Assembly (NCBI RefSeq): GCF_034424315.1 | Contig: NZ_CP139972.1 | Location: 682,001 to 746,000 of the forward strand | Length of the DNA stretch: 64,000 nt | Source: Chitinophaga sancti | GTDB taxonomy: Bacteria > Bacteroidota > Bacteroidia > Chitinophagales > Chitinophagaceae | Direction: 5' to 3' | Shown: positions 1 to 64,000 of the stretch, piece after piece | How positions within the stretch are numbered: position 1 is the stretch's first letter | Layout: every line of letters starts with the position of its first letter | Made by a program: the position numbers and the translations under genes | Notes under the pieces: generated by a model | Databases searched by the model: none | Told to the model about the DNA's origin: nothing | What the model saw: the letters and a program-made list of their open reading frames with translations, nothing else

Positions 1-675
1 CTGGATAAGGCAGTGGAAGGTGCGGTGATGTTTGCATTGAACCAGGGCGAAGTTTGTACCTGCCCCAGCCGCATCCTGGTGCATGAGCATATTTACGATG
101 CCTTTATTAAACGAGTCGTAGAACGTACCAAAGCTATTAAGTTGGGAAATCCGCTGGATCCTACGGTGATGATGGGTGCGCAGGCCAGCGATGACCAGTA
201 CCAGAAGATACTGAGTTACCTGGATATTGGCAAACAGGAAGGTGCGGAAGTGCTGGCAGGTGGGGAGGCTTTCAAGCAGAATGGTGGCCTGGAAAATGGT
301 TATTATATCCAGCCTACTTTGTTGAAAGGAAATAATAAGATGCGCGTATTCCAGGAAGAGATTTTTGGACCTGTAAGTTGCGTAACGACATTTAAAACTA
401 CCGAAGAAGCAATTGCTATCGCCAATGATTCTTTGTATGGATTGGGTGCTGGTGTATGGACACGTGATGCACATGAGTTGTACCAGGTGCCAAGAGCTAT
501 TCAGGCGGGCCGTGTATGGGTAAACTGTTACCATGCTTACCCTGCACATGCCCCCTTTGGTGGTTATAAGAAATCTGGCTTTGGTCGTGAGACGCATAAG
601 ATGATGCTGAATCACTATCGTCAGACGAAGAACATGCTGATATCTTATAGCAAGCAAAAGCTGGGATTTTTTTAA
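1..675 (+). CDS. Aldehyde dehydrogenase, C-terminal part (5' end outside window)
   Basis: This is the C-terminal ~224 residues of an NAD(P)-dependent aldehyde dehydrogenase; the reading frame is open back to base 1, so the start lies upstream. The segment [11 protein letters not shown] carries the catalytic Cys, EEIFGPV is the conserved cofactor-side motif, and the end (KKSGFGRE, then [10 protein letters not shown]) matches the acetaldehyde dehydrogenase subgroup (AldB/ExaC-like). The DUF779 gene 164 bp downstream is a usual partner of this subgroup and supports the call. Oxidation of acetaldehyde or a similar short aldehyde to the acid is inferred from the family. Confidence 0.93.
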
Positions 676-839
676 GAAATAGGGATCTGTGGACAGGAGG
701 GCTGCTGTCCGGAAGGGGGCAGCCCTGATTTTTATCAGGGGAGGGGGAAATCCCCGGAAGAATATAAAACATGGGGGGCAATGAATGCCATTTTAGAACA
801 GATTATTTTACCAGGAAGTAATTCAGCAATTCATTCTTT

Positions 840-1196
840 ATGATAGCAAGGATCTTAGCCACACCGGCCGCAATAGACTTAATTGAAACGCTACGCCGGC
901 AACACGGCCCTTTGATGTTCCATCAGAGTGGCGGATGCTGCGATGGCTCCCAGCCCATGTGCTTCCCGGAAGGGGAATTTAAAGTGGGCCAGTCAGATGT
1001 ATTGCTGGGCAAAGTGGCCGGATGTAATTTCTATATGAGCGGGGATCAGTTTGAATACTGGAAACATACACAACTTACCCTGGATGTAATCCGTGGCAGG
1101 GGAAGCAGTTTCTCGCTGGAGATCCCGTTGGGAGTAAGGTTTCATATCCGCTCCAGGGTGTTTTCGGAGGAGGAAATAAAAGCACTGGCCAATTGA
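840..1196 (+). CDS. DUF779 family protein (aldehyde dehydrogenase-associated)
   Basis: A 118-residue cytosolic protein of the DUF779 family, found next to acetaldehyde dehydrogenases in many bacteria; its biochemical role is not established. Visible hallmarks are HQSGGCCDGSQPMCFP near residues 28-43, with three Cys that could bind metal, and a C-terminal beta-rich part ending in SLEIPLGVRFHIRSR. Length is normal for the family. It follows the aldehyde dehydrogenase on the same strand. The next gene converges and ends only 2 bp away, leaving no room for a terminator between the two stops. Confidence 0.88.
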   Translation: MIARILATPAAIDLIETLRRQHGPLMFHQSGGCCDGSQPMCFPEGEFKVGQSDVLLGKVAGCNFYMSGDQFEYWKHTQLTLDVIRGRGSSFSLEIPLGVRFHIRSRVFSEEEIKALAN

Positions 1197-1198
1197 TC

Positions 1199-1618
1199 TC
1201 ACCTTGCATTGTTCGTTTTGTACAAGAGCACGCCCGCTGCGGCCAGCAATGTAAAAACAGCGTTGAAAATAATATGGGTAGGATAAGATAACTTGCCTAA
1301 AATTCCTCCGCAGGAGCAGGGGATGTTGGTATAAAAGAAATAAAGTGTGCTCAGGTATAAGGTGAACAATAACATCACGAAGAAAGAGAGCAACAAGCCT
1401 GATTTACGGGTAGCAGCAAAACTCAGCAAAGCCACTATCAGGAATTCTACACCCAGTACACCGGGAGCCAGCCATTGTTTGTCGTATTTCATCAACAGGG
1501 GAGACTTACTCATCTCCGAAACAAAGAACCCGTAATCCATCGCTTTAGCAATGGCTGCATACATGAACAATAAGCTTAGTAAACCTACGATCGGAAACAG
1601 GATATATTCTCTTTTCAT
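1199..1618 (-). CDS. MauE/DoxX-like integral membrane protein
   Basis: A 139-residue protein with about four hydrophobic helices (near residues 8-27, 52-70, 73-96 and 114-132). A Cys pair, IPCSCGG (C101 and C103), precedes the last helix, as in MauE-type methylamine-utilization proteins, a VKOR-like fold linked to disulfide handling at the membrane. It overlaps the upstream gene by 4 bp (ATGA type) and forms an operon with a propeller-like protein and a small Cys-rich secreted peptide. A role in oxidising or processing that peptide is inference. A redox-inactive DoxX-type protein is the main alternative. Confidence 0.7.
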   Translation of the reverse strand: MKREYILFPIVGLLSLLFMYAAIAKAMDYGFFVSEMSKSPLLMKYDKQWLAPGVLGVEFLIVALLSFAATRKSGLLLSFFVMLLFTLYLSTLYFFYTNIPCSCGGILGKLSYPTHIIFNAVFTLLAAAGVLLYKTNNAR

Positions 1619-2553
1619 AACTGTGCCAGTTTAAATCTTAAGATGTCTTTCTCATATACCGCGATGAGGGTATCCCCGCATTTTGCCAGCTGTAATACCG
1701 GTTTATCTTTAAAGCCCGGCAGGCGAAAACTACCGGCATACTTTGTATCCGCAATATTGTATACATCAATTGCCGGCCCCCGGTAGCCACTTTTAACAGC
1801 ATCCTGGGAAAGCACGTAAGACAAGATATAAAGATGATCAGCATCTGCTGCAGCTGTGGAATTAACCATGACCGCTTTGGGTGAGCGGGCGTAATAATTA
1901 CTGGTGGGTACAGCTATATTAATGGGAGGTGTTTGATCGATGGTTTGAAAGGTAGCAACGCTGTGATTGGAGGGATCAAATTTTACAATACCTGCGTTAT
2001 AGAAAGGAATGAAGAACTGATAACGGGAATTATGCACAAAGAATCCATCTGCTGATAGTCCGCCATCATTGAAGTGAGTGAATTCATGAATGGTGCTATC
2101 GTTATACTTTAACTGGGCGCCTTTCCTTGTCAGGAAGCCAGCGGCACCGGTACTGTCAATTTGCTTGCTTTCCGGGGTATACACAGTGAGGTGCTGCTGC
2201 GTATCATCAAAGAGATAGAAGGTCTTTTCATCGGCAGCTATTTCAATTCGTGTAATGATAGGCAGTGCTTTTAAGCGGGCATTAAAAAACGTATCCAGGT
2301 GATGTTGGGTGGTATTGTAACTGAATACGGATTTTTGGCTATATACGTAACCGTATATTTGGTCAGCTGCTGCACGCATAATGCTAACCCTGCCGGGAAA
2401 GGCAATGGTATCAAGTGTTTGCAGTCGGTAATGGTTATATTGGCGGCTTACGTCCGAAACAATTCTATCCGGTTCAGCACCCCGGACGAGGATATACATG
2501 ATGATGAACGCGCAGCAAAAGAGCGCGGATAGGGTCAATAGATTTCTTTTCAT
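1615..2553 (-). CDS. Membrane-anchored, propeller-like protein of unknown function
   Basis: A 312-residue protein starting at the ATG that begins MKRNLLTLSALF; a start 11 codons earlier is possible but puts a polar stretch before the signal anchor. One N-terminal hydrophobic segment (residues ~4-23) is followed by an extracytoplasmic domain of repeated beta-strand segments (e.g. DEKTFYLFDDTQQHLTVY, QLAKCGDTLIAVYEKD) that reads like a six-bladed or TolB-like propeller. No catalytic motif is visible. It is the middle gene of the Cys-peptide operon. Bacteroidota peptide loci of the NVEALA type often include a propeller lipoprotein, but here I see no lipobox and homology is uncertain. Confidence 0.6.
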   Translation of the reverse strand: MKRNLLTLSALFCCAFIIMYILVRGAEPDRIVSDVSRQYNHYRLQTLDTIAFPGRVSIMRAAADQIYGYVYSQKSVFSYNTTQHHLDTFFNARLKALPIITRIEIAADEKTFYLFDDTQQHLTVYTPESKQIDSTGAAGFLTRKGAQLKYNDSTIHEFTHFNDGGLSADGFFVHNSRYQFFIPFYNAGIVKFDPSNHSVATFQTIDQTPPINIAVPTSNYYARSPKAVMVNSTAAADADHLYILSYVLSQDAVKSGYRGPAIDVYNIADTKYAGSFRLPGFKDKPVLQLAKCGDTLIAVYEKDILRFKLAQL

Positions 2554-2625
2554 AATAGAGAGGAATGGTAAGAGGGTGCTGTACACACCCTCTTGTCAAC
2601 AGCATTGAATGAGTGTGAAAGTAGA

Positions 2626-2796
2626 TCAGGGGCAGATCTGTGTTTTGATACCCCATGCACCGGTTGAATTACAGGTCCAGTCTGGCTCACAATGGCAGTA
2701 GGCAACAACTTTGGCATTGGATTGGCCGGCTTTTACGGCAACAGCGATCGAGGTGCCTGCTACAAGCACGAGCATAAGAAACGCTAACTTTTTCAT
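2626..2796 (-). CDS. Small secreted Cys-rich peptide, 56 residues
   Basis: A short open frame with an ATG 30 bp downstream of an A-rich leader. The product begins MKKLAFLMLVLVAGTSIAVA, a plain Sec signal peptide, and the mature part holds four Cys in AYCHCEPDWTC and TQICP. It ends 72 bp before the propeller-like gene on the same strand. The layout (signal, short mature region, clustered Cys, then propeller and MauE-like genes) resembles Bacteroidota NVEALA/DUF6520-type peptide loci, but the peptide lacks an NVEALA-like motif. It could be a structural peptide, a signal or a toxin; the sequence does not decide. Confidence 0.72.
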   Translation of the reverse strand: MKKLAFLMLVLVAGTSIAVAVKAGQSNAKVVAYCHCEPDWTCNSTGAWGIKTQICP

Positions 2797-3374
2797 CGTT
2801 TTCGTTTTGGGTTTTGGAAATTAATAATGAGAAATGAAAATTACAGGGTCTTCTTTTGGTTGAGATTTTGATGAATGAGTTTAGTATTTATGGTGCGCGT
2901 TTATTTGAGTGTTTACCAATGGTTAATCGTTACAATGAATCTAGGAAAGTTTTTTGATATAACAATATATCTGAGTATTTTTTAGCGTAAGCAAAAATGT
3001 TTTTGCCAGAAACGCGTTATATTTAATAGGAAGAAAATCAGCTATGCACCAAACTGAGCGGGCATTTGAGCCGGGTACCCGTTCCATTATTTACACAGAA
3101 TTTCCCGAATCTGGAATTATTGAGCAAACAGAACACTAGATAAATCACTGATAATTAACAAATTGCTTTAATTGGCATGTACTATGCATTACTTATAGTA
3201 CAATTGCTTTTTTCATAAACTTACCAAACTTATTAGGAGATCATACGCAGCATTCGGACTATCAGCCTTCAGCTTGCCAGCAGGCTGTAACCCTGGTGAG
3301 GCAATTATGGTCTCCTATTATTTTTCCTTAAATTGTGACTGCCCTTTCCCCTATCACTTTTAAAACAGTTAATC
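2797..3374. other. 578-bp intergenic region between divergent operons
   Basis: AT-rich divergent region between the Cys-peptide operon (minus strand) and the molybdenum-cofactor gene pair (plus strand). It should hold both promoters, but I find no convincing TTG-19-TAnnTTTG pair. Two structures are visible: a small imperfect hairpin near 3055-3090 (GAGCGGG against CCCGTTC) and the larger structured element at 3231-3325, listed separately. No further small coding frame is evident. Confidence 0.6.
3231..3325 (+). ncRNA. Candidate structured leader RNA (riboswitch-like) or small RNA
   Basis: An 11-bp outer stem (3235-3245, AGGAGATCATA, against 3306-3316, TATGGTCTCCT; one G-U pair) encloses about 60 nt. 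Inside is a hairpin CAGCCT/AGGCTG (about 3252-3287) whose loop contains TTGCC, complementary to GGCAA at 3300-3304, allowing a pseudoknot. The closing strand runs into ATTATTTTT, as in an intrinsic terminator. The element ends 49 bp before a molybdenum-cofactor nucleotidyltransferase. Shape and position suggest cis control, perhaps by a cofactor, but it matches no riboswitch class I can recall; a free ~95-nt small RNA is the alternative. Confidence 0.5.
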
Positions 3375-3965
3375 ATGGATACTTATGGTGTACTGATTCT
3401 GGGAGCGGGAAATTCTTCCCGCCTGGGACAGCCGAAACAGCTATTGCGCTACCAGGGCAGAACCCTGATCCGGCACATGGGTGAAGAGGCCATTTCTGCA
3501 GTGGATAATCCGGTGATGGTAGTGACGGGTGCTAATGCCGCGCTTGTGGAAGAGGCCCTGCGTGAACTCCCCATCGAAGTGGTGGAAAATGATCATTGGG
3601 AAGACGGTATGGGCAGTTCTATTGGTATCGGTATTTCAGAGATGCTGCTACTGCACCCGGAGCTTGCGAATATCATTATCATGGTTTGTGACCAGCCTTT
3701 TGTAAATGCCGGCCTGCTCAGAAGACTGATGCGTCATCAGCAGGTAACAGGGAAGGGGATCATCGGCGCTTCTTATGAGAATACCATTGGTACACCTGTG
3801 CTTTTCGGCAGTCATTATTTCCCTGCATTGAAAGAACTGGAAGGACCTGATGGCATGCGACAGCTCCTGCGGCAGTCAACCGGAGACATTGCCATCGTAT
3901 CTTTCCCTTTGGGGGCCCTGGATATCGACACGGCAGACGACTACCAGCAATTACTAAAACGATAG
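3375..3965 (+). CDS. MobA/MocA-like nucleotidyltransferase
   Basis: A 196-residue protein of the MobA-like NTP transferase family, which attaches a nucleotide (CMP or GMP) to molybdopterin to make the dinucleotide cofactor. The nucleotide-binding motif LGAGNSSRLGQPKQLL is at residues 9-24, and the metal-site motif VCDQPF follows near residue 99. Similarity is closer to MocA/CoxC-type cytidylyltransferases of xanthine-dehydrogenase-family enzymes than to MobA. The next gene, 6 bp downstream, encodes an exported molybdopterin-fold protein, so the two are probably one operon. Nucleotide choice cannot be read from the sequence. Confidence 0.88.
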   Translation: MDTYGVLILGAGNSSRLGQPKQLLRYQGRTLIRHMGEEAISAVDNPVMVVTGANAALVEEALRELPIEVVENDHWEDGMGSSIGIGISEMLLLHPELANIIIMVCDQPFVNAGLLRRLMRHQQVTGKGIIGASYENTIGTPVLFGSHYFPALKELEGPDGMRQLLRQSTGDIAIVSFPLGALDIDTADDYQQLLKR

Positions 3966-3971
3966 ATAAAC

Positions 3972-4445
3972 ATGAGAACCATCTGCTTTCTTTTTGTATT
4001 TTTTTGTTTCCAGCAGTTAAAAGCACAAACCCTTCATGTAGGTGGCGAGGTCACTAAGAAACTGGACCTTGGTCAGGCGGATCTTTCCAGGATGAAAAGG
4101 ACGACCGTCATATCAAAAGACAAGGATGGCAAAGACCATATTTATAAAGGTGTGGCAGTTAGTGAAATCCTGAACCTGGCTGGCGTGACTACCGGCGCGC
4201 AGCTGCGTGGCGAGAATCTTTCCAAATACCTGCTGGTGACCTGTGCCGATGGTTATACAGTGGTATTCTCCCTCGCGGAACTGGATGAAGCATTTACAGA
4301 CCGTGTCGTGATCCTGGCTGACGAAGCTGATGGACAAGCATTACCAGTTGATAAAGGGCCATGGAGAATCGTGGTACCGGGCGAAAAGAAGCCCGCGAGA
4401 AGCTGCTTCAGGGTTACTTCATTTAATATAGGGTTTGCAAAGTAG
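3972..4445 (+). CDS. Exported molybdopterin-dependent oxidoreductase-like domain protein
   Basis: A 157-residue protein with a Sec signal peptide (MRTICFLFVFFCFQQLKAQ) and a single domain of the sulfite-oxidase/YedY molybdopterin fold. Family features are the segment YLLVTCADGYTVVFSLAELD near residues 87-106, with a Cys close to where the molybdenum ligand sits, and GPWRIVVPGEKKPAR near residues 126-140. It is much shorter than catalytic YedY or sulfite oxidase, so it may be a minimal or non-catalytic member. It follows the MocA-like gene with a 6-bp gap, which suggests a shared cofactor pathway. Confidence 0.8.
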   Translation: MRTICFLFVFFCFQQLKAQTLHVGGEVTKKLDLGQADLSRMKRTTVISKDKDGKDHIYKGVAVSEILNLAGVTTGAQLRGENLSKYLLVTCADGYTVVFSLAELDEAFTDRVVILADEADGQALPVDKGPWRIVVPGEKKPARSCFRVTSFNIGFAK

Positions 4446-4549
4446 GATTATATCATTTAAATAGCCAGCCCCATTGGGCATAATCGCCCTGCTCCCCGGA
4501 ATAATTACAAGACTACCAATTACTTATTATATATAATCACCTTTTTTAC

Positions 4550-4574
4550 CCGCCCGCCATGTAATGGTGGGCGG
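4550..4574. terminator. GC-rich hairpin terminator
   Basis: CCGCCCGCCAT (4550-4560) pairs with ATGGTGGGCGG (4564-4574) over 11 positions with one G-T pair and a 3-nt loop. A T-run precedes the stem (4542-4547) and TTTATATAC follows it, so it could stop transcription from either side. It lies 105 bp after the molybdopterin-domain gene. Confidence 0.65.
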
Positions 4575-4785
4575 TTTATATACTATTATTTCCTACACTG
4601 ATACTAACTTCTCATATTAGCTAAATCGAATAACTAAATATCTGTTAATATTTGTTAATTTTTAATATAAGTGGTTGCTAATGCAAATAATATAATATAT
4701 TGAAAAATAGCTATTTGGATTAATATTTAATAGGTATCTTGTTTGTTAACAGGGTTTTTACTGACGAGAAGTAGTACTATTTTGC

Positions 4786-4815
4786 TTGTTTTGAATGGAA
4801 GAGGTTGTAACTTTG
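4786..4815 (+). promoter_or_regulatory. Bacteroidota-type promoter (TTG-19-TAACTTTG)
   Basis: TTG at 4786-4788, exactly 19 bases, then TAACTTTG at 4808-4815, which fits the Bacteroidota primary sigma consensus TTG-N19-TAnnTTTG. Transcription would begin near 4821, giving a leader of roughly 180 nt ahead of the TlpA-like gene. Confidence 0.65.
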
Positions 4816-4997
4816 CATCGCTTTCCCAAACGAATGAGCTGTGGAGACTGATGGTAAAGTAACAGCAAACCGACTTGTTTTTGCTGTAGATTTTATAAAC
4901 TCACGTATACTGATTAACTAACGATTGCCTCGTATGATGGGGCAGGGCAATTTATTGCCTGGAAAAATTGAATGTTAATATAAACAGATAAATACTC

Positions 4998-6281
4998 ATG
5001 AAGATGAAAGTTTTATTCCTGATGGGCCTTCTTGGTGCTGCGTTTTTACAAGTAAATGCGCAGTCTCTGTTGAACAATCCGATTGGTGAAAAATTGAGCA
5101 GTGGGGTACTGGAAGAAACCTATTTGTCAAGAAAGATTTCCGCTTTTAACAAGGTACGTGCTGATTACCCAAACAGCGATACCGGTTTGAATACAGCTTT
5201 GTATGACCAGGCGAGATATTCTATTGTAATCAGCATGGCGGAAGCTCAGCAGCCGCTGAAGGTGAAGGAGATGATCAAGACCATGACATCCAGAGGTTAT
5301 AAGAATGCAGCTACTACCAATGCTGCAGTGAAACTGGCGGAAGTAGGTATGGCCAATGAAGCGCTTACATTGTTAAAACCAGCCATGGACACCATGGAAT
5401 TCATCCAGAAGCAGGGTGATTCCCAGGCATTTACCCCGGAATTTATTGGCAACTATACCAATTATACAATTGCAAAAGCAAAAGTGCTGAATAAGAAAGG
5501 TGATTACAGACAGGCCCTCGACCTGATCAAACCTCTCTATGAGCAGCATGATCCTAATTCCTTCACCCGTGTACAGGAGCCTTACATCATAGCACTGTCC
5601 GGCCTGGGTAAGAAAACAGAAGCGTTTGAACTGATTAAGCATGCGATGCTGAAATCTTCTGCTACTGTAGCACTGAGAGAAGAGGCGAAAGAGATCTACC
5701 TGGATTTTTATGGTAACGAAAGTGACTATTCTGTGTTCGTAGATTCTACTGCTGGTGTGGCTAAACGTCGTATGAAGGAGTCTATCGCTTCCAAACTGAT
5801 GGAAAGACCAGCACCTGATTTTGTGCTGACTGACGTAAAGGGTCGTGAAGTATCCCTGAACAGTTTCAAAGGTAAAGTGGTAATGCTGGACTTCTGGTCT
5901 ACCTGGTGTACGCCTTGTAAGAAATCCTTCCCTGTTATGCAGAAAGTATTCAACAAGTTCAGACACGATACCAGCGTTGTATTCCTGTTCGTGCATAGCT
6001 TCGAAACAGAAAGGGATCCTAAAAAGGCAACTTCTGAAGCAGCTAAGTACATGATGGAAAACAACTATCCTTTCAGAGCCCTGATGGACCTGAGAAGTAC
6101 TACTGACAGCCGCGTAGCGAAACTGTTCGAAGTAAATGGTTTGCCTTCCAAATTTATCATCGATGGTAAAGGTAACATTCGGTTCTCCCTGAGCGACCTG
6201 GATGAAGATGATGATGTTGAAGCAGAAGAAATCGTGCAGATGATTGGTATGGCTGAAAAAGGTATGCAAAGCGTACTATAA
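4998..6281 (+). CDS. TlpA-like thioredoxin-fold protein with helical N-terminal half
   Basis: A 427-residue exported protein with a Sec signal peptide cleaved after residues VNAQ (~22). Residues ~40-250 are helical and TPR-like. Residues ~270-420 form a TlpA/ResA-type thioredoxin domain with the redox motif WCTPC (C304 and C307) and the downstream cis-Pro segment VNGLPSKFIID. Such proteins reduce or exchange disulfides in periplasmic partners. The gene is monocistronic, with its own promoter and a strong terminator at 6311. The acidic tail (DLDEDDDVEAEE) is unusual but not diagnostic. The partner protein is unknown. Confidence 0.88.
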   Translation: MKMKVLFLMGLLGAAFLQVNAQSLLNNPIGEKLSSGVLEETYLSRKISAFNKVRADYPNSDTGLNTALYDQARYSIVISMAEAQQPLKVKEMIKTMTSRGYKNAATTNAAVKLAEVGMANEALTLLKPAMDTMEFIQKQGDSQAFTPEFIGNYTNYTIAKAKVLNKKGDYRQALDLIKPLYEQHDPNSFTRVQEPYIIALSGLGKKTEAFELIKHAMLKSSATVALREEAKEIYLDFYGNESDYSVFVDSTAGVAKRRMKESIASKLMERPAPDFVLTDVKGREVSLNSFKGKVVMLDFWSTWCTPCKKSFPVMQKVFNKFRHDTSVVFLFVHSFETERDPKKATSEAAKYMMENNYPFRALMDLRSTTDSRVAKLFEVNGLPSKFIIDGKGNIRFSLSDLDEDDDVEAEEIVQMIGMAEKGMQSVL

Positions 6282-6310
6282 GATTTAAATAAGTAGTTTG
6301 ATTGTAAAGG

Positions 6311-6345
6311 GAGACCGTCTCATTTTTGGGACGGTCTTTTTATTT
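6311..6345 (+). terminator. Intrinsic terminator after the TlpA-like gene
   Basis: AGACCGTC (6312-6319) pairs perfectly with GACGGTCT (6330-6337) around a T-rich loop, and is followed directly by TTTTATTTTT. This is a classic rho-independent terminator 30 bp past the stop. Confidence 0.88.
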
Positions 6346-6460
6346 TTGTTAATATTGATAAATGGTGCACCATGTATCGGTGCATTTGTACATCTTACAG
6401 TTCTTTACTCCGTGGGCATGGTAATTGTGCGATTCTGCAATTATTAAACCTGTTACTCCC

Positions 6461-7501
6461 ATGATTGCTCAGTATTTAGGAAACGATGCAGCATCCCTGC
6501 TTGAACACATTTGCGGCAAGATCACTGCCCAGGATATTGTCCACCCCGGCAACTGGCAGCAGACTTTTATTGAAAGTAACCGGCCGGCCCCGGTGCTGAA
6601 TAGCCTGGCCAGGATTTATGGCCAGGGACGATTGGCCAATACCGGGTATGTAAGCATCCTGCCCGTAGACCAGGGCATTGAGCATACTGCGGCTTACTCG
6701 TTTTATAAAAATCCTCTTTACTTTGATCCGGAGAATATTGTGAAACTGGCGATTGAAGCCGGATGTAATGCCGTTGCTTCCACTATCGGTGGGCTGGGCC
6801 TGCATGCAAGGAAGTATGCCCACAAGATCCCCTATGTGGTAAAGCTGAATCACAACGAACTGCTGACTTACCCCGTCAAATATGACCAGATCCTGTTTGG
6901 TAGCGTGCAGGACGCCTGGAACATGGGCGCGGCGGCTGTAGGCGCCACCATTTACTTTGGTTCTGAGCAGAGCAATCGCCAGATCGAAGAAATAGCCGCA
7001 GCATTTGAGGAGGCTCACTCCCTGGGCATGGCCACCATCCTTTGGTGTTATACGCGGAATCCGGCCTTTAAAACCCCGGAAATGGATTATCATACCGCCG
7101 CTGACCTCACTGGTCAGGCGAACCATATCGGGGTCACTATACAGGCGGATATCATCAAACAGAAACTGCCGGATACCAATTACGGGTTCAGGGATCTGAA
7201 GTTTGGTGTATACAATGATGCGATGTACGATGCACTGACCACTGCGCACCCCATAGATCTGTGCCGGTTCCAGGTAGCGAATTGTTATATGGGGAAGATT
7301 GGGCTGATCAATTCCGGGGGTGGTTCTGCCGGCGAGTCAGATATGGCGGAAGCGATTAAGACTGCGGTGATTAATAAACGTGCTGGTGGCACGGGATTAA
7401 TTATGGGAAGAAAAGCTTTTCAGCGTCCGTTTAAAGACGGCGTTGAACTGATACATGCCGTGCAGGACGTGTACCTGGATAAGACGATTACGATTGCCTG
7501 A
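6461..7501 (+). CDS. fbaB: Fructose-bisphosphate aldolase class I (FbaB/DhnA type)
   Basis: A 346-residue glycolytic/gluconeogenic aldolase that splits fructose-1,6-bisphosphate through a Schiff-base Lys. It matches E. coli FbaB almost end to end: [53 protein letters not shown], and the end [12 protein letters not shown] chose the ATG beginning [14 protein letters not shown] because it aligns with the E. coli start (MTDIAQLLG); the frame is open to a TTG at 6425 that would add 12 unaligned residues. It sits 18 bp before the glycogen debranching gene, so the two may share a transcript for glycogen/glucose use. Confidence 0.96.
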
Positions 7502-7519
7502 TTATACAAAACGGAGACC

Positions 7520-9427
7520 ATGCGCACTATTTACAAGCGTTCAGAGTTGAACGATCTGGCTTTTTCCAACAGCAGGGAATTTATTGCAGTAGCGGCAAAA
7601 GGGAATTATGCAGCAGGTACGATCGCTGGTTGTAATACCCGCAAGTACCACGGACTTGTAGTCGCGCTGCAACCGCAGATAGATGAAGACCATCATGTGT
7701 TGCTGGCTGGTGTGGATGAAAAAGTGATGGCCGGTGAGCAGACTTTTGACCTCGGTATTCATAAATACCCCAATGTATATGCACCGGATGGGGCACAGTA
7801 CCTGGCCTCGTTTAGCCCCTTGCCAATGCCTTGCTGGACCTATGAGTTGGGAGATATTTCCATCACTAAGGAATTGCAGATAGATGATGAGGGGAGCCTG
7901 ACAATCCGTTATACCCTTACACAAGGTGATAACCCGGTCATCCTGCACATTCATCCTTTATTAGCTTTCAGAAATATGCACTGGGTACGCAGGGCGAATG
8001 AACAGGCGGATAGAACTGTGCACTATGTGAATGAAGGTATTCGTATGCAATTGTATCCGCAATATTCATCGCTTTATTTGCAGATGTCCGGTGCAGCGGT
8101 GTTTAAAGAAGCCGGTTACTGGTACTATAATGTAGAATATCCAATTGAAAGAGAAAGAGGGTATGAATACCAGGAAGACCTGTATGGGCCTGGCCATTTT
8201 GAAGTGACCTTACAACCGGGGGTACCTGTGATTTTTTCAGGTGCAACCACGGAAAGACATCACCTGGTGTGCCGTGATCCAAAGCCAGTACCACAGACGA
8301 CAAAGGATTATTTACTCAGGGCCGCACAACAGTTTATCATTCATACAGCAGGCGGTTTAAGTATCAAAGCTGGTTATTACTGGTTTGGCAGCTGGGGCAG
8401 GGATACCTGTATTTCGCTGCCGGGGCTTACTTTCCTGGCTGGAAATGCGCCTGCTTTTACAAGTATCATGGCCTTACTCCGTGTGCTCTTAAAAGACGGT
8501 TTATTGCCTAATACAGGTAACCTGAGAGATGATAGTAAGTACGCGACCGTGGATGCCTCTATGTGGCTGGTATGGGCCATACAGCAATATGCGATGCATG
8601 AAATTGGCAATGCGGCTGCCTGGAATATGTATAAGGATATGCTGAAAGATGTGCTGTATCACTACCGGTATGGAACGGCATTCAATATTCATATGGAAGC
8701 AGATGGGCTGATCAGCGCGGCTTACCCCGGCAAGGCGCTGACATGGATGGATGCGGTAATTAACAATACCCCTATTACCCAAAGACCTGGTAAACCTGTA
8801 GAGGTCAATGCCCTCTGGTATAATGCAGTTTGTTTTTGTGTGAATGCGGCGCTGGAGGCGGGAGATACTGCATTTGTGGCGGAATGGAGCGGATTCCCGG
8901 CATTGATTGCCGCCGGGTTTGTGAAATGCTTTTGGAATGATGAACAACAATATTTAGCGGATGTGGTGGATGGGGAAACAGCTGACTGGTCTGTAAGGCC
9001 GAACCAGATCTTTGCGGTGGCTTTGCCTTATTCACCATTGTCCGCGGAGCAACAAAAGGCGGTGGTGGCGATCGTAAAAAGAGAGCTGTTAACTATTAGG
9101 GGGCTGCGTACCTTATCACCCCGGGATCCTGATTATATCGGCCATTATGGCGGCAGTCAGCTGGAACGTGATCATGCCTATCACCAGGGAACTGCCTGGC
9201 CATGGTTGCTGGGCCATTATGCTGTTGCCGTGTTAAACACGGGGGGAGATAAAACTGAATTACAGGAATTGTTTAACCATGTGGAGACTGCGCTGGAAGA
9301 GCTATGCCTGTACTCGGTTCCGGAAGTGTACAATGGCGATGCCCCGCATGCTGCTGGAGGAACGGTGGCACAGGCATGGAGTGTGGCAGAATTTATCCGT
9401 TTTGAAAGGCTGCTGGCGGGCGCCTGA
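7520..9427 (+). CDS. Glycogen debranching enzyme (amylo-alpha-1,6-glucosidase type)
   Basis: A 635-residue cytosolic enzyme. Residues ~15-230 are the GDE N-terminal beta domain (GNYAAGTIAGCNTRKYHGLVV) and residues ~250-625 the (alpha/alpha)6 glucosidase domain. Conserved catalytic-region segments are GYYWFGSWGRDTCISLPG and QLERDHAYHQGTAWPWLLG. It hydrolyses alpha-1,6 branch points of glycogen or similar glucans. Length and domain order are normal for the bacterial/archaeal single-enzyme form. It lies directly downstream of class I aldolase on the same strand. Confidence 0.93.
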   Translation: MRTIYKRSELNDLAFSNSREFIAVAAKGNYAAGTIAGCNTRKYHGLVVALQPQIDEDHHVLLAGVDEKVMAGEQTFDLGIHKYPNVYAPDGAQYLASFSPLPMPCWTYELGDISITKELQIDDEGSLTIRYTLTQGDNPVILHIHPLLAFRNMHWVRRANEQADRTVHYVNEGIRMQLYPQYSSLYLQMSGAAVFKEAGYWYYNVEYPIERERGYEYQEDLYGPGHFEVTLQPGVPVIFSGATTERHHLVCRDPKPVPQTTKDYLLRAAQQFIIHTAGGLSIKAGYYWFGSWGRDTCISLPGLTFLAGNAPAFTSIMALLRVLLKDGLLPNTGNLRDDSKYATVDASMWLVWAIQQYAMHEIGNAAAWNMYKDMLKDVLYHYRYGTAFNIHMEADGLISAAYPGKALTWMDAVINNTPITQRPGKPVEVNALWYNAVCFCVNAALEAGDTAFVAEWSGFPALIAAGFVKCFWNDEQQYLADVVDGETADWSVRPNQIFAVALPYSPLSAEQQKAVVAIVKRELLTIRGLRTLSPRDPDYIGHYGGSQLERDHAYHQGTAWPWLLGHYAVAVLNTGGDKTELQELFNHVETALEELCLYSVPEVYNGDAPHAAGGTVAQAWSVAEFIRFERLLAGA

Positions 9428-9508
9428 CAACTGTCATTTTTACATTTGACCGTACTCATTGGCCGGCGGGCTATATATGCGAACCTTTGCGTATAAACCC
9501 TCCTTGTT

Positions 9509-11269
9509 ATGCACACCGACGTATATCAGCCTTTGCCACCAAACAATGTCGCTATTGCGGATATCTTCCATCACATGGCAGCTTGTTACAGGTATATGGG
9601 TAAAGACCATTACGATCAGGTACAGGCATATGACCGGGCGGCTACCTGCCTGCGCAGATTGCCTGTAGATATTGAAGTATTCAGAACCCGCCTCCGGGAA
9701 GTGACAGGCCTGACGGAAGTAATCAGGGGGGAGATTATGGAATACCTGGAAGCCGGGTGCATTCAACACTACCAGCGCTTTAAAAATAAAGTTCCTTTCG
9801 AACTGCTGGATCTCCTTGAAATAAAGGGTTTCGGACCTTCTACCGTGAAATTATTGCATGAAACCTGCGGGATTCAAAACAGGGATCAGCTCATCACTGC
9901 GCTGCAATATGGCAGACTGGATGATGTAGGTGAGATCAGTCCTGTGAAACTGGATCTGATGAAGCGCAGTTTCAAATTACATAAAACTTCTTCCAACCGT
10001 TTACTGCTTTGGGATGCATTGCTGCAGGGCAACGAGATACTGCGTGTGCTGCGCCTCATCAAAGGAGTTTCTCATGCAGAGATAGCAGGTAGTCTGCGCC
10101 GTGGTTGCGAAACCATCGGAGACCTGGACATCGTATTGCAGGTGGATGAGCCCGAACGCGAACAGGTAACCGCACAGATTGTGCAGTTGCCGCATGTGGA
10201 AAGCGTGGTGCTTAGTGGAAGAAACAGAATCTGCGTAGTTCTCTACAACCATACACAACTAGACATCAGGATGGCCGGTGCTACAGCCTTTGGGGCAAGC
10301 TGGCTGTATTTTACAGGCAGCCGTGAGCACCTGCTCCACCTGACTGATCTGGCAGAACAAAAAGGATTTACCCTCACGCCTGAAGGCCTGTTTGATACCA
10401 TGGGCAACCATATGGCAGGTGTGAATGAAGAGGGAATTTATCAGCAGCTGGGTATTGCCTTCATTCCACCCGAACTGCGGGAAAGTGGTAAGGAAATACG
10501 CCGCGCTGCACGTAATATGTTGCCCAACCTGCTGGCACAACACCAGATTAAAGGGGACCTGCGCATGCATGTAGACGAACATCTGCATGACAGCATTGCA
10601 ACTACGGCACATTACGTAATGAATGCCTTTCCACAATATGAATACATAGTAGCGGCTGCACATGGCGATACGCAGGACAAAAAAGGATTAGCAGCATGGA
10701 TCAGTAATATAGACCGCATTAACGAACAAATAGGCTGGGCCTTCCTGAAAAAAGGACTTACAGTAGAAATTTTACAGGATGGTACGCCTGCGCTGCCCGC
10801 TTCTCTGCTACAACAGTTTGACTGGGTAACCGGTATCGTATTGAAAGATACAGATAAGGAGGTGACCCAGCGTCTGCTCACTGCCTGTGAGCATCCATTT
10901 ATTCATTGCATAGGCAATCCGTCCAACAGGATCATTGGCAAGAAGAAACCTTCTGCCGTCAACTGGGAACTGCTGTTTGAAAAAGCGGCAGCTACAAGCA
11001 CTGCTTTGGAAATAAACGCGCAGCCCTGCCGGATGGACCTGCGGGATGAATGGGTGAGAAGAGCGGTGGAGAAAAAAGTATACCTGGCAATAGGCAGTTG
11101 TGCTGCAATTATGCGACAAGTGGATTATATGCAGCTGGGTGTTACGCTGGCCAGGAGAGGCTGGTGCAAATGCGAAAATATTCTGAATACCATGCATTGG
11201 GATGCCATTGAACAATTCAAGCTATCCCGTGAAAATGCATTATCGCTCACAAATATAAAACACGTTTGA
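9509..11269 (+). CDS. Family X DNA polymerase-like protein with degenerate PHP domain
   Basis: A 586-residue PolX-type protein. Order: helical N-terminus (1-60), helix-hairpin-helix region (~95-160, with IKGFGPSTVKLLHE), family X palm (~180-310, with AGSLRRGCETIGDLDIVL) and a PHP domain (~345-580). The palm keeps its three metal Asp (D205, D207, D252), so gap-filling synthesis in base excision repair is plausible. The PHP domain, a Mn-dependent 3'-5' exonuclease in most bacterial PolX, has lost most ligands: LRMH for LHxH, AAAH for TDH, no His at the VHS site, GNP for GHP, GSCAA for NTDAH. Exonuclease activity is therefore unlikely. It starts 81 bp after the debranching gene and ends 1 bp before the UspA gene. 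Confidence 0.9.
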   Translation: MHTDVYQPLPPNNVAIADIFHHMAACYRYMGKDHYDQVQAYDRAATCLRRLPVDIEVFRTRLREVTGLTEVIRGEIMEYLEAGCIQHYQRFKNKVPFELLDLLEIKGFGPSTVKLLHETCGIQNRDQLITALQYGRLDDVGEISPVKLDLMKRSFKLHKTSSNRLLLWDALLQGNEILRVLRLIKGVSHAEIAGSLRRGCETIGDLDIVLQVDEPEREQVTAQIVQLPHVESVVLSGRNRICVVLYNHTQLDIRMAGATAFGASWLYFTGSREHLLHLTDLAEQKGFTLTPEGLFDTMGNHMAGVNEEGIYQQLGIAFIPPELRESGKEIRRAARNMLPNLLAQHQIKGDLRMHVDEHLHDSIATTAHYVMNAFPQYEYIVAAAHGDTQDKKGLAAWISNIDRINEQIGWAFLKKGLTVEILQDGTPALPASLLQQFDWVTGIVLKDTDKEVTQRLLTACEHPFIHCIGNPSNRIIGKKKPSAVNWELLFEKAAATSTALEINAQPCRMDLRDEWVRRAVEKKVYLAIGSCAAIMRQVDYMQLGVTLARRGWCKCENILNTMHWDAIEQFKLSRENALSLTNIKHV

Positions 11270-11270
11270 T

Positions 11271-12101
11271 ATGAAAACGATTTTATTGGTGCTGAATGGC
11301 CCTAATATGGCAAACACGATTGCTTTTGGCTGCTATCTTTCTGGTATTACAAGAGCCAGACTGGTAGGTGTGTTCCTGTGTGATAAGATCAGTGAAACTA
11401 CGACTGCCCTAAAGGAAATGTATGGAAATAGCTATGTAGAAAGTATCCTGGCCGAGGACCTGCCTGAACGTACAAATGAGAGGATGGAGCAACATATAGG
11501 CCTGTTCAAGGAAACCTGCCGTAAGAAAGGAATCAATGCCACTATGTATTCTAATCAACGGGTTACTTTGAAAGAAGTATTGGCAGAAAGCCGTTTTGTG
11601 GATCTGATCGTGACTGACAGTATATTCAGCAGCGATAAATCCAGAGAAGGTTTACCTGACAATATGCTGAAGATATTGCTGGCGGGTGCTGAATGTCCTG
11701 TGCTGATCACGCCGTTCAAACCTACCCCTATTGAAGAAATTGTATTTTGCTATGACGGTAGTGAAGAAGCCTTCTTTGCCATGAAGCAACTGGTGTACCT
11801 CCTGCCCGAACTGGATGAAGTAAAAGCGACTGTGCTGGAAGTGAACAGTGGACAGATCATTGAGGAAAATGAACAGCTGCAGGTGTCTGACTGGTTGAGC
11901 CGTCATTATAGTTATACCGAGTTTGTAATAGTGAATGGGAAGCCTGAGGTGGAATTGTTCTCTTACCTGGCACCTAAAAAGAATACACTGGTTGTGATGG
12001 GGGCTTATGGAAGAAGTATTCTCTCCCGTTTCTTCCAGGAAAGTAAGGCAGATAAGCTGATTAAGCAGCTGGCATTCCCGCTGTTTATTACGCATCACTA
12101 A
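11271..12101 (+). CDS. Universal stress protein, tandem UspA domains
   Basis: A 276-residue protein made of two Usp folds (~1-145 and ~150-276). The second ends with the ATP-binding type signature MGAYGRSILSRFF plus a conserved PLFITHH strand; the first has a degenerate loop and probably binds no nucleotide. These proteins act in the cytosol in stress and starvation responses through poorly defined partners. The ATG falls 1 bp after the PolX-like stop, which indicates co-transcription and perhaps translational coupling. Confidence 0.88.
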   Translation: MKTILLVLNGPNMANTIAFGCYLSGITRARLVGVFLCDKISETTTALKEMYGNSYVESILAEDLPERTNERMEQHIGLFKETCRKKGINATMYSNQRVTLKEVLAESRFVDLIVTDSIFSSDKSREGLPDNMLKILLAGAECPVLITPFKPTPIEEIVFCYDGSEEAFFAMKQLVYLLPELDEVKATVLEVNSGQIIEENEQLQVSDWLSRHYSYTEFVIVNGKPEVELFSYLAPKKNTLVVMGAYGRSILSRFFQESKADKLIKQLAFPLFITHH

Positions 12102-12165
12102 GATGAAATTTATATAAGGTTGAATTAACCTGAAAAAATCCGAAAAGCATTATTATTTTAGTGAC

Positions 12166-13686
12166 ATGGATAATAATGTTACAGGTTTTTCCCGCAGGGG
12201 TTTTCTCAAATCAGGCAGTGGTATTGTGGCCGGATTAATGATACCGGCATCTGTGAAGGGATTGTTTGCAAAGGAGAAAGCCACGGTGAATGTGGATGTG
12301 AATGAGATCAGGGGCATGATTGCTCCGGAAGTATACGGACAGTTTATAGAGCACCTGGGCAGGGCGATTTATGGAGGTATCTATGATGAATCAACTAAGA
12401 GTTTTCGCAAAGATGTACTCTCCGAAGTGAAGAAGCTGAATACACCTTTGATGCGCTATCCTGGTGGTACAGTGACAAAGATTTATCACTGGAAAGACGG
12501 GATCGGTCCTGTAGATAAGCGGCCTGTAAGGCGCAACCTGATCTGGGGTGGAGAGGATACGAATCATTTTGGTACGGACGAATTTATGCAATATAGCGCC
12601 GAACTGGGCGCAGCGCCTTTTCTCACGGTAAATATGAATACCGGCACAGCAGAGGAGGCGTCAGACTGGGTGGAGTACTGCAATGCGAACGGCAACAGTT
12701 ATTTTGCCACCCTACGTAATACGAATGGACATGCAGCGCCCTATAATGTCAAATTCTGGGGGCTGGGAAATGAAGAAGCGGCCAAAGAGGACGCGGGGTT
12801 ATTGCAAAACCCTGACGACTATATTAAAAAGGCCTGGTATTTTGCAAAGCTGATGAAATTGCAGGATCCGGATATCAGCCTGGTACTGGTAGGTGATAAT
12901 GATGAGTGGAACAGGAAGGTACTGACAGAGATGCATCCGATATGTGATTTTATTTCCTTGCACCTGTATGCGGGTACCCAGGCCGGTAAGCCAGCCAGTT
13001 TGTTTGCGTCTATCGCTTCGATGGAGAAACGCATTGAGGAAACGGCAAAACTGATTCATGAAGTAGCACCTGAAAAGGTAGAACACTTTAATAAATGGTA
13101 CCGTTTTCCCGGCAGGCAAAAGCCGGTGAAGATTGCGCTGGATGAATGGGGCATCTGGGAATCAGGTGGCACGGGCGATTATGGGCTGGAGGTGAAGTAC
13201 AACTGGAACCATGCGCTGGGTGTGGCCACTTTCTTTAATATCTTTCACCGGCATGCAGATGTGATTGGAATGGCGACCTGGGCACAGACCGTGAATGTAC
13301 TGGCGCCTATTATGACAGATAAAGATCGCGTGTACCTGCAAACGATCTTTTACCCGATGCTGATGTACCGGAAATTGTGCGGCGATAAGAGCGTAGGAGT
13401 GAAAGTGGAAGGGCCTTCATTTGAAGGGAATCCATCTTTGGATGTATCGGCGACGGTGGGGAATGGCTTGCTGACCCTGGCCATTGTGAACAGGGATCCT
13501 AAGCAGGATATCGATATTAGTTTAAATAAGAACGGAGATTGGAAGGTGTATTTGTTGAATGCGCCTGGAACAGAGGTGGAGAATACGTTTGGGAAGGATG
13601 TGGTGATGCATAAGGAGAGTAGTTTGAAAGGGGCATCCTATACCGCACCAGCACACAGTATTTCGTTTTTGCAAATAAAAATTTAG
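12166..13686 (+). CDS. GH51 alpha-L-arabinofuranosidase, Tat-exported
   Basis: A 506-residue glycoside hydrolase of family 51 that releases terminal arabinofuranose from arabinan, arabinoxylan or pectin side chains. Residues 9-30 hold a Tat signal (SRRGFLK followed by a hydrophobic stretch), so the enzyme is exported folded. The catalytic (beta/alpha)8 barrel shows the acid/base in GLGNE (E203) and the nucleophile in ALDEWG (E327); the C-terminal beta domain runs from ~410. It is monocistronic and followed by a perfect 20-bp inverted repeat. It could supply side-chain cleavage for the rhamnogalacturonan genes 10 kb downstream, but that link is inference. Confidence 0.94.
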   Translation: MDNNVTGFSRRGFLKSGSGIVAGLMIPASVKGLFAKEKATVNVDVNEIRGMIAPEVYGQFIEHLGRAIYGGIYDESTKSFRKDVLSEVKKLNTPLMRYPGGTVTKIYHWKDGIGPVDKRPVRRNLIWGGEDTNHFGTDEFMQYSAELGAAPFLTVNMNTGTAEEASDWVEYCNANGNSYFATLRNTNGHAAPYNVKFWGLGNEEAAKEDAGLLQNPDDYIKKAWYFAKLMKLQDPDISLVLVGDNDEWNRKVLTEMHPICDFISLHLYAGTQAGKPASLFASIASMEKRIEETAKLIHEVAPEKVEHFNKWYRFPGRQKPVKIALDEWGIWESGGTGDYGLEVKYNWNHALGVATFFNIFHRHADVIGMATWAQTVNVLAPIMTDKDRVYLQTIFYPMLMYRKLCGDKSVGVKVEGPSFEGNPSLDVSATVGNGLLTLAIVNRDPKQDIDISLNKNGDWKVYLLNAPGTEVENTFGKDVVMHKESSLKGASYTAPAHSISFLQIKI

Positions 13687-13695
13687 GCCGGTTGT

Positions 13696-13791
13696 AGCGG
13701 TCGTATCAAAAGTAGTGTTACCCGGATTTAATTCCGATAACCAGGTTTGTGAAATGCTCAAAGCTTTCAGGCTACTTTTGATACGACCGCT
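13696..13791. repeat. Perfect 20-bp inverted repeat between convergent genes
   Basis: The arm at 13696-13715 (AGCGGTCGTATCAAAAGTAG) is exactly complementary to 13772-13791, with 56 nt between. It sits between the stop of the GH51 gene (+) and the stop of ywbE (-), so a two-way terminator is likely. The arms are longer and less GC-rich than usual for a terminator, so a small mobile-element scar is possible; no target-site duplication is obvious. Confidence 0.8.
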
Positions 13792-13798
13792 TATTATT

Positions 13799-14014
13799 TT
13801 AATCCAGATCAGGATCTGTATCTAATACCTGTACTCTGCCTACCTGCCCGTCTTCCAGTCTCACCTTGATCCCCCTGGAATGAAAGGCTGCTGAGGTCAG
13901 CAGGTCCTGCACGATTCCATAAGTGATCTTTCCGCTCCGCTGGTCTTTCTTGAGAATAATGCCTACTTCCAGACCCGGATAAATGTCTTTTCTATATTGT
14001 CCTTCTGATTTCAT
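13799..14014 (-). CDS. YwbE family protein
   Basis: A 71-residue cytosolic protein of the YwbE/DUF2196 family, recognised by RKDIYPGLEVGIILKKDQRSG, GIVQDLLT and HSRGIKVRLEDGQVGRVQ. It has the small beta-barrel look of an RNA- or nucleic-acid-binding fold, but no function has been shown. Length is normal. It is divergent from the DUF899 gene, separated by a 70-bp AT-rich spacer. Confidence 0.9.
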   Translation of the reverse strand: MKSEGQYRKDIYPGLEVGIILKKDQRSGKITYGIVQDLLTSAAFHSRGIKVRLEDGQVGRVQVLDTDPDLD

Positions 14015-14084
14015 AAAATAAAATTAAATCCTTTGTCCGGATTTTCCATTTTCCTGTGTCATTAAGGAAATAAACCCACACAAT

Positions 14085-14798
14085 ATGGAAAATCGTATCG
14101 TATCTCATGATGAATGGGTCGCTGCCCGCAAAGCCTTCCTGGTAAAAGAAAAAGAATATACCCACCTGCGCGACCAGCTGGCGAAGGAACGCCAGGCGCT
14201 GCCCTGGGAAAAAGTTACCACCAATTACATCTTTGACGGCCCGGGGGGCAAAGTGAGTCTGTCTGATTTGTTCGAAGGCCGTAGCCAGTTGTTGGTGCAA
14301 CATTTTATGATGGGGCCGGACTGGAAGGAGGGCTGTGTAGGCTGTTCATTTATGGCGGACCATGTACCGGGAGCGCTGGTACACCTGAATAACCATGATG
14401 TATCTTTTGTGGCCATTTCGAGGGCACCGGTAGCAAGTATTGAGGCATTCAGGATGCGGATGGGCTGGGATTTTCCCTGGGTATCTTCCGGGCAGAACAG
14501 CTTTAATTTTGATTATAATGTATCTTTTAAAAAGCAGGATACCGTATATTACAATTATGAGATGAGTAAGTACGGTGGAGAAGAATTGCCGGGGATCAGT
14601 GTATTTTATAAGGATGAGGATGGGCAGATCTTTCATACCTATTCTTCGTATGCGAGGGGGAACGAGGAGTTTTTGGGTACTTATGTGATGCTGGATCTGA
14701 TGCCGAAGGGGAGGAATGAGGAGAATGGTTTGCAGGATTGGGTGCGGCATCATGACAAGTACGATGTGGTGAAGGAGCATAAATGTTGTCACTCGTGA
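14085..14798 (+). CDS. DUF899 family thioredoxin-like protein
   Basis: A 237-residue protein of the DUF899 family, a thioredoxin-like fold without a proven reaction. Hallmarks are RDQLAKERQALPWEKV near residues 29-44, the redox-type segment KEGCVGCSF (a CxxC pair near residue 87), and GWDFPWVSS further on. The tail ends in EHKCCHS. It is the first gene of a tight cluster with a small membrane protein, a YCII protein and an ECF sigma factor; it overlaps the next gene by 16 bp. In other genomes DUF899 and YCII/DGPF genes occur near ECF42-type sigma factors, which fits this order. Confidence 0.9.
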   Translation: MENRIVSHDEWVAARKAFLVKEKEYTHLRDQLAKERQALPWEKVTTNYIFDGPGGKVSLSDLFEGRSQLLVQHFMMGPDWKEGCVGCSFMADHVPGALVHLNNHDVSFVAISRAPVASIEAFRMRMGWDFPWVSSGQNSFNFDYNVSFKKQDTVYYNYEMSKYGGEELPGISVFYKDEDGQIFHTYSSYARGNEEFLGTYVMLDLMPKGRNEENGLQDWVRHHDKYDVVKEHKCCHS

Positions 14799-15082
14799 GC
14801 TGTGAATGCAGACCGGGCAATATTGATAAAGGAGCGATCCGGAAGGCCGGCCATCCTGCCCGTATGCTGCTTCCTGGCATCCTGCTTATATTGATCCCGA
14901 AGTGTCCTCTTTGCCTGGCGGCCTGGATCGCCCTTGGTACAGGTATTGGTATTTCTTTTACGGTGGCCACCTGGCTTCGCTGGGGCCTGATTGCAATGTG
15001 TATTGTTTCCCTTTGTTATCTTATATTAAAAAGTAGCCTACAGTTATGGAAAAATTCATGCTCCTCGTCAGGGAAGACCTGA
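14783..15082 (+). CDS. Small membrane protein with PKCPLC motif
   Basis: A 99-residue protein overlapping the DUF899 gene by 16 bp and the YCII gene by 37 bp. Two hydrophobic helices (residues ~28-55 and ~57-81) are visible, the first containing IPKCPLCLAAW, a Cys pair inside a hydrophobic helix. Similar short PKCPLC proteins in Bacteroidota are annotated only as hypothetical; metal or redox function is speculation. The N-terminal ~25 residues are soluble and may be an over-extension, and the true start may be the Met at residue 28. Confidence 0.55.
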   Translation: MLSLVSCECRPGNIDKGAIRKAGHPARMLLPGILLILIPKCPLCLAAWIALGTGIGISFTVATWLRWGLIAMCIVSLCYLILKSSLQLWKNSCSSSGKT

Positions 15083-15396
15083 AAAAACTAAAAGAAATTA
15101 CGGACCTGGACAGAGACGATGGTGTAAAGGAAATGATGGAATGGGTGGACGGCCTGGGAGAGAATTTTGCCGGCGGAGAGCCTTTATTACCCAAGGGTAG
15201 TTATGTAACCAAAGACGGCATCGTATCTGATGGTCCGTTTATAGAAGCCAAAGAAGGCATTAGTGGTTATATTATGATCAATGCCGAAAACCTGGCACAG
15301 GCAGCAGCCATAGCGCAGAGTTGCCCGATATTGCAGCGTGGAGAACTGGAGATGGAGGTACGACCTATCCTGATCTCAGATTTTCCGAATGAGTGA
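15046..15396 (+). CDS. YCII-related (DGPF) domain protein
   Basis: A 116-residue ferredoxin-like-fold protein of the YCII/DGPF family. It begins MEKFMLLVRED, has VSDGPFIEAKEGISGYIMI with the DGPF signature near residues 65-68, and ends in EVRPILISDF. Its stop overlaps the start of the following ECF sigma factor by 8 bp. DGPF proteins are the conserved genomic partner of ECF42 sigma factors; how they act on sigma is unknown. Translational coupling with the sigma gene is likely from the overlap. Confidence 0.93.
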   Translation: MEKFMLLVREDLKKLKEITDLDRDDGVKEMMEWVDGLGENFAGGEPLLPKGSYVTKDGIVSDGPFIEAKEGISGYIMINAENLAQAAAIAQSCPILQRGELEMEVRPILISDFPNE

Positions 15397-16618
15397 GCTG
15401 CACCATCAACTGCAACAGGAAGCGGACTATTTATACAAACAGCATTTTGGCAGGATGGTCGCTTTCCTGTTGCGTTTTTCCAAAGATATAGACCTGGATA
15501 CAGCAGAGGACCTGGTACAGGATACTTTTGCAGCTGCTTTAACCCATTGGGAGAAGCAGTTGCCGGATAAGCCTGTGGCCTGGATCTACAGTGTGTGCAG
15601 GAACAAGGCATTGAATAAACTGCGGGATGATAAAAAGATGCTGCGGCTGCACCAGGCACCTGAACCAGAGGAGGCAGCCATCAATTTTTCAGGTGATTTC
15701 CCGGATGATGAACAATTACGGTTATTATTTGCCTGCGCACACCCGGATCTTGCACCCAAGGTTCAGGTGGTGATTACCCTGAAATATGTAGTTAACTTCA
15801 AAGTGGCGGCTATAGCGGGTTCGCTGGGCATGACGATCGATGGTGCCGATAAATTATTGCTGCGGGCAAGACAAAAGATCAAAGAAGAGAAGATCCTGCT
15901 GGTAACACCTGCCCGGGAGGCAATGCGGCAGCGCCTGCCCATCGTACATAAGATAATTTACCTGATCTTTAATGAGGGCCATACTTCGGCAGAAGGAAAG
16001 GTGCTGCTGCGGGAGGAGCTGTGTGAAGAAGCGCTGATCCTTACTAAAGCGATTTTAGATAGCCAAATGGGCAATATTGATACCTATGCCTTATATGCGC
16101 TCATGTTGTTTAATGCAGCCCGTTTTAAGGCCCGTTTTGATGATGAGGGGGCCTTGCTGGACCTGGGGGAACAGGATCGCTCCTTATGGAACCAGGATTT
16201 GATCCGCCTGGGCACCCATTATTTTAATATGGCAAAGGGTAAGCAACTCTCATCCTATCATTTTGAAGCTTACATCGCCTACCTGCACAGTACGGCCAGT
16301 TCATTTGCAGGTACCGACTGGAAAAAGATTGCACAATTATACAGGCATTTATTACCTAACCCATTTGTAGAATTAAATTATGCGATTGCCTTGTATTATG
16401 CAGGCGAGCGGAACAGCGCATTTGATATTTTACTTGCACTGCAGCGTTCAGCATTTATGAGCAATTATTACTTGCTGAATGCCACACTCGGAAAGTTGTA
16501 TATGCAGGAAGGCGATCATGCACAGGCCGCTGTGTACTATTCTAAAACCCTTACCCAGACGCGGTCTGCGGTAGAATTAAATTATATCAGGAAGATGTTG
16601 TCGAAGTTAAATTTGTAG
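15389..16618 (+). CDS. ECF sigma factor, ECF42 type with C-terminal TPR-like extension
   Basis: A 409-residue RNA polymerase sigma factor. Region 2 lies near residues 10-80 (LDTAEDLVQDTFAAAL, WIYSVCRNKALNKLR) and region 4 near residues 125-175 (VAAIAGSLGMTIDGADKLLLRARQKI). The remaining ~220 residues form the long helical, TPR-like extension typical of ECF42, a group without a classical anti-sigma factor that pairs with DGPF/YCII proteins. The upstream overlapping YCII gene supports this class. Target promoters are unknown and may include the DUF899 operon itself. Confidence 0.92.
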   Translation: MSELHHQLQQEADYLYKQHFGRMVAFLLRFSKDIDLDTAEDLVQDTFAAALTHWEKQLPDKPVAWIYSVCRNKALNKLRDDKKMLRLHQAPEPEEAAINFSGDFPDDEQLRLLFACAHPDLAPKVQVVITLKYVVNFKVAAIAGSLGMTIDGADKLLLRARQKIKEEKILLVTPAREAMRQRLPIVHKIIYLIFNEGHTSAEGKVLLREELCEEALILTKAILDSQMGNIDTYALYALMLFNAARFKARFDDEGALLDLGEQDRSLWNQDLIRLGTHYFNMAKGKQLSSYHFEAYIAYLHSTASSFAGTDWKKIAQLYRHLLPNPFVELNYAIALYYAGERNSAFDILLALQRSAFMSNYYLLNATLGKLYMQEGDHAQAAVYYSKTLTQTRSAVELNYIRKMLSKLNL

Positions 16619-16647
16619 ACATTATCTTTAGGTATATTAAAAGAATT

Positions 16648-17658
16648 ATGGAAGCAATCATAGCAGCAGATTACGTGAATAATGCAGTATTGGAAACTAT
16701 TAATAAAGACGAAGACTGGAAGGGAACCCCGGTTGATGGGCGTGGACGTTTCGTAAATTTGCAGCATCCATATTCACCTTCTTTTATGGAAGTGATTCGC
16801 TGGAAGATGAAGGAGAATCCTTTCAAGGCCGAAAAGGAGAAGTTGCGCTGGAAGCCGGATGTACTGACAGATGCCAGCTGGCTGAATGGAGATGATGATG
16901 TGATTGCATGGCTGGGGCATTGTACGTTCTTCATTCGCATTGGTGGGGTACGCCTGCTGACAGACCCGGTTTTTGCGGATATTCTTGCAGTGAAAAGAGT
17001 GTCGCCATTTCCTGTTAACCCGATTTTATTAACCAAACTGGATTATATTTTACTTTCTCATGATCACAGAGATCATTGTGATAAACCTACTTTACAAAGA
17101 CTGGCCAGGAATAACCCGAAAGCCGCTTACCTGTCAGGATTGGGCATGGAGCCTTTGCTGAAAGCGTTTACGGGATCAGCGCAGATCCAGGAGGCAGGAT
17201 GGTACCAGCAATATCAAACAGAAAATATAAAGATCACGTATGTGCCTGCACGTCATTGGGGCAAGCGGGGTGCGTTTGATACGAATCGCAGGTTATGGGG
17301 TGGGTTTGTGATCGAGTCTGCACAGCGGCGTATTTATTTTGGGGGAGATAGTGGGTATGATACGCATTATCAGCAAATGCAGGAGGTGTTTGGCGGCTTT
17401 GATTATGCTTTGTTAGGGATAGGGGCTTTTGAACCGGAGTGGTTTATGCACCGGGTGCATCAGTCACCGGCGCTGGCTATAAAAGCGATAGGGGAATTGC
17501 AGGCAAAGTATGCGATCCCTATGCATTTTGGTACTTTTGATTTGTCTGATGAGCCGCTTGATTTGCCGCTGAAGGTTTTTAAACAGGTGGCGACGGAGAA
17601 CGGGTTGGAGAAGCGGATAAAGCCACTGAGGATTGGGGAGGCCCTGCATTTGGTGTAG
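16648..17658 (+). CDS. Metallo-beta-lactamase fold hydrolase (UlaG/NAPE-PLD-like)
   Basis: A 336-residue cytosolic metallo-hydrolase. The zinc motif SHDHRDHCD is near residue 136; other ligands appear in PARHW (~residue 208), FGGDSGYD (~residue 231) and the final MHFGTF (~residue 293). The early WLGHCTFFIRIGGVRLLTDPV and RRLWGGFVIE fit the subgroup of NAPE-specific phospholipase D and UlaG-like lactonases. The substrate cannot be told from sequence. It starts 29 bp after the ECF sigma gene on the same strand but probably has its own promoter. Confidence 0.88.
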   Translation: MEAIIAADYVNNAVLETINKDEDWKGTPVDGRGRFVNLQHPYSPSFMEVIRWKMKENPFKAEKEKLRWKPDVLTDASWLNGDDDVIAWLGHCTFFIRIGGVRLLTDPVFADILAVKRVSPFPVNPILLTKLDYILLSHDHRDHCDKPTLQRLARNNPKAAYLSGLGMEPLLKAFTGSAQIQEAGWYQQYQTENIKITYVPARHWGKRGAFDTNRRLWGGFVIESAQRRIYFGGDSGYDTHYQQMQEVFGGFDYALLGIGAFEPEWFMHRVHQSPALAIKAIGELQAKYAIPMHFGTFDLSDEPLDLPLKVFKQVATENGLEKRIKPLRIGEALHLV

Positions 17659-17686
17659 TTGGCAATGGACATTCGATCTCAGGAAT

Positions 17687-18429
17687 GACATTCGTTATTC
17701 TGGTTATTGGGTATAAATAATTGGGTATTTGACCTCCGCAAACGACATTCGTTATTCTGGTTATTGGGTATAAATAATTGGGTATTTGACCCCTGCAAAC
17801 GACATTTGTTATTCTGGTTATTGGGTATAAATAATTGGGTATTTGACCTCCGCAAACGACATTCGTTATTCTGGTTATTGGGTATAAATAATTGGGTATT
17901 TGACCTCCGCAAACGACATTTGTTATTCTGGTTATTGGGTATAAATAATCTGGTATTTGACCTCCGCAAAGGACATTCGTTATTCTGGTTATTGGGTATA
18001 AATAATTGGGTATTTGACCTCCGCAAACGACATTCGTTATTCCGGTTATTAGGTATAAACAATCGGGCATTTGACCCCTGCAAACGACATTCGTCATTCC
18101 GGTTATTAGGTATAAACAATCGGGTATTTGACCTCCGCAAACGACATTTGTTATTCCGGCTATTGGGTAAAACAATCGGGGATTTGACCTCCGCAAAATG
18201 TCATTCGTTATTCCGGCTATTAGGTATAAACAATCTGGTATTTGACCCCTGCAAACAACATTCGTTATTCCGGTTATTAGGTATAAACAATCGGGGATTT
18301 GACCCCCTGCAAAAGGACATTCGTTATTCTGGTTATTGGGTATAGACAATCTGGTATTTAACCCCCGCAAACGACATTCGTTATTCCTGTTATTGGGTAT
18401 AAACAATCGGGCATTTGACCCCTACTAAC
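17687..18429. repeat. Tandem array of thirteen 57-bp repeats
   Basis: Thirteen head-to-tail copies of a 57-bp unit fill the gap between the metallo-hydrolase and GH16 genes, with partial copies on both sides (near 17668 and 18430). Each unit starts GACATTCGTTATTC and ends TTTGACCTCCGCAAAC; many contain two ATTGGGTAT boxes 14 bp apart. Copies 1-6 are nearly identical, copies 7-13 more diverged (AAACAATC in place of AAATAATT), so the left side expanded more recently. Because 57 is 3 x 19, frames stay open on both strands and give spurious 19-residue repeat proteins. No unique spacers are present, so it is not CRISPR. Confidence 0.93.
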
Positions 18430-18586
18430 AACATCCGTCATCCTGATAAACTGTACATCTAACGAAACAAGGTTCATATATAAGTAATCTCCGTCACTAT
18501 CCTGCTATTCCCCTACAGGAAAATCCCGTATCATTGGGCGGTACAGGTCACAGGAGAATTTTGTTCATCCATAAACCTTCCACTCT

Positions 18587-19429
18587 ATGAAACTCTTAAC
18601 CACACTATTGCTGGCACTCAGCACACCTTTTTTATATTCCTGTGGTAAGCAATGGCAGGAGAAAGCCTCTGCCGCAGTCAGCGCCAAATCAATCGCTGCT
18701 GCCGAAGCTGCCGAAACATGGGAAACGGTATTAGATGGCAATTCATTTGCCAGTTACACCGCATTTGAAGCCGCCTGGAACTACCTGTATCCATGGGGCT
18801 CGGATCATAACGGTACTGCACGTATGTATGGCAGCAGTACAGATCACAATCACATTTACCTGAACAACGGTGTCCTCACCATCAAGGCGGCAAAGATCAC
18901 CTGGGATGAGGGTACCAGTAGTTCCAGTCCTCACCTGGCCATTCATTACCATTCAGGGGCGATCAACACTAAAGAACATGTATTGGTCAATGATCAATTT
19001 CCTAACTGGGAGGTGAAATGCGATCTCCAGGTACCGACTGTTACCGGCTCCTGGCCTGCCTTCTGGCTGACCGGGGTGAATAGCTGGCCACCTGAAAGCG
19101 ACATCATGGAGTTTAAAGGGAGCGCTGTGAACTGGCAGAATACTTTCAGAACATCTTCGGATGTTTCCAGTACTTTGACTACGGTATCGTCACCTGGTAG
19201 CTGGCATACTTACCGGGCATGGATTACAAAAGTGAGTGATACCAATGTAGATATTCACTATTATATTGATGGTGTATGGAAAGGCGTACACAATGCCAAT
19301 TTTGTAGGCAAACCACTGTATGTGATCATTAATATGCAAATGGAAGGATCCAGTGGAACACCCGGCCCTACAGCAGATACGTATCTGTATGCAAAGAATA
19401 TTTATATAGGACGAACCCGTACTTATTAA
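18587..19429 (+). CDS. GH16-family glycoside hydrolase, lipoprotein
   Basis: A 280-residue surface or periplasmic enzyme. The N-terminus has a lipoprotein signal (FLYSC, lipid Cys C19), then a linker rich in Ala/Glu, then a beta-jelly-roll domain. The family 16 catalytic motif is WPPESDIMEF, giving E170, D172 and E175 as nucleophile, helper and acid/base; SWPAFWLTG precedes it as expected. GH16 enzymes cut beta-1,3/1,4-glucans or galactans; which one is not clear. It is preceded by the 57-bp repeat array and has no same-strand neighbour downstream. Confidence 0.85.
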   Translation: MKLLTTLLLALSTPFLYSCGKQWQEKASAAVSAKSIAAAEAAETWETVLDGNSFASYTAFEAAWNYLYPWGSDHNGTARMYGSSTDHNHIYLNNGVLTIKAAKITWDEGTSSSSPHLAIHYHSGAINTKEHVLVNDQFPNWEVKCDLQVPTVTGSWPAFWLTGVNSWPPESDIMEFKGSAVNWQNTFRTSSDVSSTLTTVSSPGSWHTYRAWITKVSDTNVDIHYYIDGVWKGVHNANFVGKPLYVIINMQMEGSSGTPGPTADTYLYAKNIYIGRTRTY

Positions 19430-19466
19430 TGTACGCTACCTGTGGTCTGTACTTATTTTGACGCTG

Positions 19467-20756
19467 CTAATGAATAGGATGGGTGCCTGCCGGTGCCTGC
19501 TGTTTATGCCCGTCCGGCTTTCCCTTCAGCCATCTTACCAGCAATGGTAGTGTCAATCCCTGGAACACCAGCGAAATCACTACCACCATTACTGCAATGA
19601 AAATAATCGTATCCCTTTGCGGGAAAGGCTCCCCGCTATCCAGTTTTTCAGGCAGTGCCAGTGCCGTGGCTAACGATACGATTCCCCGCATCCCGGACCA
19701 GCCCAATATGAGGCAGGTCTTCCAGTCCAGCAATGCTTTCTTATGCTTGTCAGTACCGGTTTTTCGGAAGGTGAGATAGTGCCTGCGGCTTTCTAAAAAG
19801 ATCCTCACTACACGGATAGCAATCGTTACAAATACAATGAGGAAACTATACCCGATGAGCGGCAGGATCTGGATACTCTTTACATTATGAATTACGTATG
19901 GAAATTCCAGTCCGATGAGAATAAATACCAGTCCGTTGAGGATAAAAACAATGATATCCCAGAAAGCTTTAGACTGCGCCTTGGTAGAAGCCGGGAAATA
20001 CATGCTGGTAAGCCGGGCGGTAAAGATGCCCAATACTACCACGGCAATCACGCCTGATACATGCAGATCTTCTGCCAGTGAATAGGTCACAAATGGAAAC
20101 AGCAGCGTGAAACTGATAGCCACGATACCATTCTGGCGGGTATGATGTAAAATGAATTGTAATAGCTTCCCTGCCAGGCCACCTATCAGCGCGCCACCCG
20201 CCAGGAGTAAAATAAATTGTCCGCCGGCCTTGTACCAGATAAAGGAACTCCCCGCCACCGCCGCCACCGCAAAGCGGTAAGCGATCAAACCAGAGGCATC
20301 GTTGATGAGGCTTTCACCTTCCAGGATCGTCAGTGTCTTATGGTTGAGACCGAGGCCTCTGGTAATACCTGTAGCTGCTACCGCGTCAGTAGCTGATAAC
20401 ACCGCTCCCAATACAAATGCCAGTGGCCATGGCATGCCCATGAGATAATGCGCCAGCAGGGCAATACCACCAGTGGTAATGAACACAACTGTAAAAGCCA
20501 GCGTATTGATGGTTTTACCATTGTTCTTAAATTCCTGCATAGAAATATTACAGGCTGCATCATACAGCATCGGAGGGAGAAAGATCAGGAATACGATTTC
20601 AGGACTGATCGTGATCTGTGGCATGCCGGGTACAAAGCCCAGTGCAATACCTGCGGTGACGAGCAATACAGGATAAGGTTTCTTAAGTTTATCTGCAAAT
20701 GCCGAGAGTGCCATCATTACTCCCAGGATCAACATGACGATGCTGTAATTTTCCAT
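19467..20756 (-). CDS. Na+/H+ antiporter, CPA1 family
   Basis: A 429-residue inner-membrane antiporter with about 12 hydrophobic helices. Family segments are FLPPMLYDAA in helix 3, LGAVLSATDAVAATGI (the TDAVA ion-site motif) and LEGESLINDASGLIAYRFA (the ND motif with the ion-binding Asp). It exchanges protons for sodium or potassium in pH and salt homeostasis. The C-terminus is short (SGEPFPQRDT, then one more helix and a His/Lys-rich end), without the long regulatory tail of some NhaP proteins. Monocistronic on the minus strand. Confidence 0.93.
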   Translation of the reverse strand: MENYSIVMLILGVMMALSAFADKLKKPYPVLLVTAGIALGFVPGMPQITISPEIVFLIFLPPMLYDAACNISMQEFKNNGKTINTLAFTVVFITTGGIALLAHYLMGMPWPLAFVLGAVLSATDAVAATGITRGLGLNHKTLTILEGESLINDASGLIAYRFAVAAVAGSSFIWYKAGGQFILLLAGGALIGGLAGKLLQFILHHTRQNGIVAISFTLLFPFVTYSLAEDLHVSGVIAVVVLGIFTARLTSMYFPASTKAQSKAFWDIIVFILNGLVFILIGLEFPYVIHNVKSIQILPLIGYSFLIVFVTIAIRVVRIFLESRRHYLTFRKTGTDKHKKALLDWKTCLILGWSGMRGIVSLATALALPEKLDSGEPFPQRDTIIFIAVMVVVISLVFQGLTLPLLVRWLKGKPDGHKQQAPAGTHPIH

Positions 20757-20765
20757 GTGGTGCGT

Positions 20766-20860
20766 AAGCCCGCAAAATAATGAATTATTTTAATTGCGTT
20801 TGTGTTCTTCCGTAATCCCTGCTGGGTAAGAAAGCCCGCAAAATAATAAATTATTTTAAT
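20766..20860. repeat. Two direct copies of a short hairpin element
   Basis: AAGCCCGCAAAATAAT followed by AATTATTTTAAT occurs at about 20766-20794 and again at 20832-20860 with one base difference. Each copy contains a self-complementary AAAATAAT/ATTATTTT stem. They lie between the sulfotransferase and antiporter genes, both on the minus strand, so one or both may terminate sulfotransferase-upstream transcription or mark a small duplication; the second reaches the sulfotransferase stop. Confidence 0.6.
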
Positions 20861-21686
20861 AAGCGGCGTGTTGTAATAAGGTCGCCTGCAATGCTTCCGC
20901 TTTTGTCAGCAGACTTTTATCCTTCACATATGCTTTCACATCCCAAACCTCACTTAATAAATTCTCCTTGTACACCTTTGCAAATTCAAAATAATTCAGC
21001 TCCAGCTGCCACTCTTTTGTGAGGTGATCGTAAATAGCCTGATTGGTTTGAGACAGGCTGGTATGATCGATCACCAGGTAGGTACCTGCAGGCAGTAAGA
21101 GCAGGTGTTGTAATATGCGCTGGTTATAAATGATCCAGGCCCGCAGGTACCTGTCACTATACTGGTGCAATAACTTTTTCTTCCGGAAGGGCTTTTTAAA
21201 GTATTTCCATATTAACAATGGAAGACCTCCTTTCATTGCATATTTATGATCCGATTTTTTAAAGCGGCGGCTTAGCAGGGAACTGACTACACTCCGGTAA
21301 TCTCTCAGGATCACGAGGTAGTTAGCCCCGGGTAGTAATTCCCGGTACGTGTCCAGGAATAGGCATGTGCGGGGATCTTTCCAGCCCCATTGTGCCCGCG
21401 CGGCATTTTTATTATTTAGCAGGGTATCTAATAATTGCCGCTGCTCAGCGTGTAAGCAATGATCGCCTGGATGCAATAAGCCTTCATCGTTTCCTGTCAG
21501 CTCACGCAGGATACCCCGGTGTGCTTCTACAAAATCAATATCTTCAAAATGCCCGTCTGTATTGCCTATACCAGCTCCGAGGAACTGATCACCGATATGC
21601 AGCCCGCATTTCTGCAGCCATTGCGTAATCAATGAAGTGCCAGACCGGTGCATACCAGTAATCACTAATACCTTGTTCTTCATCAT
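20856..21686 (-). CDS. Sulfotransferase family protein
   Basis: A 276-residue PAPS-dependent sulfotransferase-like protein. The 5'-phosphosulfate loop is TGMHRSGTSLITQWL (residues 10-24) and the 3'-phosphate-binding region is around VILRDYRSVVSSLLSR (~residue 127). The upstream gene, 3 bp away, encodes APS kinase, the enzyme that makes PAPS, which strongly supports a real sulfotransferase. The acceptor (polysaccharide, lipid or small molecule) is unknown. Basic segments (KYFKKPFRKKKLLHQY) may contact an anionic substrate or membrane. Confidence 0.85.
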   Translation of the reverse strand: MMKNKVLVITGMHRSGTSLITQWLQKCGLHIGDQFLGAGIGNTDGHFEDIDFVEAHRGILRELTGNDEGLLHPGDHCLHAEQRQLLDTLLNNKNAARAQWGWKDPRTCLFLDTYRELLPGANYLVILRDYRSVVSSLLSRRFKKSDHKYAMKGGLPLLIWKYFKKPFRKKKLLHQYSDRYLRAWIIYNQRILQHLLLLPAGTYLVIDHTSLSQTNQAIYDHLTKEWQLELNYFEFAKVYKENLLSEVWDVKAYVKDKSLLTKAEALQATLLQHAAY

Positions 21687-21689
21687 TAT

Positions 21690-22241
21690 TTATGCTGTCT
21701 GTAAGCGGGTAGCTTGTGTCTGAATAGATTCCTGTATGAATTGAAACAACTCACTAGTGCAGGCTGCCACGGTTTTTTCATTTGTCTTCAGGTGAAGATC
21801 CGGTGCCTGTGGCGCTTCGAAAGGATCGTTTACTCCCGTCAGGTTCCTTAATTTGTCAGGATGACTATCTGGTAATAAAGCCCTCTTATACAGTCCTTTG
21901 GTATCCCGCTGCACCAGTTCCGCTACAGGGCAATCGACGAATACCGTTTTCACATGTTCATATGCGTTAGTGAGCTCATCACGCATGGCACTGTAAGGGT
22001 TGATGGCACTGATAATGCATACGATTCCATGCCCCGAAAGACGGCTGGCCACAAAACCAAGTCTGCGTATGTTTTCGCAGCGGTCTGCTTTTGAAAATCC
22101 CAGGTCTTTACAAAGGAATTCCCGGTACTTGTCTCCATCAATGATCTCGACAGGTGTGCCATAGGCCATGGCTTTTCTTTTTACACTGGTGGCAATCGTC
22201 GTCTTTCCTGCGCCGGAAAGTCCGCATAACTGAATAATCAT
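21690..22241 (-). CDS. cysC: Adenylyl-sulfate (APS) kinase
   Basis: A 183-residue kinase that phosphorylates APS to PAPS. The P-loop CGLSGAGKTT is at residues 6-15, DGDKYREFLCKDLGFSKADR is the APS-binding segment, and KGLYKRA and NLTGVNDPFEAPQAPDL are family features. I start at the ATG giving MIIQLCGLSGAGKTT; the frame is open 32 codons further but that part is unlike any CysC. It is the first gene of a two-gene operon with the sulfotransferase. No ATP sulfurylase gene lies nearby, so APS must come from elsewhere in the genome. Confidence 0.92.
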   Translation of the reverse strand: MIIQLCGLSGAGKTTIATSVKRKAMAYGTPVEIIDGDKYREFLCKDLGFSKADRCENIRRLGFVASRLSGHGIVCIISAINPYSAMRDELTNAYEHVKTVFVDCPVAELVQRDTKGLYKRALLPDSHPDKLRNLTGVNDPFEAPQAPDLHLKTNEKTVAACTSELFQFIQESIQTQATRLQTA

Positions 22242-22520
22242 CGCATATAAATTTACAGGTTGACAATATGCCGCAGACAGGAAGTAAGAGGTTATATGGT
22301 GGGTGGGTCTTATAATTAGAAGAGATATCGTTCGCAATTAATATCCCTTTAGCAATTCTAAAGTAGAAAAATTCTTTATTAATCCATGCTTATTAAGACA
22401 AAAATAACAATTGTATCGACAAACGGTAATTAGAAATGCTCTATGGTATAGTGTCAATGATACATTTTTTATACATTTATGCCCGATTTACCACCACCAC
22501 CTCCGGTAATTTTTACTCTG

Positions 22521-22955
22521 ATGTATCGATTTATTGCGTTGTTATGCCCATGTTCCACGGTTTTTGGGCAAAGAAAAATGGAGTACCAGGACAATGGCAT
22601 GGTGCTAGTACCTCATCAGCGGGAGAGTATAATCCTTAGCTGGCGGCTGTTAACATCAAACCCGGAACAGGCCGTTCCTGATATTCATCTTGGTGAGCTG
22701 GCAGCCATTTAGAGCGATCGGCTGTTGCTTACCAGCAATAGTGTCGTGCATGTGGTCAATGGCCCTGAAGGGGCCGGAAAAGTAACCCCCATACACCTCT
22801 ACAGCGCCTTGCTGGTAAGTATAGTGCCATTGATGCGCCAGTGGGCGATGCATAATGACATCATCCTGAAGCAGGATTGGAGAATAGATACAAAGATTCA
22901 TGTACCAGCTGCTACAGCGCTGGCATGTAAAAAACAGTCAGACCGAATATTGTAA
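22521..22955 (+). pseudogene. Decayed rhamnogalacturonan lyase (PL11-like) remnant
   Basis: A frame starting with signal-peptide-like MYRFIALLCPCSTVFGQ continues RKMEYQDNGMV and IILSWRLLTSNP, which match the N-terminal segment of PL11 rhamnogalacturonan endolyases (R-x-MExLxRGxVAV...SWRLLGTDP, from memory). An in-frame TAG stops it at 22710-22712. In the same frame, YSALLVS...NDIILKQDW resembles the YSANDxSVGDLDGDGexEIILKWDP block. The rest of the ~600-residue enzyme is missing. It lies just upstream of three intact rhamnogalacturonan genes, which fits. Before 22521 to 22242 I see only AT-rich intergenic DNA. Confidence 0.62.
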
Positions 22956-22959
22956 CAAT

Positions 22960-25635
22960 ATGGAAAAAGGTAATCTTTCCCGCAGGGAATTTATGAAGCA
23001 ATCGATGATCATCAGTGCAGGTCTTCCCATAGCCACATCATTACAATCGTGGATGCCACCGGCAGGCGTGTCTTTGCAGTGGCTGGGCAATAAGGTGCCA
23101 AATCTCAGTATGGGTGCTACCTGGGGCGTACCATGGCCGCAGGGTGCCGTGAAGCAATCAAATGCGTTCGTGCTGGAGAGCAAAGGGCAAAATGTGAACC
23201 TGCAATCATGGCCACTGGCTTACTGGCCCGATGGGTCGCTGAAGTGGAGTGCACATGCAATCGGGGCTAACCAGGGCTTAACGGAGCAGCTGGTATTAAA
23301 GACCGGCACGAACACCAGGAGTAGCGGTGCTGTAGAAGTAAAAGAAAATGCAGATCATTTTTTGATTGACAATGGCGTAGTACAATGTACTGTTCAGAAA
23401 AATGGTGCACCCTTAATTCCTGCTATTTCAAAAAATGGGAAAGTGGTAGCGACAAAAGGCATCTTAGTGTTGGAAGTACAAAATGCGGCAGAAGCGGCGA
23501 CTATTCATGATCATTATGAATCACAGGTCACTGAAATGATTGTAGAGCAATCCGGGCCTGTGAGGGCCGTTGTAAAAATATCAGGGCATCATGTCAATGC
23601 TGCTAAGCGTCATTTACTCCCTTTTATCGTACGGCTTTATTTTTACGAAGGGAGTGAAGCGATCCGCATGCTCCATACGATCATTTATGATGGAGATGAG
23701 AACAAAGATTTCATCAGTGGTATAGGCATCCGCTTCAGTGTTCCGCTCGAAGGGGAAACCTACAATCGCCACATTCGCTTTACAGGCGAAAAAGAAGGCG
23801 TTTTTGCGGAGGCAGTGAAGGGATTGACCGGATTGCGCCGTGACCCCGGGGAAGCTGCCAGAAAGGCCCAAATTGAAGGAAAAACAGTGTCGGATGTTTC
23901 CGCTATCAAAGACAAACTGCAATACATTCCCGATTTCGGTGATTATACCTTATTTCAGCCTACGCCTGATGCTTTTGAAATTCAGAAACGCACCAAAGAA
24001 GGGTATGGCTGGATTCAGTCTGCCTACGGCCGCAGGGCATCGGGTACCGCTTATGTCGGCACTCCCGGCGGAGGACTAGCCTTTGGCATCCGTAACTTCT
24101 GGCAAAGCCATCCTGCACAGCTGGATATCCGCAATGCGCATACATCTGAAGCGAACGTCACTATGTGGTTATGGGCACCGAAAGCTAACCCCATGGACCT
24201 TCGTTTTTACCACGACGGCATGGGCCAGGACACTTTTGAAAAACAGCGGGAAGGATTGGATATTACCTACGAAGATTACGAACCCGGTTTTGGTACACCC
24301 ATGGGGGTGGCACGTACCAGTGAGGCGCAGATCTGGGTCTTGTCTGCTACACCTGATAATACGTTTCTGAGCCAGATTGCAGGCTACATCCAGGATCCTG
24401 ATACCATCACCTGCGGAACAGATCAATGGCAGGTGGCTGGTGTATTTGGGGGTATCTGGAACCAGGCTTTCAATGCTTCTCCCACCAAAAAGAAGATGCT
24501 GGCGCAACTGGATTTTTATTTCGACTATTATCATCAGCAGGTGGAAGAAAGGCATTGGTACGGTTTCTGGAACTATGGTGATGTTATGCATAGCTACGAT
24601 AGTGACCGGCATGTATGGCGCTACGATGTAGGTGGCTATGCCTGGGATAATTCTGAATTGTCTACAGACCTCTGGCTCTGGTATTATTACCTGCACTCCG
24701 GCCGTAAGGATGCTTTCCGCATGGCAGAGGCCATGACCCGGCATACGGGGGAAGTAGATGTACATCACATAGGCCGGTTTGCACCGCTGGGTTCCCGCCA
24801 TAATGTACAGCACTGGGGATGTAGTGCAAAGCAGTTACGGATCGCTACCGTGGCCAACCGCCGTTTCTATTATTACCTGACGGCCGATGAAAGGGTAGGA
24901 GACCTGATGCAGGCGGAAGTAGATGCAGCATATACTTTACGCAGCATTGTTCCCGGGCGCAAAGTAGGTCAGCCTGCAAGTGATCCTGGTGGTCAATATG
25001 CAGGTGTATCGTTTGGCACAGACTGGGGTTCACTGGCCGCTGCATGGCTCACTGAATGGGAGCGGCACGGTACCCCACTGGCCAAAGAACGATTGCTGAA
25101 CAGTATGCAGACGATCGCTGCACAACCACATGGATTCTTTACCGGTTCTGCAGAAATGGAACTTGCCAGCGGGAAATTTAAACCTGCCCCTACTGATAAG
25201 ATCTCGGTATCTCACCTGAGCGCAGTATTCGGCTTGCCGGAAATCTGTATGGAGCTAGTGGCCCTCATTCCCATGCCTGCATTTGAAAAAGCATGGCTGG
25301 ACTATTGTACCTTATACAATGCCACACCAGAAGAACAGAAAGCTGCACTGGGCAAACCTCTGGGTAAACTGAACCTGCGACAAGGGCATGCACGGCTTAC
25401 TGCATTTGCAGCCCGCGTGAAGAAAGATCCCCTACTGGCAGCCCGTGCCTGGGAAGAATTCCTGGGTGGAGAAGCCGGCATTAAAAAAATGAACACAAAA
25501 CTAAATGCATTGAATGGTCCTGCTGTATTAAACCCGGTTGAGGAAGCTACCGATGTATCCACCAATGCGGTGGCACAATGGGGCTTAACGGCAATGGCTA
25601 TGTTAGACCTGGCAGGGAATGCTTACAATGAATAA
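22960..25635 (+). CDS. Exo-rhamnogalacturonan lyase-like protein (PcRGLX/YetA-like), Tat-exported
   Basis: An 891-residue exported protein. I start at MEKGNLSRREFMKQS because this gives a clean Tat signal (SRREFMK, then a hydrophobic stretch to ~residue 30); the open frame 20 codons earlier belongs to the decayed remnant. The mature part resembles the PcRGLX/YetA-like family (PL26-related): an N-terminal beta domain (WPLAYWPDGSLKWSAHA near residue 75), then a helical toroid (HSYDSDRHVWRYDVGGYAWDN, HVQHWGCSAKQLR-like region) and a C-terminal beta part. It should release unsaturated galacturonosyl-rhamnose from rhamnogalacturonan I ends. Its stop overlaps the next start by 8 bp. Confidence 0.82.
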   Translation: MEKGNLSRREFMKQSMIISAGLPIATSLQSWMPPAGVSLQWLGNKVPNLSMGATWGVPWPQGAVKQSNAFVLESKGQNVNLQSWPLAYWPDGSLKWSAHAIGANQGLTEQLVLKTGTNTRSSGAVEVKENADHFLIDNGVVQCTVQKNGAPLIPAISKNGKVVATKGILVLEVQNAAEAATIHDHYESQVTEMIVEQSGPVRAVVKISGHHVNAAKRHLLPFIVRLYFYEGSEAIRMLHTIIYDGDENKDFISGIGIRFSVPLEGETYNRHIRFTGEKEGVFAEAVKGLTGLRRDPGEAARKAQIEGKTVSDVSAIKDKLQYIPDFGDYTLFQPTPDAFEIQKRTKEGYGWIQSAYGRRASGTAYVGTPGGGLAFGIRNFWQSHPAQLDIRNAHTSEANVTMWLWAPKANPMDLRFYHDGMGQDTFEKQREGLDITYEDYEPGFGTPMGVARTSEAQIWVLSATPDNTFLSQIAGYIQDPDTITCGTDQWQVAGVFGGIWNQAFNASPTKKKMLAQLDFYFDYYHQQVEERHWYGFWNYGDVMHSYDSDRHVWRYDVGGYAWDNSELSTDLWLWYYYLHSGRKDAFRMAEAMTRHTGEVDVHHIGRFAPLGSRHNVQHWGCSAKQLRIATVANRRFYYYLTADERVGDLMQAEVDAAYTLRSIVPGRKVGQPASDPGGQYAGVSFGTDWGSLAAAWLTEWERHGTPLAKERLLNSMQTIAAQPHGFFTGSAEMELASGKFKPAPTDKISVSHLSAVFGLPEICMELVALIPMPAFEKAWLDYCTLYNATPEEQKAALGKPLGKLNLRQGHARLTAFAARVKKDPLLAARAWEEFLGGEAGIKKMNTKLNALNGPAVLNPVEEATDVSTNAVAQWGLTAMAMLDLAGNAYNE

Positions 25636-26272
25636 AGGCATGAAACAACTACTGATTTTACTGTGCTTTTCACAGGTCGCCCTGGCACAGCAGGTCAAAT
25701 TTACCTCGCCACTGGATACCAGTTTGTGGAAACCGGAAATAGCACCCAAAGAAAATTCCCGCGTATACACATCGAAGGGTAAACTGATAATGGATACCAA
25801 AGGCGGTGTGACCGTCTGGCTAAATAAAGAACTGCGTGGCAACTTTACCATTGAATATAGAAGAACTGTGTTGGTAGCGGGTGGTGTCAATGACCGGCTC
25901 TCGGATCTGAATATGTTCTGGATGGCGCAGGAGCCGGGTTTCCGCCGTCATGGTGTGCTGGAAGAATATGATTCCCTGCAACTGTATTATATCGGTATGG
26001 GCGGGAATACAAACAGTACTACCCGTTTCAGAAAGTATGAAGGCACAGGTGAGCGAAGACTGATCGGGGAATATACTGATAGTGCGCATTTACTGCAAGC
26101 GAATCATACTTACACTATTCGTATCGTTGTAAAAGATGGTACTACCAGCTTCTATGCCGATGGGGTACGATATTTTGAATACGCTGATCCTCATCCCTTA
26201 CGCAAAGGCTATTTTGGGTTCAGGTCTACCTGGTCCAGACAAATAATTAGTGACTTTAAAATCTACCAGTAA
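25628..26272 (+). CDS. DUF6250-like exported protein of rhamnogalacturonan locus
   Basis: A 214-residue protein with a Sec signal (MKQLLILLCFSQVALAQ). The mature part is a concanavalin-like beta-sandwich reading (FTIEYRRTVLVAGG, DLNMFWMAQEP, LQLYYIGMGGN, YFGFRSTWSRQIISDFKIY), which I assign to DUF6250, a domain often found in Bacteroidota pectin loci. The ATG chosen overlaps the upstream stop as ATGAATAA; MKQ 12 bp later is the alternative. Its role may be binding or hydrolysis of rhamnogalacturonan fragments. It overlaps the next gene by 1 bp (TAATG). Confidence 0.75.
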   Translation: MNKGMKQLLILLCFSQVALAQQVKFTSPLDTSLWKPEIAPKENSRVYTSKGKLIMDTKGGVTVWLNKELRGNFTIEYRRTVLVAGGVNDRLSDLNMFWMAQEPGFRRHGVLEEYDSLQLYYIGMGGNTNSTTRFRKYEGTGERRLIGEYTDSAHLLQANHTYTIRIVVKDGTTSFYADGVRYFEYADPHPLRKGYFGFRSTWSRQIISDFKIYQ

Positions 26273-27042
26273 TGTACAAACTGTTGTTAACTATTTTCAC
26301 CGCAGCATGTTTAATGAGCGCTGCACCGCAAAAGCCCACTTTATACCTGATAGGAGATAGTACCGTGAAAAACGGTAAAGACAAAGGAGATGGAGACTTA
26401 TGGGGATGGGGCCATTTCATCGGCGATTCTTTTGATACGACAAAGATCAGCGTCGTCAATCGTGCACTGGGAGGTACCAGTAGCCGTACTTACAGAACAA
26501 AAGGATTGTGGGATGGAGTGCTTGCAAAACTGCAGGCCGGTGATTACGTCATCCTGCAATTCGGGCATAATGATGGCGCGCCATTGGATGATACTGCCCG
26601 TGCCAGGGGCACGATCAAAGGTATTGGTGATGAGCGGCAGGAAATATACAACCCTATTACAAAGCAACAGGAAGTGGTGCATTCCTATGGCTGGTATTTA
26701 ACACAGATCATCAAAGAAGCAAAGGCAAAAGGTGCAACGCCAATTGTATGTTCACCCATTCCCCGCAATGTATGGAAAGATGGCAAAGTAGCGAGAAATA
26801 AGGAAGACTATGGACTGTGGGCAAAGCAGGTGGCGGAAAGGGAAGGAGTTGCATTTATTGATCTCAATGCACTGGTCGCAGATGTATATGACCAGGAAGG
26901 GGAAACAAAAGTAGCCAGTACCTATTTTGGCTCAAAGGATCATACACATACGATTGAAGCAGGAGCAAGGCTGAATGCGCAGGAAGTGGTGATTGGAATA
27001 AAAGGGCTAAGAAAGCTGCGCCTGAATAAATACCTGAAATGA
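26272..27042 (+). CDS. Rhamnogalacturonan acetylesterase-like SGNH hydrolase (CE12 type)
   Basis: A 256-residue exported esterase. After a signal peptide (~residues 1-18) the SGNH blocks are LIGDSTVKNG (Ser S30), NRALGGTSSRTY (Gly), QFGHNDG (Asn) and KDHTHTIEAGA (Asp/His). This pattern is that of rhamnogalacturonan acetylesterase RhgT/YesT, family CE12, which removes acetyl groups from rhamnogalacturonan so lyases can act. It is the third gene of an overlapping operon with the exo-lyase-like and DUF6250 genes, which fits that reaction well. Confidence 0.9.
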   Translation: MYKLLLTIFTAACLMSAAPQKPTLYLIGDSTVKNGKDKGDGDLWGWGHFIGDSFDTTKISVVNRALGGTSSRTYRTKGLWDGVLAKLQAGDYVILQFGHNDGAPLDDTARARGTIKGIGDERQEIYNPITKQQEVVHSYGWYLTQIIKEAKAKGATPIVCSPIPRNVWKDGKVARNKEDYGLWAKQVAEREGVAFIDLNALVADVYDQEGETKVASTYFGSKDHTHTIEAGARLNAQEVVIGIKGLRKLRLNKYLK

Positions 27043-27086
27043 TTTACCTGCCCTGCCGGGAACCTTTGCCCGGCGGGGCTAATATC

Positions 27087-27713
27087 CTAGGAGTACAACT
27101 GTACTTTTTCTATCATCTCCACAATATTTGTTACCTGCAGTTTTTCGCAGATCCGCTTTTTATAAGTACTGACAGTAGATACCTGCAGACTCAGTTTATC
27201 TGCAATATCCGCGACACTCAATCCTTTTATCAGCAATTGCATAATATTGCTTTCCCTGTTAGACAGGCGATCCAGGGGATTGACAGTAGATTTCTTTTTG
27301 GTAATATTATTCAGCAGGGTTTGCTTCAATGCAGGACTTAGGTATTTTTCATCTCTCAGCAAGCTCTTGGTCGCATTCTTGATCTCCTCTATTCCCATTT
27401 TTTTTGAGAGAAAACCATCCGCACCCGCTTCAAGATAGCGCCAGCCAAAGATCTGTTCATCATAACTGCTGAAGATTAGAATTTTAATATCCGGATGCCT
27501 TAAACGGATAACATCCAACATCTGGTGATTATTACCACCAGGCATGTCGATATCCAGAATAACGAGATCAAATGGTTTGGAAGCCAGGATTTTCAAAGTA
27601 TCTTCAAAACTCCCCGCTTCACTCACATGCGCATCGTCTATGGATTTTTGCAAAATGAGGGTTGTTCCGTACCGTACAACCTCCTGATCGTCTACTACTA
27701 AAATGTTAGGCAT
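27087..27713 (-). CDS. LuxR/NarL-type response regulator (orphan)
   Basis: A 208-residue two-component regulator. The receiver domain (~1-120) has the acidic pair at DD8-9, the phospho-acceptor D54 in VILDIDMPG and the conserved Lys in LSKKMG. The C-terminal GerE helix-turn-helix (~145-205) shows LSNRESNIMQLLIKGLSVADIADKL and STVSTYKKRICEKL. No kinase gene is adjacent. It is transcribed away from a region holding a candidate small RNA; its targets are unknown. Confidence 0.93.
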   Translation of the reverse strand: MPNILVVDDQEVVRYGTTLILQKSIDDAHVSEAGSFEDTLKILASKPFDLVILDIDMPGGNNHQMLDVIRLRHPDIKILIFSSYDEQIFGWRYLEAGADGFLSKKMGIEEIKNATKSLLRDEKYLSPALKQTLLNNITKKKSTVNPLDRLSNRESNIMQLLIKGLSVADIADKLSLQVSTVSTYKKRICEKLQVTNIVEMIEKVQLYS

Positions 27714-27845
27714 ATGGAGATATTAGGTAAATATACGGGGTAACGCGTAAACATCAAAACGGGACGCGTCTTTTTTTGTAGTAAAAAAACTACAAGACAA
27801 TACAAATAATTCTAACAATTCGATATATTAAGATATATAATTTTG

Positions 27846-27975
27846 TATTATGTGAATATGCAGAGCATGACGATTTAAAAACAGCTAAAATCAGGGGCAA
27901 ACTTATTTAACGGAACCAATCTCCACGTAAATTAACTGAGAGTGAACATTACACGCAAGAGGCGTGTCTCTTTTT
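27846..27975 (+). ncRNA. Candidate small RNA (~125 nt)
   Basis: A Bacteroidota -7-like box TAATTTTG (27838-27845) is followed by ~105 nt of non-coding sequence and then an intrinsic terminator: ACACGC (27951-27956), 5-nt loop, GCGTGT (27962-27967), CTCTTTTT. There is no plus-strand gene between the acetylesterase stop (27042) and here, so the terminator implies a separate transcript. The upstream TTG element is weak, which lowers confidence. The family is not recognised. Confidence 0.4.
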
Positions 27976-28081
27976 GCAATCCACCTAATTTATTTCCAAC
28001 AGTGAACAATATAAGTAATTGAACAACAATGGTTGTTTAACGTACTATTACCTATCCTATATCCCTATCCTACGTACGAAA

Positions 28082-28132
28082 AAGAGGGCTTTTCTGTCTG
28101 GCCTCGGACAGCAAAAGCCCTCTTACTTTTTT
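28082..28132 (+). terminator. Long perfect hairpin terminator
   Basis: AAGAGGGCTTTT (28082-28093) and CTGTC (28094-28098) pair with GACAG (28107-28111) and AAAAGCCCTCTT (28113-28124), broken only by one bulged C; ACTTTTTT follows. It would end a plus-strand transcript starting in the intergenic region, or read-through past the first small-RNA terminator. Confidence 0.75.
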
Positions 28133-28233
28133 ATCCTACACTAATTTTTTGTACATTCAGCTTCCAGTGCTTCAAAAATAAGCACTAACCAGGAACTATT
28201 CTTATGCCCACGTTAAAAAACTAAAATATCATC

Positions 28234-29208
28234 ATGAGCTCTCGAAGAATTTTTATGCAACAAGCCGGCCTGATCGCCGCCGGACTTATGTTGAACCCGT
28301 CGGACATCTTCAGCAGCAGTCGCGCAAACACGGTCTCGAAAATCGGTATCCAGCTCTACACCCTGCGGGGTCAGCTGACCAAAGACGTGAAAGACACCAT
28401 CCGCAAAGTAGCAAAGACAGGCTATAGCCATGTGGAAACCTATTACGGTTATGGTGGCCCCGATCAGCCAGCTTCATTCTGGGGCCTTCGTCCAAAGGAA
28501 CTAAAGGCGCTGCTGGCCGAAAACAAGCTCAGTACCCACAGCGGGCACTACCAGCTGAATGATTTCCTCACCAGGGGCAATGGCAAGGACGATGCCCTGA
28601 AGGCACAGCTGGAAATCGCCGCCAGCCTGGGTCAGCAATACCTGGTCGTACCTGTTCCTCCGATGAACCTGATCGGGAATTTAAGCGGTGCCGACTTCCA
28701 GTTCATGGCTTCGCAGCTAAATAAGGCCGGAGAACTGGCAAAGAAATCCGGTTTGAAAGTGGGCTATCACAACCACTTCTGGGAATTCAGGCAACTCCAC
28801 GATGTAAAAGGCACCGGTTACGACATCCTGTTAAAAGAAACAGATCCGAACCTGGTGGTACTGGAACTGGACATCTTCTGGGCAGTGAAATCCGGCATAG
28901 ACCCTATTGCCCTTTTTAAGGCGCATCCGGGGCGTTTCGTCATGTGGCACGTAAAAGATATCGACAAGTCAGCCGCTGGGAAAATAACAGGTCCTGGTGA
29001 AGACGAAAAGCCAATGCAGGACCTGATGGGTGAAATTAAGTTCGCCGAGGTAGGTACAGGTGTGGTCGATTTCAAAAAGATCTTTGCCAATGCCAGTGAA
29101 TCAGGGGTGAAATATGCCTTTGTAGAGCAGGATCAGATCACGATTGACCCTTTTGACAGCATCAAAAAGAGTTACGATTACGTAAAATCAAACCTTTTAG
29201 TACGATAA
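28234..29208 (+). CDS. Sugar phosphate isomerase/epimerase-like TIM-barrel protein, Tat-exported
   Basis: A 324-residue protein of the xylose-isomerase-like TIM-barrel (AP endonuclease 2) superfamily. The N-terminus SSRRIFMQQAGLIAAGL is a Tat signal, so it works outside the cytoplasm. Barrel residues include IGIQLYTLR, HVETYYGYG, VGYHNHFWEF (metal/substrate His), LELDIFW and MWHVKDID. Many such Tat-exported members occur in Bacteroidota near sugar-degradation genes; the sugar is not known. It follows the intergenic region with a hairpin 50 bp upstream of the start. Confidence 0.88.
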   Translation: MSSRRIFMQQAGLIAAGLMLNPSDIFSSSRANTVSKIGIQLYTLRGQLTKDVKDTIRKVAKTGYSHVETYYGYGGPDQPASFWGLRPKELKALLAENKLSTHSGHYQLNDFLTRGNGKDDALKAQLEIAASLGQQYLVVPVPPMNLIGNLSGADFQFMASQLNKAGELAKKSGLKVGYHNHFWEFRQLHDVKGTGYDILLKETDPNLVVLELDIFWAVKSGIDPIALFKAHPGRFVMWHVKDIDKSAAGKITGPGEDEKPMQDLMGEIKFAEVGTGVVDFKKIFANASESGVKYAFVEQDQITIDPFDSIKKSYDYVKSNLLVR

Positions 29209-29335
29209 GTATCTTAGGCAGGGGGCCCGTGCCGCCTGCCTGTATCACATGTTTGTGTTAGCTATTAATAGTTTCTTAATATACCCCATCAGAATTAATT
29301 TAAACCTTTGTCAGCAGAAATAATTTTACTGACAG

Positions 29336-30388
29336 ATGAAAGCAGCCATGATTGCCCTGATGCTGGGTATTACAGCATTCGCGTTTCCCGGAGAGGACCA
29401 GTTACCGATTAACAAAGTACAACGCATCGGATCTCACAACAGTTACAAGATTGCCATTGACCCCAAAGTGATGGACATTATCCGCCAGCATAACGGAGCG
29501 GGTGCGTCAAGCCTGGAATATACCCACCTTTCGCTGGAAAACCAGCTGAATATGGGCCTGAGAGGCTTGGAGCTGGATGTATATGCAGATAGTGCAGGCG
29601 GTAAATATCAACACCCTTATGTGCTGGAGAAATTAGGTGTGAAACCGGTCTATAACACCGGGGTGATGAAAGAACCGGGTTTCAAGGTGTTCCATATGCA
29701 GGACCTGGATGTAAACAGTCATTGCCCTACTTTCAAAATGGCCCTGGAACAGCTGAAGAAATGGTCAGATGCAAATCCGGGACATTCGCCTGTGTTTATT
29801 ACGATGAATGCCAAGGATGAGGTGTCCAAACGCGCTGAATTTACAAAGCCCGAGCCCTTTACACCTGCGGTGTATGACCGCCTGGATAAAGAGATCGTAG
29901 ATTATTTAGGGAAGGATAAACTGATTACACCTGATGATATTCGGGGGAAGGAAAAGACACTGGAAGCAGCCGTGCTGAAAAATGGATGGCCGGCTACAGG
30001 CAAGGCGGGCGGAAAGTTCATTTTTATCCTGGATGAGCAGGATCCGAAGATGACGGATTATATGCAGGGGCATCCTTCGCTTCAGGGAAGGGTCTTGTTT
30101 GTGAATGCGCCGGCTGGTAAACCGGAGGCGGCGATTATGATTATTAATGATGCGATTAAAGACCAGCAGCTGATCCGTGATATGGTGGCTAAAGGATATA
30201 TCGTGCGTACACGGGCAGATGCTGATACGAAAGAAGCCAGAACCAATGACTATACAAGGTATAAAGCCGCCTGTGAATCCGGTGCACAAATTATTACGAC
30301 TGACTACTATACCAGGAGTACCTTATTCCCTTCTGACTATATCGTAAACTTTGGTGACGGTATTTACAGCCGGAAAGACATCCGGTAA
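29336..30388 (+). CDS. Phosphatidylinositol-specific phospholipase C-like (Ca2+-dependent PI-PLC) protein
   Basis: A 350-residue exported phosphodiesterase with a short N-terminal signal (~residues 1-18). Catalytic-type segments are RIGSHNSYK (first His, H34), RGLELDVYADS (metal-ligand acidic residues) and FKVFHMQDLD (second His), as in the Ca2+-dependent PI-PLC-like subgroup. C-terminal conserved part is VRTRADADTKEARTNDY. The likely reaction is cleavage of phosphodiester-linked inositol or a similar lipid headgroup. Monocistronic and convergent with sprA across a large hairpin. Confidence 0.9.
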   Translation: MKAAMIALMLGITAFAFPGEDQLPINKVQRIGSHNSYKIAIDPKVMDIIRQHNGAGASSLEYTHLSLENQLNMGLRGLELDVYADSAGGKYQHPYVLEKLGVKPVYNTGVMKEPGFKVFHMQDLDVNSHCPTFKMALEQLKKWSDANPGHSPVFITMNAKDEVSKRAEFTKPEPFTPAVYDRLDKEIVDYLGKDKLITPDDIRGKEKTLEAAVLKNGWPATGKAGGKFIFILDEQDPKMTDYMQGHPSLQGRVLFVNAPAGKPEAAIMIINDAIKDQQLIRDMVAKGYIVRTRADADTKEARTNDYTRYKAACESGAQIITTDYYTRSTLFPSDYIVNFGDGIYSRKDIR

Positions 30389-30409
30389 GCACGGGTTTTA
30401 CCCCTATGA

Positions 30410-30497
30410 CCCGCAGATAAGCCGCCTATATCCCGCCTCTTATATAATGCGGGTTATAGGCGGCTTATTGGCGGGATATAGGCGGGTTATCTGCGGG
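30410..30497. terminator. Large nested inverted repeat between convergent genes
   Basis: The arm at 30410-30437 pairs with 30470-30497 over 28 positions with one mismatch. An alternative internal pairing exists: GCCGCCTATA (30421-30430) with TATAGGCGGC (30455-30464). The element fills the 118-bp gap between the stops of the PI-PLC gene (+) and sprA (-), so it probably terminates both. The GC-rich arms with repeated TATAGGCGG modules are longer than an ordinary terminator. Confidence 0.75.
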
Positions 30498-30506
30498 ATA
30501 TCTCCC

Positions 30507-33500
30507 TTATTGACCAAAAACAAACCTGAGGCTCAGTCCACCCGTTGTTGTCACTGTAGGACTTGATGTGGATAATACAGGTATTGTTTGTTTCCTCGTA
30601 TAATAAAATTTCAGATTCATCCGCTTGTTCAATACATAATCAATACTCGGTGCTATGCTAATCACCTTTTGCCCCGATGTAGGTGTCGAAATCCCGCCGT
30701 CCAGCTGGTTATTTACCGACTTCTCATCCCTGTAACTCAGATCCAGCCGCATATTCAGATCATTATCCAACTGATGCGAGCCATTCTTCCCTACGGCAAA
30801 CGGCAATTTCAATCCTTTCAACCGGTACCCGCCCCCCAATGTGATCTCCGCTGTCCGCGCCTCTACCAGCTGATAATCCGTCAGACTTAAACTCAATGAC
30901 CGGGTACGTTTATAATCCATATGCACATTCATATTGTTCTTCAGTGTCATGTCCACACCTAATAATGGTGATAACTGTTCTATCATCGTTACATTCGGCA
31001 CGGTGTAATAAGGCACATAGTTGCCTGACACCGTGTCTATGAAACTGGGATTGCCCAGGGAATTCCTGTCCATGTAACTGGAAGATGAATTGTACGAGTT
31101 CATACTCAGGTTGCTCACATAAGAGTGGCTTATTGTAAGCGTCTGTACATAATCACTAAACGGCTCCAGCTTAGCCAGGCCATCGTAAGTAATGCGCCAG
31201 TTAGGCAAGGGGATGATATTCCTGAAAGGATTATTCCTGATCTTATCCAAACCATTCGTTGCAATCAATCCCACCTTGTTGGGATCCTGCCCGGTATAAG
31301 CCGCAATGAAAGAGGAGATCAATACATTCTGCTCATATTTGCCATAGCCATACATATACGAGTTATCGCTGGTATCATAAGTGGGCAATGCGGCATCCCG
31401 GGTATACGGGTTCTTTGACCAGTACCTCTTTGATAATACTGCCCTGTATCGCCTGAAATTTGTAAAGGCCGCTGCCAGTCCGCCTTTCATAAACAAGGTC
31501 TTCAGCATGATGGACGTTACCTGGAAACCACCTGTTTCATAAGCATCCAGGTGCTCGTAATTTCCTACCCCATACCTGTCTTTGAAGGTTTCTGAATGGT
31601 TCTTTGTAAATGTCTTTGTCAGGCTCATATTTATACGCAGCCCCGGCACGGGCTCTAACTGCGCCTGTACCTGCAGGTTTTGTGAGAACTGCTGTATGAA
31701 CTGGTTGTTGAACAAAGTATCTGCTGAGATCAATCCTTTGGCGGCTTTTTTATCCAGCCAGTTTTTATTAGGCTGATAGCCGAATACAAAGGCCATTCCC
31801 GGTTCCATACTGCGCCAGTTCATGCCCAGGGCCTGTGTACTGTCCATCCATCCCGGCAGACTGGTATAGTTATTTTCGGAGTAGTTGATGTTGATCCGCC
31901 TGATGGCTAATATGGGTCTGAAGAGTGACTTTACCAATGATGAAATCTCCGGTAGCTGTTCCTCTTTTTTAGCTGGCTGGTTCTTTGCATTTGTCGTTGG
32001 CTTCGCCGCTTGCTTTGTCGCCGTAATCGCTTTCAGGAACTTCGATTTATTATATAGTTCCGTGAATTTAAACTCTGCCAGCACCGCTGTTACCTGCGTG
32101 TTTTCGATCGTATTTCCCTGGATCCGGTTAGCGCGTGAAGCAGCGGTCCATTTATACTGCGCTGTGTATTGTACTGCGAAATTCGTCCAGCTCAGGACCG
32201 GGATCTTTGACAAGGGGAGGGTATAGGTTGCATTGAAAGTCTGGAAGTAGTTGGTAGTACGACCCAGTTTCAGGAAATTATTCCATACCGTATCCCGCTT
32301 CGCAGCGGAGTTCAACCTGCCGGTCGGTTCATCAATGCGGGCATTGTTCGTTGCCGTCAGGTCCAGGCTCAGGCTACGTGTCAGATCCCATTTTAAACCA
32401 TAGTAGCGGTCAAAGGTGAAGTACTTATTGTACGTCTCCGTCAGTTTGTAATTACTACCCACATTCCTGAGCTGTGTGGCACTGAATTGCCGGGTCAGGT
32501 CCGCCCGGAAACTGATCATCGATGGCAGTGGATTCAGGTTGATGTCTTTGAACACCATCACCCATGGCGATTTACTCCTGATGGTTTTCTTAAACGGCTC
32601 CCAGAATTTATTAGTACCAGCAAAGTTGTAACCCAGTACCCCCCTGTTTTTGCTGAGTTCATAATTCTCTGTCGTGGGGCTATGCATCTTTGTACCTGTA
32701 TATGCATAGGTGAGGTCAAAGTTCTCCAGGCTCCATAGTTTCAGTTTCTTTTTGCCGTCACTCATCTTACGCATATTCGTCACGTTGAAGCTGGTAATGG
32801 TCGTCGCATCTTCTGCCTGTGTCTTAATAGAGTCTCTTTCGTGTTTATTAGCCGCTAATTTCAGTTTTTCTTTCAGTTTGATGTCCAGGTCAAAGGGATC
32901 CCATTCCGGCATGCTGGTGGTCCTGGATTGCCCGATATAGAGGGGTACCATCAGCCTTGCCCGCTTAGGTAGCAGTTTACCCATATCCAGGCTCAGGGAT
33001 GCATCGTAAGAGACCAGGTTATCCTGGTAGCGTTCATTCACGCTTTGGTTCACGGCGCCATAACCTGCGGTGTGCATGGTACTGGTCACTGCCAGCTGAC
33101 CCAGATCTGCCAGCTGCATATTCAACCTGCCGGTAGCGGCATAACCTCCTTTTTCATCCAGGCCTGTCAGTCGCAGTTCATCGAACCATACCTCCGCGTT
33201 TTTGCTCAGGCCATCATCCAGCGGGTTGTAAATGGCGATCATCATGCCTTCCACATCTCCCAGGTTCGGGTTACCGATCACCCCGATCACGTTTCCGTTT
33301 GCCAGTGTTTTTTCATAGAGGGCTGCGGTAGATGCACCTGCATTGTTACGGGTTTGCTTCAGGGTACTGAAATCCGTGAGGCTGATATCGATATTATTCG
33401 CCGTAGGCCAGATGGCCGCCTGTGCGGTAGCGCCAAAGGCTGTCTTGGTCAGTGGTATCCGGTATTCATAAAAGTTTTCTGTATAGTCACTCCCTACGCG

Positions 33501-36500
33501 GATCACTGCCTGCAGGTCTTTATCTTTTAAGCTGTTGTCATCATCCACCGCTTCTTCGTGTATGAACATCTGCAATTTTTTATACCTGCGCAGGTCCATG
33601 CCCAGGGTTTTGTATACCGCCCTGGATTTACCCTCCTGCAGTTTGTCCAGCTGTAAGGAAAGGGATTGCTCATTCATCAGCAAGGTGGTATTGCTGGTAC
33701 TGAGTGTGCTCTCCCGCTGTAAGCCGGGCGGCAGCACATAATTGATGGGTGTACGGGAGGCGTTTTCTTCGATATTGACAGCGGTGGTATTGAAAGTAGT
33801 CGCATCATCTGTTGCAACGGGATCGCCGGAGCCGGTCTGTAATTCGTAACTATATTGCCGCCACTGGTTCCTGACCAATGCCAGTTTGCCGAAGCGCAGT
33901 ACCACGGAATCGGAGAAATTCGTGAGGAACATCCGCATGAACTGGATAGACTTGAAATCGGCAATGCCGCCGATCGCCGCATTGTATTGTTCGATCGGTA
34001 TTTTAAACTGGTACCAGTTTTCAGTGCCGGTGCTGCCGTTGGTATAAGTTACATTCGCGGCAACCTTGTCTACGATATAGTTCTGCCCGATTTCCATGTT
34101 AGGTGTCAGGTGTACACGGTACTGGAAATAGGCCTCTGTTTCATTCATGGTATTATCGAAATTCAGGTCTTCTGACTCCGGGATATTAGTAGCAGCAGAG
34201 GAGTAGGTAGATCCGCTGGTGGTAGCAGGTGAGTTGCCGTCGGACATTGCAAAGCGTTTGTAACGCGCCAGGATACCATATTTCTCTTTGTCATAATCAT
34301 CGCCCCTGTAGTGATGGTAGTTGTCGTTAGAAGGGTCTGCGAGTGCTTTGGTATATACGTCTGCACTAACGCCGAAGTTAGTACGTAACTGGTTCAGGAA
34401 GTGTGTGCGGTAGGCTACTTCATCCGCGCTGCGCAGGCCATCGTAACCTACGTCCTGGTATTCTCTCACACTTTCGTCATTGTCAAATGCACGGGTCAGC
34501 TGTGTGGTATAGTTAGGTGTATGCCCCCAGGTACTGGAATCGTAGTTAAGTGTGGTGTTGGGTGCCTTCATCCCGTTTTCGAAGAACTTATAAGAGTCTT
34601 TCAGCACATCCTCAGACACCGCACCCAGGTTGAAATAGAGATCGCCACCGGTACTGGTTGCGTTTTTGATAAAAGGATCCTGTACCCAGAATTCGATATA
34701 CTGAATATTAGATGTCTCAAAGTCTGTATTATCCAGTGCACGCATGATACCCGCCCAGTGTTTCTTCGGGTTATTCAGGCTACCATCTGCGTTTACTTCT
34801 GTGCGGCTGGCCTCAAAGTTATAGGGGCCGCGCTCTTTTGGGTAATACGCCAGGTCAAGTGTAGTCAGCTGTGTAGATGTATAATCTGTAGAGAGGTTTG
34901 GGAAGATCTCTTTCTGGTACACGATACGTGTGCGCGGATCAGACTGATCATCTTTCGTAATACCTGCCGGCTGACTGGATGTACTGTTTACCTGTAAGGT
35001 TGGTTCGATGATATACCAGGAAAGTAATGACCTGTTCCTGCCATAATCTACAGAGTCGCTCAGCGTCGCTTCCGGGAAGAGGATGTTGCCGGTGCCATCT
35101 GTTGCTCCTGCCGGGGTAGAGGCCAGTGCCCAGCTGCTGCTGGGTGTCTTCAGATCGTAGTTGCTTGCTGTACCTTCAAAGTCGTCGATGTATACCTGGC
35201 CTTCGCTGGAACCAAAGGCATTGATCAGTTTACTGTGCCCCGGGAACAGGCGGGCTACTTCACCCGTGAGACTAATAGCGGAAGGTGTTTTTGTGTTATA
35301 GTTAGGCAGTTTATTCAACAAGCGTGTCAGCCCTTTCCATTCAGAATTATAGTTACCATCCAGGCCTACCACCGTGTTATTGATCGGATCTTCGCCATAG
35401 CTCACCTTGGTGGTATATGGGCGTTCACTCATGTGTACGATGGTAGAACCGAAGTTCAGTTTCTCATTGACCGCGTAGTCAAAGCGGGTTCCTAAATAGT
35501 TACGTACCTGTTGTCCGTACAGGCCACTGTTTTCAAAAGAGACATTGATCGTGCTGCCGGAACTCAGGATTCCATCGTTGACGATCTTCACCCTGCCCAG
35601 GTTATAGTCTACGGTATAGTCGATGTTTTCTACCAGGGTTTTACCACCTGCTGTTACGGTGACAGAACCTGAGGGAATGTTGTATGCATTCAGGGAAACT
35701 TCAGAAGAGCTACCTGCTTTATAAGTTCCTTTGATGATGAACCTGTTGAGGGAAGAATACTGTTGAGCCGCCGTTTTAGTGGTATCATACAATTTCTTGA
35801 ACAGGTATTGTTTTTCCAGTGCTGCATCTCCGCCAAAGGCTTTGGCAAGGTCTTTACCAAAAGGTTCGAGCACCGGGAAGATGAGTTTACCATTGGATAC
35901 ATCTACCGTATAGCCGCTCACAAAGTCAAACACTCCATCCGGCTGCGGATCGTTATTGGTATTCAGGTTGTCGAGATTCAGAATGGTAATGATGGGGGCA
36001 CCGCTATAAGCGCCCACGGCATCCGGCAGATAGCGCCTGGGGCTGGCAGCGCGGGTATCGCTTCCGGGATCGTTGTAATAAACATCGGCAGAAAAGTCTG
36101 AAGCGCTTAACTGGTAACCACCTGTAGAATAAATGTTTTTCATCATCAGGTCCCATATAGGAAGGATAGGACGGGCAGCAGTTGCTTTCAGCATTTTCAG
36201 GAAGAGGATCCGGCTGTTGTTATTATTACTGGCATCCGGTGGTACATCCTGTGCAAAGTCACCCACCTTGTAAGTACGGCCATTGTAGCTATACTCAAAC
36301 GCTACAGCCAGTACCTGGTCGGATTGCAGCGCACTATTCAGGGAAATGTAACCAAGTTTCTTATTGACGGTATATTCTGTACTATCCAGTTTACGTGCAT
36401 AGGTTTTTTCGTAGTCCTGTACGGCAGAGAGACCGTAGGATTGTAATTGTGAGACGACGGTGCTGGCTTGCCTGGCGGCATCGTCAGCAGAGAGTTTGCT

Positions 36501-37733
36501 ATAGAGATCGTTAATACCGTTGTAGGGTAGTTTGCCACTGCTCACTACGTGTACGGCATTGGTATTGTAAGGATTGTATTCTGCAAGGTCCATCAAACCT
36601 ACTACGTTGCGCGTATTGGTAGTGGTACCGGTTTTATTGGTCACCCATACTTCAATGCGTGTAATATTGGAGAGTGAACGGATACTGGGTAGATTGCCCA
36701 TTGCATAGTTAAAGGTGTCACGAAAGAACTGTGCGAGCAGGAAGTTTTTGTTTTCATCATACGCGTCTGCTTTGATGCTGTAACTGGTGGTCTGGTTTCC
36801 TCCTTTCAGGGTGAGTGTCTGCTTTTGTGACTTCTGACTGGAAAGCACGCTGGTCATGGTTAAGCGGCCAAACTGCAACTGTGTTTTTATACCAAACAAA
36901 GACTGCATGCCACTGATTAAGGTGGTTGGAAGTGCAAAGCTCACATTGCCGGCTTCCATCTTCTTTATGATCTCGTCATCGTAACCGGTGTATTCCAGTT
37001 TGATCTGGTTTTCGAAATCATAAGTGGACTGGGAATTATAGTTCGTGATGATCTTTAGTTTGTCGCCAATCTTGCCGGTCACATTCAGGTTGATATTCAT
37101 GTTCATGTCAAACCCGCCACTGCGGCGTGCTTTCTCTGTCAATACCGGATTGTTGATATACTGGCCTGCATAGCCCATTGATATTTCAAGATAGCCCTGC
37201 GGTTTAATATCTACCTTATTGCCACCGAATAACCTGTCGAAAAGTGAATTGGATTTGTTGAGTTCAATACCATTGCTTCTGTTCAGATTTCCCAGTGTGG
37301 ACGCACGTTTCATGAAGTACTCCTGCTCACTTTTCCGGGTCTGCATCTGGTAGAAATCCTGGAAGCTCATAGACGTAGGGTTCCTGTAATATTTATCACC
37401 GATCTTTTCAGAGATAATATATTCTTTTGTGTCAGGATCGTATTCTACATCCCGCTTTATACCTTTTGGATCTTTCAGGTCGATAGCGTTCTGCACAGGC
37501 TCTACAAGCTGCGGGGAATGCCTGTCTCTGATAGGATATTTTAAAGTATCCACCATGTCTTTCACAGGTATGATGGAGTCATACACAGCGGGATGAGGAG
37601 TAGCGGTCATTGGATAGTAACTAAGGCCCCTGGCTCCTCTCGCCGCTGAATCTACCATGAAAAAGGTCACTATACTAAATACAGTCAGGGCAGCATAGTG
37701 CTTTCTAAGACGTTTTCTAAGGGATTTCTTCAC
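30507..37733 (-). CDS. sprA: Cell-surface gliding/type IX secretion protein SprA
   Basis: A 2408-residue outer-membrane protein, the type IX secretion translocon SprA, which forms a very large beta-barrel pore carrying secreted and gliding proteins to the surface. Length and content match: N-terminal signal (MKKSLRKRLRKHYAALTVFS), then beta-rich repeats, the segment GYLEISMGYAGQYINNP near residue 180, INAFGSSEGQVYIDDFEGT near residue 860, and a C-terminal strand ending LSLRFVFGQ. Single-copy and usually essential for gliding and T9SS export. In flavobacteria ruvA precedes it; here that neighbour is missing and the upstream 320 bp is non-coding. The sorting-domain protein at 59.9 kb is a possible client. 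Confidence 0.96.
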   Translation of the reverse strand: MKKSLRKRLRKHYAALTVFSIVTFFMVDSAARGARGLSYYPMTATPHPAVYDSIIPVKDMVDTLKYPIRDRHSPQLVEPVQNAIDLKDPKGIKRDVEYDPDTKEYIISEKIGDKYYRNPTSMSFQDFYQMQTRKSEQEYFMKRASTLGNLNRSNGIELNKSNSLFDRLFGGNKVDIKPQGYLEISMGYAGQYINNPVLTEKARRSGGFDMNMNINLNVTGKIGDKLKIITNYNSQSTYDFENQIKLEYTGYDDEIIKKMEAGNVSFALPTTLISGMQSLFGIKTQLQFGRLTMTSVLSSQKSQKQTLTLKGGNQTTSYSIKADAYDENKNFLLAQFFRDTFNYAMGNLPSIRSLSNITRIEVWVTNKTGTTTNTRNVVGLMDLAEYNPYNTNAVHVVSSGKLPYNGINDLYSKLSADDAARQASTVVSQLQSYGLSAVQDYEKTYARKLDSTEYTVNKKLGYISLNSALQSDQVLAVAFEYSYNGRTYKVGDFAQDVPPDASNNNNSRILFLKMLKATAARPILPIWDLMMKNIYSTGGYQLSASDFSADVYYNDPGSDTRAASPRRYLPDAVGAYSGAPIITILNLDNLNTNNDPQPDGVFDFVSGYTVDVSNGKLIFPVLEPFGKDLAKAFGGDAALEKQYLFKKLYDTTKTAAQQYSSLNRFIIKGTYKAGSSSEVSLNAYNIPSGSVTVTAGGKTLVENIDYTVDYNLGRVKIVNDGILSSGSTINVSFENSGLYGQQVRNYLGTRFDYAVNEKLNFGSTIVHMSERPYTTKVSYGEDPINNTVVGLDGNYNSEWKGLTRLLNKLPNYNTKTPSAISLTGEVARLFPGHSKLINAFGSSEGQVYIDDFEGTASNYDLKTPSSSWALASTPAGATDGTGNILFPEATLSDSVDYGRNRSLLSWYIIEPTLQVNSTSSQPAGITKDDQSDPRTRIVYQKEIFPNLSTDYTSTQLTTLDLAYYPKERGPYNFEASRTEVNADGSLNNPKKHWAGIMRALDNTDFETSNIQYIEFWVQDPFIKNATSTGGDLYFNLGAVSEDVLKDSYKFFENGMKAPNTTLNYDSSTWGHTPNYTTQLTRAFDNDESVREYQDVGYDGLRSADEVAYRTHFLNQLRTNFGVSADVYTKALADPSNDNYHHYRGDDYDKEKYGILARYKRFAMSDGNSPATTSGSTYSSAATNIPESEDLNFDNTMNETEAYFQYRVHLTPNMEIGQNYIVDKVAANVTYTNGSTGTENWYQFKIPIEQYNAAIGGIADFKSIQFMRMFLTNFSDSVVLRFGKLALVRNQWRQYSYELQTGSGDPVATDDATTFNTTAVNIEENASRTPINYVLPPGLQRESTLSTSNTTLLMNEQSLSLQLDKLQEGKSRAVYKTLGMDLRRYKKLQMFIHEEAVDDDNSLKDKDLQAVIRVGSDYTENFYEYRIPLTKTAFGATAQAAIWPTANNIDISLTDFSTLKQTRNNAGASTAALYEKTLANGNVIGVIGNPNLGDVEGMMIAIYNPLDDGLSKNAEVWFDELRLTGLDEKGGYAATGRLNMQLADLGQLAVTSTMHTAGYGAVNQSVNERYQDNLVSYDASLSLDMGKLLPKRARLMVPLYIGQSRTTSMPEWDPFDLDIKLKEKLKLAANKHERDSIKTQAEDATTITSFNVTNMRKMSDGKKKLKLWSLENFDLTYAYTGTKMHSPTTENYELSKNRGVLGYNFAGTNKFWEPFKKTIRSKSPWVMVFKDINLNPLPSMISFRADLTRQFSATQLRNVGSNYKLTETYNKYFTFDRYYGLKWDLTRSLSLDLTATNNARIDEPTGRLNSAAKRDTVWNNFLKLGRTTNYFQTFNATYTLPLSKIPVLSWTNFAVQYTAQYKWTAASRANRIQGNTIENTQVTAVLAEFKFTELYNKSKFLKAITATKQAAKPTTNAKNQPAKKEEQLPEISSLVKSLFRPILAIRRININYSENNYTSLPGWMDSTQALGMNWRSMEPGMAFVFGYQPNKNWLDKKAAKGLISADTLFNNQFIQQFSQNLQVQAQLEPVPGLRINMSLTKTFTKNHSETFKDRYGVGNYEHLDAYETGGFQVTSIMLKTLFMKGGLAAAFTNFRRYRAVLSKRYWSKNPYTRDAALPTYDTSDNSYMYGYGKYEQNVLISSFIAAYTGQDPNKVGLIATNGLDKIRNNPFRNIIPLPNWRITYDGLAKLEPFSDYVQTLTISHSYVSNLSMNSYNSSSSYMDRNSLGNPSFIDTVSGNYVPYYTVPNVTMIEQLSPLLGVDMTLKNNMNVHMDYKRTRSLSLSLTDYQLVEARTAEITLGGGYRLKGLKLPFAVGKNGSHQLDNDLNMRLDLSYRDEKSVNNQLDGGISTPTSGQKVISIAPSIDYVLNKRMNLKFYYTRKQTIPVLSTSSPTVTTTGGLSLRFVFGQ

Positions 37734-37856
37734 GCGTTCTTTCTATAGCAGCAATTCGTAAATACCAATAAATACCAGCCCGTATAGTCCGACTATACGA
37801 AATGCAGCTTCGCTTCAAACGGGCATTTTTACAGTACTATTGTTTGTTGGCTACAG

Positions 37857-38000
37857 ACAGGAGAAATGTATAGATGAAATGGAGTAGTTGATAGCCGAAG
37901 GGCAATACAGCCCTGAATTTGACGCAAGATAGGGGAATTTGCTTTCGCAAAGCAGTAATCGGTTTTTTTTACTGCGAACAGGAGAAATGTATAGATGAAA
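37857..38000. repeat. 23-bp exact direct repeat, two copies 121 bp apart
   Basis: Copies at 37857-37879 and 37978-38000, each reading ACAGGAGAAATGTATAG and continuing six more identical bases. They flank ~98 bp of AT-rich DNA in the region between sprA and the yfhO-family gene. They may be regulatory boxes, a slippage duplication, or the scar of a deleted element. Confidence 0.85.
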
Positions 38001-38004
38001 AAGC

Positions 38005-38041
38005 AAAAGTCCGCCTTCATTTTTTTGAAGGCGGACTTTTG
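38005..38041 (-). terminator. Intrinsic terminator after the yfhO-family gene
   Basis: AAAAGTCCGCCTTCA (38005-38019) pairs perfectly with TGAAGGCGGACTTTT (38026-38040) around a T6 loop. On the minus strand the stem is followed by TTTTGCTTTTTC. It lies just past the stop of the gene ending at 38055. Confidence 0.88.
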
Positions 38042-38054
38042 AAAAGGATATGAA

Positions 38055-40532
38055 TTATTTCTTCCGGAAATACAATGCAAGACTTCCTGCTAATAAAATC
38101 AACATCACGATATAACTACCGAGCGATAACTTAACACCTGCATAATATGCCTGCGGTGCAAAGATGAAAGTAAGCTTATGCTCACCTGCCGGCACCGACA
38201 TACCCCTTAAAGCGTAGTTTACCCGACAATAAGGCGCTTCTTTTCCATCAATGTATGCCTGCCATCCCTGGCGGTAATACACCTCAGAAAATACGGCAAA
38301 TTGCGGGGATGCGGCTTTTGATGTATATGCGATGGTATCCTGGTGATTATATAATAATGAGATCCTGGCACTGGAATCAAACTGGAAATCAGTTTTTACC
38401 AGCGGCTTGTATTGTGCATCGATCACCACTGTATCTTTTGGATGGAAATTCGTCAGTGCATTCATTTCGGCATCTGCATTTGGTACCCATTGTATCGCTT
38501 TCACAAACCATGCATTACCCAGGGCATCCGGGTTCTGGTGTACGGTAGGGCCTTCCACGCCGTTCGTGATAATGTACTTTGTATTGAGCATGTTCAGCAC
38601 CTGCATGTTGTTCTGACTGATCTGTCTTTCGATCAGGTCCTGGTACAGTTGCAGTTTGGCTGCGTGATAACCACCTACGCTCTTATGGAAGTAAGAAGTC
38701 ATCGCATCCTGGAATGGATTACGGGTCAGGTTGAATACACGGTAATAAGGGTCTTTATCCTGCAGGATCTGCAGATCCGCAGGGGAGGCCTGGAATGGCA
38801 TACTATAAGATCCGGCATCCATAAAACTATCTTCGTTCAGGTAGCGCCTGTCTACCTGTATCAGGTCGATCATAATTAAGATGGTGATACCGATAGCCAG
38901 GTAGCGGGCCTGCAATTTTCCTTTTACAAAGAACCACAGCAACCCAAATGCAAATGCGGCAAAGAAGATAGAACGGAATACATCTTTTCTGTACAGATCT
39001 GCCCTGTCTGCACGGGTAGCAGCCATCAGGTTATCTGCGATGTCAGTACGCCCCTGTGCTATTTGCACCAGCTGACTATGAAACTGGTCATCACTGTGCG
39101 GGTTTGCGTGATCGCCGCTTTCATTGGTATAGCGTGCACTGGTAGATGCCAGTAATAATAGCAGCAGCAGACCGCCGATAATATAACCGGACCATTTCAG
39201 TTTCTTTAGTAATTCTTCCTTTTTCATTTCATGGCTGACCAGTTCCTGCAGGGCCATTACGGCCAGGATCGCAAAGGATAGCTGCGGAATGATCAGTGCC
39301 TGCGAAGGAGCCCGGAACTTATCATAGAAAGGGAAATGATCGAACATGAAATAGTTGAACGCTGCAAAATTGCTACCCCATGCCAGGAGGATGCCCAGCA
39401 CGGAAATGCCGATGAGCCACCATTTGTGCCAGGAGCGGATGATAAACATGCCGAGCAATGCCAGCAGGCAAACAATTACACCGAGGTACACCGGTCCTGA
39501 TGTGCCCAGCAGCGACTGATCTCCCCAGTAAAGGTTCCAGTTGCTTACCATGCGTTCTGCGTCGTTCGCAGGTACGCCGATATTCGTGAGTGTTTTATAT
39601 GTATTTGAGTGCTCGTCCAGTTTTCCCCCCGAGGCACCTCCATAAATATCTGGTGCAATCAGGGTGAGGGTTTCAAACTTACCATAGCTCCATTGAAAAG
39701 CATATTCCTTGCCATCGTGTTGCTCGGCGGTTTCACCCGGTAAAGGACTGAGGGCTGATTTGCCGCCCCTGTTACTTTCCTTCGAATATTGCCAGGTGGT
39801 CCAGAGGTTGACGGCACTAGAGGCCAGGGCCAGTCCTACCGCCAGGCTAACCAGCAAGGTACCTGTAACGAGGTGACGGAAGGCCTTCTCCCTGATGCAA
39901 TGTACCGCATAGGCAATACCCAGGATCCCGAGGATCAGGAAGAAATAATACGTCATCTGCAGGTGATTGGCCTGTATGAGGTAGGAGAGTGATAAGGCCA
40001 TGATACCGGTACCTGCCAGGTAATTACGTCTTGTAATCAATATCAGGCCTGCTATGACAGCCGGCAGGTATGCCAGTGCCACCATCTTGGTATCATGCCC
40101 TGTAACGATGATGATGGGTGAATAACTGGCATAGGTATACGCTACGGCACCGGCAAAACCGATCCAGGGGCGTGCACCGATTACGACACAGAGTAAATAG
40201 AAACAAAGTGCGGAAAGAAACAGGACATTGATCGGCTTCGGTAATCCCAGGGTAAGGATGGCGGGAATAGCACTATCAATGTGATAAGGAGACTCCATGG
40301 CCAGCTGGTAGGTAGGCATACCGCCAAACATACTGGTGGTCCATAAAGGCGGAATACCATGTTCCTTTTTGTAATCCATGGATTCCTTTGCCATTGCCTG
40401 CCACTGCACGTTATCACTCTGGCTGATGACCTTATCATCTAAAACAGGTTTGCAATACAATACCGCCAGTACCAGCAAGGCGACGATGGCGCCCAGGTGC
40501 GGTAACAGGGATTTAAACCAGCTGGGTTTCAT
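38055..40532 (-). CDS. YfhO family integral membrane protein
   Basis: An 825-residue polytopic membrane protein with about 12-13 hydrophobic helices in residues ~10-560 and a C-terminal extracytoplasmic domain (FSEVYYRQGWQAYIDGK, VPAGEHKLTFIFAP) before a last helix. That C-terminal part and the GT-C-like helix pattern place it in the YfhO family, linked in Gram-positives to glycosylation of cell-wall polymers; no activity can be read here. It starts 12 bp after the CNNM-type gene ends, on the same strand, so the two are probably co-transcribed. Confidence 0.85.
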   Translation of the reverse strand: MKPSWFKSLLPHLGAIVALLVLAVLYCKPVLDDKVISQSDNVQWQAMAKESMDYKKEHGIPPLWTTSMFGGMPTYQLAMESPYHIDSAIPAILTLGLPKPINVLFLSALCFYLLCVVIGARPWIGFAGAVAYTYASYSPIIIVTGHDTKMVALAYLPAVIAGLILITRRNYLAGTGIMALSLSYLIQANHLQMTYYFFLILGILGIAYAVHCIREKAFRHLVTGTLLVSLAVGLALASSAVNLWTTWQYSKESNRGGKSALSPLPGETAEQHDGKEYAFQWSYGKFETLTLIAPDIYGGASGGKLDEHSNTYKTLTNIGVPANDAERMVSNWNLYWGDQSLLGTSGPVYLGVIVCLLALLGMFIIRSWHKWWLIGISVLGILLAWGSNFAAFNYFMFDHFPFYDKFRAPSQALIIPQLSFAILAVMALQELVSHEMKKEELLKKLKWSGYIIGGLLLLLLLASTSARYTNESGDHANPHSDDQFHSQLVQIAQGRTDIADNLMAATRADRADLYRKDVFRSIFFAAFAFGLLWFFVKGKLQARYLAIGITILIMIDLIQVDRRYLNEDSFMDAGSYSMPFQASPADLQILQDKDPYYRVFNLTRNPFQDAMTSYFHKSVGGYHAAKLQLYQDLIERQISQNNMQVLNMLNTKYIITNGVEGPTVHQNPDALGNAWFVKAIQWVPNADAEMNALTNFHPKDTVVIDAQYKPLVKTDFQFDSSARISLLYNHQDTIAYTSKAASPQFAVFSEVYYRQGWQAYIDGKEAPYCRVNYALRGMSVPAGEHKLTFIFAPQAYYAGVKLSLGSYIVMLILLAGSLALYFRKK

Positions 40533-40544
40533 AGCAGAATTTTA

Positions 40545-41870
40545 TTATTCTTCGTCTTCTTTAGGTTCGTTTTCGATGTTGCTGATATGCACTTTGGCAA
40601 TGCGGTGCTGGTCCATTTTTACGACTTCCATCTTCAGGTTCTTCCATTCCAGGCTGTCACCGCTCTGCGGGATCTTACCCAGTTTGTCGAGGATAAAACC
40701 ACCCAGGGTTACGAAGTTCGTCACATTTACTCTCTGCTGGTCGGTATCTACGCCAATCAGTTCCAGGAACTCTACGAAAGGCAGCTGACCATCTACGATC
40801 ATACTACCATCTTCATGACGGGTTACTTCGTATTCGAATTCGTTCGTTTCAGAGATATCACCCACCAGTGCATCTACGATGTCATTGATGGTTACAAGGC
40901 CTTTGATAGAGCCAAATTCATCCACCACCATGGCCTGGTAAATACGCTCTTTTTTGAAGAGTTCCAGCAACTGGTAAGTACGGTTATGAACAGTCACCAC
41001 CAGCAGTTTGCGGCTCAGGGAGGAGAGGTTGGTGATAGCGGTGCTGAAATTATCACTCAGCAGGTCTTTGGAGTAGACAAAGCCGGTGGTATGATCCAGG
41101 TCGCCGTTGGCCAGCGGGTACATGGTATGTTTATGTTTCAGGATCTTGGCTTTATTCACTTCCGGGCTATCCTGTATATCGAGCCAGATCACCTCATTTC
41201 GTGGGGTCATGAGGGTAGATACATGGCGGTCGCCCAGGTTGAATACGTTTTGGATCAGGGCTTTCTCAGTTTCTTCGATCACACCGCCCTGGTGGCTTTC
41301 GGCAATGATGACACGGAGTTCTTCTTCCGTGTGTATGTCTTCATTTTCATGAACGGGGGTGATGCCGATAATGCGGAGGATCACATTGGCCAGCCCGTTC
41401 AGGATCCAGATGAATGGACGGAAAATGATATAGAATAATTTCAGCGGCACTGCCACGGTAAAGGTAGTAGGCACCGGTTTGCGGATAGCGAGCGATTTAG
41501 GGGCCAGCTCGCCAAATACGATGTGCATGATAGTGATGGCCAGGAATGCAAAACCGATAGAGATTTTCTGTGCCAGGCCAGCATCGGGTTGGAAACCCAG
41601 GGAGGTAAATATGTTTACGATCATTTCAGTCATCACCTTTTCGCCTACCCAGCCAAGGCCAAGGGAAGCGAGGGTGATACCTAACTGGGTGGCAGCCAGA
41701 TAGCCGTCAAGGTTATTCAGGATGTCTTTCGCGATTTTTGAAACCGTTTTGTTACGACCTGAGTTGACTTCTATCTGCGAGGATCGGACCTTAACGATAG
41801 CAAATTCCGCTGCCACGAAAAAACCGTTTAACAGCACCAGGAAGATGGTAAAAAATATTTCTATGCTCAT
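40545..41870 (-). CDS. CNNM/CorC-type transporter (hemolysin family protein)
   Basis: A 441-residue membrane protein of the CNNM/CorC (HlyC) family, linked to divalent cation (Mg/Co) transport. Order: DUF21 membrane domain (~1-190; GFFVAAEFAIVKVRSSQIE, GELAPKSLAIRK), two CBS domains (~205-335; LMTPRNEVIWLD, GLVTINDIVDALVG) and a C-terminal CorC/HlyC domain (~350-430; RVNVTNFVTLGGFILDKLG). Order and length are standard. It sits upstream of the YfhO gene in a probable operon and downstream of HxlR by 33 bp. Confidence 0.94.
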   Translation of the reverse strand: MSIEIFFTIFLVLLNGFFVAAEFAIVKVRSSQIEVNSGRNKTVSKIAKDILNNLDGYLAATQLGITLASLGLGWVGEKVMTEMIVNIFTSLGFQPDAGLAQKISIGFAFLAITIMHIVFGELAPKSLAIRKPVPTTFTVAVPLKLFYIIFRPFIWILNGLANVILRIIGITPVHENEDIHTEEELRVIIAESHQGGVIEETEKALIQNVFNLGDRHVSTLMTPRNEVIWLDIQDSPEVNKAKILKHKHTMYPLANGDLDHTTGFVYSKDLLSDNFSTAITNLSSLSRKLLVVTVHNRTYQLLELFKKERIYQAMVVDEFGSIKGLVTINDIVDALVGDISETNEFEYEVTRHEDGSMIVDGQLPFVEFLELIGVDTDQQRVNVTNFVTLGGFILDKLGKIPQSGDSLEWKNLKMEVVKMDQHRIAKVHISNIENEPKEDEE

Positions 41871-41903
41871 TATTGCGTGTCTTAATTATATTTTAAAGGC
41901 AAA

Positions 41904-42263
41904 TTATTCGATTGTTTTTTGAGGTCTGTGTATATCACCCCATTCAGAAATGATCTGTAACATAGGTTGGAGTGAAGCTCCATCTTTGGTGAGTTCATAT
42001 TCCACCCTGGGAGGCACTTCCGCATATACAAGGCGGTTGATCAGACCGTCCTTTTCCAGTTCTCTCAACTGAAGGACCAGGATTCTTTCAGATACATCGG
42101 GAATAGATTTTTTCAGTTCACTGTACCGCAGTTTGCCATTCAGGAGGCTCCAGAGGATAGTCGGTTTCCATCGGCCGCCTATAAGGTCCAGCGTATACGC
42201 CATGCCGCAGTTGTTGCTGATTTTATTCCTGTTCAATGTATTAGCTGAGCTTTCTTTTCTCAT
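41904..42263 (-). CDS. HxlR-family transcriptional regulator
   Basis: A 119-residue MarR-like winged-helix repressor of the HxlR family. Hallmarks are CGMAYTLDLIGGRWKPTILWSL near residues 20-41, LRYSELKKSIPDVSERILV (recognition helix) and PPRVEYELTKDGASLQPML. Such proteins commonly sense aldehydes, quinones or redox state and repress a divergent gene. The divergent neighbour, 191 bp away, encodes a carboxymuconolactone decarboxylase-like protein, the probable target. TCAGTAC occurs twice in that spacer (about 42277 and 42296) and could be the operator. Confidence 0.92.
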   Translation of the reverse strand: MRKESSANTLNRNKISNNCGMAYTLDLIGGRWKPTILWSLLNGKLRYSELKKSIPDVSERILVLQLRELEKDGLINRLVYAEVPPRVEYELTKDGASLQPMLQIISEWGDIHRPQKTIE

Positions 42264-42454
42264 TACTTACATTTTTGTCAGTACTCTATAAAAGTATCAG
42301 TACCTCCAAAGTTACGGTTTAACAGTTAAAGGAAAAAACTATTATGAAAGGTATTGTCGTTCTATTGTTTTGTACAAGTCGCAGGCCAATTTATCCAAAT
42401 TAGTCTACCCGGGGTGACAGGAAAGTCGTATTTTAGGTAATATAACCCTTACAT

Positions 42455-42979
42455 ATGCCCAGAATTAACCCCCTTCCCCTCGCGGAAACCCCCTACAATG
42501 TACAGATGGCCTATACGGCACACAGCACCCGCTACAATGCCAGGATCACCAATATGAAAGCAACTTTAGGCCGTTCACTGGTCGCTTTTGAGGTGTATAT
42601 GAGCTGGTACCCCCTGTATGAGCAGATCAAAACCTTTATTGGCAAGCGGCCTGCCTGCCTGTTCGCGTATACGGTATCTGCAGGCAGTAATTGCCAGTTT
42701 TGCAGTGCCTATTTTCGCAAAATAATGATCGATAATGACCAGGTGCCGGAGGAGCTGGAATACGCCGGAAATGAGCAGCTATTGATAGATTTTGGAAACG
42801 CCATTGCCCTGAATCAAGGTAGGATTCCTGACGAATTATTTTCGCAGGTAACGGGATTGTATACCCCGCAACAGGTAGTCGAACTGGTGGCCTTTGCCGG
42901 CCAGATGATCGCTTCCAGCGTTTTTAACAATGTAATGGAAACAGAGATAGACGAATATCTTTCGTCCTATGCACAATAG
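42455..42979 (+). CDS. Carboxymuconolactone decarboxylase (AhpD-like) family protein
   Basis: A 174-residue all-helical protein of the CMD/AhpD-like family. The redox-type motif SAGSNCQFCSAYFRKI near residues 75-90 holds a CxxC, though the usual third position is Tyr-Phe rather than His, so peroxidatic chemistry is not certain. It starts PRINPLPLAETPYNVQMAY and ends in a helix typical of CMD proteins (VELVAFAGQMIASSVFNNV). It is divergent from an HxlR regulator, a frequent pairing for oxidative or electrophile stress. Monocistronic. Confidence 0.85.
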   Translation: MPRINPLPLAETPYNVQMAYTAHSTRYNARITNMKATLGRSLVAFEVYMSWYPLYEQIKTFIGKRPACLFAYTVSAGSNCQFCSAYFRKIMIDNDQVPEELEYAGNEQLLIDFGNAIALNQGRIPDELFSQVTGLYTPQQVVELVAFAGQMIASSVFNNVMETEIDEYLSSYAQ

Positions 42980-43221
42980 CCTTGCTATTATTGCCGGTGC
43001 GGGCCACCTTAGTGCGTTAACCCTGCCGGCAGATGGGGGCACCCCGCCGCTGTAGCGGTAACAAAACCATTCACTTATCCCGGGGTAACCCTGATGAACT
43101 GGCCATAAAATAGATCGCTATTCGAAATTCATAATTGCTATTTGAGTGGGAATTGAAATGAGTGCTGGTAAAAGTTGAAAAAAAAGTAATAGCTTAACCA
43201 GCTAATTAACCATTTTACGTT

Positions 43222-45375
43222 ATGATTAAACAGGTCTCTATTGCCCTTATTATTTTTTGCTGCTTACCGGGTATCCGCCTCTTTGCACAGGAACGATTTA
43301 CTGTCGGCACAGATCATTTGCAACTTGATTTTGAAGTGGATGGGAAAGGACGATTATTGCAGAAATATTTTGGCCCTACACTCGCAGATGGCGGCGATCA
43401 ACTCCGCCCCCTAGAACGCTGGGAAGCCTATACACCCGCTGGTACCAATAACCTCTTTGAACCTGCCATACAGGTAACGCATACCGATGGTAACCCTTCG
43501 CTGGAGCTCCTCTACAATACCCGCAACACGGTGAAGACGGATGACAACGTAACTGCTACTACGATCACCCTGCGTGATCCAAAATATCCTTTTACCGTAT
43601 TACTGCATGTGAATACCTATGCGAAGGAGGATGTTTTCAAAGTATGGACAGAAATCAGTCATAAGGAGAAAGGAGCAGTGGTACTCGCTAATTTCGCATC
43701 ATCAATGCTACATTTCAATGCACATAAATACTACCTCACCAATTTTCACGGTGATTGGGCAGAAGAAATGAAGATGGATGAAAATGAACTGACCAGTGGG
43801 ATCAAAATTCTTGATTCTAAACTGGGTACCCGTGCAGATATGTACCAGATGCCCTTTTACATGGTTTCTTTAGATGAACCTTCTACTGAAACACATGGCG
43901 CAGTGATGGCCGGTACACTGGCATGGACAGGCAATTTCCGCTTTGCATTCGAGGTGGATGAACTGAATATGCTGCGTGTCATTTCAGGGATGAACACCTA
44001 CGCTTCCCAATATAAACTGCAACCCGATCAGCCGTTTGAAACACCTGCATTTATATTCTCTTACAGTCAGAATGGTCGCGGTACCATCAGCCACAATTTC
44101 CATCGCTGGGGCGCTAAGTATGGTGTGATCGATGGCGAACAGCCACGTACCGTATTGCTCAATAACTGGGAAGCTACCGGGTTTGATTTCAATGAAGAAA
44201 AACTTACTGCATTATTTGGTGATGCACATAAATTAGGTGCAGACCTGTTCCTGCTGGATGACGGTTGGTTTGGTAATAAATATCCCCGCAATGCGGACAA
44301 TGCAGGCCTGGGCGATTGGCAGGAAATGCAGGCGAAACTGCCGCATGGACTGGGCTACCTCGTAAAAACTGCAGCGGAAAATAAAGTGAAATTCGGCATC
44401 TGGCTGGAACCTGAAATGGTGAATCCTGCCAGCGATCTGTACCACCAGCATCCTGACTGGATCCTCAAACTCCCTAACAGAAGTGAAGATTATTATCGTA
44501 ACCAGCTGGTACTGGATCTTGTGAATCCAAAGGTACAGGACTTCGTATACAGCATTGTAGATAACATGATGACTGCAAATCCAGGCATTGCGTATATCAA
44601 GTGGGATTGTAACCGTATGATCACGAATGCCTATTCTCCTTACCTGAAAGACAACCAGTCTGCCCTATATATTGAATATACCCGCAGCCTGTACCAGGTA
44701 CTGAAACGTATTCGTGGCAAGTATCCGCACCTGGCCATTATGCTGTGTTCCGGCGGTGGTGGCAGGGTGGATTATGGTGCCCTGCAATATTTCAGCGAGT
44801 TCTGGGCGAGTGATAATACCGATCCATTTGAAAGAGTTTTCATTCAATGGGGATATTCTTATTTCTTCCCTTCCTTCACCGTGGCAGACCATGTGACCTC
44901 ATGGGGCAGGCAATCCCTGAAGTTCCGCACTGATGTAGCGATGATGGGCCGCCTGGGATACGATATTAACTTAGATAAATTCACTGCAGATGAATGGGCG
45001 TTCAGTCAGCAGGCCGTAGCAAATTATAAACGCCTGCAGCCGGTACTGGCCCATGGCGACCTGTATCGTCTCATCTCTCCTTACCACGAAAACAGGGCAG
45101 TGCTCATGTATGTAGATCCTGCTAAAACTAAATCCGTATTATTCGCTTATAACCTGCATACCCGTTTCGGTGAAAACTTTGCCCCGGTAAAGTTACAGGG
45201 TCTCGATCCGCGCAGGCAATACAGGGTGACGGAAATCAACCTGAAGCCCGGCGAAGAATCTCATTTATATGAACACAATAAAATATTTTCGGGTGATTAT
45301 CTCATGAAGGCGGGTATCAATGTATCTGGTCATGAGCCATTATCCAGCAAAGTATTGGAAATTGTGGCTGAATGA
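43222..45375 (+). CDS. GH36 alpha-galactosidase, exported
   Basis: A 717-residue exported glycoside hydrolase of family 36 with a Sec signal (residues ~1-22, ending LFAQ). Residues ~25-300 are the N-terminal beta-sandwich (GTNNLFEPAIQV), ~310-620 the (beta/alpha)8 barrel (NNWEATGFDFNEEKL, FLLDDGWFG, GIWLEPEMVNP) and ~630-717 a C-terminal beta domain. The nucleophile is the Asp in IKWDCNR (near residue 462) and the acid/base Asp is in ASDNTDPFE (near residue 531). It releases alpha-linked galactose from oligosaccharides or galactomannan. Its stop overlaps the next ATG by 4 bp. Confidence 0.95.
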   Translation: MIKQVSIALIIFCCLPGIRLFAQERFTVGTDHLQLDFEVDGKGRLLQKYFGPTLADGGDQLRPLERWEAYTPAGTNNLFEPAIQVTHTDGNPSLELLYNTRNTVKTDDNVTATTITLRDPKYPFTVLLHVNTYAKEDVFKVWTEISHKEKGAVVLANFASSMLHFNAHKYYLTNFHGDWAEEMKMDENELTSGIKILDSKLGTRADMYQMPFYMVSLDEPSTETHGAVMAGTLAWTGNFRFAFEVDELNMLRVISGMNTYASQYKLQPDQPFETPAFIFSYSQNGRGTISHNFHRWGAKYGVIDGEQPRTVLLNNWEATGFDFNEEKLTALFGDAHKLGADLFLLDDGWFGNKYPRNADNAGLGDWQEMQAKLPHGLGYLVKTAAENKVKFGIWLEPEMVNPASDLYHQHPDWILKLPNRSEDYYRNQLVLDLVNPKVQDFVYSIVDNMMTANPGIAYIKWDCNRMITNAYSPYLKDNQSALYIEYTRSLYQVLKRIRGKYPHLAIMLCSGGGGRVDYGALQYFSEFWASDNTDPFERVFIQWGYSYFFPSFTVADHVTSWGRQSLKFRTDVAMMGRLGYDINLDKFTADEWAFSQQAVANYKRLQPVLAHGDLYRLISPYHENRAVLMYVDPAKTKSVLFAYNLHTRFGENFAPVKLQGLDPRRQYRVTEINLKPGEESHLYEHNKIFSGDYLMKAGINVSGHEPLSSKVLEIVAE

Positions 45376-46859
45376 AATTCAACCTACTGATATTATTATT
45401 TTGTTACTGTACGAATTGGCTGACGGCACAAAACATAGTGCCGAATGCCAGTTTTGAAGAAGTAAATATCTGCACGGAATACATAGCGCCCTGCGCTCCC
45501 TGCGGGTGGATGGCTGTTGCGCCGGAGATGATCAAGATGAAATATCTCTGCAATGGTGCCGCTTTGCAGGGGCAGCACTATGTATCCCTGTTGCAGGAAG
45601 GGCCTGTCGAAAACCCTGATTCCAGGGTATATATACAAACCCGCCTGCTGTGTCCTTTGCAAAAAGGTCAGGCGTATAAGATAAAAGTGTATATGAATAC
45701 GGAGAACTACCCCTTGAGGATCGGGCTTCGTTTCGATACAGCGTTTATCTTTAGTGAGAGTACCGGTTGCCTGCCGCAGCCGGTGAGCGTGGAATTGAAG
45801 GAAGAATACGAGCAAAAGAAACTATGGCATACCAAAATGCCCTGGTATATTTTAGAGAAGACTTATGTAGCAACTAATAATGCGACTCACCTCATAATCG
45901 GTAACTTCAAAGCACCGATCCGTAAGAATGGTTTCTCCGGTTATAGCAATGCGCAGTTACTGATAGATAGTATAAGTATCACTGCCGTCAATGAGCAATT
46001 ACCACTGTGTGCGGATACAGCGGCTACCCGTGCAGCCCTGTACGCGGAGCATCACAGGCATTCTATTCCGGATGACCTGACACCGGGTAGGGCTGTAGTG
46101 CATACGCTGAATGGCAGTCATGAAGGATGCGATACATTGATCCTGAAAGATGACCTGTTCAACCAGGACCGGACAACCATCAGTGAGCGTTATAAGCAAC
46201 AGATCAATGAGGCATTGAAGCATTACAAGGGGGATACGGGTATGCGTATCAAACTGGTGGGGCATGCCTGGCAGGCCGCTTCAGAGGAGTACAACAAAAT
46301 CATCTCTTTTGATAAAGCGAAAGCAGTGGCTACTTACCTGGTATATAATGAAGGCTACAGCTTTGATGATTTCCAGATCAGCGGGGAAGGGAAATCCAAT
46401 CCAAGATATGATACTGCCGATGGTGCGGGCGATAATAACAGGGTAGAGATGATCCTGTGCCATGTAGCGCCGCCACCTGTTTTGGTTGTAAAAAAGCCCG
46501 TACTACCACCGGATACCCTGGTGATACCCGATATATTATTCAAGTTTAACAGCAGTGAGTTAAATCCGGCCCTGCATGCAGCACTTGATAGTTTGATGAA
46601 AAAAATACCCAGCGATGGAAGTGTGCAATTGCAGGTGACAGGCCATACTGATAATGCGGGTAATGATGATTATAATTACAATCTATCATTGCGTAGAGCG
46701 AATGCTGTAGCAGGGTATATGCAGCAGTATGGAGTAGGGAATGATATCCGGCAGATCAGTGGTGCAGGGGAATCCCAGCCGGTAGCGGATAACAAGACGC
46801 TGGAGGGGAGAAGGAAGAACCGACGGGTGGAGATTATTATTTTTCATACAACGGATTGA
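45372..46859 (+). CDS. OmpA family protein with two OmpA-like domains
   Basis: A 495-residue exported protein. Signal peptide ~residues 1-20; residues ~20-200 form a beta-rich, Cys-containing domain beginning NIVPNASFEEVN, which resembles surface adhesin-type modules. Residues ~250-370 are a degenerate OmpA peptidoglycan-binding domain (LVGHAWQAASEEYNKIIS, GDNNRVEMI) and ~385-495 a second, canonical one (VTGHTDNAGNDDYNYNLS, RRKNRRVEII). Two tandem OmpA domains in one chain are uncommon. It overlaps the GH36 gene (ATGA), so translational coupling may tie the galactosidase to a cell-envelope anchor. Confidence 0.85.
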   Translation: MKFNLLILLFCYCTNWLTAQNIVPNASFEEVNICTEYIAPCAPCGWMAVAPEMIKMKYLCNGAALQGQHYVSLLQEGPVENPDSRVYIQTRLLCPLQKGQAYKIKVYMNTENYPLRIGLRFDTAFIFSESTGCLPQPVSVELKEEYEQKKLWHTKMPWYILEKTYVATNNATHLIIGNFKAPIRKNGFSGYSNAQLLIDSISITAVNEQLPLCADTAATRAALYAEHHRHSIPDDLTPGRAVVHTLNGSHEGCDTLILKDDLFNQDRTTISERYKQQINEALKHYKGDTGMRIKLVGHAWQAASEEYNKIISFDKAKAVATYLVYNEGYSFDDFQISGEGKSNPRYDTADGAGDNNRVEMILCHVAPPPVLVVKKPVLPPDTLVIPDILFKFNSSELNPALHAALDSLMKKIPSDGSVQLQVTGHTDNAGNDDYNYNLSLRRANAVAGYMQQYGVGNDIRQISGAGESQPVADNKTLEGRRKNRRVEIIIFHTTD

Positions 46860-46866
46860 GGTAATT

Positions 46867-48210
46867 TTATGCCGAAACCCGGCCTTCATTAACCGGATCG
46901 GCCACCGGTATGGTTGCATAAAACGTTGTTCCTTTGCCCGGCACACTCTCAAACCACAATTCTCCATGCTGCAGGGATTGCAATTCCTTACAAAGCACCA
47001 GGCCGAGGCCAATTCCTTTTTCATTGTTCGTACCAAAAGTCGATTGCGTCTTCAGCGAGAAGATCTCTTCTTTATGTGAGCTGTCAATCCCGATACCATT
47101 ATCCGTCACCATCAGCTTACAGATGCCATCTTTCACACTCAGGCCGATGGTCACATGTCCATTATTAGGTGTGAACTTAATAGCGTTATTGACCAGGTTC
47201 CTGATAATCAGTTCCAGCATGTTATTATCTGCCATCACATACACCGCGGGATCAATTTTGGAGGTCAGTGTCACATGCTTCTTTTCGGCCAGGATCTGCT
47301 GAATGCCCAGTACCCGCTGCACTACTTCGTATACATGTACAGGTGATAGGCGTACCCCACGGCCATCCATCTGCATCTTGGACCAGGTGAGCAGATTCGT
47401 GAGCATATTGGAAGTATTCTTGGTCATGGTCAGCAGTTCATCTCCCAGCATTTTGCGCTCTTCTTCAGACAGTTCGTATTCTGCAATCAGATGCAGGGTT
47501 GTAATGATCGAGTTGAGCGGACTTTGCAGATCGTGGGCGATGATAGAGAACAGCTTATCTTTTTTCTGGTTCAGCTGTTCCAGGTTCGCATTCTGAATAT
47601 CAATTTTGTCGGCCCTGTCCTCTGCATTTTTCTTTTCCCTGTTGTAATTATTACGCAGGTAATTAGTGATCAGGAAGGTGCAGGTCAGGGTTACGAAATA
47701 GCTGGATGCGAGGTCAATGTACCGTTTCTGTGCACTCTGGTAACTATCGGCAATCCAGCTGGGGTGCAGATATTCATTTGTGAGGAGGGCTATAGGAATA
47801 AGCAGGTGCAGGGAGGCCCAGAGCCAGTGTTGTTTCCGCGGACTAAATGCAATCAGCAAATTGAAGGTCAGGAAGAACAATAGGAGGGCGGGACCATGAC
47901 TGCCGGAATTCAGGTAAAATGTAGCGGTGAGGGTGATGTAGCTGACAATGACATAAGCCAGCATACTGACATTGTAAATGCGTTTAAACCGCGAGAGCCA
48001 GAGAAAAAATACCTGCAGGACCAGCAACACCAGCACAATGATCCAGATCGCAGTAATGCCCAGCCACATGTTGAACGGCAACAGCACAGTAAGAAGTGCC
48101 ATGGTGATGACACTGATGGAGTTAAAAGCACGGTTCTCCAGCGAAAACTCCGCCGGATCTCCTACTAGCTTTTCCCACAAGTTGGTAAGTTGACGCAATA
48201 CATTTCGCAA
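46867..48210 (-). CDS. Membrane histidine kinase
   Basis: A 447-residue sensor kinase. Five to six hydrophobic helices cover residues ~30-190, without a large extracytoplasmic domain, so the signal may be sensed in the membrane. A short coiled coil (~190-220) leads to HisKA with FSIIAHDLQSPLN (phospho-acceptor H226) and a HATPase domain with NLVNNAIKFTP, VTDNGIGID and GIGLGLVLCKEL (N, G1, G2 boxes). No regulator gene is adjacent; it is convergent with the OmpA gene. The partner may be one of the orphan receivers in the window. Confidence 0.93.
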   Translation of the reverse strand: MRNVLRQLTNLWEKLVGDPAEFSLENRAFNSISVITMALLTVLLPFNMWLGITAIWIIVLVLLVLQVFFLWLSRFKRIYNVSMLAYVIVSYITLTATFYLNSGSHGPALLLFFLTFNLLIAFSPRKQHWLWASLHLLIPIALLTNEYLHPSWIADSYQSAQKRYIDLASSYFVTLTCTFLITNYLRNNYNREKKNAEDRADKIDIQNANLEQLNQKKDKLFSIIAHDLQSPLNSIITTLHLIAEYELSEEERKMLGDELLTMTKNTSNMLTNLLTWSKMQMDGRGVRLSPVHVYEVVQRVLGIQQILAEKKHVTLTSKIDPAVYVMADNNMLELIIRNLVNNAIKFTPNNGHVTIGLSVKDGICKLMVTDNGIGIDSSHKEEIFSLKTQSTFGTNNEKGIGLGLVLCKELQSLQHGELWFESVPGKGTTFYATIPVADPVNEGRVSA

Positions 48211-48372
48211 TTGTGAGTCTTTATTAGTTAGTCGATTGTCCCTCGGTAGTACTTACAAAGGTCGGGGATGCAACTTAAATATGTTATAACACGAAAATGG
48301 GATAGTATGTTGTTCACTTACAAGTTATTTTATTGGAATGATATTCGCAGTTACCTGGATAAATAATATTTT

Positions 48373-48867
48373 ATGAAAAATATGCTGATAGCAGGCGTTA
48401 TGGCACTTGCTATATCCCTGCCCGGTTTCACTTCTGCACAATCCAAATCTGATGAGAAAAAGACAGCAATTACGAACCTGATTAACAACCAGACCTACGT
48501 ATTTACTGCTCAGTCTTCAATACCCGCAGGCCCTTCGCCTGACAGGCAGCTGAACGGAAATTATGATCTGACAGTGACGAAAGATTCAGTGATCAGTTAC
48601 CTGCCTTATTTTGGCAGGGTGTATACGGCCCCGATGGATCCGACGAAAGGAGGGATTCAGTTTACCTCCACAAAGTTTGATTATAAGGTGACGGAGAAAA
48701 AGAAAGGCGGGTGGACGATCGTCATCAAACCAAGGGATACAGATCAGGCAAGTCAGCTGATATTAAACGTATCTACAGCTGGATATAGTTCATTGCAGGT
48801 GATTGGAAATAACAGGCAACCGATTTTATTCAATGGAACAGTTGACGCAAGGAAGCTGAAAAAATAG
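48373..48867 (+). CDS. DUF4251 domain exported protein
   Basis: A 164-residue protein with a Sec signal (~residues 1-23, ending TSAQ) and a DUF4251 domain, recognised by NLINNQTYVFTAQS, LNGNYDLTVTKDSVISYLPYFGR and TKFDYKVTEKKKGGWTI. This domain is common in Bacteroidota and of unknown function. Length is typical. It is divergent from the histidine kinase and probably monocistronic. Confidence 0.88.
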   Translation: MKNMLIAGVMALAISLPGFTSAQSKSDEKKTAITNLINNQTYVFTAQSSIPAGPSPDRQLNGNYDLTVTKDSVISYLPYFGRVYTAPMDPTKGGIQFTSTKFDYKVTEKKKGGWTIVIKPRDTDQASQLILNVSTAGYSSLQVIGNNRQPILFNGTVDARKLKK

Positions 48868-48998
48868 CTGCCTGAAGATAAAAATGGCAGTCAATCTAAA
48901 AAAGCCTAACCAATAAGTTAAAGTTATCATAAGATCTCCTGAATTTGGCATAGCGGAATGATTATTGTTTTTCATTATATGAACCAAAAACAGGTACC

Positions 48999-49262
48999 AT
49001 GTCTAAGAAGACAAAAGACGGAGTAAAGCAATCCATACAGGAGCTGGCCATGGGGAACTTTAGAAGCTATCCCGAAGAATTTAATGAAGTATCAGGGGAA
49101 ATAAAAGAACACGTTCAATCACTCGCAAATGGTTACTGGGATTCCAGGGACGACAAGGAAATTCAACACGATGAGCATCTGGGTATACGCCTTGAAGACT
49201 ATCAGGCCTGGACGCTTGAAGCATTCGAGACATTTGTGAAACATGAGCATATGGTGAATTAG
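48999..49262 (+). CDS. Hypothetical protein, 87 residues
   Basis: An 87-residue, highly charged soluble protein (e.g. GNFRSYPEEFNEVSGEIKEHVQ, YWDSRDDKEIQHDEHLG) that starts MSKKTKDGVKQ. I do not recognise the family. No signal, membrane segment or Cys. It has a believable start and lies upstream of a strong terminator, which favours a real gene. Two neighbouring genes (DUF4251, methyltransferase) give no functional hint. Confidence 0.6.
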   Translation: MSKKTKDGVKQSIQELAMGNFRSYPEEFNEVSGEIKEHVQSLANGYWDSRDDKEIQHDEHLGIRLEDYQAWTLEAFETFVKHEHMVN

Positions 49263-49314
49263 GTTGAAATTACCTGTTCACATGTTGAACTAAGCTGACT
49301 TTTAAAGTATTAAT

Positions 49315-49356
49315 ACGCAGAAAGGGTTACACTCCTAACCCTTTCTGCGTTTTTTT
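49315..49356 (+). terminator. Strong intrinsic terminator
   Basis: ACGCAGAAAGGGTTA (49315-49329) pairs perfectly with TAACCCTTTCTGCGT (49336-49350), followed by TTTTTT. It ends the transcript of the preceding 87-residue hypothetical gene. Confidence 0.92.
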
Positions 49357-49392
49357 ATATCTTTAAGCCAAAGCACAACCCACTACGTCGTT

Positions 49393-50238
49393 ATGAAAAA
49401 ATTCTCCGCCAGCCGGACAGCCCAGTACATGGCTTTGTTCCGGGCGCTTGAAACCCAGCGATCACATGATAAACTGGTCTACGACCCATATGCCATTCAT
49501 TTTCTTGACCGTGGTTTTCAGATAGCCACCCGTTTAGCCGCATTGCCACTTTTCCATCGTATGATTCAGCGTATTATTCAAAAGAAGATCCCAGGTGCCT
49601 ACTCTTCCGGTATTGCCCGTACGAGGTATATCGATGAACTGGTGCAGCAAGCTGTGAACCAGGGAGTACAACAAGTGGTCATATTAGGTGCGGGATTTGA
49701 CACCAGGGCACTCCGGCTGGATTTCCTGCGCCTGTTGCCGGTCATCGAAATAGACCACCCCAATACTTCTGCTGTGAAAAAAGAAAAGCTGGGTAGTCTG
49801 CCTGCACATGTACAATACCTGCAGCTGGATTTTAATAACCAGGGCCTGGAGGATCTTGCGCTGAATACATCACTGCCTACTGTGTTCATCTGGGAAGGTG
49901 TGACCAATTACCTGCAGGAAGATGCTGTCGCGGCCACATTCCGGTTTATGGAAAAGTTCCCTGCAGGGTCCTATGTGATCTTTACTTACGTGGATGAAAA
50001 AGTATTGCGGGAACCAGGCGCCTATTACGGCGGAGAGAAATTGCTGCATGATGTAGCAGGACTGGAGGAGAAGTGGACATTCGGCTGGAAACCAGGAACT
50101 TTGAGGAAATATTTACATCAGTTTGGATTGGAATTGCTGGAGGATAATAGTGCAGTAGAATACAGCAGGCAATACATGCCGGGGCGAACGGAAAAGGGTT
50201 ATGAGTTTTATCGTGTAGCTTTTGCCGTGAGGAAGTAG
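49393..50238 (+). CDS. SAM-dependent methyltransferase, leucine carboxyl/TIGR00027-like family
   Basis: A 281-residue class I methyltransferase of the PPM/TIGR00027 type. SAM-binding features are VVILGAGFDTRALRLDF near residues 95-111 and IEIDHPNTSAVKKEKL; later VFIWEGVTNYLQEDAV is a conserved family segment. The methyl acceptor is not known; relatives act on carboxylates or unidentified metabolites. It is monocistronic, 30 bp after a strong terminator, with a -7-like TATCTTTA just upstream. Confidence 0.9.
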   Translation: MKKFSASRTAQYMALFRALETQRSHDKLVYDPYAIHFLDRGFQIATRLAALPLFHRMIQRIIQKKIPGAYSSGIARTRYIDELVQQAVNQGVQQVVILGAGFDTRALRLDFLRLLPVIEIDHPNTSAVKKEKLGSLPAHVQYLQLDFNNQGLEDLALNTSLPTVFIWEGVTNYLQEDAVAATFRFMEKFPAGSYVIFTYVDEKVLREPGAYYGGEKLLHDVAGLEEKWTFGWKPGTLRKYLHQFGLELLEDNSAVEYSRQYMPGRTEKGYEFYRVAFAVRK

Positions 50239-50295
50239 GGGATATAATTAATGAAGAAAGTAGTATCTTATATCAATTAACTATAACTACGTTTT

Positions 50296-50742
50296 ATGAA
50301 AACTAAATTGTATTGTTTCCTGCTTTTATTTTGTACCATGACCACACTTTCATTTGCCCAGTCAAAAGAAGAAAAAGCTGTTGCTGCCCAGGTAGAACTC
50401 CTGCGTAAGGCAATGGTAGATGCTGATAAAGCGACCCTTGAGAAACTGACAGATGCAAAATTGTCCTACGGACACTCAGGTGGTAAAATTGAAGACAAGC
50501 CCGCATTTGTTGAGAATATTGTAAGTGGGCATTCTGATTTTGTATCTATTGATCTGACTGACCAGACGATAGTCATTAGTGGCAATACTGCTATTGTAAG
50601 ACATAACCTGGCTGCCGCTACCAATGATAATGGCAAAGCCGGCAATGTTCATTTACATGTATTATCAGTTTGGGTGAAGGAGGGAAGCCAGTGGAAAATG
50701 ATAGCACGGCAGGCGGTAAAACAGCCGGTAGCTAATTCATAA
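50296..50742 (+). CDS. Exported NTF2-like (DUF4440) protein
   Basis: A 148-residue protein with a Sec signal (residues ~1-22, ending SFAQ) and one NTF2-like domain of the DUF4440 type (VELLRKAMVDADKATLEKL, LSYGHSGGKIEDKPAFVENI, VWVKEGSQWKMIARQA). These cone-shaped domains bind or convert small molecules, but the ligand is not known. It is 57 bp after the methyltransferase on the same strand and could share its transcript. Confidence 0.85.
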   Translation: MKTKLYCFLLLFCTMTTLSFAQSKEEKAVAAQVELLRKAMVDADKATLEKLTDAKLSYGHSGGKIEDKPAFVENIVSGHSDFVSIDLTDQTIVISGNTAIVRHNLAAATNDNGKAGNVHLHVLSVWVKEGSQWKMIARQAVKQPVANS

Positions 50743-50947
50743 ACAATGGTGAGTGGAGATGCAGTTGTCCTTATTATAATTAGCATAGGTATTCAATGAA
50801 TTAAAAATACTCCTTCAATACCAGAGCACGTCTCCTTATTTACCCAAACTGATGACTAGTTTCCAGCCCTTGTGGCCTGCCTGTTTTAGTTTCGAACTCC
50901 CAAACCCTTACCGATGGCTCTTTTGGCATGATGGCATAATTTTTCTA

Positions 50948-51000
50948 TTGGTAATTACAAACATATGGACCGGTTACGGTCTTATCTGTTAACCAATAAA
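50948..51000 (+). promoter_or_regulatory. Structured leader before the DUF2383 gene
   Basis: TATTGGT near 50948 pairs with ACCAATA near 50993, enclosing a second stem GACCG/CGGTC (about 50967-50981). The element ends ~10 bp before the start codon, so folding could hide the ribosome entry site. Only seven and five base pairs are involved, so chance is possible. Confidence 0.35.
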
Positions 51001-51010
51001 AAAGTATTTT

Positions 51011-51466
51011 ATGCAAGCGACATTGGAAACCATAGAGATCCTGAATGATCTGGTACAAATCAACAATGACCGCATTGACGGTTATGAAAAAGCGTTAGGA
51101 GAACTGAAAGAGGAAGATACTGATCTGAGAGCATTATTCTCTTCCATGATCAGCGAAAGCCATGAAATCAGACTGGCATTAGGTACAGAGGTCAATGCAT
51201 TAGGTGGCGATATGGAAACGTCCACTACTACCAGTGGTAAAATTTACCGCGCCTGGATGGATGTAAAGGCCCTGTTTACAGGACACGATCGTCATACAGT
51301 ACTGGCTAATTGTGAACGTGGGGAAGATGCGGCACAGAAAGCTTATAATACGGCGCTGGAAGATGAAGAGCTGCCTGCTTACCTGCGGGAAATGGTGTCT
51401 GAACAACAGCAGACATTAAGACGCTCTCACGACCAGATTAAAGCGCTGCGTGACGCTACTGAATAA
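51011..51466 (+). CDS. PA2169-type four-helix-bundle protein (DUF2383)
   Basis: A 151-residue all-helical cytosolic protein of the DUF2383/PA2169 group, a ferritin-like four-helix bundle. It begins ETIEILNDLVQINNDRIDGYEKAL and has Glu/His positions (SMISESHEIRLALGTEVNALGG, AYNTALEDEELPAYLREMV) that may bind metal. These proteins often appear in stress regulons. It has a structured leader and a strong terminator at 51528 and is monocistronic. Confidence 0.85.
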   Translation: MQATLETIEILNDLVQINNDRIDGYEKALGELKEEDTDLRALFSSMISESHEIRLALGTEVNALGGDMETSTTTSGKIYRAWMDVKALFTGHDRHTVLANCERGEDAAQKAYNTALEDEELPAYLREMVSEQQQTLRRSHDQIKALRDATE

Positions 51467-51527
51467 TTGCGTCATGCTGCCCGGATAATATTTGATCAGG
51501 CTTCTTATTTAGTCTATTTTTTACCGG

Positions 51528-51562
51528 ACTTCCTCCTTATGGGAGGAAGTCTCTTTTTATAC
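51528..51562. terminator. Intrinsic terminator between convergent genes
   Basis: ACTTCCTCC (51528-51536) pairs with GGAGGAAGT (51542-51550) around a short loop, followed by CTCTTTTTAT. It sits between the DUF2383 gene (+) and the Hpt gene (-), whose coding end starts at 51557. Confidence 0.82.
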
Positions 51563-51907
51563 CTTTAATTCCTTTAAATCTTCTTCCATCATCGGTCTGA
51601 TCTGCAAAAAAATCCCTTTCAACTGCGCTACCAATTCCTCCAGTTCCCCATCCCAATTCTTTTTTTCCTCCAGTTTCAAAATTATTTCCCTGGCACCCAT
51701 TACCTCCATACTCAGCACGCTGGGTTTCAATTTATGAACTGTCCGTTTCAGGTCATGCAATACCTTCGTTTCCTGCAATAATTGCAGGTCATCAGCATAC
51801 TCTGTCACAGAATTAATGAATAGAGAGATCATCTTATGGATGAACGCGGAGTTGCCAGAGATTTTGTAAAGATAGTTGTATGAATACAGTGCATGATCTG
51901 CTCGCAT
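51557..51907 (-). CDS. Stand-alone Hpt phosphotransfer protein
   Basis: A 116-residue helical protein carrying a histidine phosphotransfer domain. The active His is H58 in RTVHKLKPSVLSM, matching the H-K-L-K-x-S pattern. Such proteins shuttle phosphate from a hybrid kinase to a response regulator. It lies 20 bp after the sigma-54-type regulator on the same strand, so the two are probably one operon and may be phosphorelay partners. No hybrid kinase is present in the window. Confidence 0.85.
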   Translation of the reverse strand: MRADHALYSYNYLYKISGNSAFIHKMISLFINSVTEYADDLQLLQETKVLHDLKRTVHKLKPSVLSMEVMGAREIILKLEEKKNWDGELEELVAQLKGIFLQIRPMMEEDLKELKV

Positions 51908-51927
51908 AATGATTGCAGGTTGTTGAC

Positions 51928-53286
51928 TCAGGCGCCTTCAATCTCGCCTGTCTGAAGCATTTTGTAAATAGTAGACTTACCAATATCCAGTTTTTCCGCT
52001 ACCAGCAGCACATTATCGTTGTACCGTTTCAGGTAGTTGCGGATAATCAGGCGCGTATACTCTCTGAGCGTTAACTCAGTATTGAGTACTGTGTCTACAT
52101 CGTGGTTATTTCCGGAGAGGAAGGTGATATCGTCCGGCTCAATGATATTGTTTTCAGACATCACTGCGGCCAGTTCTATCACTGATTTTAATTCACGGAT
52201 ATTACCGGGATAATTATAGGTCAGCAGCTTTTCCCTGCCGGCAGGAGAGACCCTGATTTCCGGAATCTTATTTTCCTTGCAGTAATTGGAGAGGAAAAAC
52301 TGGGTTAGAAGCAGGAGGTCATCCTTTCTTTCCCGGAGGGGAGGGAGCGCAATCGGCAGACCTACGATACGGTAATACAGGTCTTCCCTGAAATTTCCTT
52401 TTTTCACCTCATCAGCCAGGTTTTTGTGGGTTGCCACGACCAGGCGGAAGTCCAGCTTAATCTTGCTGTTGCCTCCCAGGCGGATCAGTTCTTTTTCCTG
52501 CAATACCCGGAGCAGTTTGCTTTGAATATTGAGGTCCATTTCCCCGATTTCATCCAGGAAGAGGGTGCCACCATTCGCTTCCTCGAATCGCCCGATTTTG
52601 CGGTTCTGTGCCCCTGTAAAAGCACCCTTTTCGTAACCGAACAATTCACTTTCCACCAGTTCCTTCGGAATAGCGGCCATGTTCACCGCCACATATGGAT
52701 GGCCGCTCCGGGCAGAGTTATAATGGACAGCCTTGGCGACCAGTTCCTTGCCCGTACCGGTTTCTCCGGTGATGGATACATTGATCATGGAGCCGGCAGC
52801 CTTATCGATCAGGCGGAATACAGCCTGCAGGGCAGGGCTTTTTCCCACGATGGAAATAGAATAGTCATACCGGGTCTTGAGTTCTGCTTTTAGCTGTGTG
52901 ATCTCATTTTTGAGGGATTGATTTTCCCGCAGGCGGATGATGGCTTTCCAGAGTAATTGCTGGGTGTTTTCATCCTTGACGAGGTAATCTTCTGCACCCA
53001 TTTTAAGGAGATCTACGGCGGTGGTGATCTTTTCCTGGGCGCTGATGATGATCACAGGAACATTGGGTTGAGCCTGCTTTATCTTACGGTACAGTTCTTC
53101 GCCATTCATATCGGGAAGACCGAAATCGATAGTAATCAGATCTGGTTTACGGTGCAATTGGGCCAGGCATTCCTTACCTGAGCCGATCAGGGTTACTTCG
53201 TAATCGGGGTTCTGACTGAGGTAGTGTTCCAACAAATTGCCATACCATTTGTCGTCTTCAACTATAAATATCTTAAAATCGAGCAT
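51928..53286 (-). CDS. NtrC-type sigma-54-dependent response regulator
   Basis: A 452-residue activator. Receiver ~1-120 (acceptor D54 in [11 protein letters not shown]), AAA+ domain ~145-375 with Walker A GETGTGKE, the sigma-54 contact loop [11 protein letters not shown], Walker [13 protein letters not shown] and the arginine-finger region FREDLYYRI, then a Fis-type helix-turn-helix at the C-terminus ([14 protein letters not shown]). On phosphorylation it should activate sigma-54 promoters. It is the first gene of an operon with the Hpt protein and is preceded by 1.5 kb of unusual non-coding DNA. Confidence 0.95.
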
Positions 53287-53681
53287 TCATGGAATTTTCC
53301 GTTAAATTAGGAAATTTTCCAATCATGATCGATTCAGTTCCTGATCAGTTTTGATCATTTTTCCACTATTGCTGCAATATTTTTATGCAGGGTGTCTAAA
53401 ATCTTAAGCCGATAATGTAAATTTTTAATGCTAATGACCCATCCCTGGCCCCACTCCGTCGTACAAAATCTTATCACGTGGGGCCTGGATGAATCGGTTA
53501 TGAAAAAAGCGCGATATTTCTTTAATTTCTTTTGCTCTCTACGATTCACTTTTACTTTATGAATCATCTCCTGGCCCCTTCGCTGGTTTCCCCATTCAAC
53601 ATCTGCACAGGGGCCGGGATGACGCATTCTCACATATTGTTCACTAGTTATAAAAAAATCTTCTGTAATGACGAGCTCTTA

Positions 53682-53798
53682 TGTTAGCATACGTTATGGT
53701 GTGAAAAACTCTATTGCCAGCAAGTACGCTATTGTTGCATCTAAACGCTCTGATTAGTAATCACTCAATTGTTAGCATAGGTTATGATCTTTCACACC
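53682..53798. repeat. Paired direct and inverted repeat
   Basis: TGTTAGCATACGTTATG (53682-53698) recurs with one change at 53770-53786. Directly after the first copy is GGTGTGAAA (53698-53706) and after the second its complement TTTCACACC (53790-53798). The pair could be protein-binding boxes or a scar. Confidence 0.6.
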
Positions 53799-53923
53799 TG
53801 TTCGCTCTGCACCTTTTTCATTGTTCACTCTTTCAAATGCACTGGCAATGATTTTTTTCATACTCACATGGATGATCTCTTTCACTTATCATTTTCACAT
53901 AAAATCTCTTCACTTCCCGTTCT

Positions 53924-54100
53924 CAATTCAACCTCACCACACAATACCTCCACACTTCCTAGTCCTTCTCACAATTCAATCTCCACACTTTCTACATTCA
54001 ATTCAACCTCATCACATAATACCTCCACACTTCCTAGTCCTTCCCGCAATTCAATCTCCTCACTTTCTACGTTCAATTCAACCTCACCACACAAATCCTT
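53924..54100 (+). repeat. CT-rich tandem repeat, 75-bp period
   Basis: CAATTCAACCTCA recurs with its surroundings at 53924, 53999 and 54074, an exact 75-bp period over about 2.4 copies. A second shared block, CCTCCACACTTCCTAGTCCT, lies inside each full unit. Because 75 is divisible by 3, a plus-strand frame shows a 25-residue Ser/Thr/Pro/Asn repeat, but without a signal or homology I treat it as non-coding. Confidence 0.85.
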
Positions 54101-54833
54101 CTCACTTCATCCTCCATCCCGTTCACATCTCTTCGCATCCCCCAAACGACTCCTTCCATTCTCTCAGCACTCCTAAAAATCATTGCCATTCCTCCCTCTC
54201 TGTTTAAAAGCAAAATCAAAATCCCCTTTACTTTCCTGCTTTGTTCCGCCACGGAACCATTATAAAAACCCGAAATCAAAATTCCTTCTCAACATAGCTC
54301 CTTTCCCCTGGCCCCTTCCATCATCCCGGTCTTCTCTACCACCGGGGCCAGGATCCGAAGTTTTCACATGCTCTTAACAAAAAATAACCCCTAAAAAACC
54401 ATTATATAAAACAAAACCCCAAATAAAATCGCTCTCAATCAAACTTCCATCTCCAGGCTCCTCACACAATATCTCCCCCTAAAAAACCTATCGGAGCCGG
54501 GATGTGAAGTCACATACTCTGAACAAAACCCTATGAAAAAACCCCTATGAAATATGAAAAACCCCAGCTTCATCGCTTTCCAAAACCTCAAAAACAAAAT
54601 CGCTCTCTCAACTCCGCAATAAAATCTCTTTCAAACTAAACTTCCATCTCCTGGCCCCTTCCTCAAAATCTCCCCTGTTAATATCCACCGGGGCCGGGAT
54701 GTGAAGTTCCACATACTCAAACAAAATATCTTTCATCGAATCCAGTATCCGCAGGCCCCATTTCCTTTCGCTTGTCCCCCTCTTACTTCACAGTGGGGCC
54801 CCGATACTGATACACGCAACAAAAAGTTTCTAA

Positions 54834-56006
54834 TTAGTTCAACGCGGTGTTCAGGTATTCCTGCAAAGCCGCAGGATAAAGCAATACCTCAGCTACCTCT
54901 TGTTTTTTAATGGGAGTATAGCAGGTTCCCTCCATAAATACATCCTCTACCTGCTGCTTGAAATGTGTAGGCTTAAACTGACTTGCTACCAGCTGCGCCG
55001 CACAACTCATATCCGCGTATAATGGCTTGTTGTTTAATAACTGCTCAACATGTTTGCGTACCTGCTCTACATAATGACCACTGATGCGGTATCCGTTCCA
55101 ACCATGCGCTACCAGCTCATTCGCTCCACCAGCCAGAGGTACAATCACCGGGCGACCATAACTCATCGCCTGAAGAATACTGATATCAAACGTCTCCTGG
55201 TAATGTGCCGCATGAGACAGGTTTAGTACTACAGCCGCACGTTGATAGAATGGGTGCATATTCAGCTGTGTATCGTAAATCATGAGGTTAGCCGGTACCT
55301 TCATGCCTTTAAAATGTTCTGCAATTTCTTTATATGTCGCCTTGATAATCAGTTCAAACTTCGTTTGAGGCATGGCATTCGCCAGTTCTATTAATTCGGC
55401 CACACCGCTTTGCGCTTCCAGATTAGCCACCATCAGGATGGTTTTTCGGCTGCCCTGATTCGCATGTAATATCGCCTCCTGAACAAATGAACTTGGCAGG
55501 CAACTATGAATAATTCTCTTTTCTGCTTTCTTAAATTCAAACTGAGACTGTACAAACCTCGAAGCATATACGACCTGCTGTGCTAATACCTGTGCACTCT
55601 TCAACATCACCTTTCTGAATGCTGCCGGCTGTATGGCGGTCTCGTGAATGTGGTAGGTCAGGTGCGCTCCCTTCAGCCTGCTGGCCCATGCTGCTCCAAA
55701 AGGTTGTAACGTATTCACATATACTTTATCATCCTTTTTACTCAACCAAAGTACCTTGAAGAAGATACTCATCTGCGCCAGCAGGAAGCTGAAGAATAAA
55801 CGCGTTTTGTTCCCCCGTTCTATATAATTTATGTAGTGATACTGTATGTTTGATAAATCGGTCAGGTATCCCGGTGTATGCGCATTGCCGTTTGTAATCA
55901 AATGGATGTCCATGCCTTTCCCCGCTAATGCTTCCAGCGATTCGCGGAAGATCAGTGTGTTACCACTCCTGTCGTTCGATAAGTGAACTGCTATTATCTT
56001 TTTCAT
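54834..56006 (-). CDS. Glycosyltransferase, GT4-like
   Basis: A 390-residue GT-B glycosyltransferase. The N-terminal Rossmann half (1-180) has DRSGNTLIFRESLEALAGKG and a short hydrophobic stretch (LFFSFLLAQMSIFF) that may dip into the membrane. The C-terminal half has the donor-site segment QETFDISILQAMSYGRPVIVP (EX7E-type, one Glu at QETFD) and GGANELVAHGWNG, as in GT4. It should transfer a sugar to a surface polymer or lipid; specificity is unknown. Alone on the minus strand. Confidence 0.88.
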   Translation of the reverse strand: MKKIIAVHLSNDRSGNTLIFRESLEALAGKGMDIHLITNGNAHTPGYLTDLSNIQYHYINYIERGNKTRLFFSFLLAQMSIFFKVLWLSKKDDKVYVNTLQPFGAAWASRLKGAHLTYHIHETAIQPAAFRKVMLKSAQVLAQQVVYASRFVQSQFEFKKAEKRIIHSCLPSSFVQEAILHANQGSRKTILMVANLEAQSGVAELIELANAMPQTKFELIIKATYKEIAEHFKGMKVPANLMIYDTQLNMHPFYQRAAVVLNLSHAAHYQETFDISILQAMSYGRPVIVPLAGGANELVAHGWNGYRISGHYVEQVRKHVEQLLNNKPLYADMSCAAQLVASQFKPTHFKQQVEDVFMEGTCYTPIKKQEVAEVLLYPAALQEYLNTALN

Positions 56007-56101
56007 GGGTCGCGTGATTTAAAAATTAGTTTAACAGGTATAGGGATAAAAGGACTATGGTGTAAGCAATCGTAGGTTAGGCAGTTAAATAGAGCATTGG
56101 T

Positions 56102-56587
56102 TTAATGTCTTAGCATATCATGCACAAAGCTCACTATCATTAGCGTGGCCACAATCAGGCTAAAGAAAAAGAAGAACCTGTTATTACGTTTTTTCTTCTT
56201 CAGATAATCCTGTACAACGAACAACTTACTGAGTGTTGATGTAATGTGTTCCAGCACATTGTCGTCCTTTATGATATAGTCAAATGCCCCGTTTTTGAGA
56301 GAAGCAGTCGCAATGTCTGGCTGCTGTCTTGCACTGGCGAAAATGACAAAAATGTTAGTATTAAAACGCTTGATCTCCTTCAGCACATCCAGGCCAGTCA
56401 TATCACCAAGATCATGATCCAGGATTACGATCTCAGGCTCATCTGCCAGTACTTCCAGGAAGTCTTTGCCGGAAAGAAAACAGGAGACGTTGGTGTAGCC
56501 CTGAGCTCTCAGATGTTTATCGTAAGTCGCCAGGTAAAATGGATCATCATCTACGACGTATATCTTGCTGTCTGTTTTTGTTGCCAT
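56102..56587 (-). CDS. Receiver-domain protein with C-terminal membrane anchor
   Basis: A 161-residue protein: receiver domain ~8-125 (acidic DDD near residue 13-15, acceptor D57 in IVILDHDLGDM, the switch region FVIFASARQ and the late Lys in YIIKDDN), then a basic stretch KKKKRNNR and one hydrophobic helix (~138-156). I start at MATKTDSKIYVVDDD because upstream Mets add non-homologous sequence. A response regulator with no output domain but a C-terminal anchor is unusual and would act as a membrane-bound phosphate acceptor or partner switch. No kinase adjacent. Confidence 0.82.
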   Translation of the reverse strand: MATKTDSKIYVVDDDPFYLATYDKHLRAQGYTNVSCFLSGKDFLEVLADEPEIVILDHDLGDMTGLDVLKEIKRFNTNIFVIFASARQQPDIATASLKNGAFDYIIKDDNVLEHITSTLSKLFVVQDYLKKKKRNNRFFFFFSLIVATLMIVSFVHDMLRH

Positions 56588-56731
56588 TTTGTTGCCGTTT
56601 GATATAGTAGAAACCATTTTGAGACCAAAATTTTGGCACGTTGTAAATCGGCCATGGTGGCTCGTTTTTGAATTGGCACGGTACGAAAAAGGTCTATTTT
56701 CAGGAAGAAATTCCAAAATCTGGAAAAAGAA

Positions 56732-56759
56732 AAGGCCCTGGTCGTAAAACCAGGGCCTT
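56732..56759 (-). terminator. Intrinsic terminator after the DEAD-box gene
   Basis: AAGGCCCTGGT (56732-56742) pairs perfectly with ACCAGGGCCTT (56749-56759) around CGTAAA. On the minus strand it is followed by TTCTTTTTCC and lies 25 bp beyond the helicase stop. Confidence 0.88.
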
Positions 56760-56783
56760 CCCTATATCTTATCAATAAAAAGC

Positions 56784-58022
56784 CTAGCGCTTATTATTGT
56801 TACTATACCTGTTCTTATTATTCCGGTGCTTATACCCTCCGGGCCGCTTCTTTCCACCACCACCAGGTCTCGCCGTATATTCCGGTACAGGACCCAGTTC
56901 CTCCGGCACCACCGCCTTTGTCACCGATTTTCCCAGTACTTCTTCAATCCGCGCAAATTTCCTTTGCTCCTTTTCAGAAATGATCGTATACGCCGTTCCC
57001 TCGGTCGCCGCTCTCGCCGTACGCCCGATTCTGTGGATATAATCTTCCGCGTCGTTCGGCACATCGTAATTGATCACCAGGTTGATATCCTCAATATCAA
57101 TCCCCCTGCTCAAGATATCTGTCGCCACCAGGATCTTCAGTTTCTTTGACTTAAAATCCATCAGCACCTGTTCACGCTTATCCTGCTCCAGGTCGGAGTG
57201 GATCTGTTCTACCGTGAATTTGGCTTTCTGCAACTCGTACGTCAGCTGCTTCACATTCTGTTTCCTGGAACAGAAGATGATAATATTCTCAAACTGTTTC
57301 GCCTTCAGCAAGGCTTTTATCAGCGCTGGCTTCTGTTCATCGTACACCACAAAGGCCTCCTGCACGATCTTTTCAGGCGGCTTGGAGATGGCAATATTAA
57401 TCTCCTCCGGCTTGTGCAGGATCTTCAGCGCCAGTTTACGGATCTTTTCCGGCATCGTCGCAGAGAACAGGAGATTCTGCCGCTGCTTGGGCAGGAAGGA
57501 CGTGATCTTAATGATGTCATCACTAAAACCCATGTCCAACATACGGTCAGCCTCATCCAGCACCAGGTATTTCACCGCATCCAGTTTCACATAGCCCATA
57601 TTCAGGTGGGCAATCATACGACCAGGCGTACAGATTACCATATCCACCCCGGAAGTCAGGGCCTTCTTTTCGGCAGAGAACAAGGCACCATTACTTCCTC
57701 CATATACAGCAATAGAGCTGATATTGGTAAAATATGACATCCCTTCCAGTGTCTGTGCGATCTGCACCGCCAGTTCTCTGGTAGGAACAATGATCAGGGA
57801 ATTGATCTTATGGTTATCGTGATGCTCGGTGAGGAGCCGGTGAATAATGGGGAGCAGGAAAGCAGCCGTCTTACCCGTACCTGTTTGTGCACAGGCCAGG
57901 ATATCTTTACCAGCAATTATCGGGGGTATAACTTTTTCCTGTACAGGCGTTGCTGTGGTATAACCCATTGCGTCAATTCCGTCTAATACCCTGTCATCCA
58001 GGTCAAATTCATCAAAATACAA
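56784..58022 (-). CDS. DEAD-box RNA helicase (RhlE-like)
   Basis: A 412-residue ATP-dependent RNA helicase. Motifs in order: Q motif (ATPVQEKVIPPI), Walker A AQTGTGKT, PTRELAVQI, TPGRM, DEADRML, SAT, then in the second RecA domain FCSRKQNVKQL, ATDILSRGIDIED and HRIGRTARA. A basic, Gly/Lys/Arg-rich tail (GGGGKKRPGGYKHRNNKNR) may bind RNA. It probably unwinds rRNA or mRNA structures, as in ribosome assembly or cold adaptation. Divergent from the MscS gene. Confidence 0.96.
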   Translation of the reverse strand: MYFDEFDLDDRVLDGIDAMGYTTATPVQEKVIPPIIAGKDILACAQTGTGKTAAFLLPIIHRLLTEHHDNHKINSLIIVPTRELAVQIAQTLEGMSYFTNISSIAVYGGSNGALFSAEKKALTSGVDMVICTPGRMIAHLNMGYVKLDAVKYLVLDEADRMLDMGFSDDIIKITSFLPKQRQNLLFSATMPEKIRKLALKILHKPEEINIAISKPPEKIVQEAFVVYDEQKPALIKALLKAKQFENIIIFCSRKQNVKQLTYELQKAKFTVEQIHSDLEQDKREQVLMDFKSKKLKILVATDILSRGIDIEDINLVINYDVPNDAEDYIHRIGRTARAATEGTAYTIISEKEQRKFARIEEVLGKSVTKAVVPEELGPVPEYTARPGGGGKKRPGGYKHRNNKNRYSNNNKR

Positions 58023-58164
58023 AGCGATGTACTGTTTAAATAATTAAATATTTCTTAAAGATAGCATAATCCGGCCAAAAACGGTTGTTAAGGTTAGGAA
58101 CACCCAAAAAGGACAGATTAGCCGGCTCTTCCCGGTATGTTCTTTGCGGGAATTTAGACTTTTC

Positions 58165-59328
58165 ATGACAAAATACATGACTATGCTGGAAGATTTACAG
58201 ACAAGCCTGCACCTGCCGCCAGTCTTATGGAATATTTTGCTTGGCGCCTCGGCACTCATTACTGGATTAATTATCAAGTATCTGCTGGCGTTTATCCTGC
58301 ACCTGAGCACAAAAAAGAATACCGGTTATTCCCTAATCAGGTCCATTCTTAACCGACTGGGCCTGGCCGTAAATTACCTGCTGCCATTACTGGTTTTTAA
58401 CATGGTCCTTCCATTTATGGAGCTTTCCCGGAAGCCCATGAATTTTCTCACCAAAACGGCGGAAATCGGCCTCATTATAGCCTTTGGCTTCTCCCTCACA
58501 GGCCTTGTCAAAGTCTTTGAGGACTATGTGTACAATACCTACGATCTGAGTAAAGAAGATAATCTCCGTGAACGTAAATTGAGGACTCAGCTACAGTTCG
58601 TACGTAAATTTGCCGTTAGTACTATTTTAGTGCTTACACTTTGTGCAGTACTACTCAGTTTCGACAGTCTTCGTAAGATCGGAGCCGGTTTACTCACCGG
58701 TGTGGGCGTCAGTGGTATCATCATCGGTTTTGCTGCCCAGCGTTCCCTGTCCAATTTTCTCGCCGGTATGCAGATTGCCTTTACACAGCCTATCCGCATT
58801 GACGATGTACTGGTCGTGGAAGGCGAGTGGGGCAGGGTAGAAGAGATCACCCTTACCTATGTTGTACTCGGCATCTGGGATCAGCGCAAACTGATCCTGC
58901 CGATCAATTACTTTATTGAAAAACCTTTCCAGAACTGGACCCGCACCGGTTCTGCCATCCTTGGCACCGCCTTTTTATACCTGGATCATACTGCACCATT
59001 CGATGCAATGCGGGAAGAATTTGATCGTATTCTCAAAACACATCCACTCTGGGATCGGAGAGTAAAGGCGGTACAGGTCACTGATATTAAAGAACGGGTA
59101 ATTGAAGTCCGTTTCCTCGTGAGTGCTAACAGTTCAGGAAAAGCCTTTGACCTTCGCTGTGATATCAGGGAAAAGATGCTGGTCTTTTTGAGAGATAAAC
59201 ATCCTTATTGCCTGCCTAAAACACGGGCCCTGCTAGAGGAGGGTGCCAGTAAAACCCTACAGGAAGAGGAACTGAACCAGCCCAAAGTAACGGACCTGAA
59301 TCCATTTAATCCACCCCGGCAGGCCTGA
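58165..59328 (+). CDS. MscS-family mechanosensitive ion channel
   Basis: A 387-residue channel of the small-conductance MscS type. Start set at the ATG beginning MTKYMTMLEDLQ; the frame is open to a TTG at 58144. Four to five hydrophobic helices in residues ~20-190 include the pore-lining TM3 with GAGLLTGVGVSGIIIGFAAQ; the beta domain follows with IRIDDVLVVEGEWGRVEEITLTY, and the C-terminal alpha/beta part ends near residue 370. It opens on membrane tension in osmotic downshock. Alone on the plus strand, divergent from the helicase. Confidence 0.94.
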   Translation: MTKYMTMLEDLQTSLHLPPVLWNILLGASALITGLIIKYLLAFILHLSTKKNTGYSLIRSILNRLGLAVNYLLPLLVFNMVLPFMELSRKPMNFLTKTAEIGLIIAFGFSLTGLVKVFEDYVYNTYDLSKEDNLRERKLRTQLQFVRKFAVSTILVLTLCAVLLSFDSLRKIGAGLLTGVGVSGIIIGFAAQRSLSNFLAGMQIAFTQPIRIDDVLVVEGEWGRVEEITLTYVVLGIWDQRKLILPINYFIEKPFQNWTRTGSAILGTAFLYLDHTAPFDAMREEFDRILKTHPLWDRRVKAVQVTDIKERVIEVRFLVSANSSGKAFDLRCDIREKMLVFLRDKHPYCLPKTRALLEEGASKTLQEEELNQPKVTDLNPFNPPRQA

Positions 59329-59389
59329 TCCGGGCGTTGGTTAACCCAGGCCTGAGACCTGGGGCGCAGGCTTGCTGAACTTATCTGTA

Positions 59390-59845
59390 TCAATATTTGT
59401 CATCATTCACCTCGATCCAGTTGCCTTCCGGGTCCTTGAAATACACCTGCTGTACCCCATCTACTCTCTTAGTTGGTGTATCTGCAACGCCCTGCCAGCT
59501 CTCAAACGGGATCTTATTTGCATGCAGCCGTTGTACAAACGCTGCCATTTCCGGTACACTAAAACACAAATGCCCGTTCTTATCATGCGTAGTCACTGCC
59601 GCTGCCCCTCTGATCAGGTGTAGCTGGCTATGTTCGCCGATCTTAAACCAGGAATGCTTGCCGTCATGAAAAGGTTCTGGAATCGTATCTATCCGGAGAA
59701 TATCCCGGTAGAATGTAGTGGTTTTTTCGAGATCGTATACATATACGGCGATATGGTTCAATACCGGGCTTTTTTCTTGGGCAATGGCGCGTATATGGGT
59801 CATCAAAACAATTGCCAGCAGGCAGGGTGGAATTATCTTTTTCAT
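59390..59845 (-). CDS. Exported VOC (glyoxalase-like) family protein
   Basis: A 151-residue protein with a Sec signal (~residues 1-22, ending AIAQ) and one vicinal-oxygen-chelate domain. Metal-ligand candidates are LNHIAVYVYDLEKTTTFYRDIL (His near residue 31), HSQLHLIRG, GHLCFSV and the final PEGNWIEV (Glu). Domain length is normal; the exported location is less common. Substrate unknown. It lies 23 bp downstream of the sorting-domain gene on the same strand but may be separate. Confidence 0.85.
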   Translation of the reverse strand: MKKIIPPCLLAIVLMTHIRAIAQEKSPVLNHIAVYVYDLEKTTTFYRDILRIDTIPEPFHDGKHSWFKIGEHSQLHLIRGAAAVTTHDKNGHLCFSVPEMAAFVQRLHANKIPFESWQGVADTPTKRVDGVQQVYFKDPEGNWIEVNDDKY

Positions 59846-59868
59846 ACCTTTAAGATAAGGTATATTCC

Positions 59869-60435
59869 CTAAAGTCTCACCCGTACAAATTTTCGGCTGG
59901 CTTTGATCCCCGTATCCATAAACAGGGTGACCACATATATACCAGGGTTATATTTCTCTGTATCAAACTGGTAAAGAAAGATACTTTCCTTAACGTCCAC
60001 CGTCTTCGAATCTGTAAACATCAGCTGACCAGACAAACTCACAATCCTGATATCAATCTTCGTGATCCCCGAACTACCAGTACCATCACTCATTACATAC
60101 TTCGCTGTAGCCGTACTGGTGTAAGCAGGATTCGGATAGATCGTCATATCATCCTTCTTATATGCAATCGTATCCCCGAGAGGCTGCTCAAATCCGGACC
60201 AGAGCACGTAGTTCAGACTACTATCTGCAAAGATGAGCGGTTCCCCGATATTATATGCAATATAAAATGTCCCCTGTACCAGCAAAGCCTCGCCGGCAGT
60301 ACTGATAGTATACTGTTTGGCCGACCATTTCAAGACGCTATCGGTAGTGGATGACTGTCCATACGACAACCCTGCTACCATGAGCATGGCAGTCATCAGC
60401 AGGCTTATAAATATGGTTTTTCTCAGATTTATCAT
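59869..60435 (-). CDS. Small exported protein with type IX secretion sorting domain
   Basis: A 188-residue protein with a Sec signal (~residues 1-26, ending SYGQ) and a short beta-domain (~30-95). Residues ~95-188 form a type IX C-terminal sorting domain: YPNPAYTS near residue 100, IRIVSLSGQLMFTDS, YNPGIYVVTL and ending KFVRVRL. It should cross the outer membrane through SprA-based T9SS and be attached to the cell surface or released. It starts 1 bp after the repeat/OmpA gene and is co-transcribed with it. Confidence 0.86.
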   Translation of the reverse strand: MINLRKTIFISLLMTAMLMVAGLSYGQSSTTDSVLKWSAKQYTISTAGEALLVQGTFYIAYNIGEPLIFADSSLNYVLWSGFEQPLGDTIAYKKDDMTIYPNPAYTSTATAKYVMSDGTGSSGITKIDIRIVSLSGQLMFTDSKTVDVKESIFLYQFDTEKYNPGIYVVTLFMDTGIKASRKFVRVRL

Positions 60436-60436
60436 T

Positions 60437-63340
60437 TTAAGGTCTTTCTGAATAAATTGCGATTTCTACGCGTCGGTTCTTCTCTCTGGCAACCTGGGTA
60501 TTTTCTGCGCTCAGGGGCTTAGTTTGTCCGTAACCGATAGTCGTGATATGATCTGCATTCACTCCTTTTGAGGTCAGGTAGGTCTTTACCGCTTCGCTTC
60601 TTTTTTCTGAAAGGGTTTGATTAAATGCCGGGGTTCCTTCATTGTCAGTATGGCCGCTTAGTATAACGTGCCATTCTGGATGAGTGGTCAGCAGGGTAGC
60701 CAGCTTGTCCATAGATGACAGTGAACTTTTGGCAATTTCCGCTTTCGCACTTGCAAACTGGAGGTTAGAGAATGCTTTGTTTACGATCGTAGCTTCTTCT
60801 TTTTTCAGCGCTACCTTGTTAGTGGCGCCTGATTTCGCTGCGGCTGCCGCTATTATTTCATTTGCTTTACCCGCAGTAACGGCTGCTGCAGCTGCTGCTG
60901 AATCAATTACCGGCCTGGTTTCTTCAATTGTTGGCAGCGGACCCGGTGCTTCTGCAAAACGCTGATCAGCATAGTTCAGCTCACTGCCGGTAGCACTGAT
61001 CTCATTCGCCCTGCTGGCTACAATCTGCCAGGTAAAAGAGACATTGGATGCGCCATTCTGCAATTCTTTTACATCAAAACCAGTTGCAGACTTGTTAGTT
61101 ACAAACACACCGTTACAATCGCCTTCCAACTGGATAAATACCTTCAGCGGATGTTTGGCATCTACAAGAATATGCTGGGTCAATAATTTGTCGAGATCAA
61201 TATGCGCCTTACCATTTGTCAGTTCACCTGTTCCATAATCCTGGAACAATACTTCCGGCGCTTCCGGGCAATACAGCAAACGACGTGTTCCTGCTTCATC
61301 TTTCACAATAGTTGATTTGGTACCTGTGGTCGCAAATCCTAAGAATGTACCGGCAGCTGCCTGACCCGCAATATAAATATAACCGATAGGCGTACTACCA
61401 TAGCGACTTTCAAAATAGGCTCCCCAACGACCAGCATCACCACCGGAGTTGGAAGAACTCTTACCAAAACCAGCTACACCAATATAACCAACACCTGATA
61501 CACCCGCACCACCGGTAGCCGGCGCAACCACCGGCATGTTATTACCACCACCTGCTACACCCACGCCCATAGTTCCATTGGAAACACCACCCACACCTAC
61601 TACACCATAATAACTACCATTACCCAGCACGCCCGCGCCATTGGTCGTTGGCCCCTGCAGCAGACTTGCATTCGTATAGTCCAGGTTGTTACCTATCCCC
61701 ATCAAACCAATACCAGCCGTACTCTGTGACCAGCCTATCACCCCTGCACCATAGGCATTACCGCTATATAGATAAGGAGACCGCGTAGATCCAAAGATTC
61801 CGTAGCCCCCCTGACTTGAATAGTTTTCACCCTTTATCGGAAGTGAACTTTTTGTGTTTGACCAGCCATAGATACCTGCACCCGCAGAAGATACACCCTG
61901 TATACCATAACCATTACTATAGTTACGGCCATAAATGGCTGCAGTACTGTTTGAGTTATAAGCGTTGATCGCATGGTCTGTACTTGGTTCACCCGGGTTC
62001 AGTGCCAGTGGAGAACCACCGCCAAACACTGTCAATACCGCCTGCCCCTGGGAAGAAGCCGTATCCGCAGTACCGTTTACAAAGATCCTGGAAGTATTCG
62101 TAAAGTGAATTCTTTCCTGCTGCGTGCCATTACCATTGGTCTTGATAGCAAAAGCAGCGGTATCGAGCGTACCAATAAACTCTGTGTTACTGTTGGTACC
62201 TGTATTCCCTGTCGTGAGCCAGGCTTTCTTGGTTGCTTTCAGGGTATCGGAGCTGGCAGTTGTTGCAAGACCCAGTACACCGTTATTCTGAAACTCCAGC
62301 GTTTTTAAAGTCCAGCCGGTACCACCTTCCGCCAGTACCTGCCATGCTGCACCATCATAGATATAAGCAGCACGATCAGTCGTATTATAATAAGCATGAT
62401 TCAGGGTTGGAGTGGCAGGTGCTGTAGCGAAAGAGCCTAACCAGGTTATACCTACCCCCTGGATACCATCCATTGTAAGGGTCTGCCATCCGGTACCATC
62501 ATAGATGTAAGACTTTTTATCAGTAGAATTATAATAAGCCTGGTTGATAGCCGGAGATACCGGTGCATCAGTGAGTGTACCCAGCCACACCAGTGTCGTA
62601 CCATCTGCACCATCCTGGGTCATGATCTGCCATGCACTGCCATCATAGATGTAAGACTTCTTGTCTGTCATATTATAATAAGCATTGCCCGCAACCGGAC
62701 TACTTGGATCCACGGTGAACTGGCCTAACCAGGAAATACCGTTTCCATCCTGGGTCATAACCTGCCATACACCCAGGCTATCATAGATATAAGATTTTCT
62801 GTCAGTACTGTTATAATACGCATCCCCGGTAATCGCTGTAAGCGGCGCTATTGTCTTAGTACCTTTCCAGCTGATACCTGTTCCAGTGCCGCTGCCGCCG
62901 GTACCACCGCTGCCGCCATTGGCAGCATACATCGCATATGGTACAGCAAACATCTGAACTGGTGTACCAATAGGATCGTAGCTACCCGAATTGGTCATAT
63001 CTACAGAAGCCTGCAGATAAACAGTACCACTGCTCCAGGGAATAGCTGACCAACTACCTTTAAGCACCGTACCCTTGCCTATGACCGCACTGACAATACC
63101 CTGTGCAGAACTCACTAAACCCTGCACCTCTTCGTAAACGGGCACACCACCGGATGTAGCGGAAAAAGAGAATTTGAGCAGACATGTCAGGTTTGCTGCC
63201 ACGCCCTGCGTACTGGTTTTTCTCAAAACCGCCTGATAGTTCATACCTTGTAAGCCGGTAATTGCCGAACCTGATTGTGCATTTACACTGCTTACACAAA
63301 GGAAAAGAGGAAAAAGTAAAATGAGTAAAATTGCTTTCAT
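60437..63340 (-). CDS. Large exported repeat protein with C-terminal OmpA domain
   Basis: A 967-residue exported protein; I start at MKAILLILLFPLFL, which gives a clean signal peptide, 21 codons after the frame opens. Residues ~20-165 resemble a tail-fibre-like N-terminal module. Four ~45-residue repeats follow (~170-345), each with a WLG/WKG start, AYYNSTDKKSYIYDG and WQxxTxDG. Residues ~380-690 are Gly/Ser-rich with recurring GVxGxG and GIxG segments, as in fibre or collagen-like repeats. The C-terminus (~860-967) is an OmpA domain (LSGHTDNEGTPAFNQTLS, REKNRRVEIA). It may present a fibre on the cell surface anchored to peptidoglycan. Confidence 0.85.
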   Translation of the reverse strand: MKAILLILLFPLFLCVSSVNAQSGSAITGLQGMNYQAVLRKTSTQGVAANLTCLLKFSFSATSGGVPVYEEVQGLVSSAQGIVSAVIGKGTVLKGSWSAIPWSSGTVYLQASVDMTNSGSYDPIGTPVQMFAVPYAMYAANGGSGGTGGSGTGTGISWKGTKTIAPLTAITGDAYYNSTDRKSYIYDSLGVWQVMTQDGNGISWLGQFTVDPSSPVAGNAYYNMTDKKSYIYDGSAWQIMTQDGADGTTLVWLGTLTDAPVSPAINQAYYNSTDKKSYIYDGTGWQTLTMDGIQGVGITWLGSFATAPATPTLNHAYYNTTDRAAYIYDGAAWQVLAEGGTGWTLKTLEFQNNGVLGLATTASSDTLKATKKAWLTTGNTGTNSNTEFIGTLDTAAFAIKTNGNGTQQERIHFTNTSRIFVNGTADTASSQGQAVLTVFGGGSPLALNPGEPSTDHAINAYNSNSTAAIYGRNYSNGYGIQGVSSAGAGIYGWSNTKSSLPIKGENYSSQGGYGIFGSTRSPYLYSGNAYGAGVIGWSQSTAGIGLMGIGNNLDYTNASLLQGPTTNGAGVLGNGSYYGVVGVGGVSNGTMGVGVAGGGNNMPVVAPATGGAGVSGVGYIGVAGFGKSSSNSGGDAGRWGAYFESRYGSTPIGYIYIAGQAAAGTFLGFATTGTKSTIVKDEAGTRRLLYCPEAPEVLFQDYGTGELTNGKAHIDLDKLLTQHILVDAKHPLKVFIQLEGDCNGVFVTNKSATGFDVKELQNGASNVSFTWQIVASRANEISATGSELNYADQRFAEAPGPLPTIEETRPVIDSAAAAAAVTAGKANEIIAAAAAKSGATNKVALKKEEATIVNKAFSNLQFASAKAEIAKSSLSSMDKLATLLTTHPEWHVILSGHTDNEGTPAFNQTLSEKRSEAVKTYLTSKGVNADHITTIGYGQTKPLSAENTQVAREKNRRVEIAIYSERP

Positions 63341-63709
63341 CTCATAGGATATTTGGCCTGCGCTAAAAAATATAGAATATCTCAATTTAAAAGATATTAT
63401 CATATATTAACTTAAATATAGTAAAGATAGTATTAATATTTTAAACTTTCCGGAGAAAGTGTCTTTTTTGCAGCCTAAGTGCTCCCTGGTATGCAAAAAT
63501 GGCCGAAATCAGCTACTGTATTTCTTGATGATCAAGGATTTTAGCTGAATATTAAATTATCGGAAATAGTAAGTAGCCCTAATAAATACATTGAATATCA
63601 TATCATTTATTCATTTGTATAACATCTTAACCCTGACTGATGTCATTTTCACCGGACTTTACTTTCTGCCAGGAGCGCCGTATCTTGGAAGTCTAAAGGA
63701 TTTCAAGAT
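63341..63709. other. 369-bp divergent intergenic region
   Basis: AT-rich spacer between the large repeat/OmpA gene (-) and the GH92 gene (+), expected to hold both promoters. A -7-like TATCTTGG lies about 27 bp upstream of the GH92 start but lacks a clear TTG partner. I see no hairpin, small gene or repeat. Confidence 0.5.
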
Positions 63710-64000
63710 ATGAAATTGGGACTCATGCATTACCCAATGCTGGCAGCAGCCTTGCTGGCTACCGGCATTCAATTAAACGGTCAATCAAAAAAGACAGTTG
63801 TTACAGGCACTAAGGTTTACCAACCAGTTGATTATGTAGATCCATACATCGGATCAGGCGGCCACGGCCACGTATTTGTAGGGGCAAACGTACCTTTTGG
63901 TGCGGTACAGGTAGGCCCTAATAATATCGTAAAAGGTTGGGATTGGTGCTCTGGCTATCATTACTCTGACAGTGTAGTGATCGGCTTCTCGCAAACCCAC
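63710..64000 (+). CDS. GH92 alpha-mannosidase, N-terminal part (continues past window)
   Basis: The first 97 residues of a glycoside hydrolase family 92 enzyme (Ca2+-dependent exo-alpha-mannosidase). A Sec signal (MKLGLMHYPMLAAALLATG) is followed by the family N-terminus VDYVDPYIGSGGHGHVFVGA, PFGAVQVGPNN and the start of the next conserved block. The 3' end is outside the window. It would remove alpha-mannose from glycans in the periplasm or on the surface. Confidence 0.92.
   Translation, partial: MKLGLMHYPMLAAALLATGIQLNGQSKKTVVTGTKVYQPVDYVDPYIGSGGHGHVFVGANVPFGAVQVGPNNIVKGWDWCSGYHYSDSVVIGFSQTH

Follow-up and report, generated by a model that had tools for sequence, protein, structure and literature searches.

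Six hairpins downstream of a glycosyltransferase gene

What are the six similar hairpins that occupy the apparently non-coding 1.5-kb stretch between a response regulator gene and a glycosyltransferase gene in the soil bacterium Chitinophaga sancti, and do they act as RNA? The locus was studied within a window of 64,000 nucleotides (the whole stretch of DNA that was analysed) from a genome that consists of a single contig of 8.42 Mb. On one side of the hairpin array lies a group 1 (GT4-like) glycosyltransferase gene (54834..56006, minus strand) and on the other a gene for a sigma-54-activator response regulator (51928..53286, minus strand); three ORFs (92-130 codons) overlap the array region and had no Pfam match at E 0.1. 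All six hairpins of the original prediction were found where it had placed them, and each matched R1, our covariance model of the element, on the minus strand: copy 1 at 53440..53491 (core 53447-53485; E 1.2e-7), copy 2 at 53565..53621 (core 53573-53615; E 3.9e-17), copy 3 at 54302..54355 (core 54310-54349; E 1.5e-8), copy 4 at 54448..54504 (core 54456-54498; E 6e-7), copy 5 at 54645..54701 (core 54653-54695; E 9.7e-14) and copy 6 at 54743..54809 (core 54754-54800; E 2.4e-5), the last being the hairpin closest to the glycosyltransferase stop codon. The finer details that had been described were likewise present, namely the compensated core GGCTCC/GGAGCC of copy 4, the 3' flank common to copies 3-5, and the stem extensions of copies 1 and 6, of which the former combines an 8-bp core (GGCCCCAC/GTGGGGCC) with an outer CATCC/GGATG and the latter is lengthened inwards, with one T.G wobble, and carries a distinct, separate outer stem (CAGTATC/GATACTG).

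The element was concentrated at this one place. R1 matched six times in the genome, always in the array, and a strict pattern (TGGCCCC-N14-44-GGGGCCNGGAT) gave four matches in the 8.42 Mb, all at the array, versus 0 for the reversed control, while a loose pattern (GGCYCC-N14-44-GGRGCC) occurred at 25 places genome-wide versus 17 in the control, with 6 of the 25 falling within the 1.4 kb of the array. The array region is markedly depleted of G on the plus strand, where the GC skew falls as low as -0.85, and the spacer at 53903..54127 holds three copies of a 75-bp tandem repeat, assigned to neither strand, that is also G-poor on the plus strand. Elsewhere in the window, at 30419-30477, two overlapping GC-rich inverted repeats were noticed (AAGCCGCC/GGCGGCTT and ATCCCGCC/GGCGGGAT), each ~48 bp across.

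Distribution and synteny of the array

R1 was searched against genomes of the genus, the order and the phylum. Matches were obtained in 21 of the 79 Chitinophaga genomes searched, with 3-14 copies per genome, and the covariance-model search proposed together with the original prediction thus turned up further copies in relatives. Only the window's own genome and one other, G090, matched among 298 genomes of the order, and only the window's own among 395 of the phylum, the order and phylum sets being samples and the searches using strict filters that weak copies would escape. Among the genomes searched, the array is confined to one group of Chitinophaga. Its 21 loci hold 133 R1 matches, 132 of them on the glycosyltransferase strand; the single opposite-strand match (L045:3454-3529) is the reverse reading of a palindromic copy and was left out of the identity-thinned covariation sets. 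A lone match away from the locus, on contig 30 of G087 (E 6e-4), consisted of a hairpin preceding TGTTTATT and was considered a chance match.

In all 21 genomes that carry it, the array was located directly downstream of the glycosyltransferase gene and co-oriented with it, and glycosyltransferase matches (E 1e-70) were found in the same 21 genomes. Response regulator matches at E 1e-150 or better occurred in 23 of the 79 genus genomes (21 of these with at least 86% identity), and both genes flank the array in 20 genomes. Synteny was broken in G090 only, where ~8 kb of other genes lie between the array and the response regulator and the array still sits beside the glycosyltransferase gene, the R1 match starting 11 nt and the first stem ~28 nt after the stop codon. 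Judged by eye, the intervening G090 sequence contains arsenic-cassette-like ORFs (ArsR-, arsenate-reductase- and transporter-like; L065, ~9496-12245). Directly before the response regulator start, the window also carries an AT-rich double palindrome (GGAATTTTCC-N9-GGAAATTTTCC; 53291..53320, minus strand), which is conserved independently of the array and is possibly an autoregulatory site. The sequence GGAATTTT was observed at the response regulator start in 21 of the 23 regulator loci, including that of G090, whose array sits elsewhere.

Array copy number differs strongly between close species. In C. silvisoli, whose glycosyltransferase was 94% identical to that of the window in a scan reaching close relatives only, the corresponding interval has five hairpins, and about half of the window interval, including the 75-bp repeats, had no BLAST alignment there. 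Different repeats take the place of the 75-bp repeats in C. silvisoli, and short GTTACACCGGAGCTGAGTTTTTAAGTAGAAGGTG-like repeats, absent from that position in the window, lie between its regulator and its first hairpin (L010). In loci beyond the subgroup to which the window belongs, neighbouring hairpins are mostly spaced by 81-128 nt from centre to centre, and three intervals are wider (185, 205 and 240 nt).

Compensatory changes in the stem

The loci retrieved were 20 response regulator loci together with G007 and G010. A strict regular expression recovered hairpins in 17 of the 20 flanked loci, and a variant-tolerant finder added G013, G083 and G084. The resulting set comprised 125 elements from 20 genomes (121 finder stems, of which L046 at 280, L054 at 84 and L056 at 86 were dropped, plus seven added by hand; G090 was not part of it), all aligned in the minus-strand reading (alignment A2). 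The unit stem consists of six core pairs followed by 2 + 4 pairs, the outer pairs being CC/GG and CATC/GATG around two single-base bulges on the 3' arm. RNAalifold recovered the six-pair core, and five of its six pairs included sequences changed on both sides.

Across 124 distinct copies, 94.2% of 1475 core and outer cells were paired, and pairing fell to 60% or 52% when the partners were slid by one column. Double-changed cells numbered 65 versus 11.8 ± 2.9 in shuffles for the distinct copies, and 23 versus 4.9 (shuffled maximum 10) for 32 representatives below 70% identity, where the shuffles of the full and the thinned sets do not model the tree. The core variants GGCCCC, GGCCCU, GGCUCC, GGUCCC and GGCCUC each occurred with a matching arm, G090 adds AGCUCC/GGAGCU, and pair 41-84 included wobble intermediates (CG 97, UG 6, UA 20). 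The compensating changes that had been read from the six window copies as a sign of selected structure therefore recur as strong covariation in relatives, and compensatory changes above the shuffled control point to a structured RNA.

A conserved loop and a structured 3' tail

The loop is mostly 24-33 nt long and starts with a conserved GUG. Of the 125 copies, 98 had this triplet within loop positions 1-6 (shuffled mean 12.1, maximum 21) and 81 had a GUG further along the loop (shuffled mean 45.0, maximum 58). Conservation of a single-stranded GUG alongside that of the stem suggests that the element is recognised by a protein or an RNA and is not a plain stem. Pairing between loop and flank in a pseudoknot was rejected, as permuted partners equalled or surpassed the pairing of the real ones in 186 of 200 permutations for the 3' flank and in 200 of 200 for the 5' flank.

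The window had no terminator-like site between 53200 and 54950, and with 0 such sites in its array an intrinsic terminator was discarded as an explanation. The G090 array has a terminator-like hairpin with TTTATTTT behind it, on the glycosyltransferase strand. Taken together, these two results led us to interpret the array as the glycosyltransferase transcript's structured 3' tail. A Bacteroidetes-type promoter (TT(T/G)-N17-23-TAnnTTTG) was found on neither strand of 20 loci. Small ORFs after each hairpin, suggested by the resemblance of AGGAGATG to a ribosome site, were also rejected, the peptides being mostly shorter than 50 codons and differing between species (by eye, eight loci). A T-run accompanies the array's far-end hairpin in 7 of the 21 loci. 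In five genomes (G051, G048, G047, G046 and G086) we further observed a hairpin on the regulator side (GGCCTCC...GGAGGCC or close to it) that precedes TTTTTT ~40 nt before the regulator start and looks like a terminator or attenuator.

Our best explanation, which we hold tentatively, is that the array is a run of tandem minus-strand RNA elements in the glycosyltransferase 3' tail, or in an RNA processed from it, with putative protein sites formed by the stem and the GUG loop. The pairing with its covariation, the confinement to one group of Chitinophaga among the genomes searched, the synteny and the loop conservation are observed; we infer transcription of the array, its binding by a protein and its effect. 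By default, glycosyltransferase transcription would run through the array, which would form a structured 3' tail of the mRNA or an RNA cut from it; an RNA-binding protein may recognise the stem plus the loop with its conserved GUG, and the repeated copies would offer many protein sites on one RNA. The outcome could be that the glycosyltransferase mRNA is stabilised and insulated from the response regulator gene, or that the protein is titrated. The genome holds six RRM_1 matches, one of them partial and with a stop, and RRM proteins are perhaps candidates for binding the array, to be treated as a lead.

A second and rather unlikely explanation, in which the loop sequence is irrelevant, would be a purely cis-acting, REP-like run of stems in a 3' UTR or intercistronic region that blocks 3' exonucleases and sets unequal amounts of glycosyltransferase and regulator. 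The position of the array directly after the glycosyltransferase stop codon, the spacing of mostly 81-128 nt between centres outside the window's subgroup and the T6 that in five genomes follows the last hairpin, ~40 nt ahead of the response regulator, would all suit such stems, as would the report of palindromic repeats as mRNA stabilisers (PMC2267715); however, simple stems have no need of a loop GUG far above the shuffles (98/125 versus 12.1), and the array is not scattered over the genome. Going beyond the protein-site reading of the 3' tail, one may imagine a new modular RNA class, in which a clade-specific array of hairpins that bind a protein expands in tandem within the 3' tail of a gene, unequal crossing-over changes the number of units, selection keeps them and copy number tunes the capture of an RNA-binding protein, perhaps a Bacteroidota RRM protein; we regard this extension as speculative and at present doubtful.

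Strand of the array

The original prediction had assigned the array to a plus-strand RNA on the basis of U-G pairs in copies 2 and 5. This assignment was not supported and is probably wrong. The position in question is a single base that adjoins the core and varies between copies (in the minus reading A 63, T 34, C 24 and G 4 of 125), and this makes a bulge a better fit than a wobble pair. Among the 750 cells of the six core pairs, the minus reading gave 20 G.U and 4 A.C, and the first hairpin in G013, G083 and G084 (mis-cut in G084) accounted for all four A.C cells; judged by eye, this hairpin pairs as ACCCCC/GGGGGU (A-U) after a shift of one base. After thinning, the ratio of G.U to A.C was 9:2, 5:2, 3:2 and 3:2 at 80, 70, 60 and 55% identity, respectively. 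Mutation bias is unlikely to lie behind the G.U excess, because the neutral ratio of C-to-T over G-to-A changes in minus-strand spacers was only 1.11 (per base; eight species pairs; well-aligned columns only). In raw counts without a shuffled control, a perfect GC-rich stem with a loop of up to 45 nt and a following T-run was present in 7 of 21 loci on the minus strand versus 0 of 21 on the plus strand, and a short-loop terminator criterion gave 0 of 21 loci on the minus strand and one weak site on the plus strand. Free energy was lower on the minus strand for five of the six window hairpins.

A noncoding RNA from the plus strand would instead agree with the fold z-scores, which were more negative on that strand for six of six window hairpins (-2.6 to -4.3 versus -1.2 to -3.3), with the G-poor plus-strand spacers, which would keep the hairpins isolated, and with the inner-extension mismatches, whose direction is opposite to that of the core (1 G.U and 2 A.C in the minus reading, so that two of three wobbles fit the plus strand). 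Against it stand the 20:4 core wobbles, the single weak T-run hairpin on the plus strand in 21 loci and the co-orientation of the array with the glycosyltransferase in 21 of 21, and we consider it improbable. The array thus probably lies on the minus strand, which the cleaner plus-strand z-scores leave likely yet not settled; the minus strand and the 3'-tail location are supported but not proven.

Still less probable is an element acting as DNA. Template-switch correction and gene conversion are known to perfect palindromes, and a review on gene conversion of REPs reportedly exists. The inverted repeats, lying upstream of a sigma-54 activator gene, might on this account be protein-bound (for example as enhancer sites of the sigma-54 regulator) or form cruciforms, with palindromes matched by such correction and not by RNA selection, but the distance between the core arms is 15 or 23-35 nt with each value from 23 to 35 observed, a spread that disrupts helical phasing, wobble intermediates (G.U and U.G) are present where one-step correction would leave none, and the G090 array is not beside the response regulator.

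Comparison with known systems

To our knowledge, environmental Bacteroidota have so far yielded few structured RNAs. The original prediction had named no known element, and this holds, as no Rfam 15 covariance model matched the whole window at the gathering threshold, the array at E<=1 or L050 at E<=0.1, and broad searches of open-licence literature on Chitinophaga noncoding RNA and hairpins found no description of the element. With its clear covariation, its differences in copy number and a ready covariance model, the array offers a convenient starting point for identifying an RNA-binding protein and for following the evolution of a repeated RNA element.

Two kinds of repeat were set aside on direct inspection. 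Integron attC sites carry the boxes RYYYAAC ... GTTRRRY, which occurred in 0 of the 125 elements (box distance 20-70 nt). In type III toxin-antitoxin systems, tandem RNA repeats are followed by a ToxN-like RNase gene, and the gene downstream of the array encodes the sigma-54 response regulator. The CsrB/RsmZ sponge RNAs, which carry many stem-loops on one RNA with GGA in most loops and titrate a protein, come closer, as the array also consists of repeated stem-loops on one putative RNA that could titrate a protein. Its loops, however, are not enriched in GGA, which was below the shuffled expectation on both strands (71/125 versus 85.9 on the minus and 0/125 versus 7.6 on the plus strand), and its genome had 0 CsrA matches (PF02599; the search control was positive in 3 of 14), so that a sponge of this type was rejected.

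The REP/BIME elements of enterobacteria and pseudomonads are imperfect hairpins in non-coding DNA with clustered copies, and the array shares each of these features. It differs in occupying one locus per genome in one orientation, with a conserved loop of mostly 24-33 nt and without dispersal; the genome-wide dispersed copies typical of REP/BIME were not found with the strict pattern or R1, both of which matched only at the locus. Further marks of REP/BIME elements are a 5' GTAG/CGTC tag and a RAYT transposase as partner. REP palindromes are described as able to stabilise mRNA (PMC2267715). The pan RNA motif, located upstream of pantothenate genes, is described as a simple stem with two bulged bases, each a conserved A, that is mostly tandem and suggested to bind protein (PMC2864571). 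The array stem is also broken by two bulged bases and arranged in tandem, whereas its bulges vary, its copies number 3-14 and it has no Rfam match. Within the same phylum, Bacteroides has multicopy sRNAs (the FopS family) that are bound by RbpB, one of the 14 deriving from an mRNA 3' UTR (PMC11697453). These resemble the array in being paralogous RNA copies; FopS members, however, are spread over different loci and combine a single-stranded seed with a terminator, whereas the array consists of tandem hairpins at one locus. RbpB itself is an RRM protein. We regard the array as a previously undescribed RNA element that belongs to a familiar general kind, the hairpin arrays.
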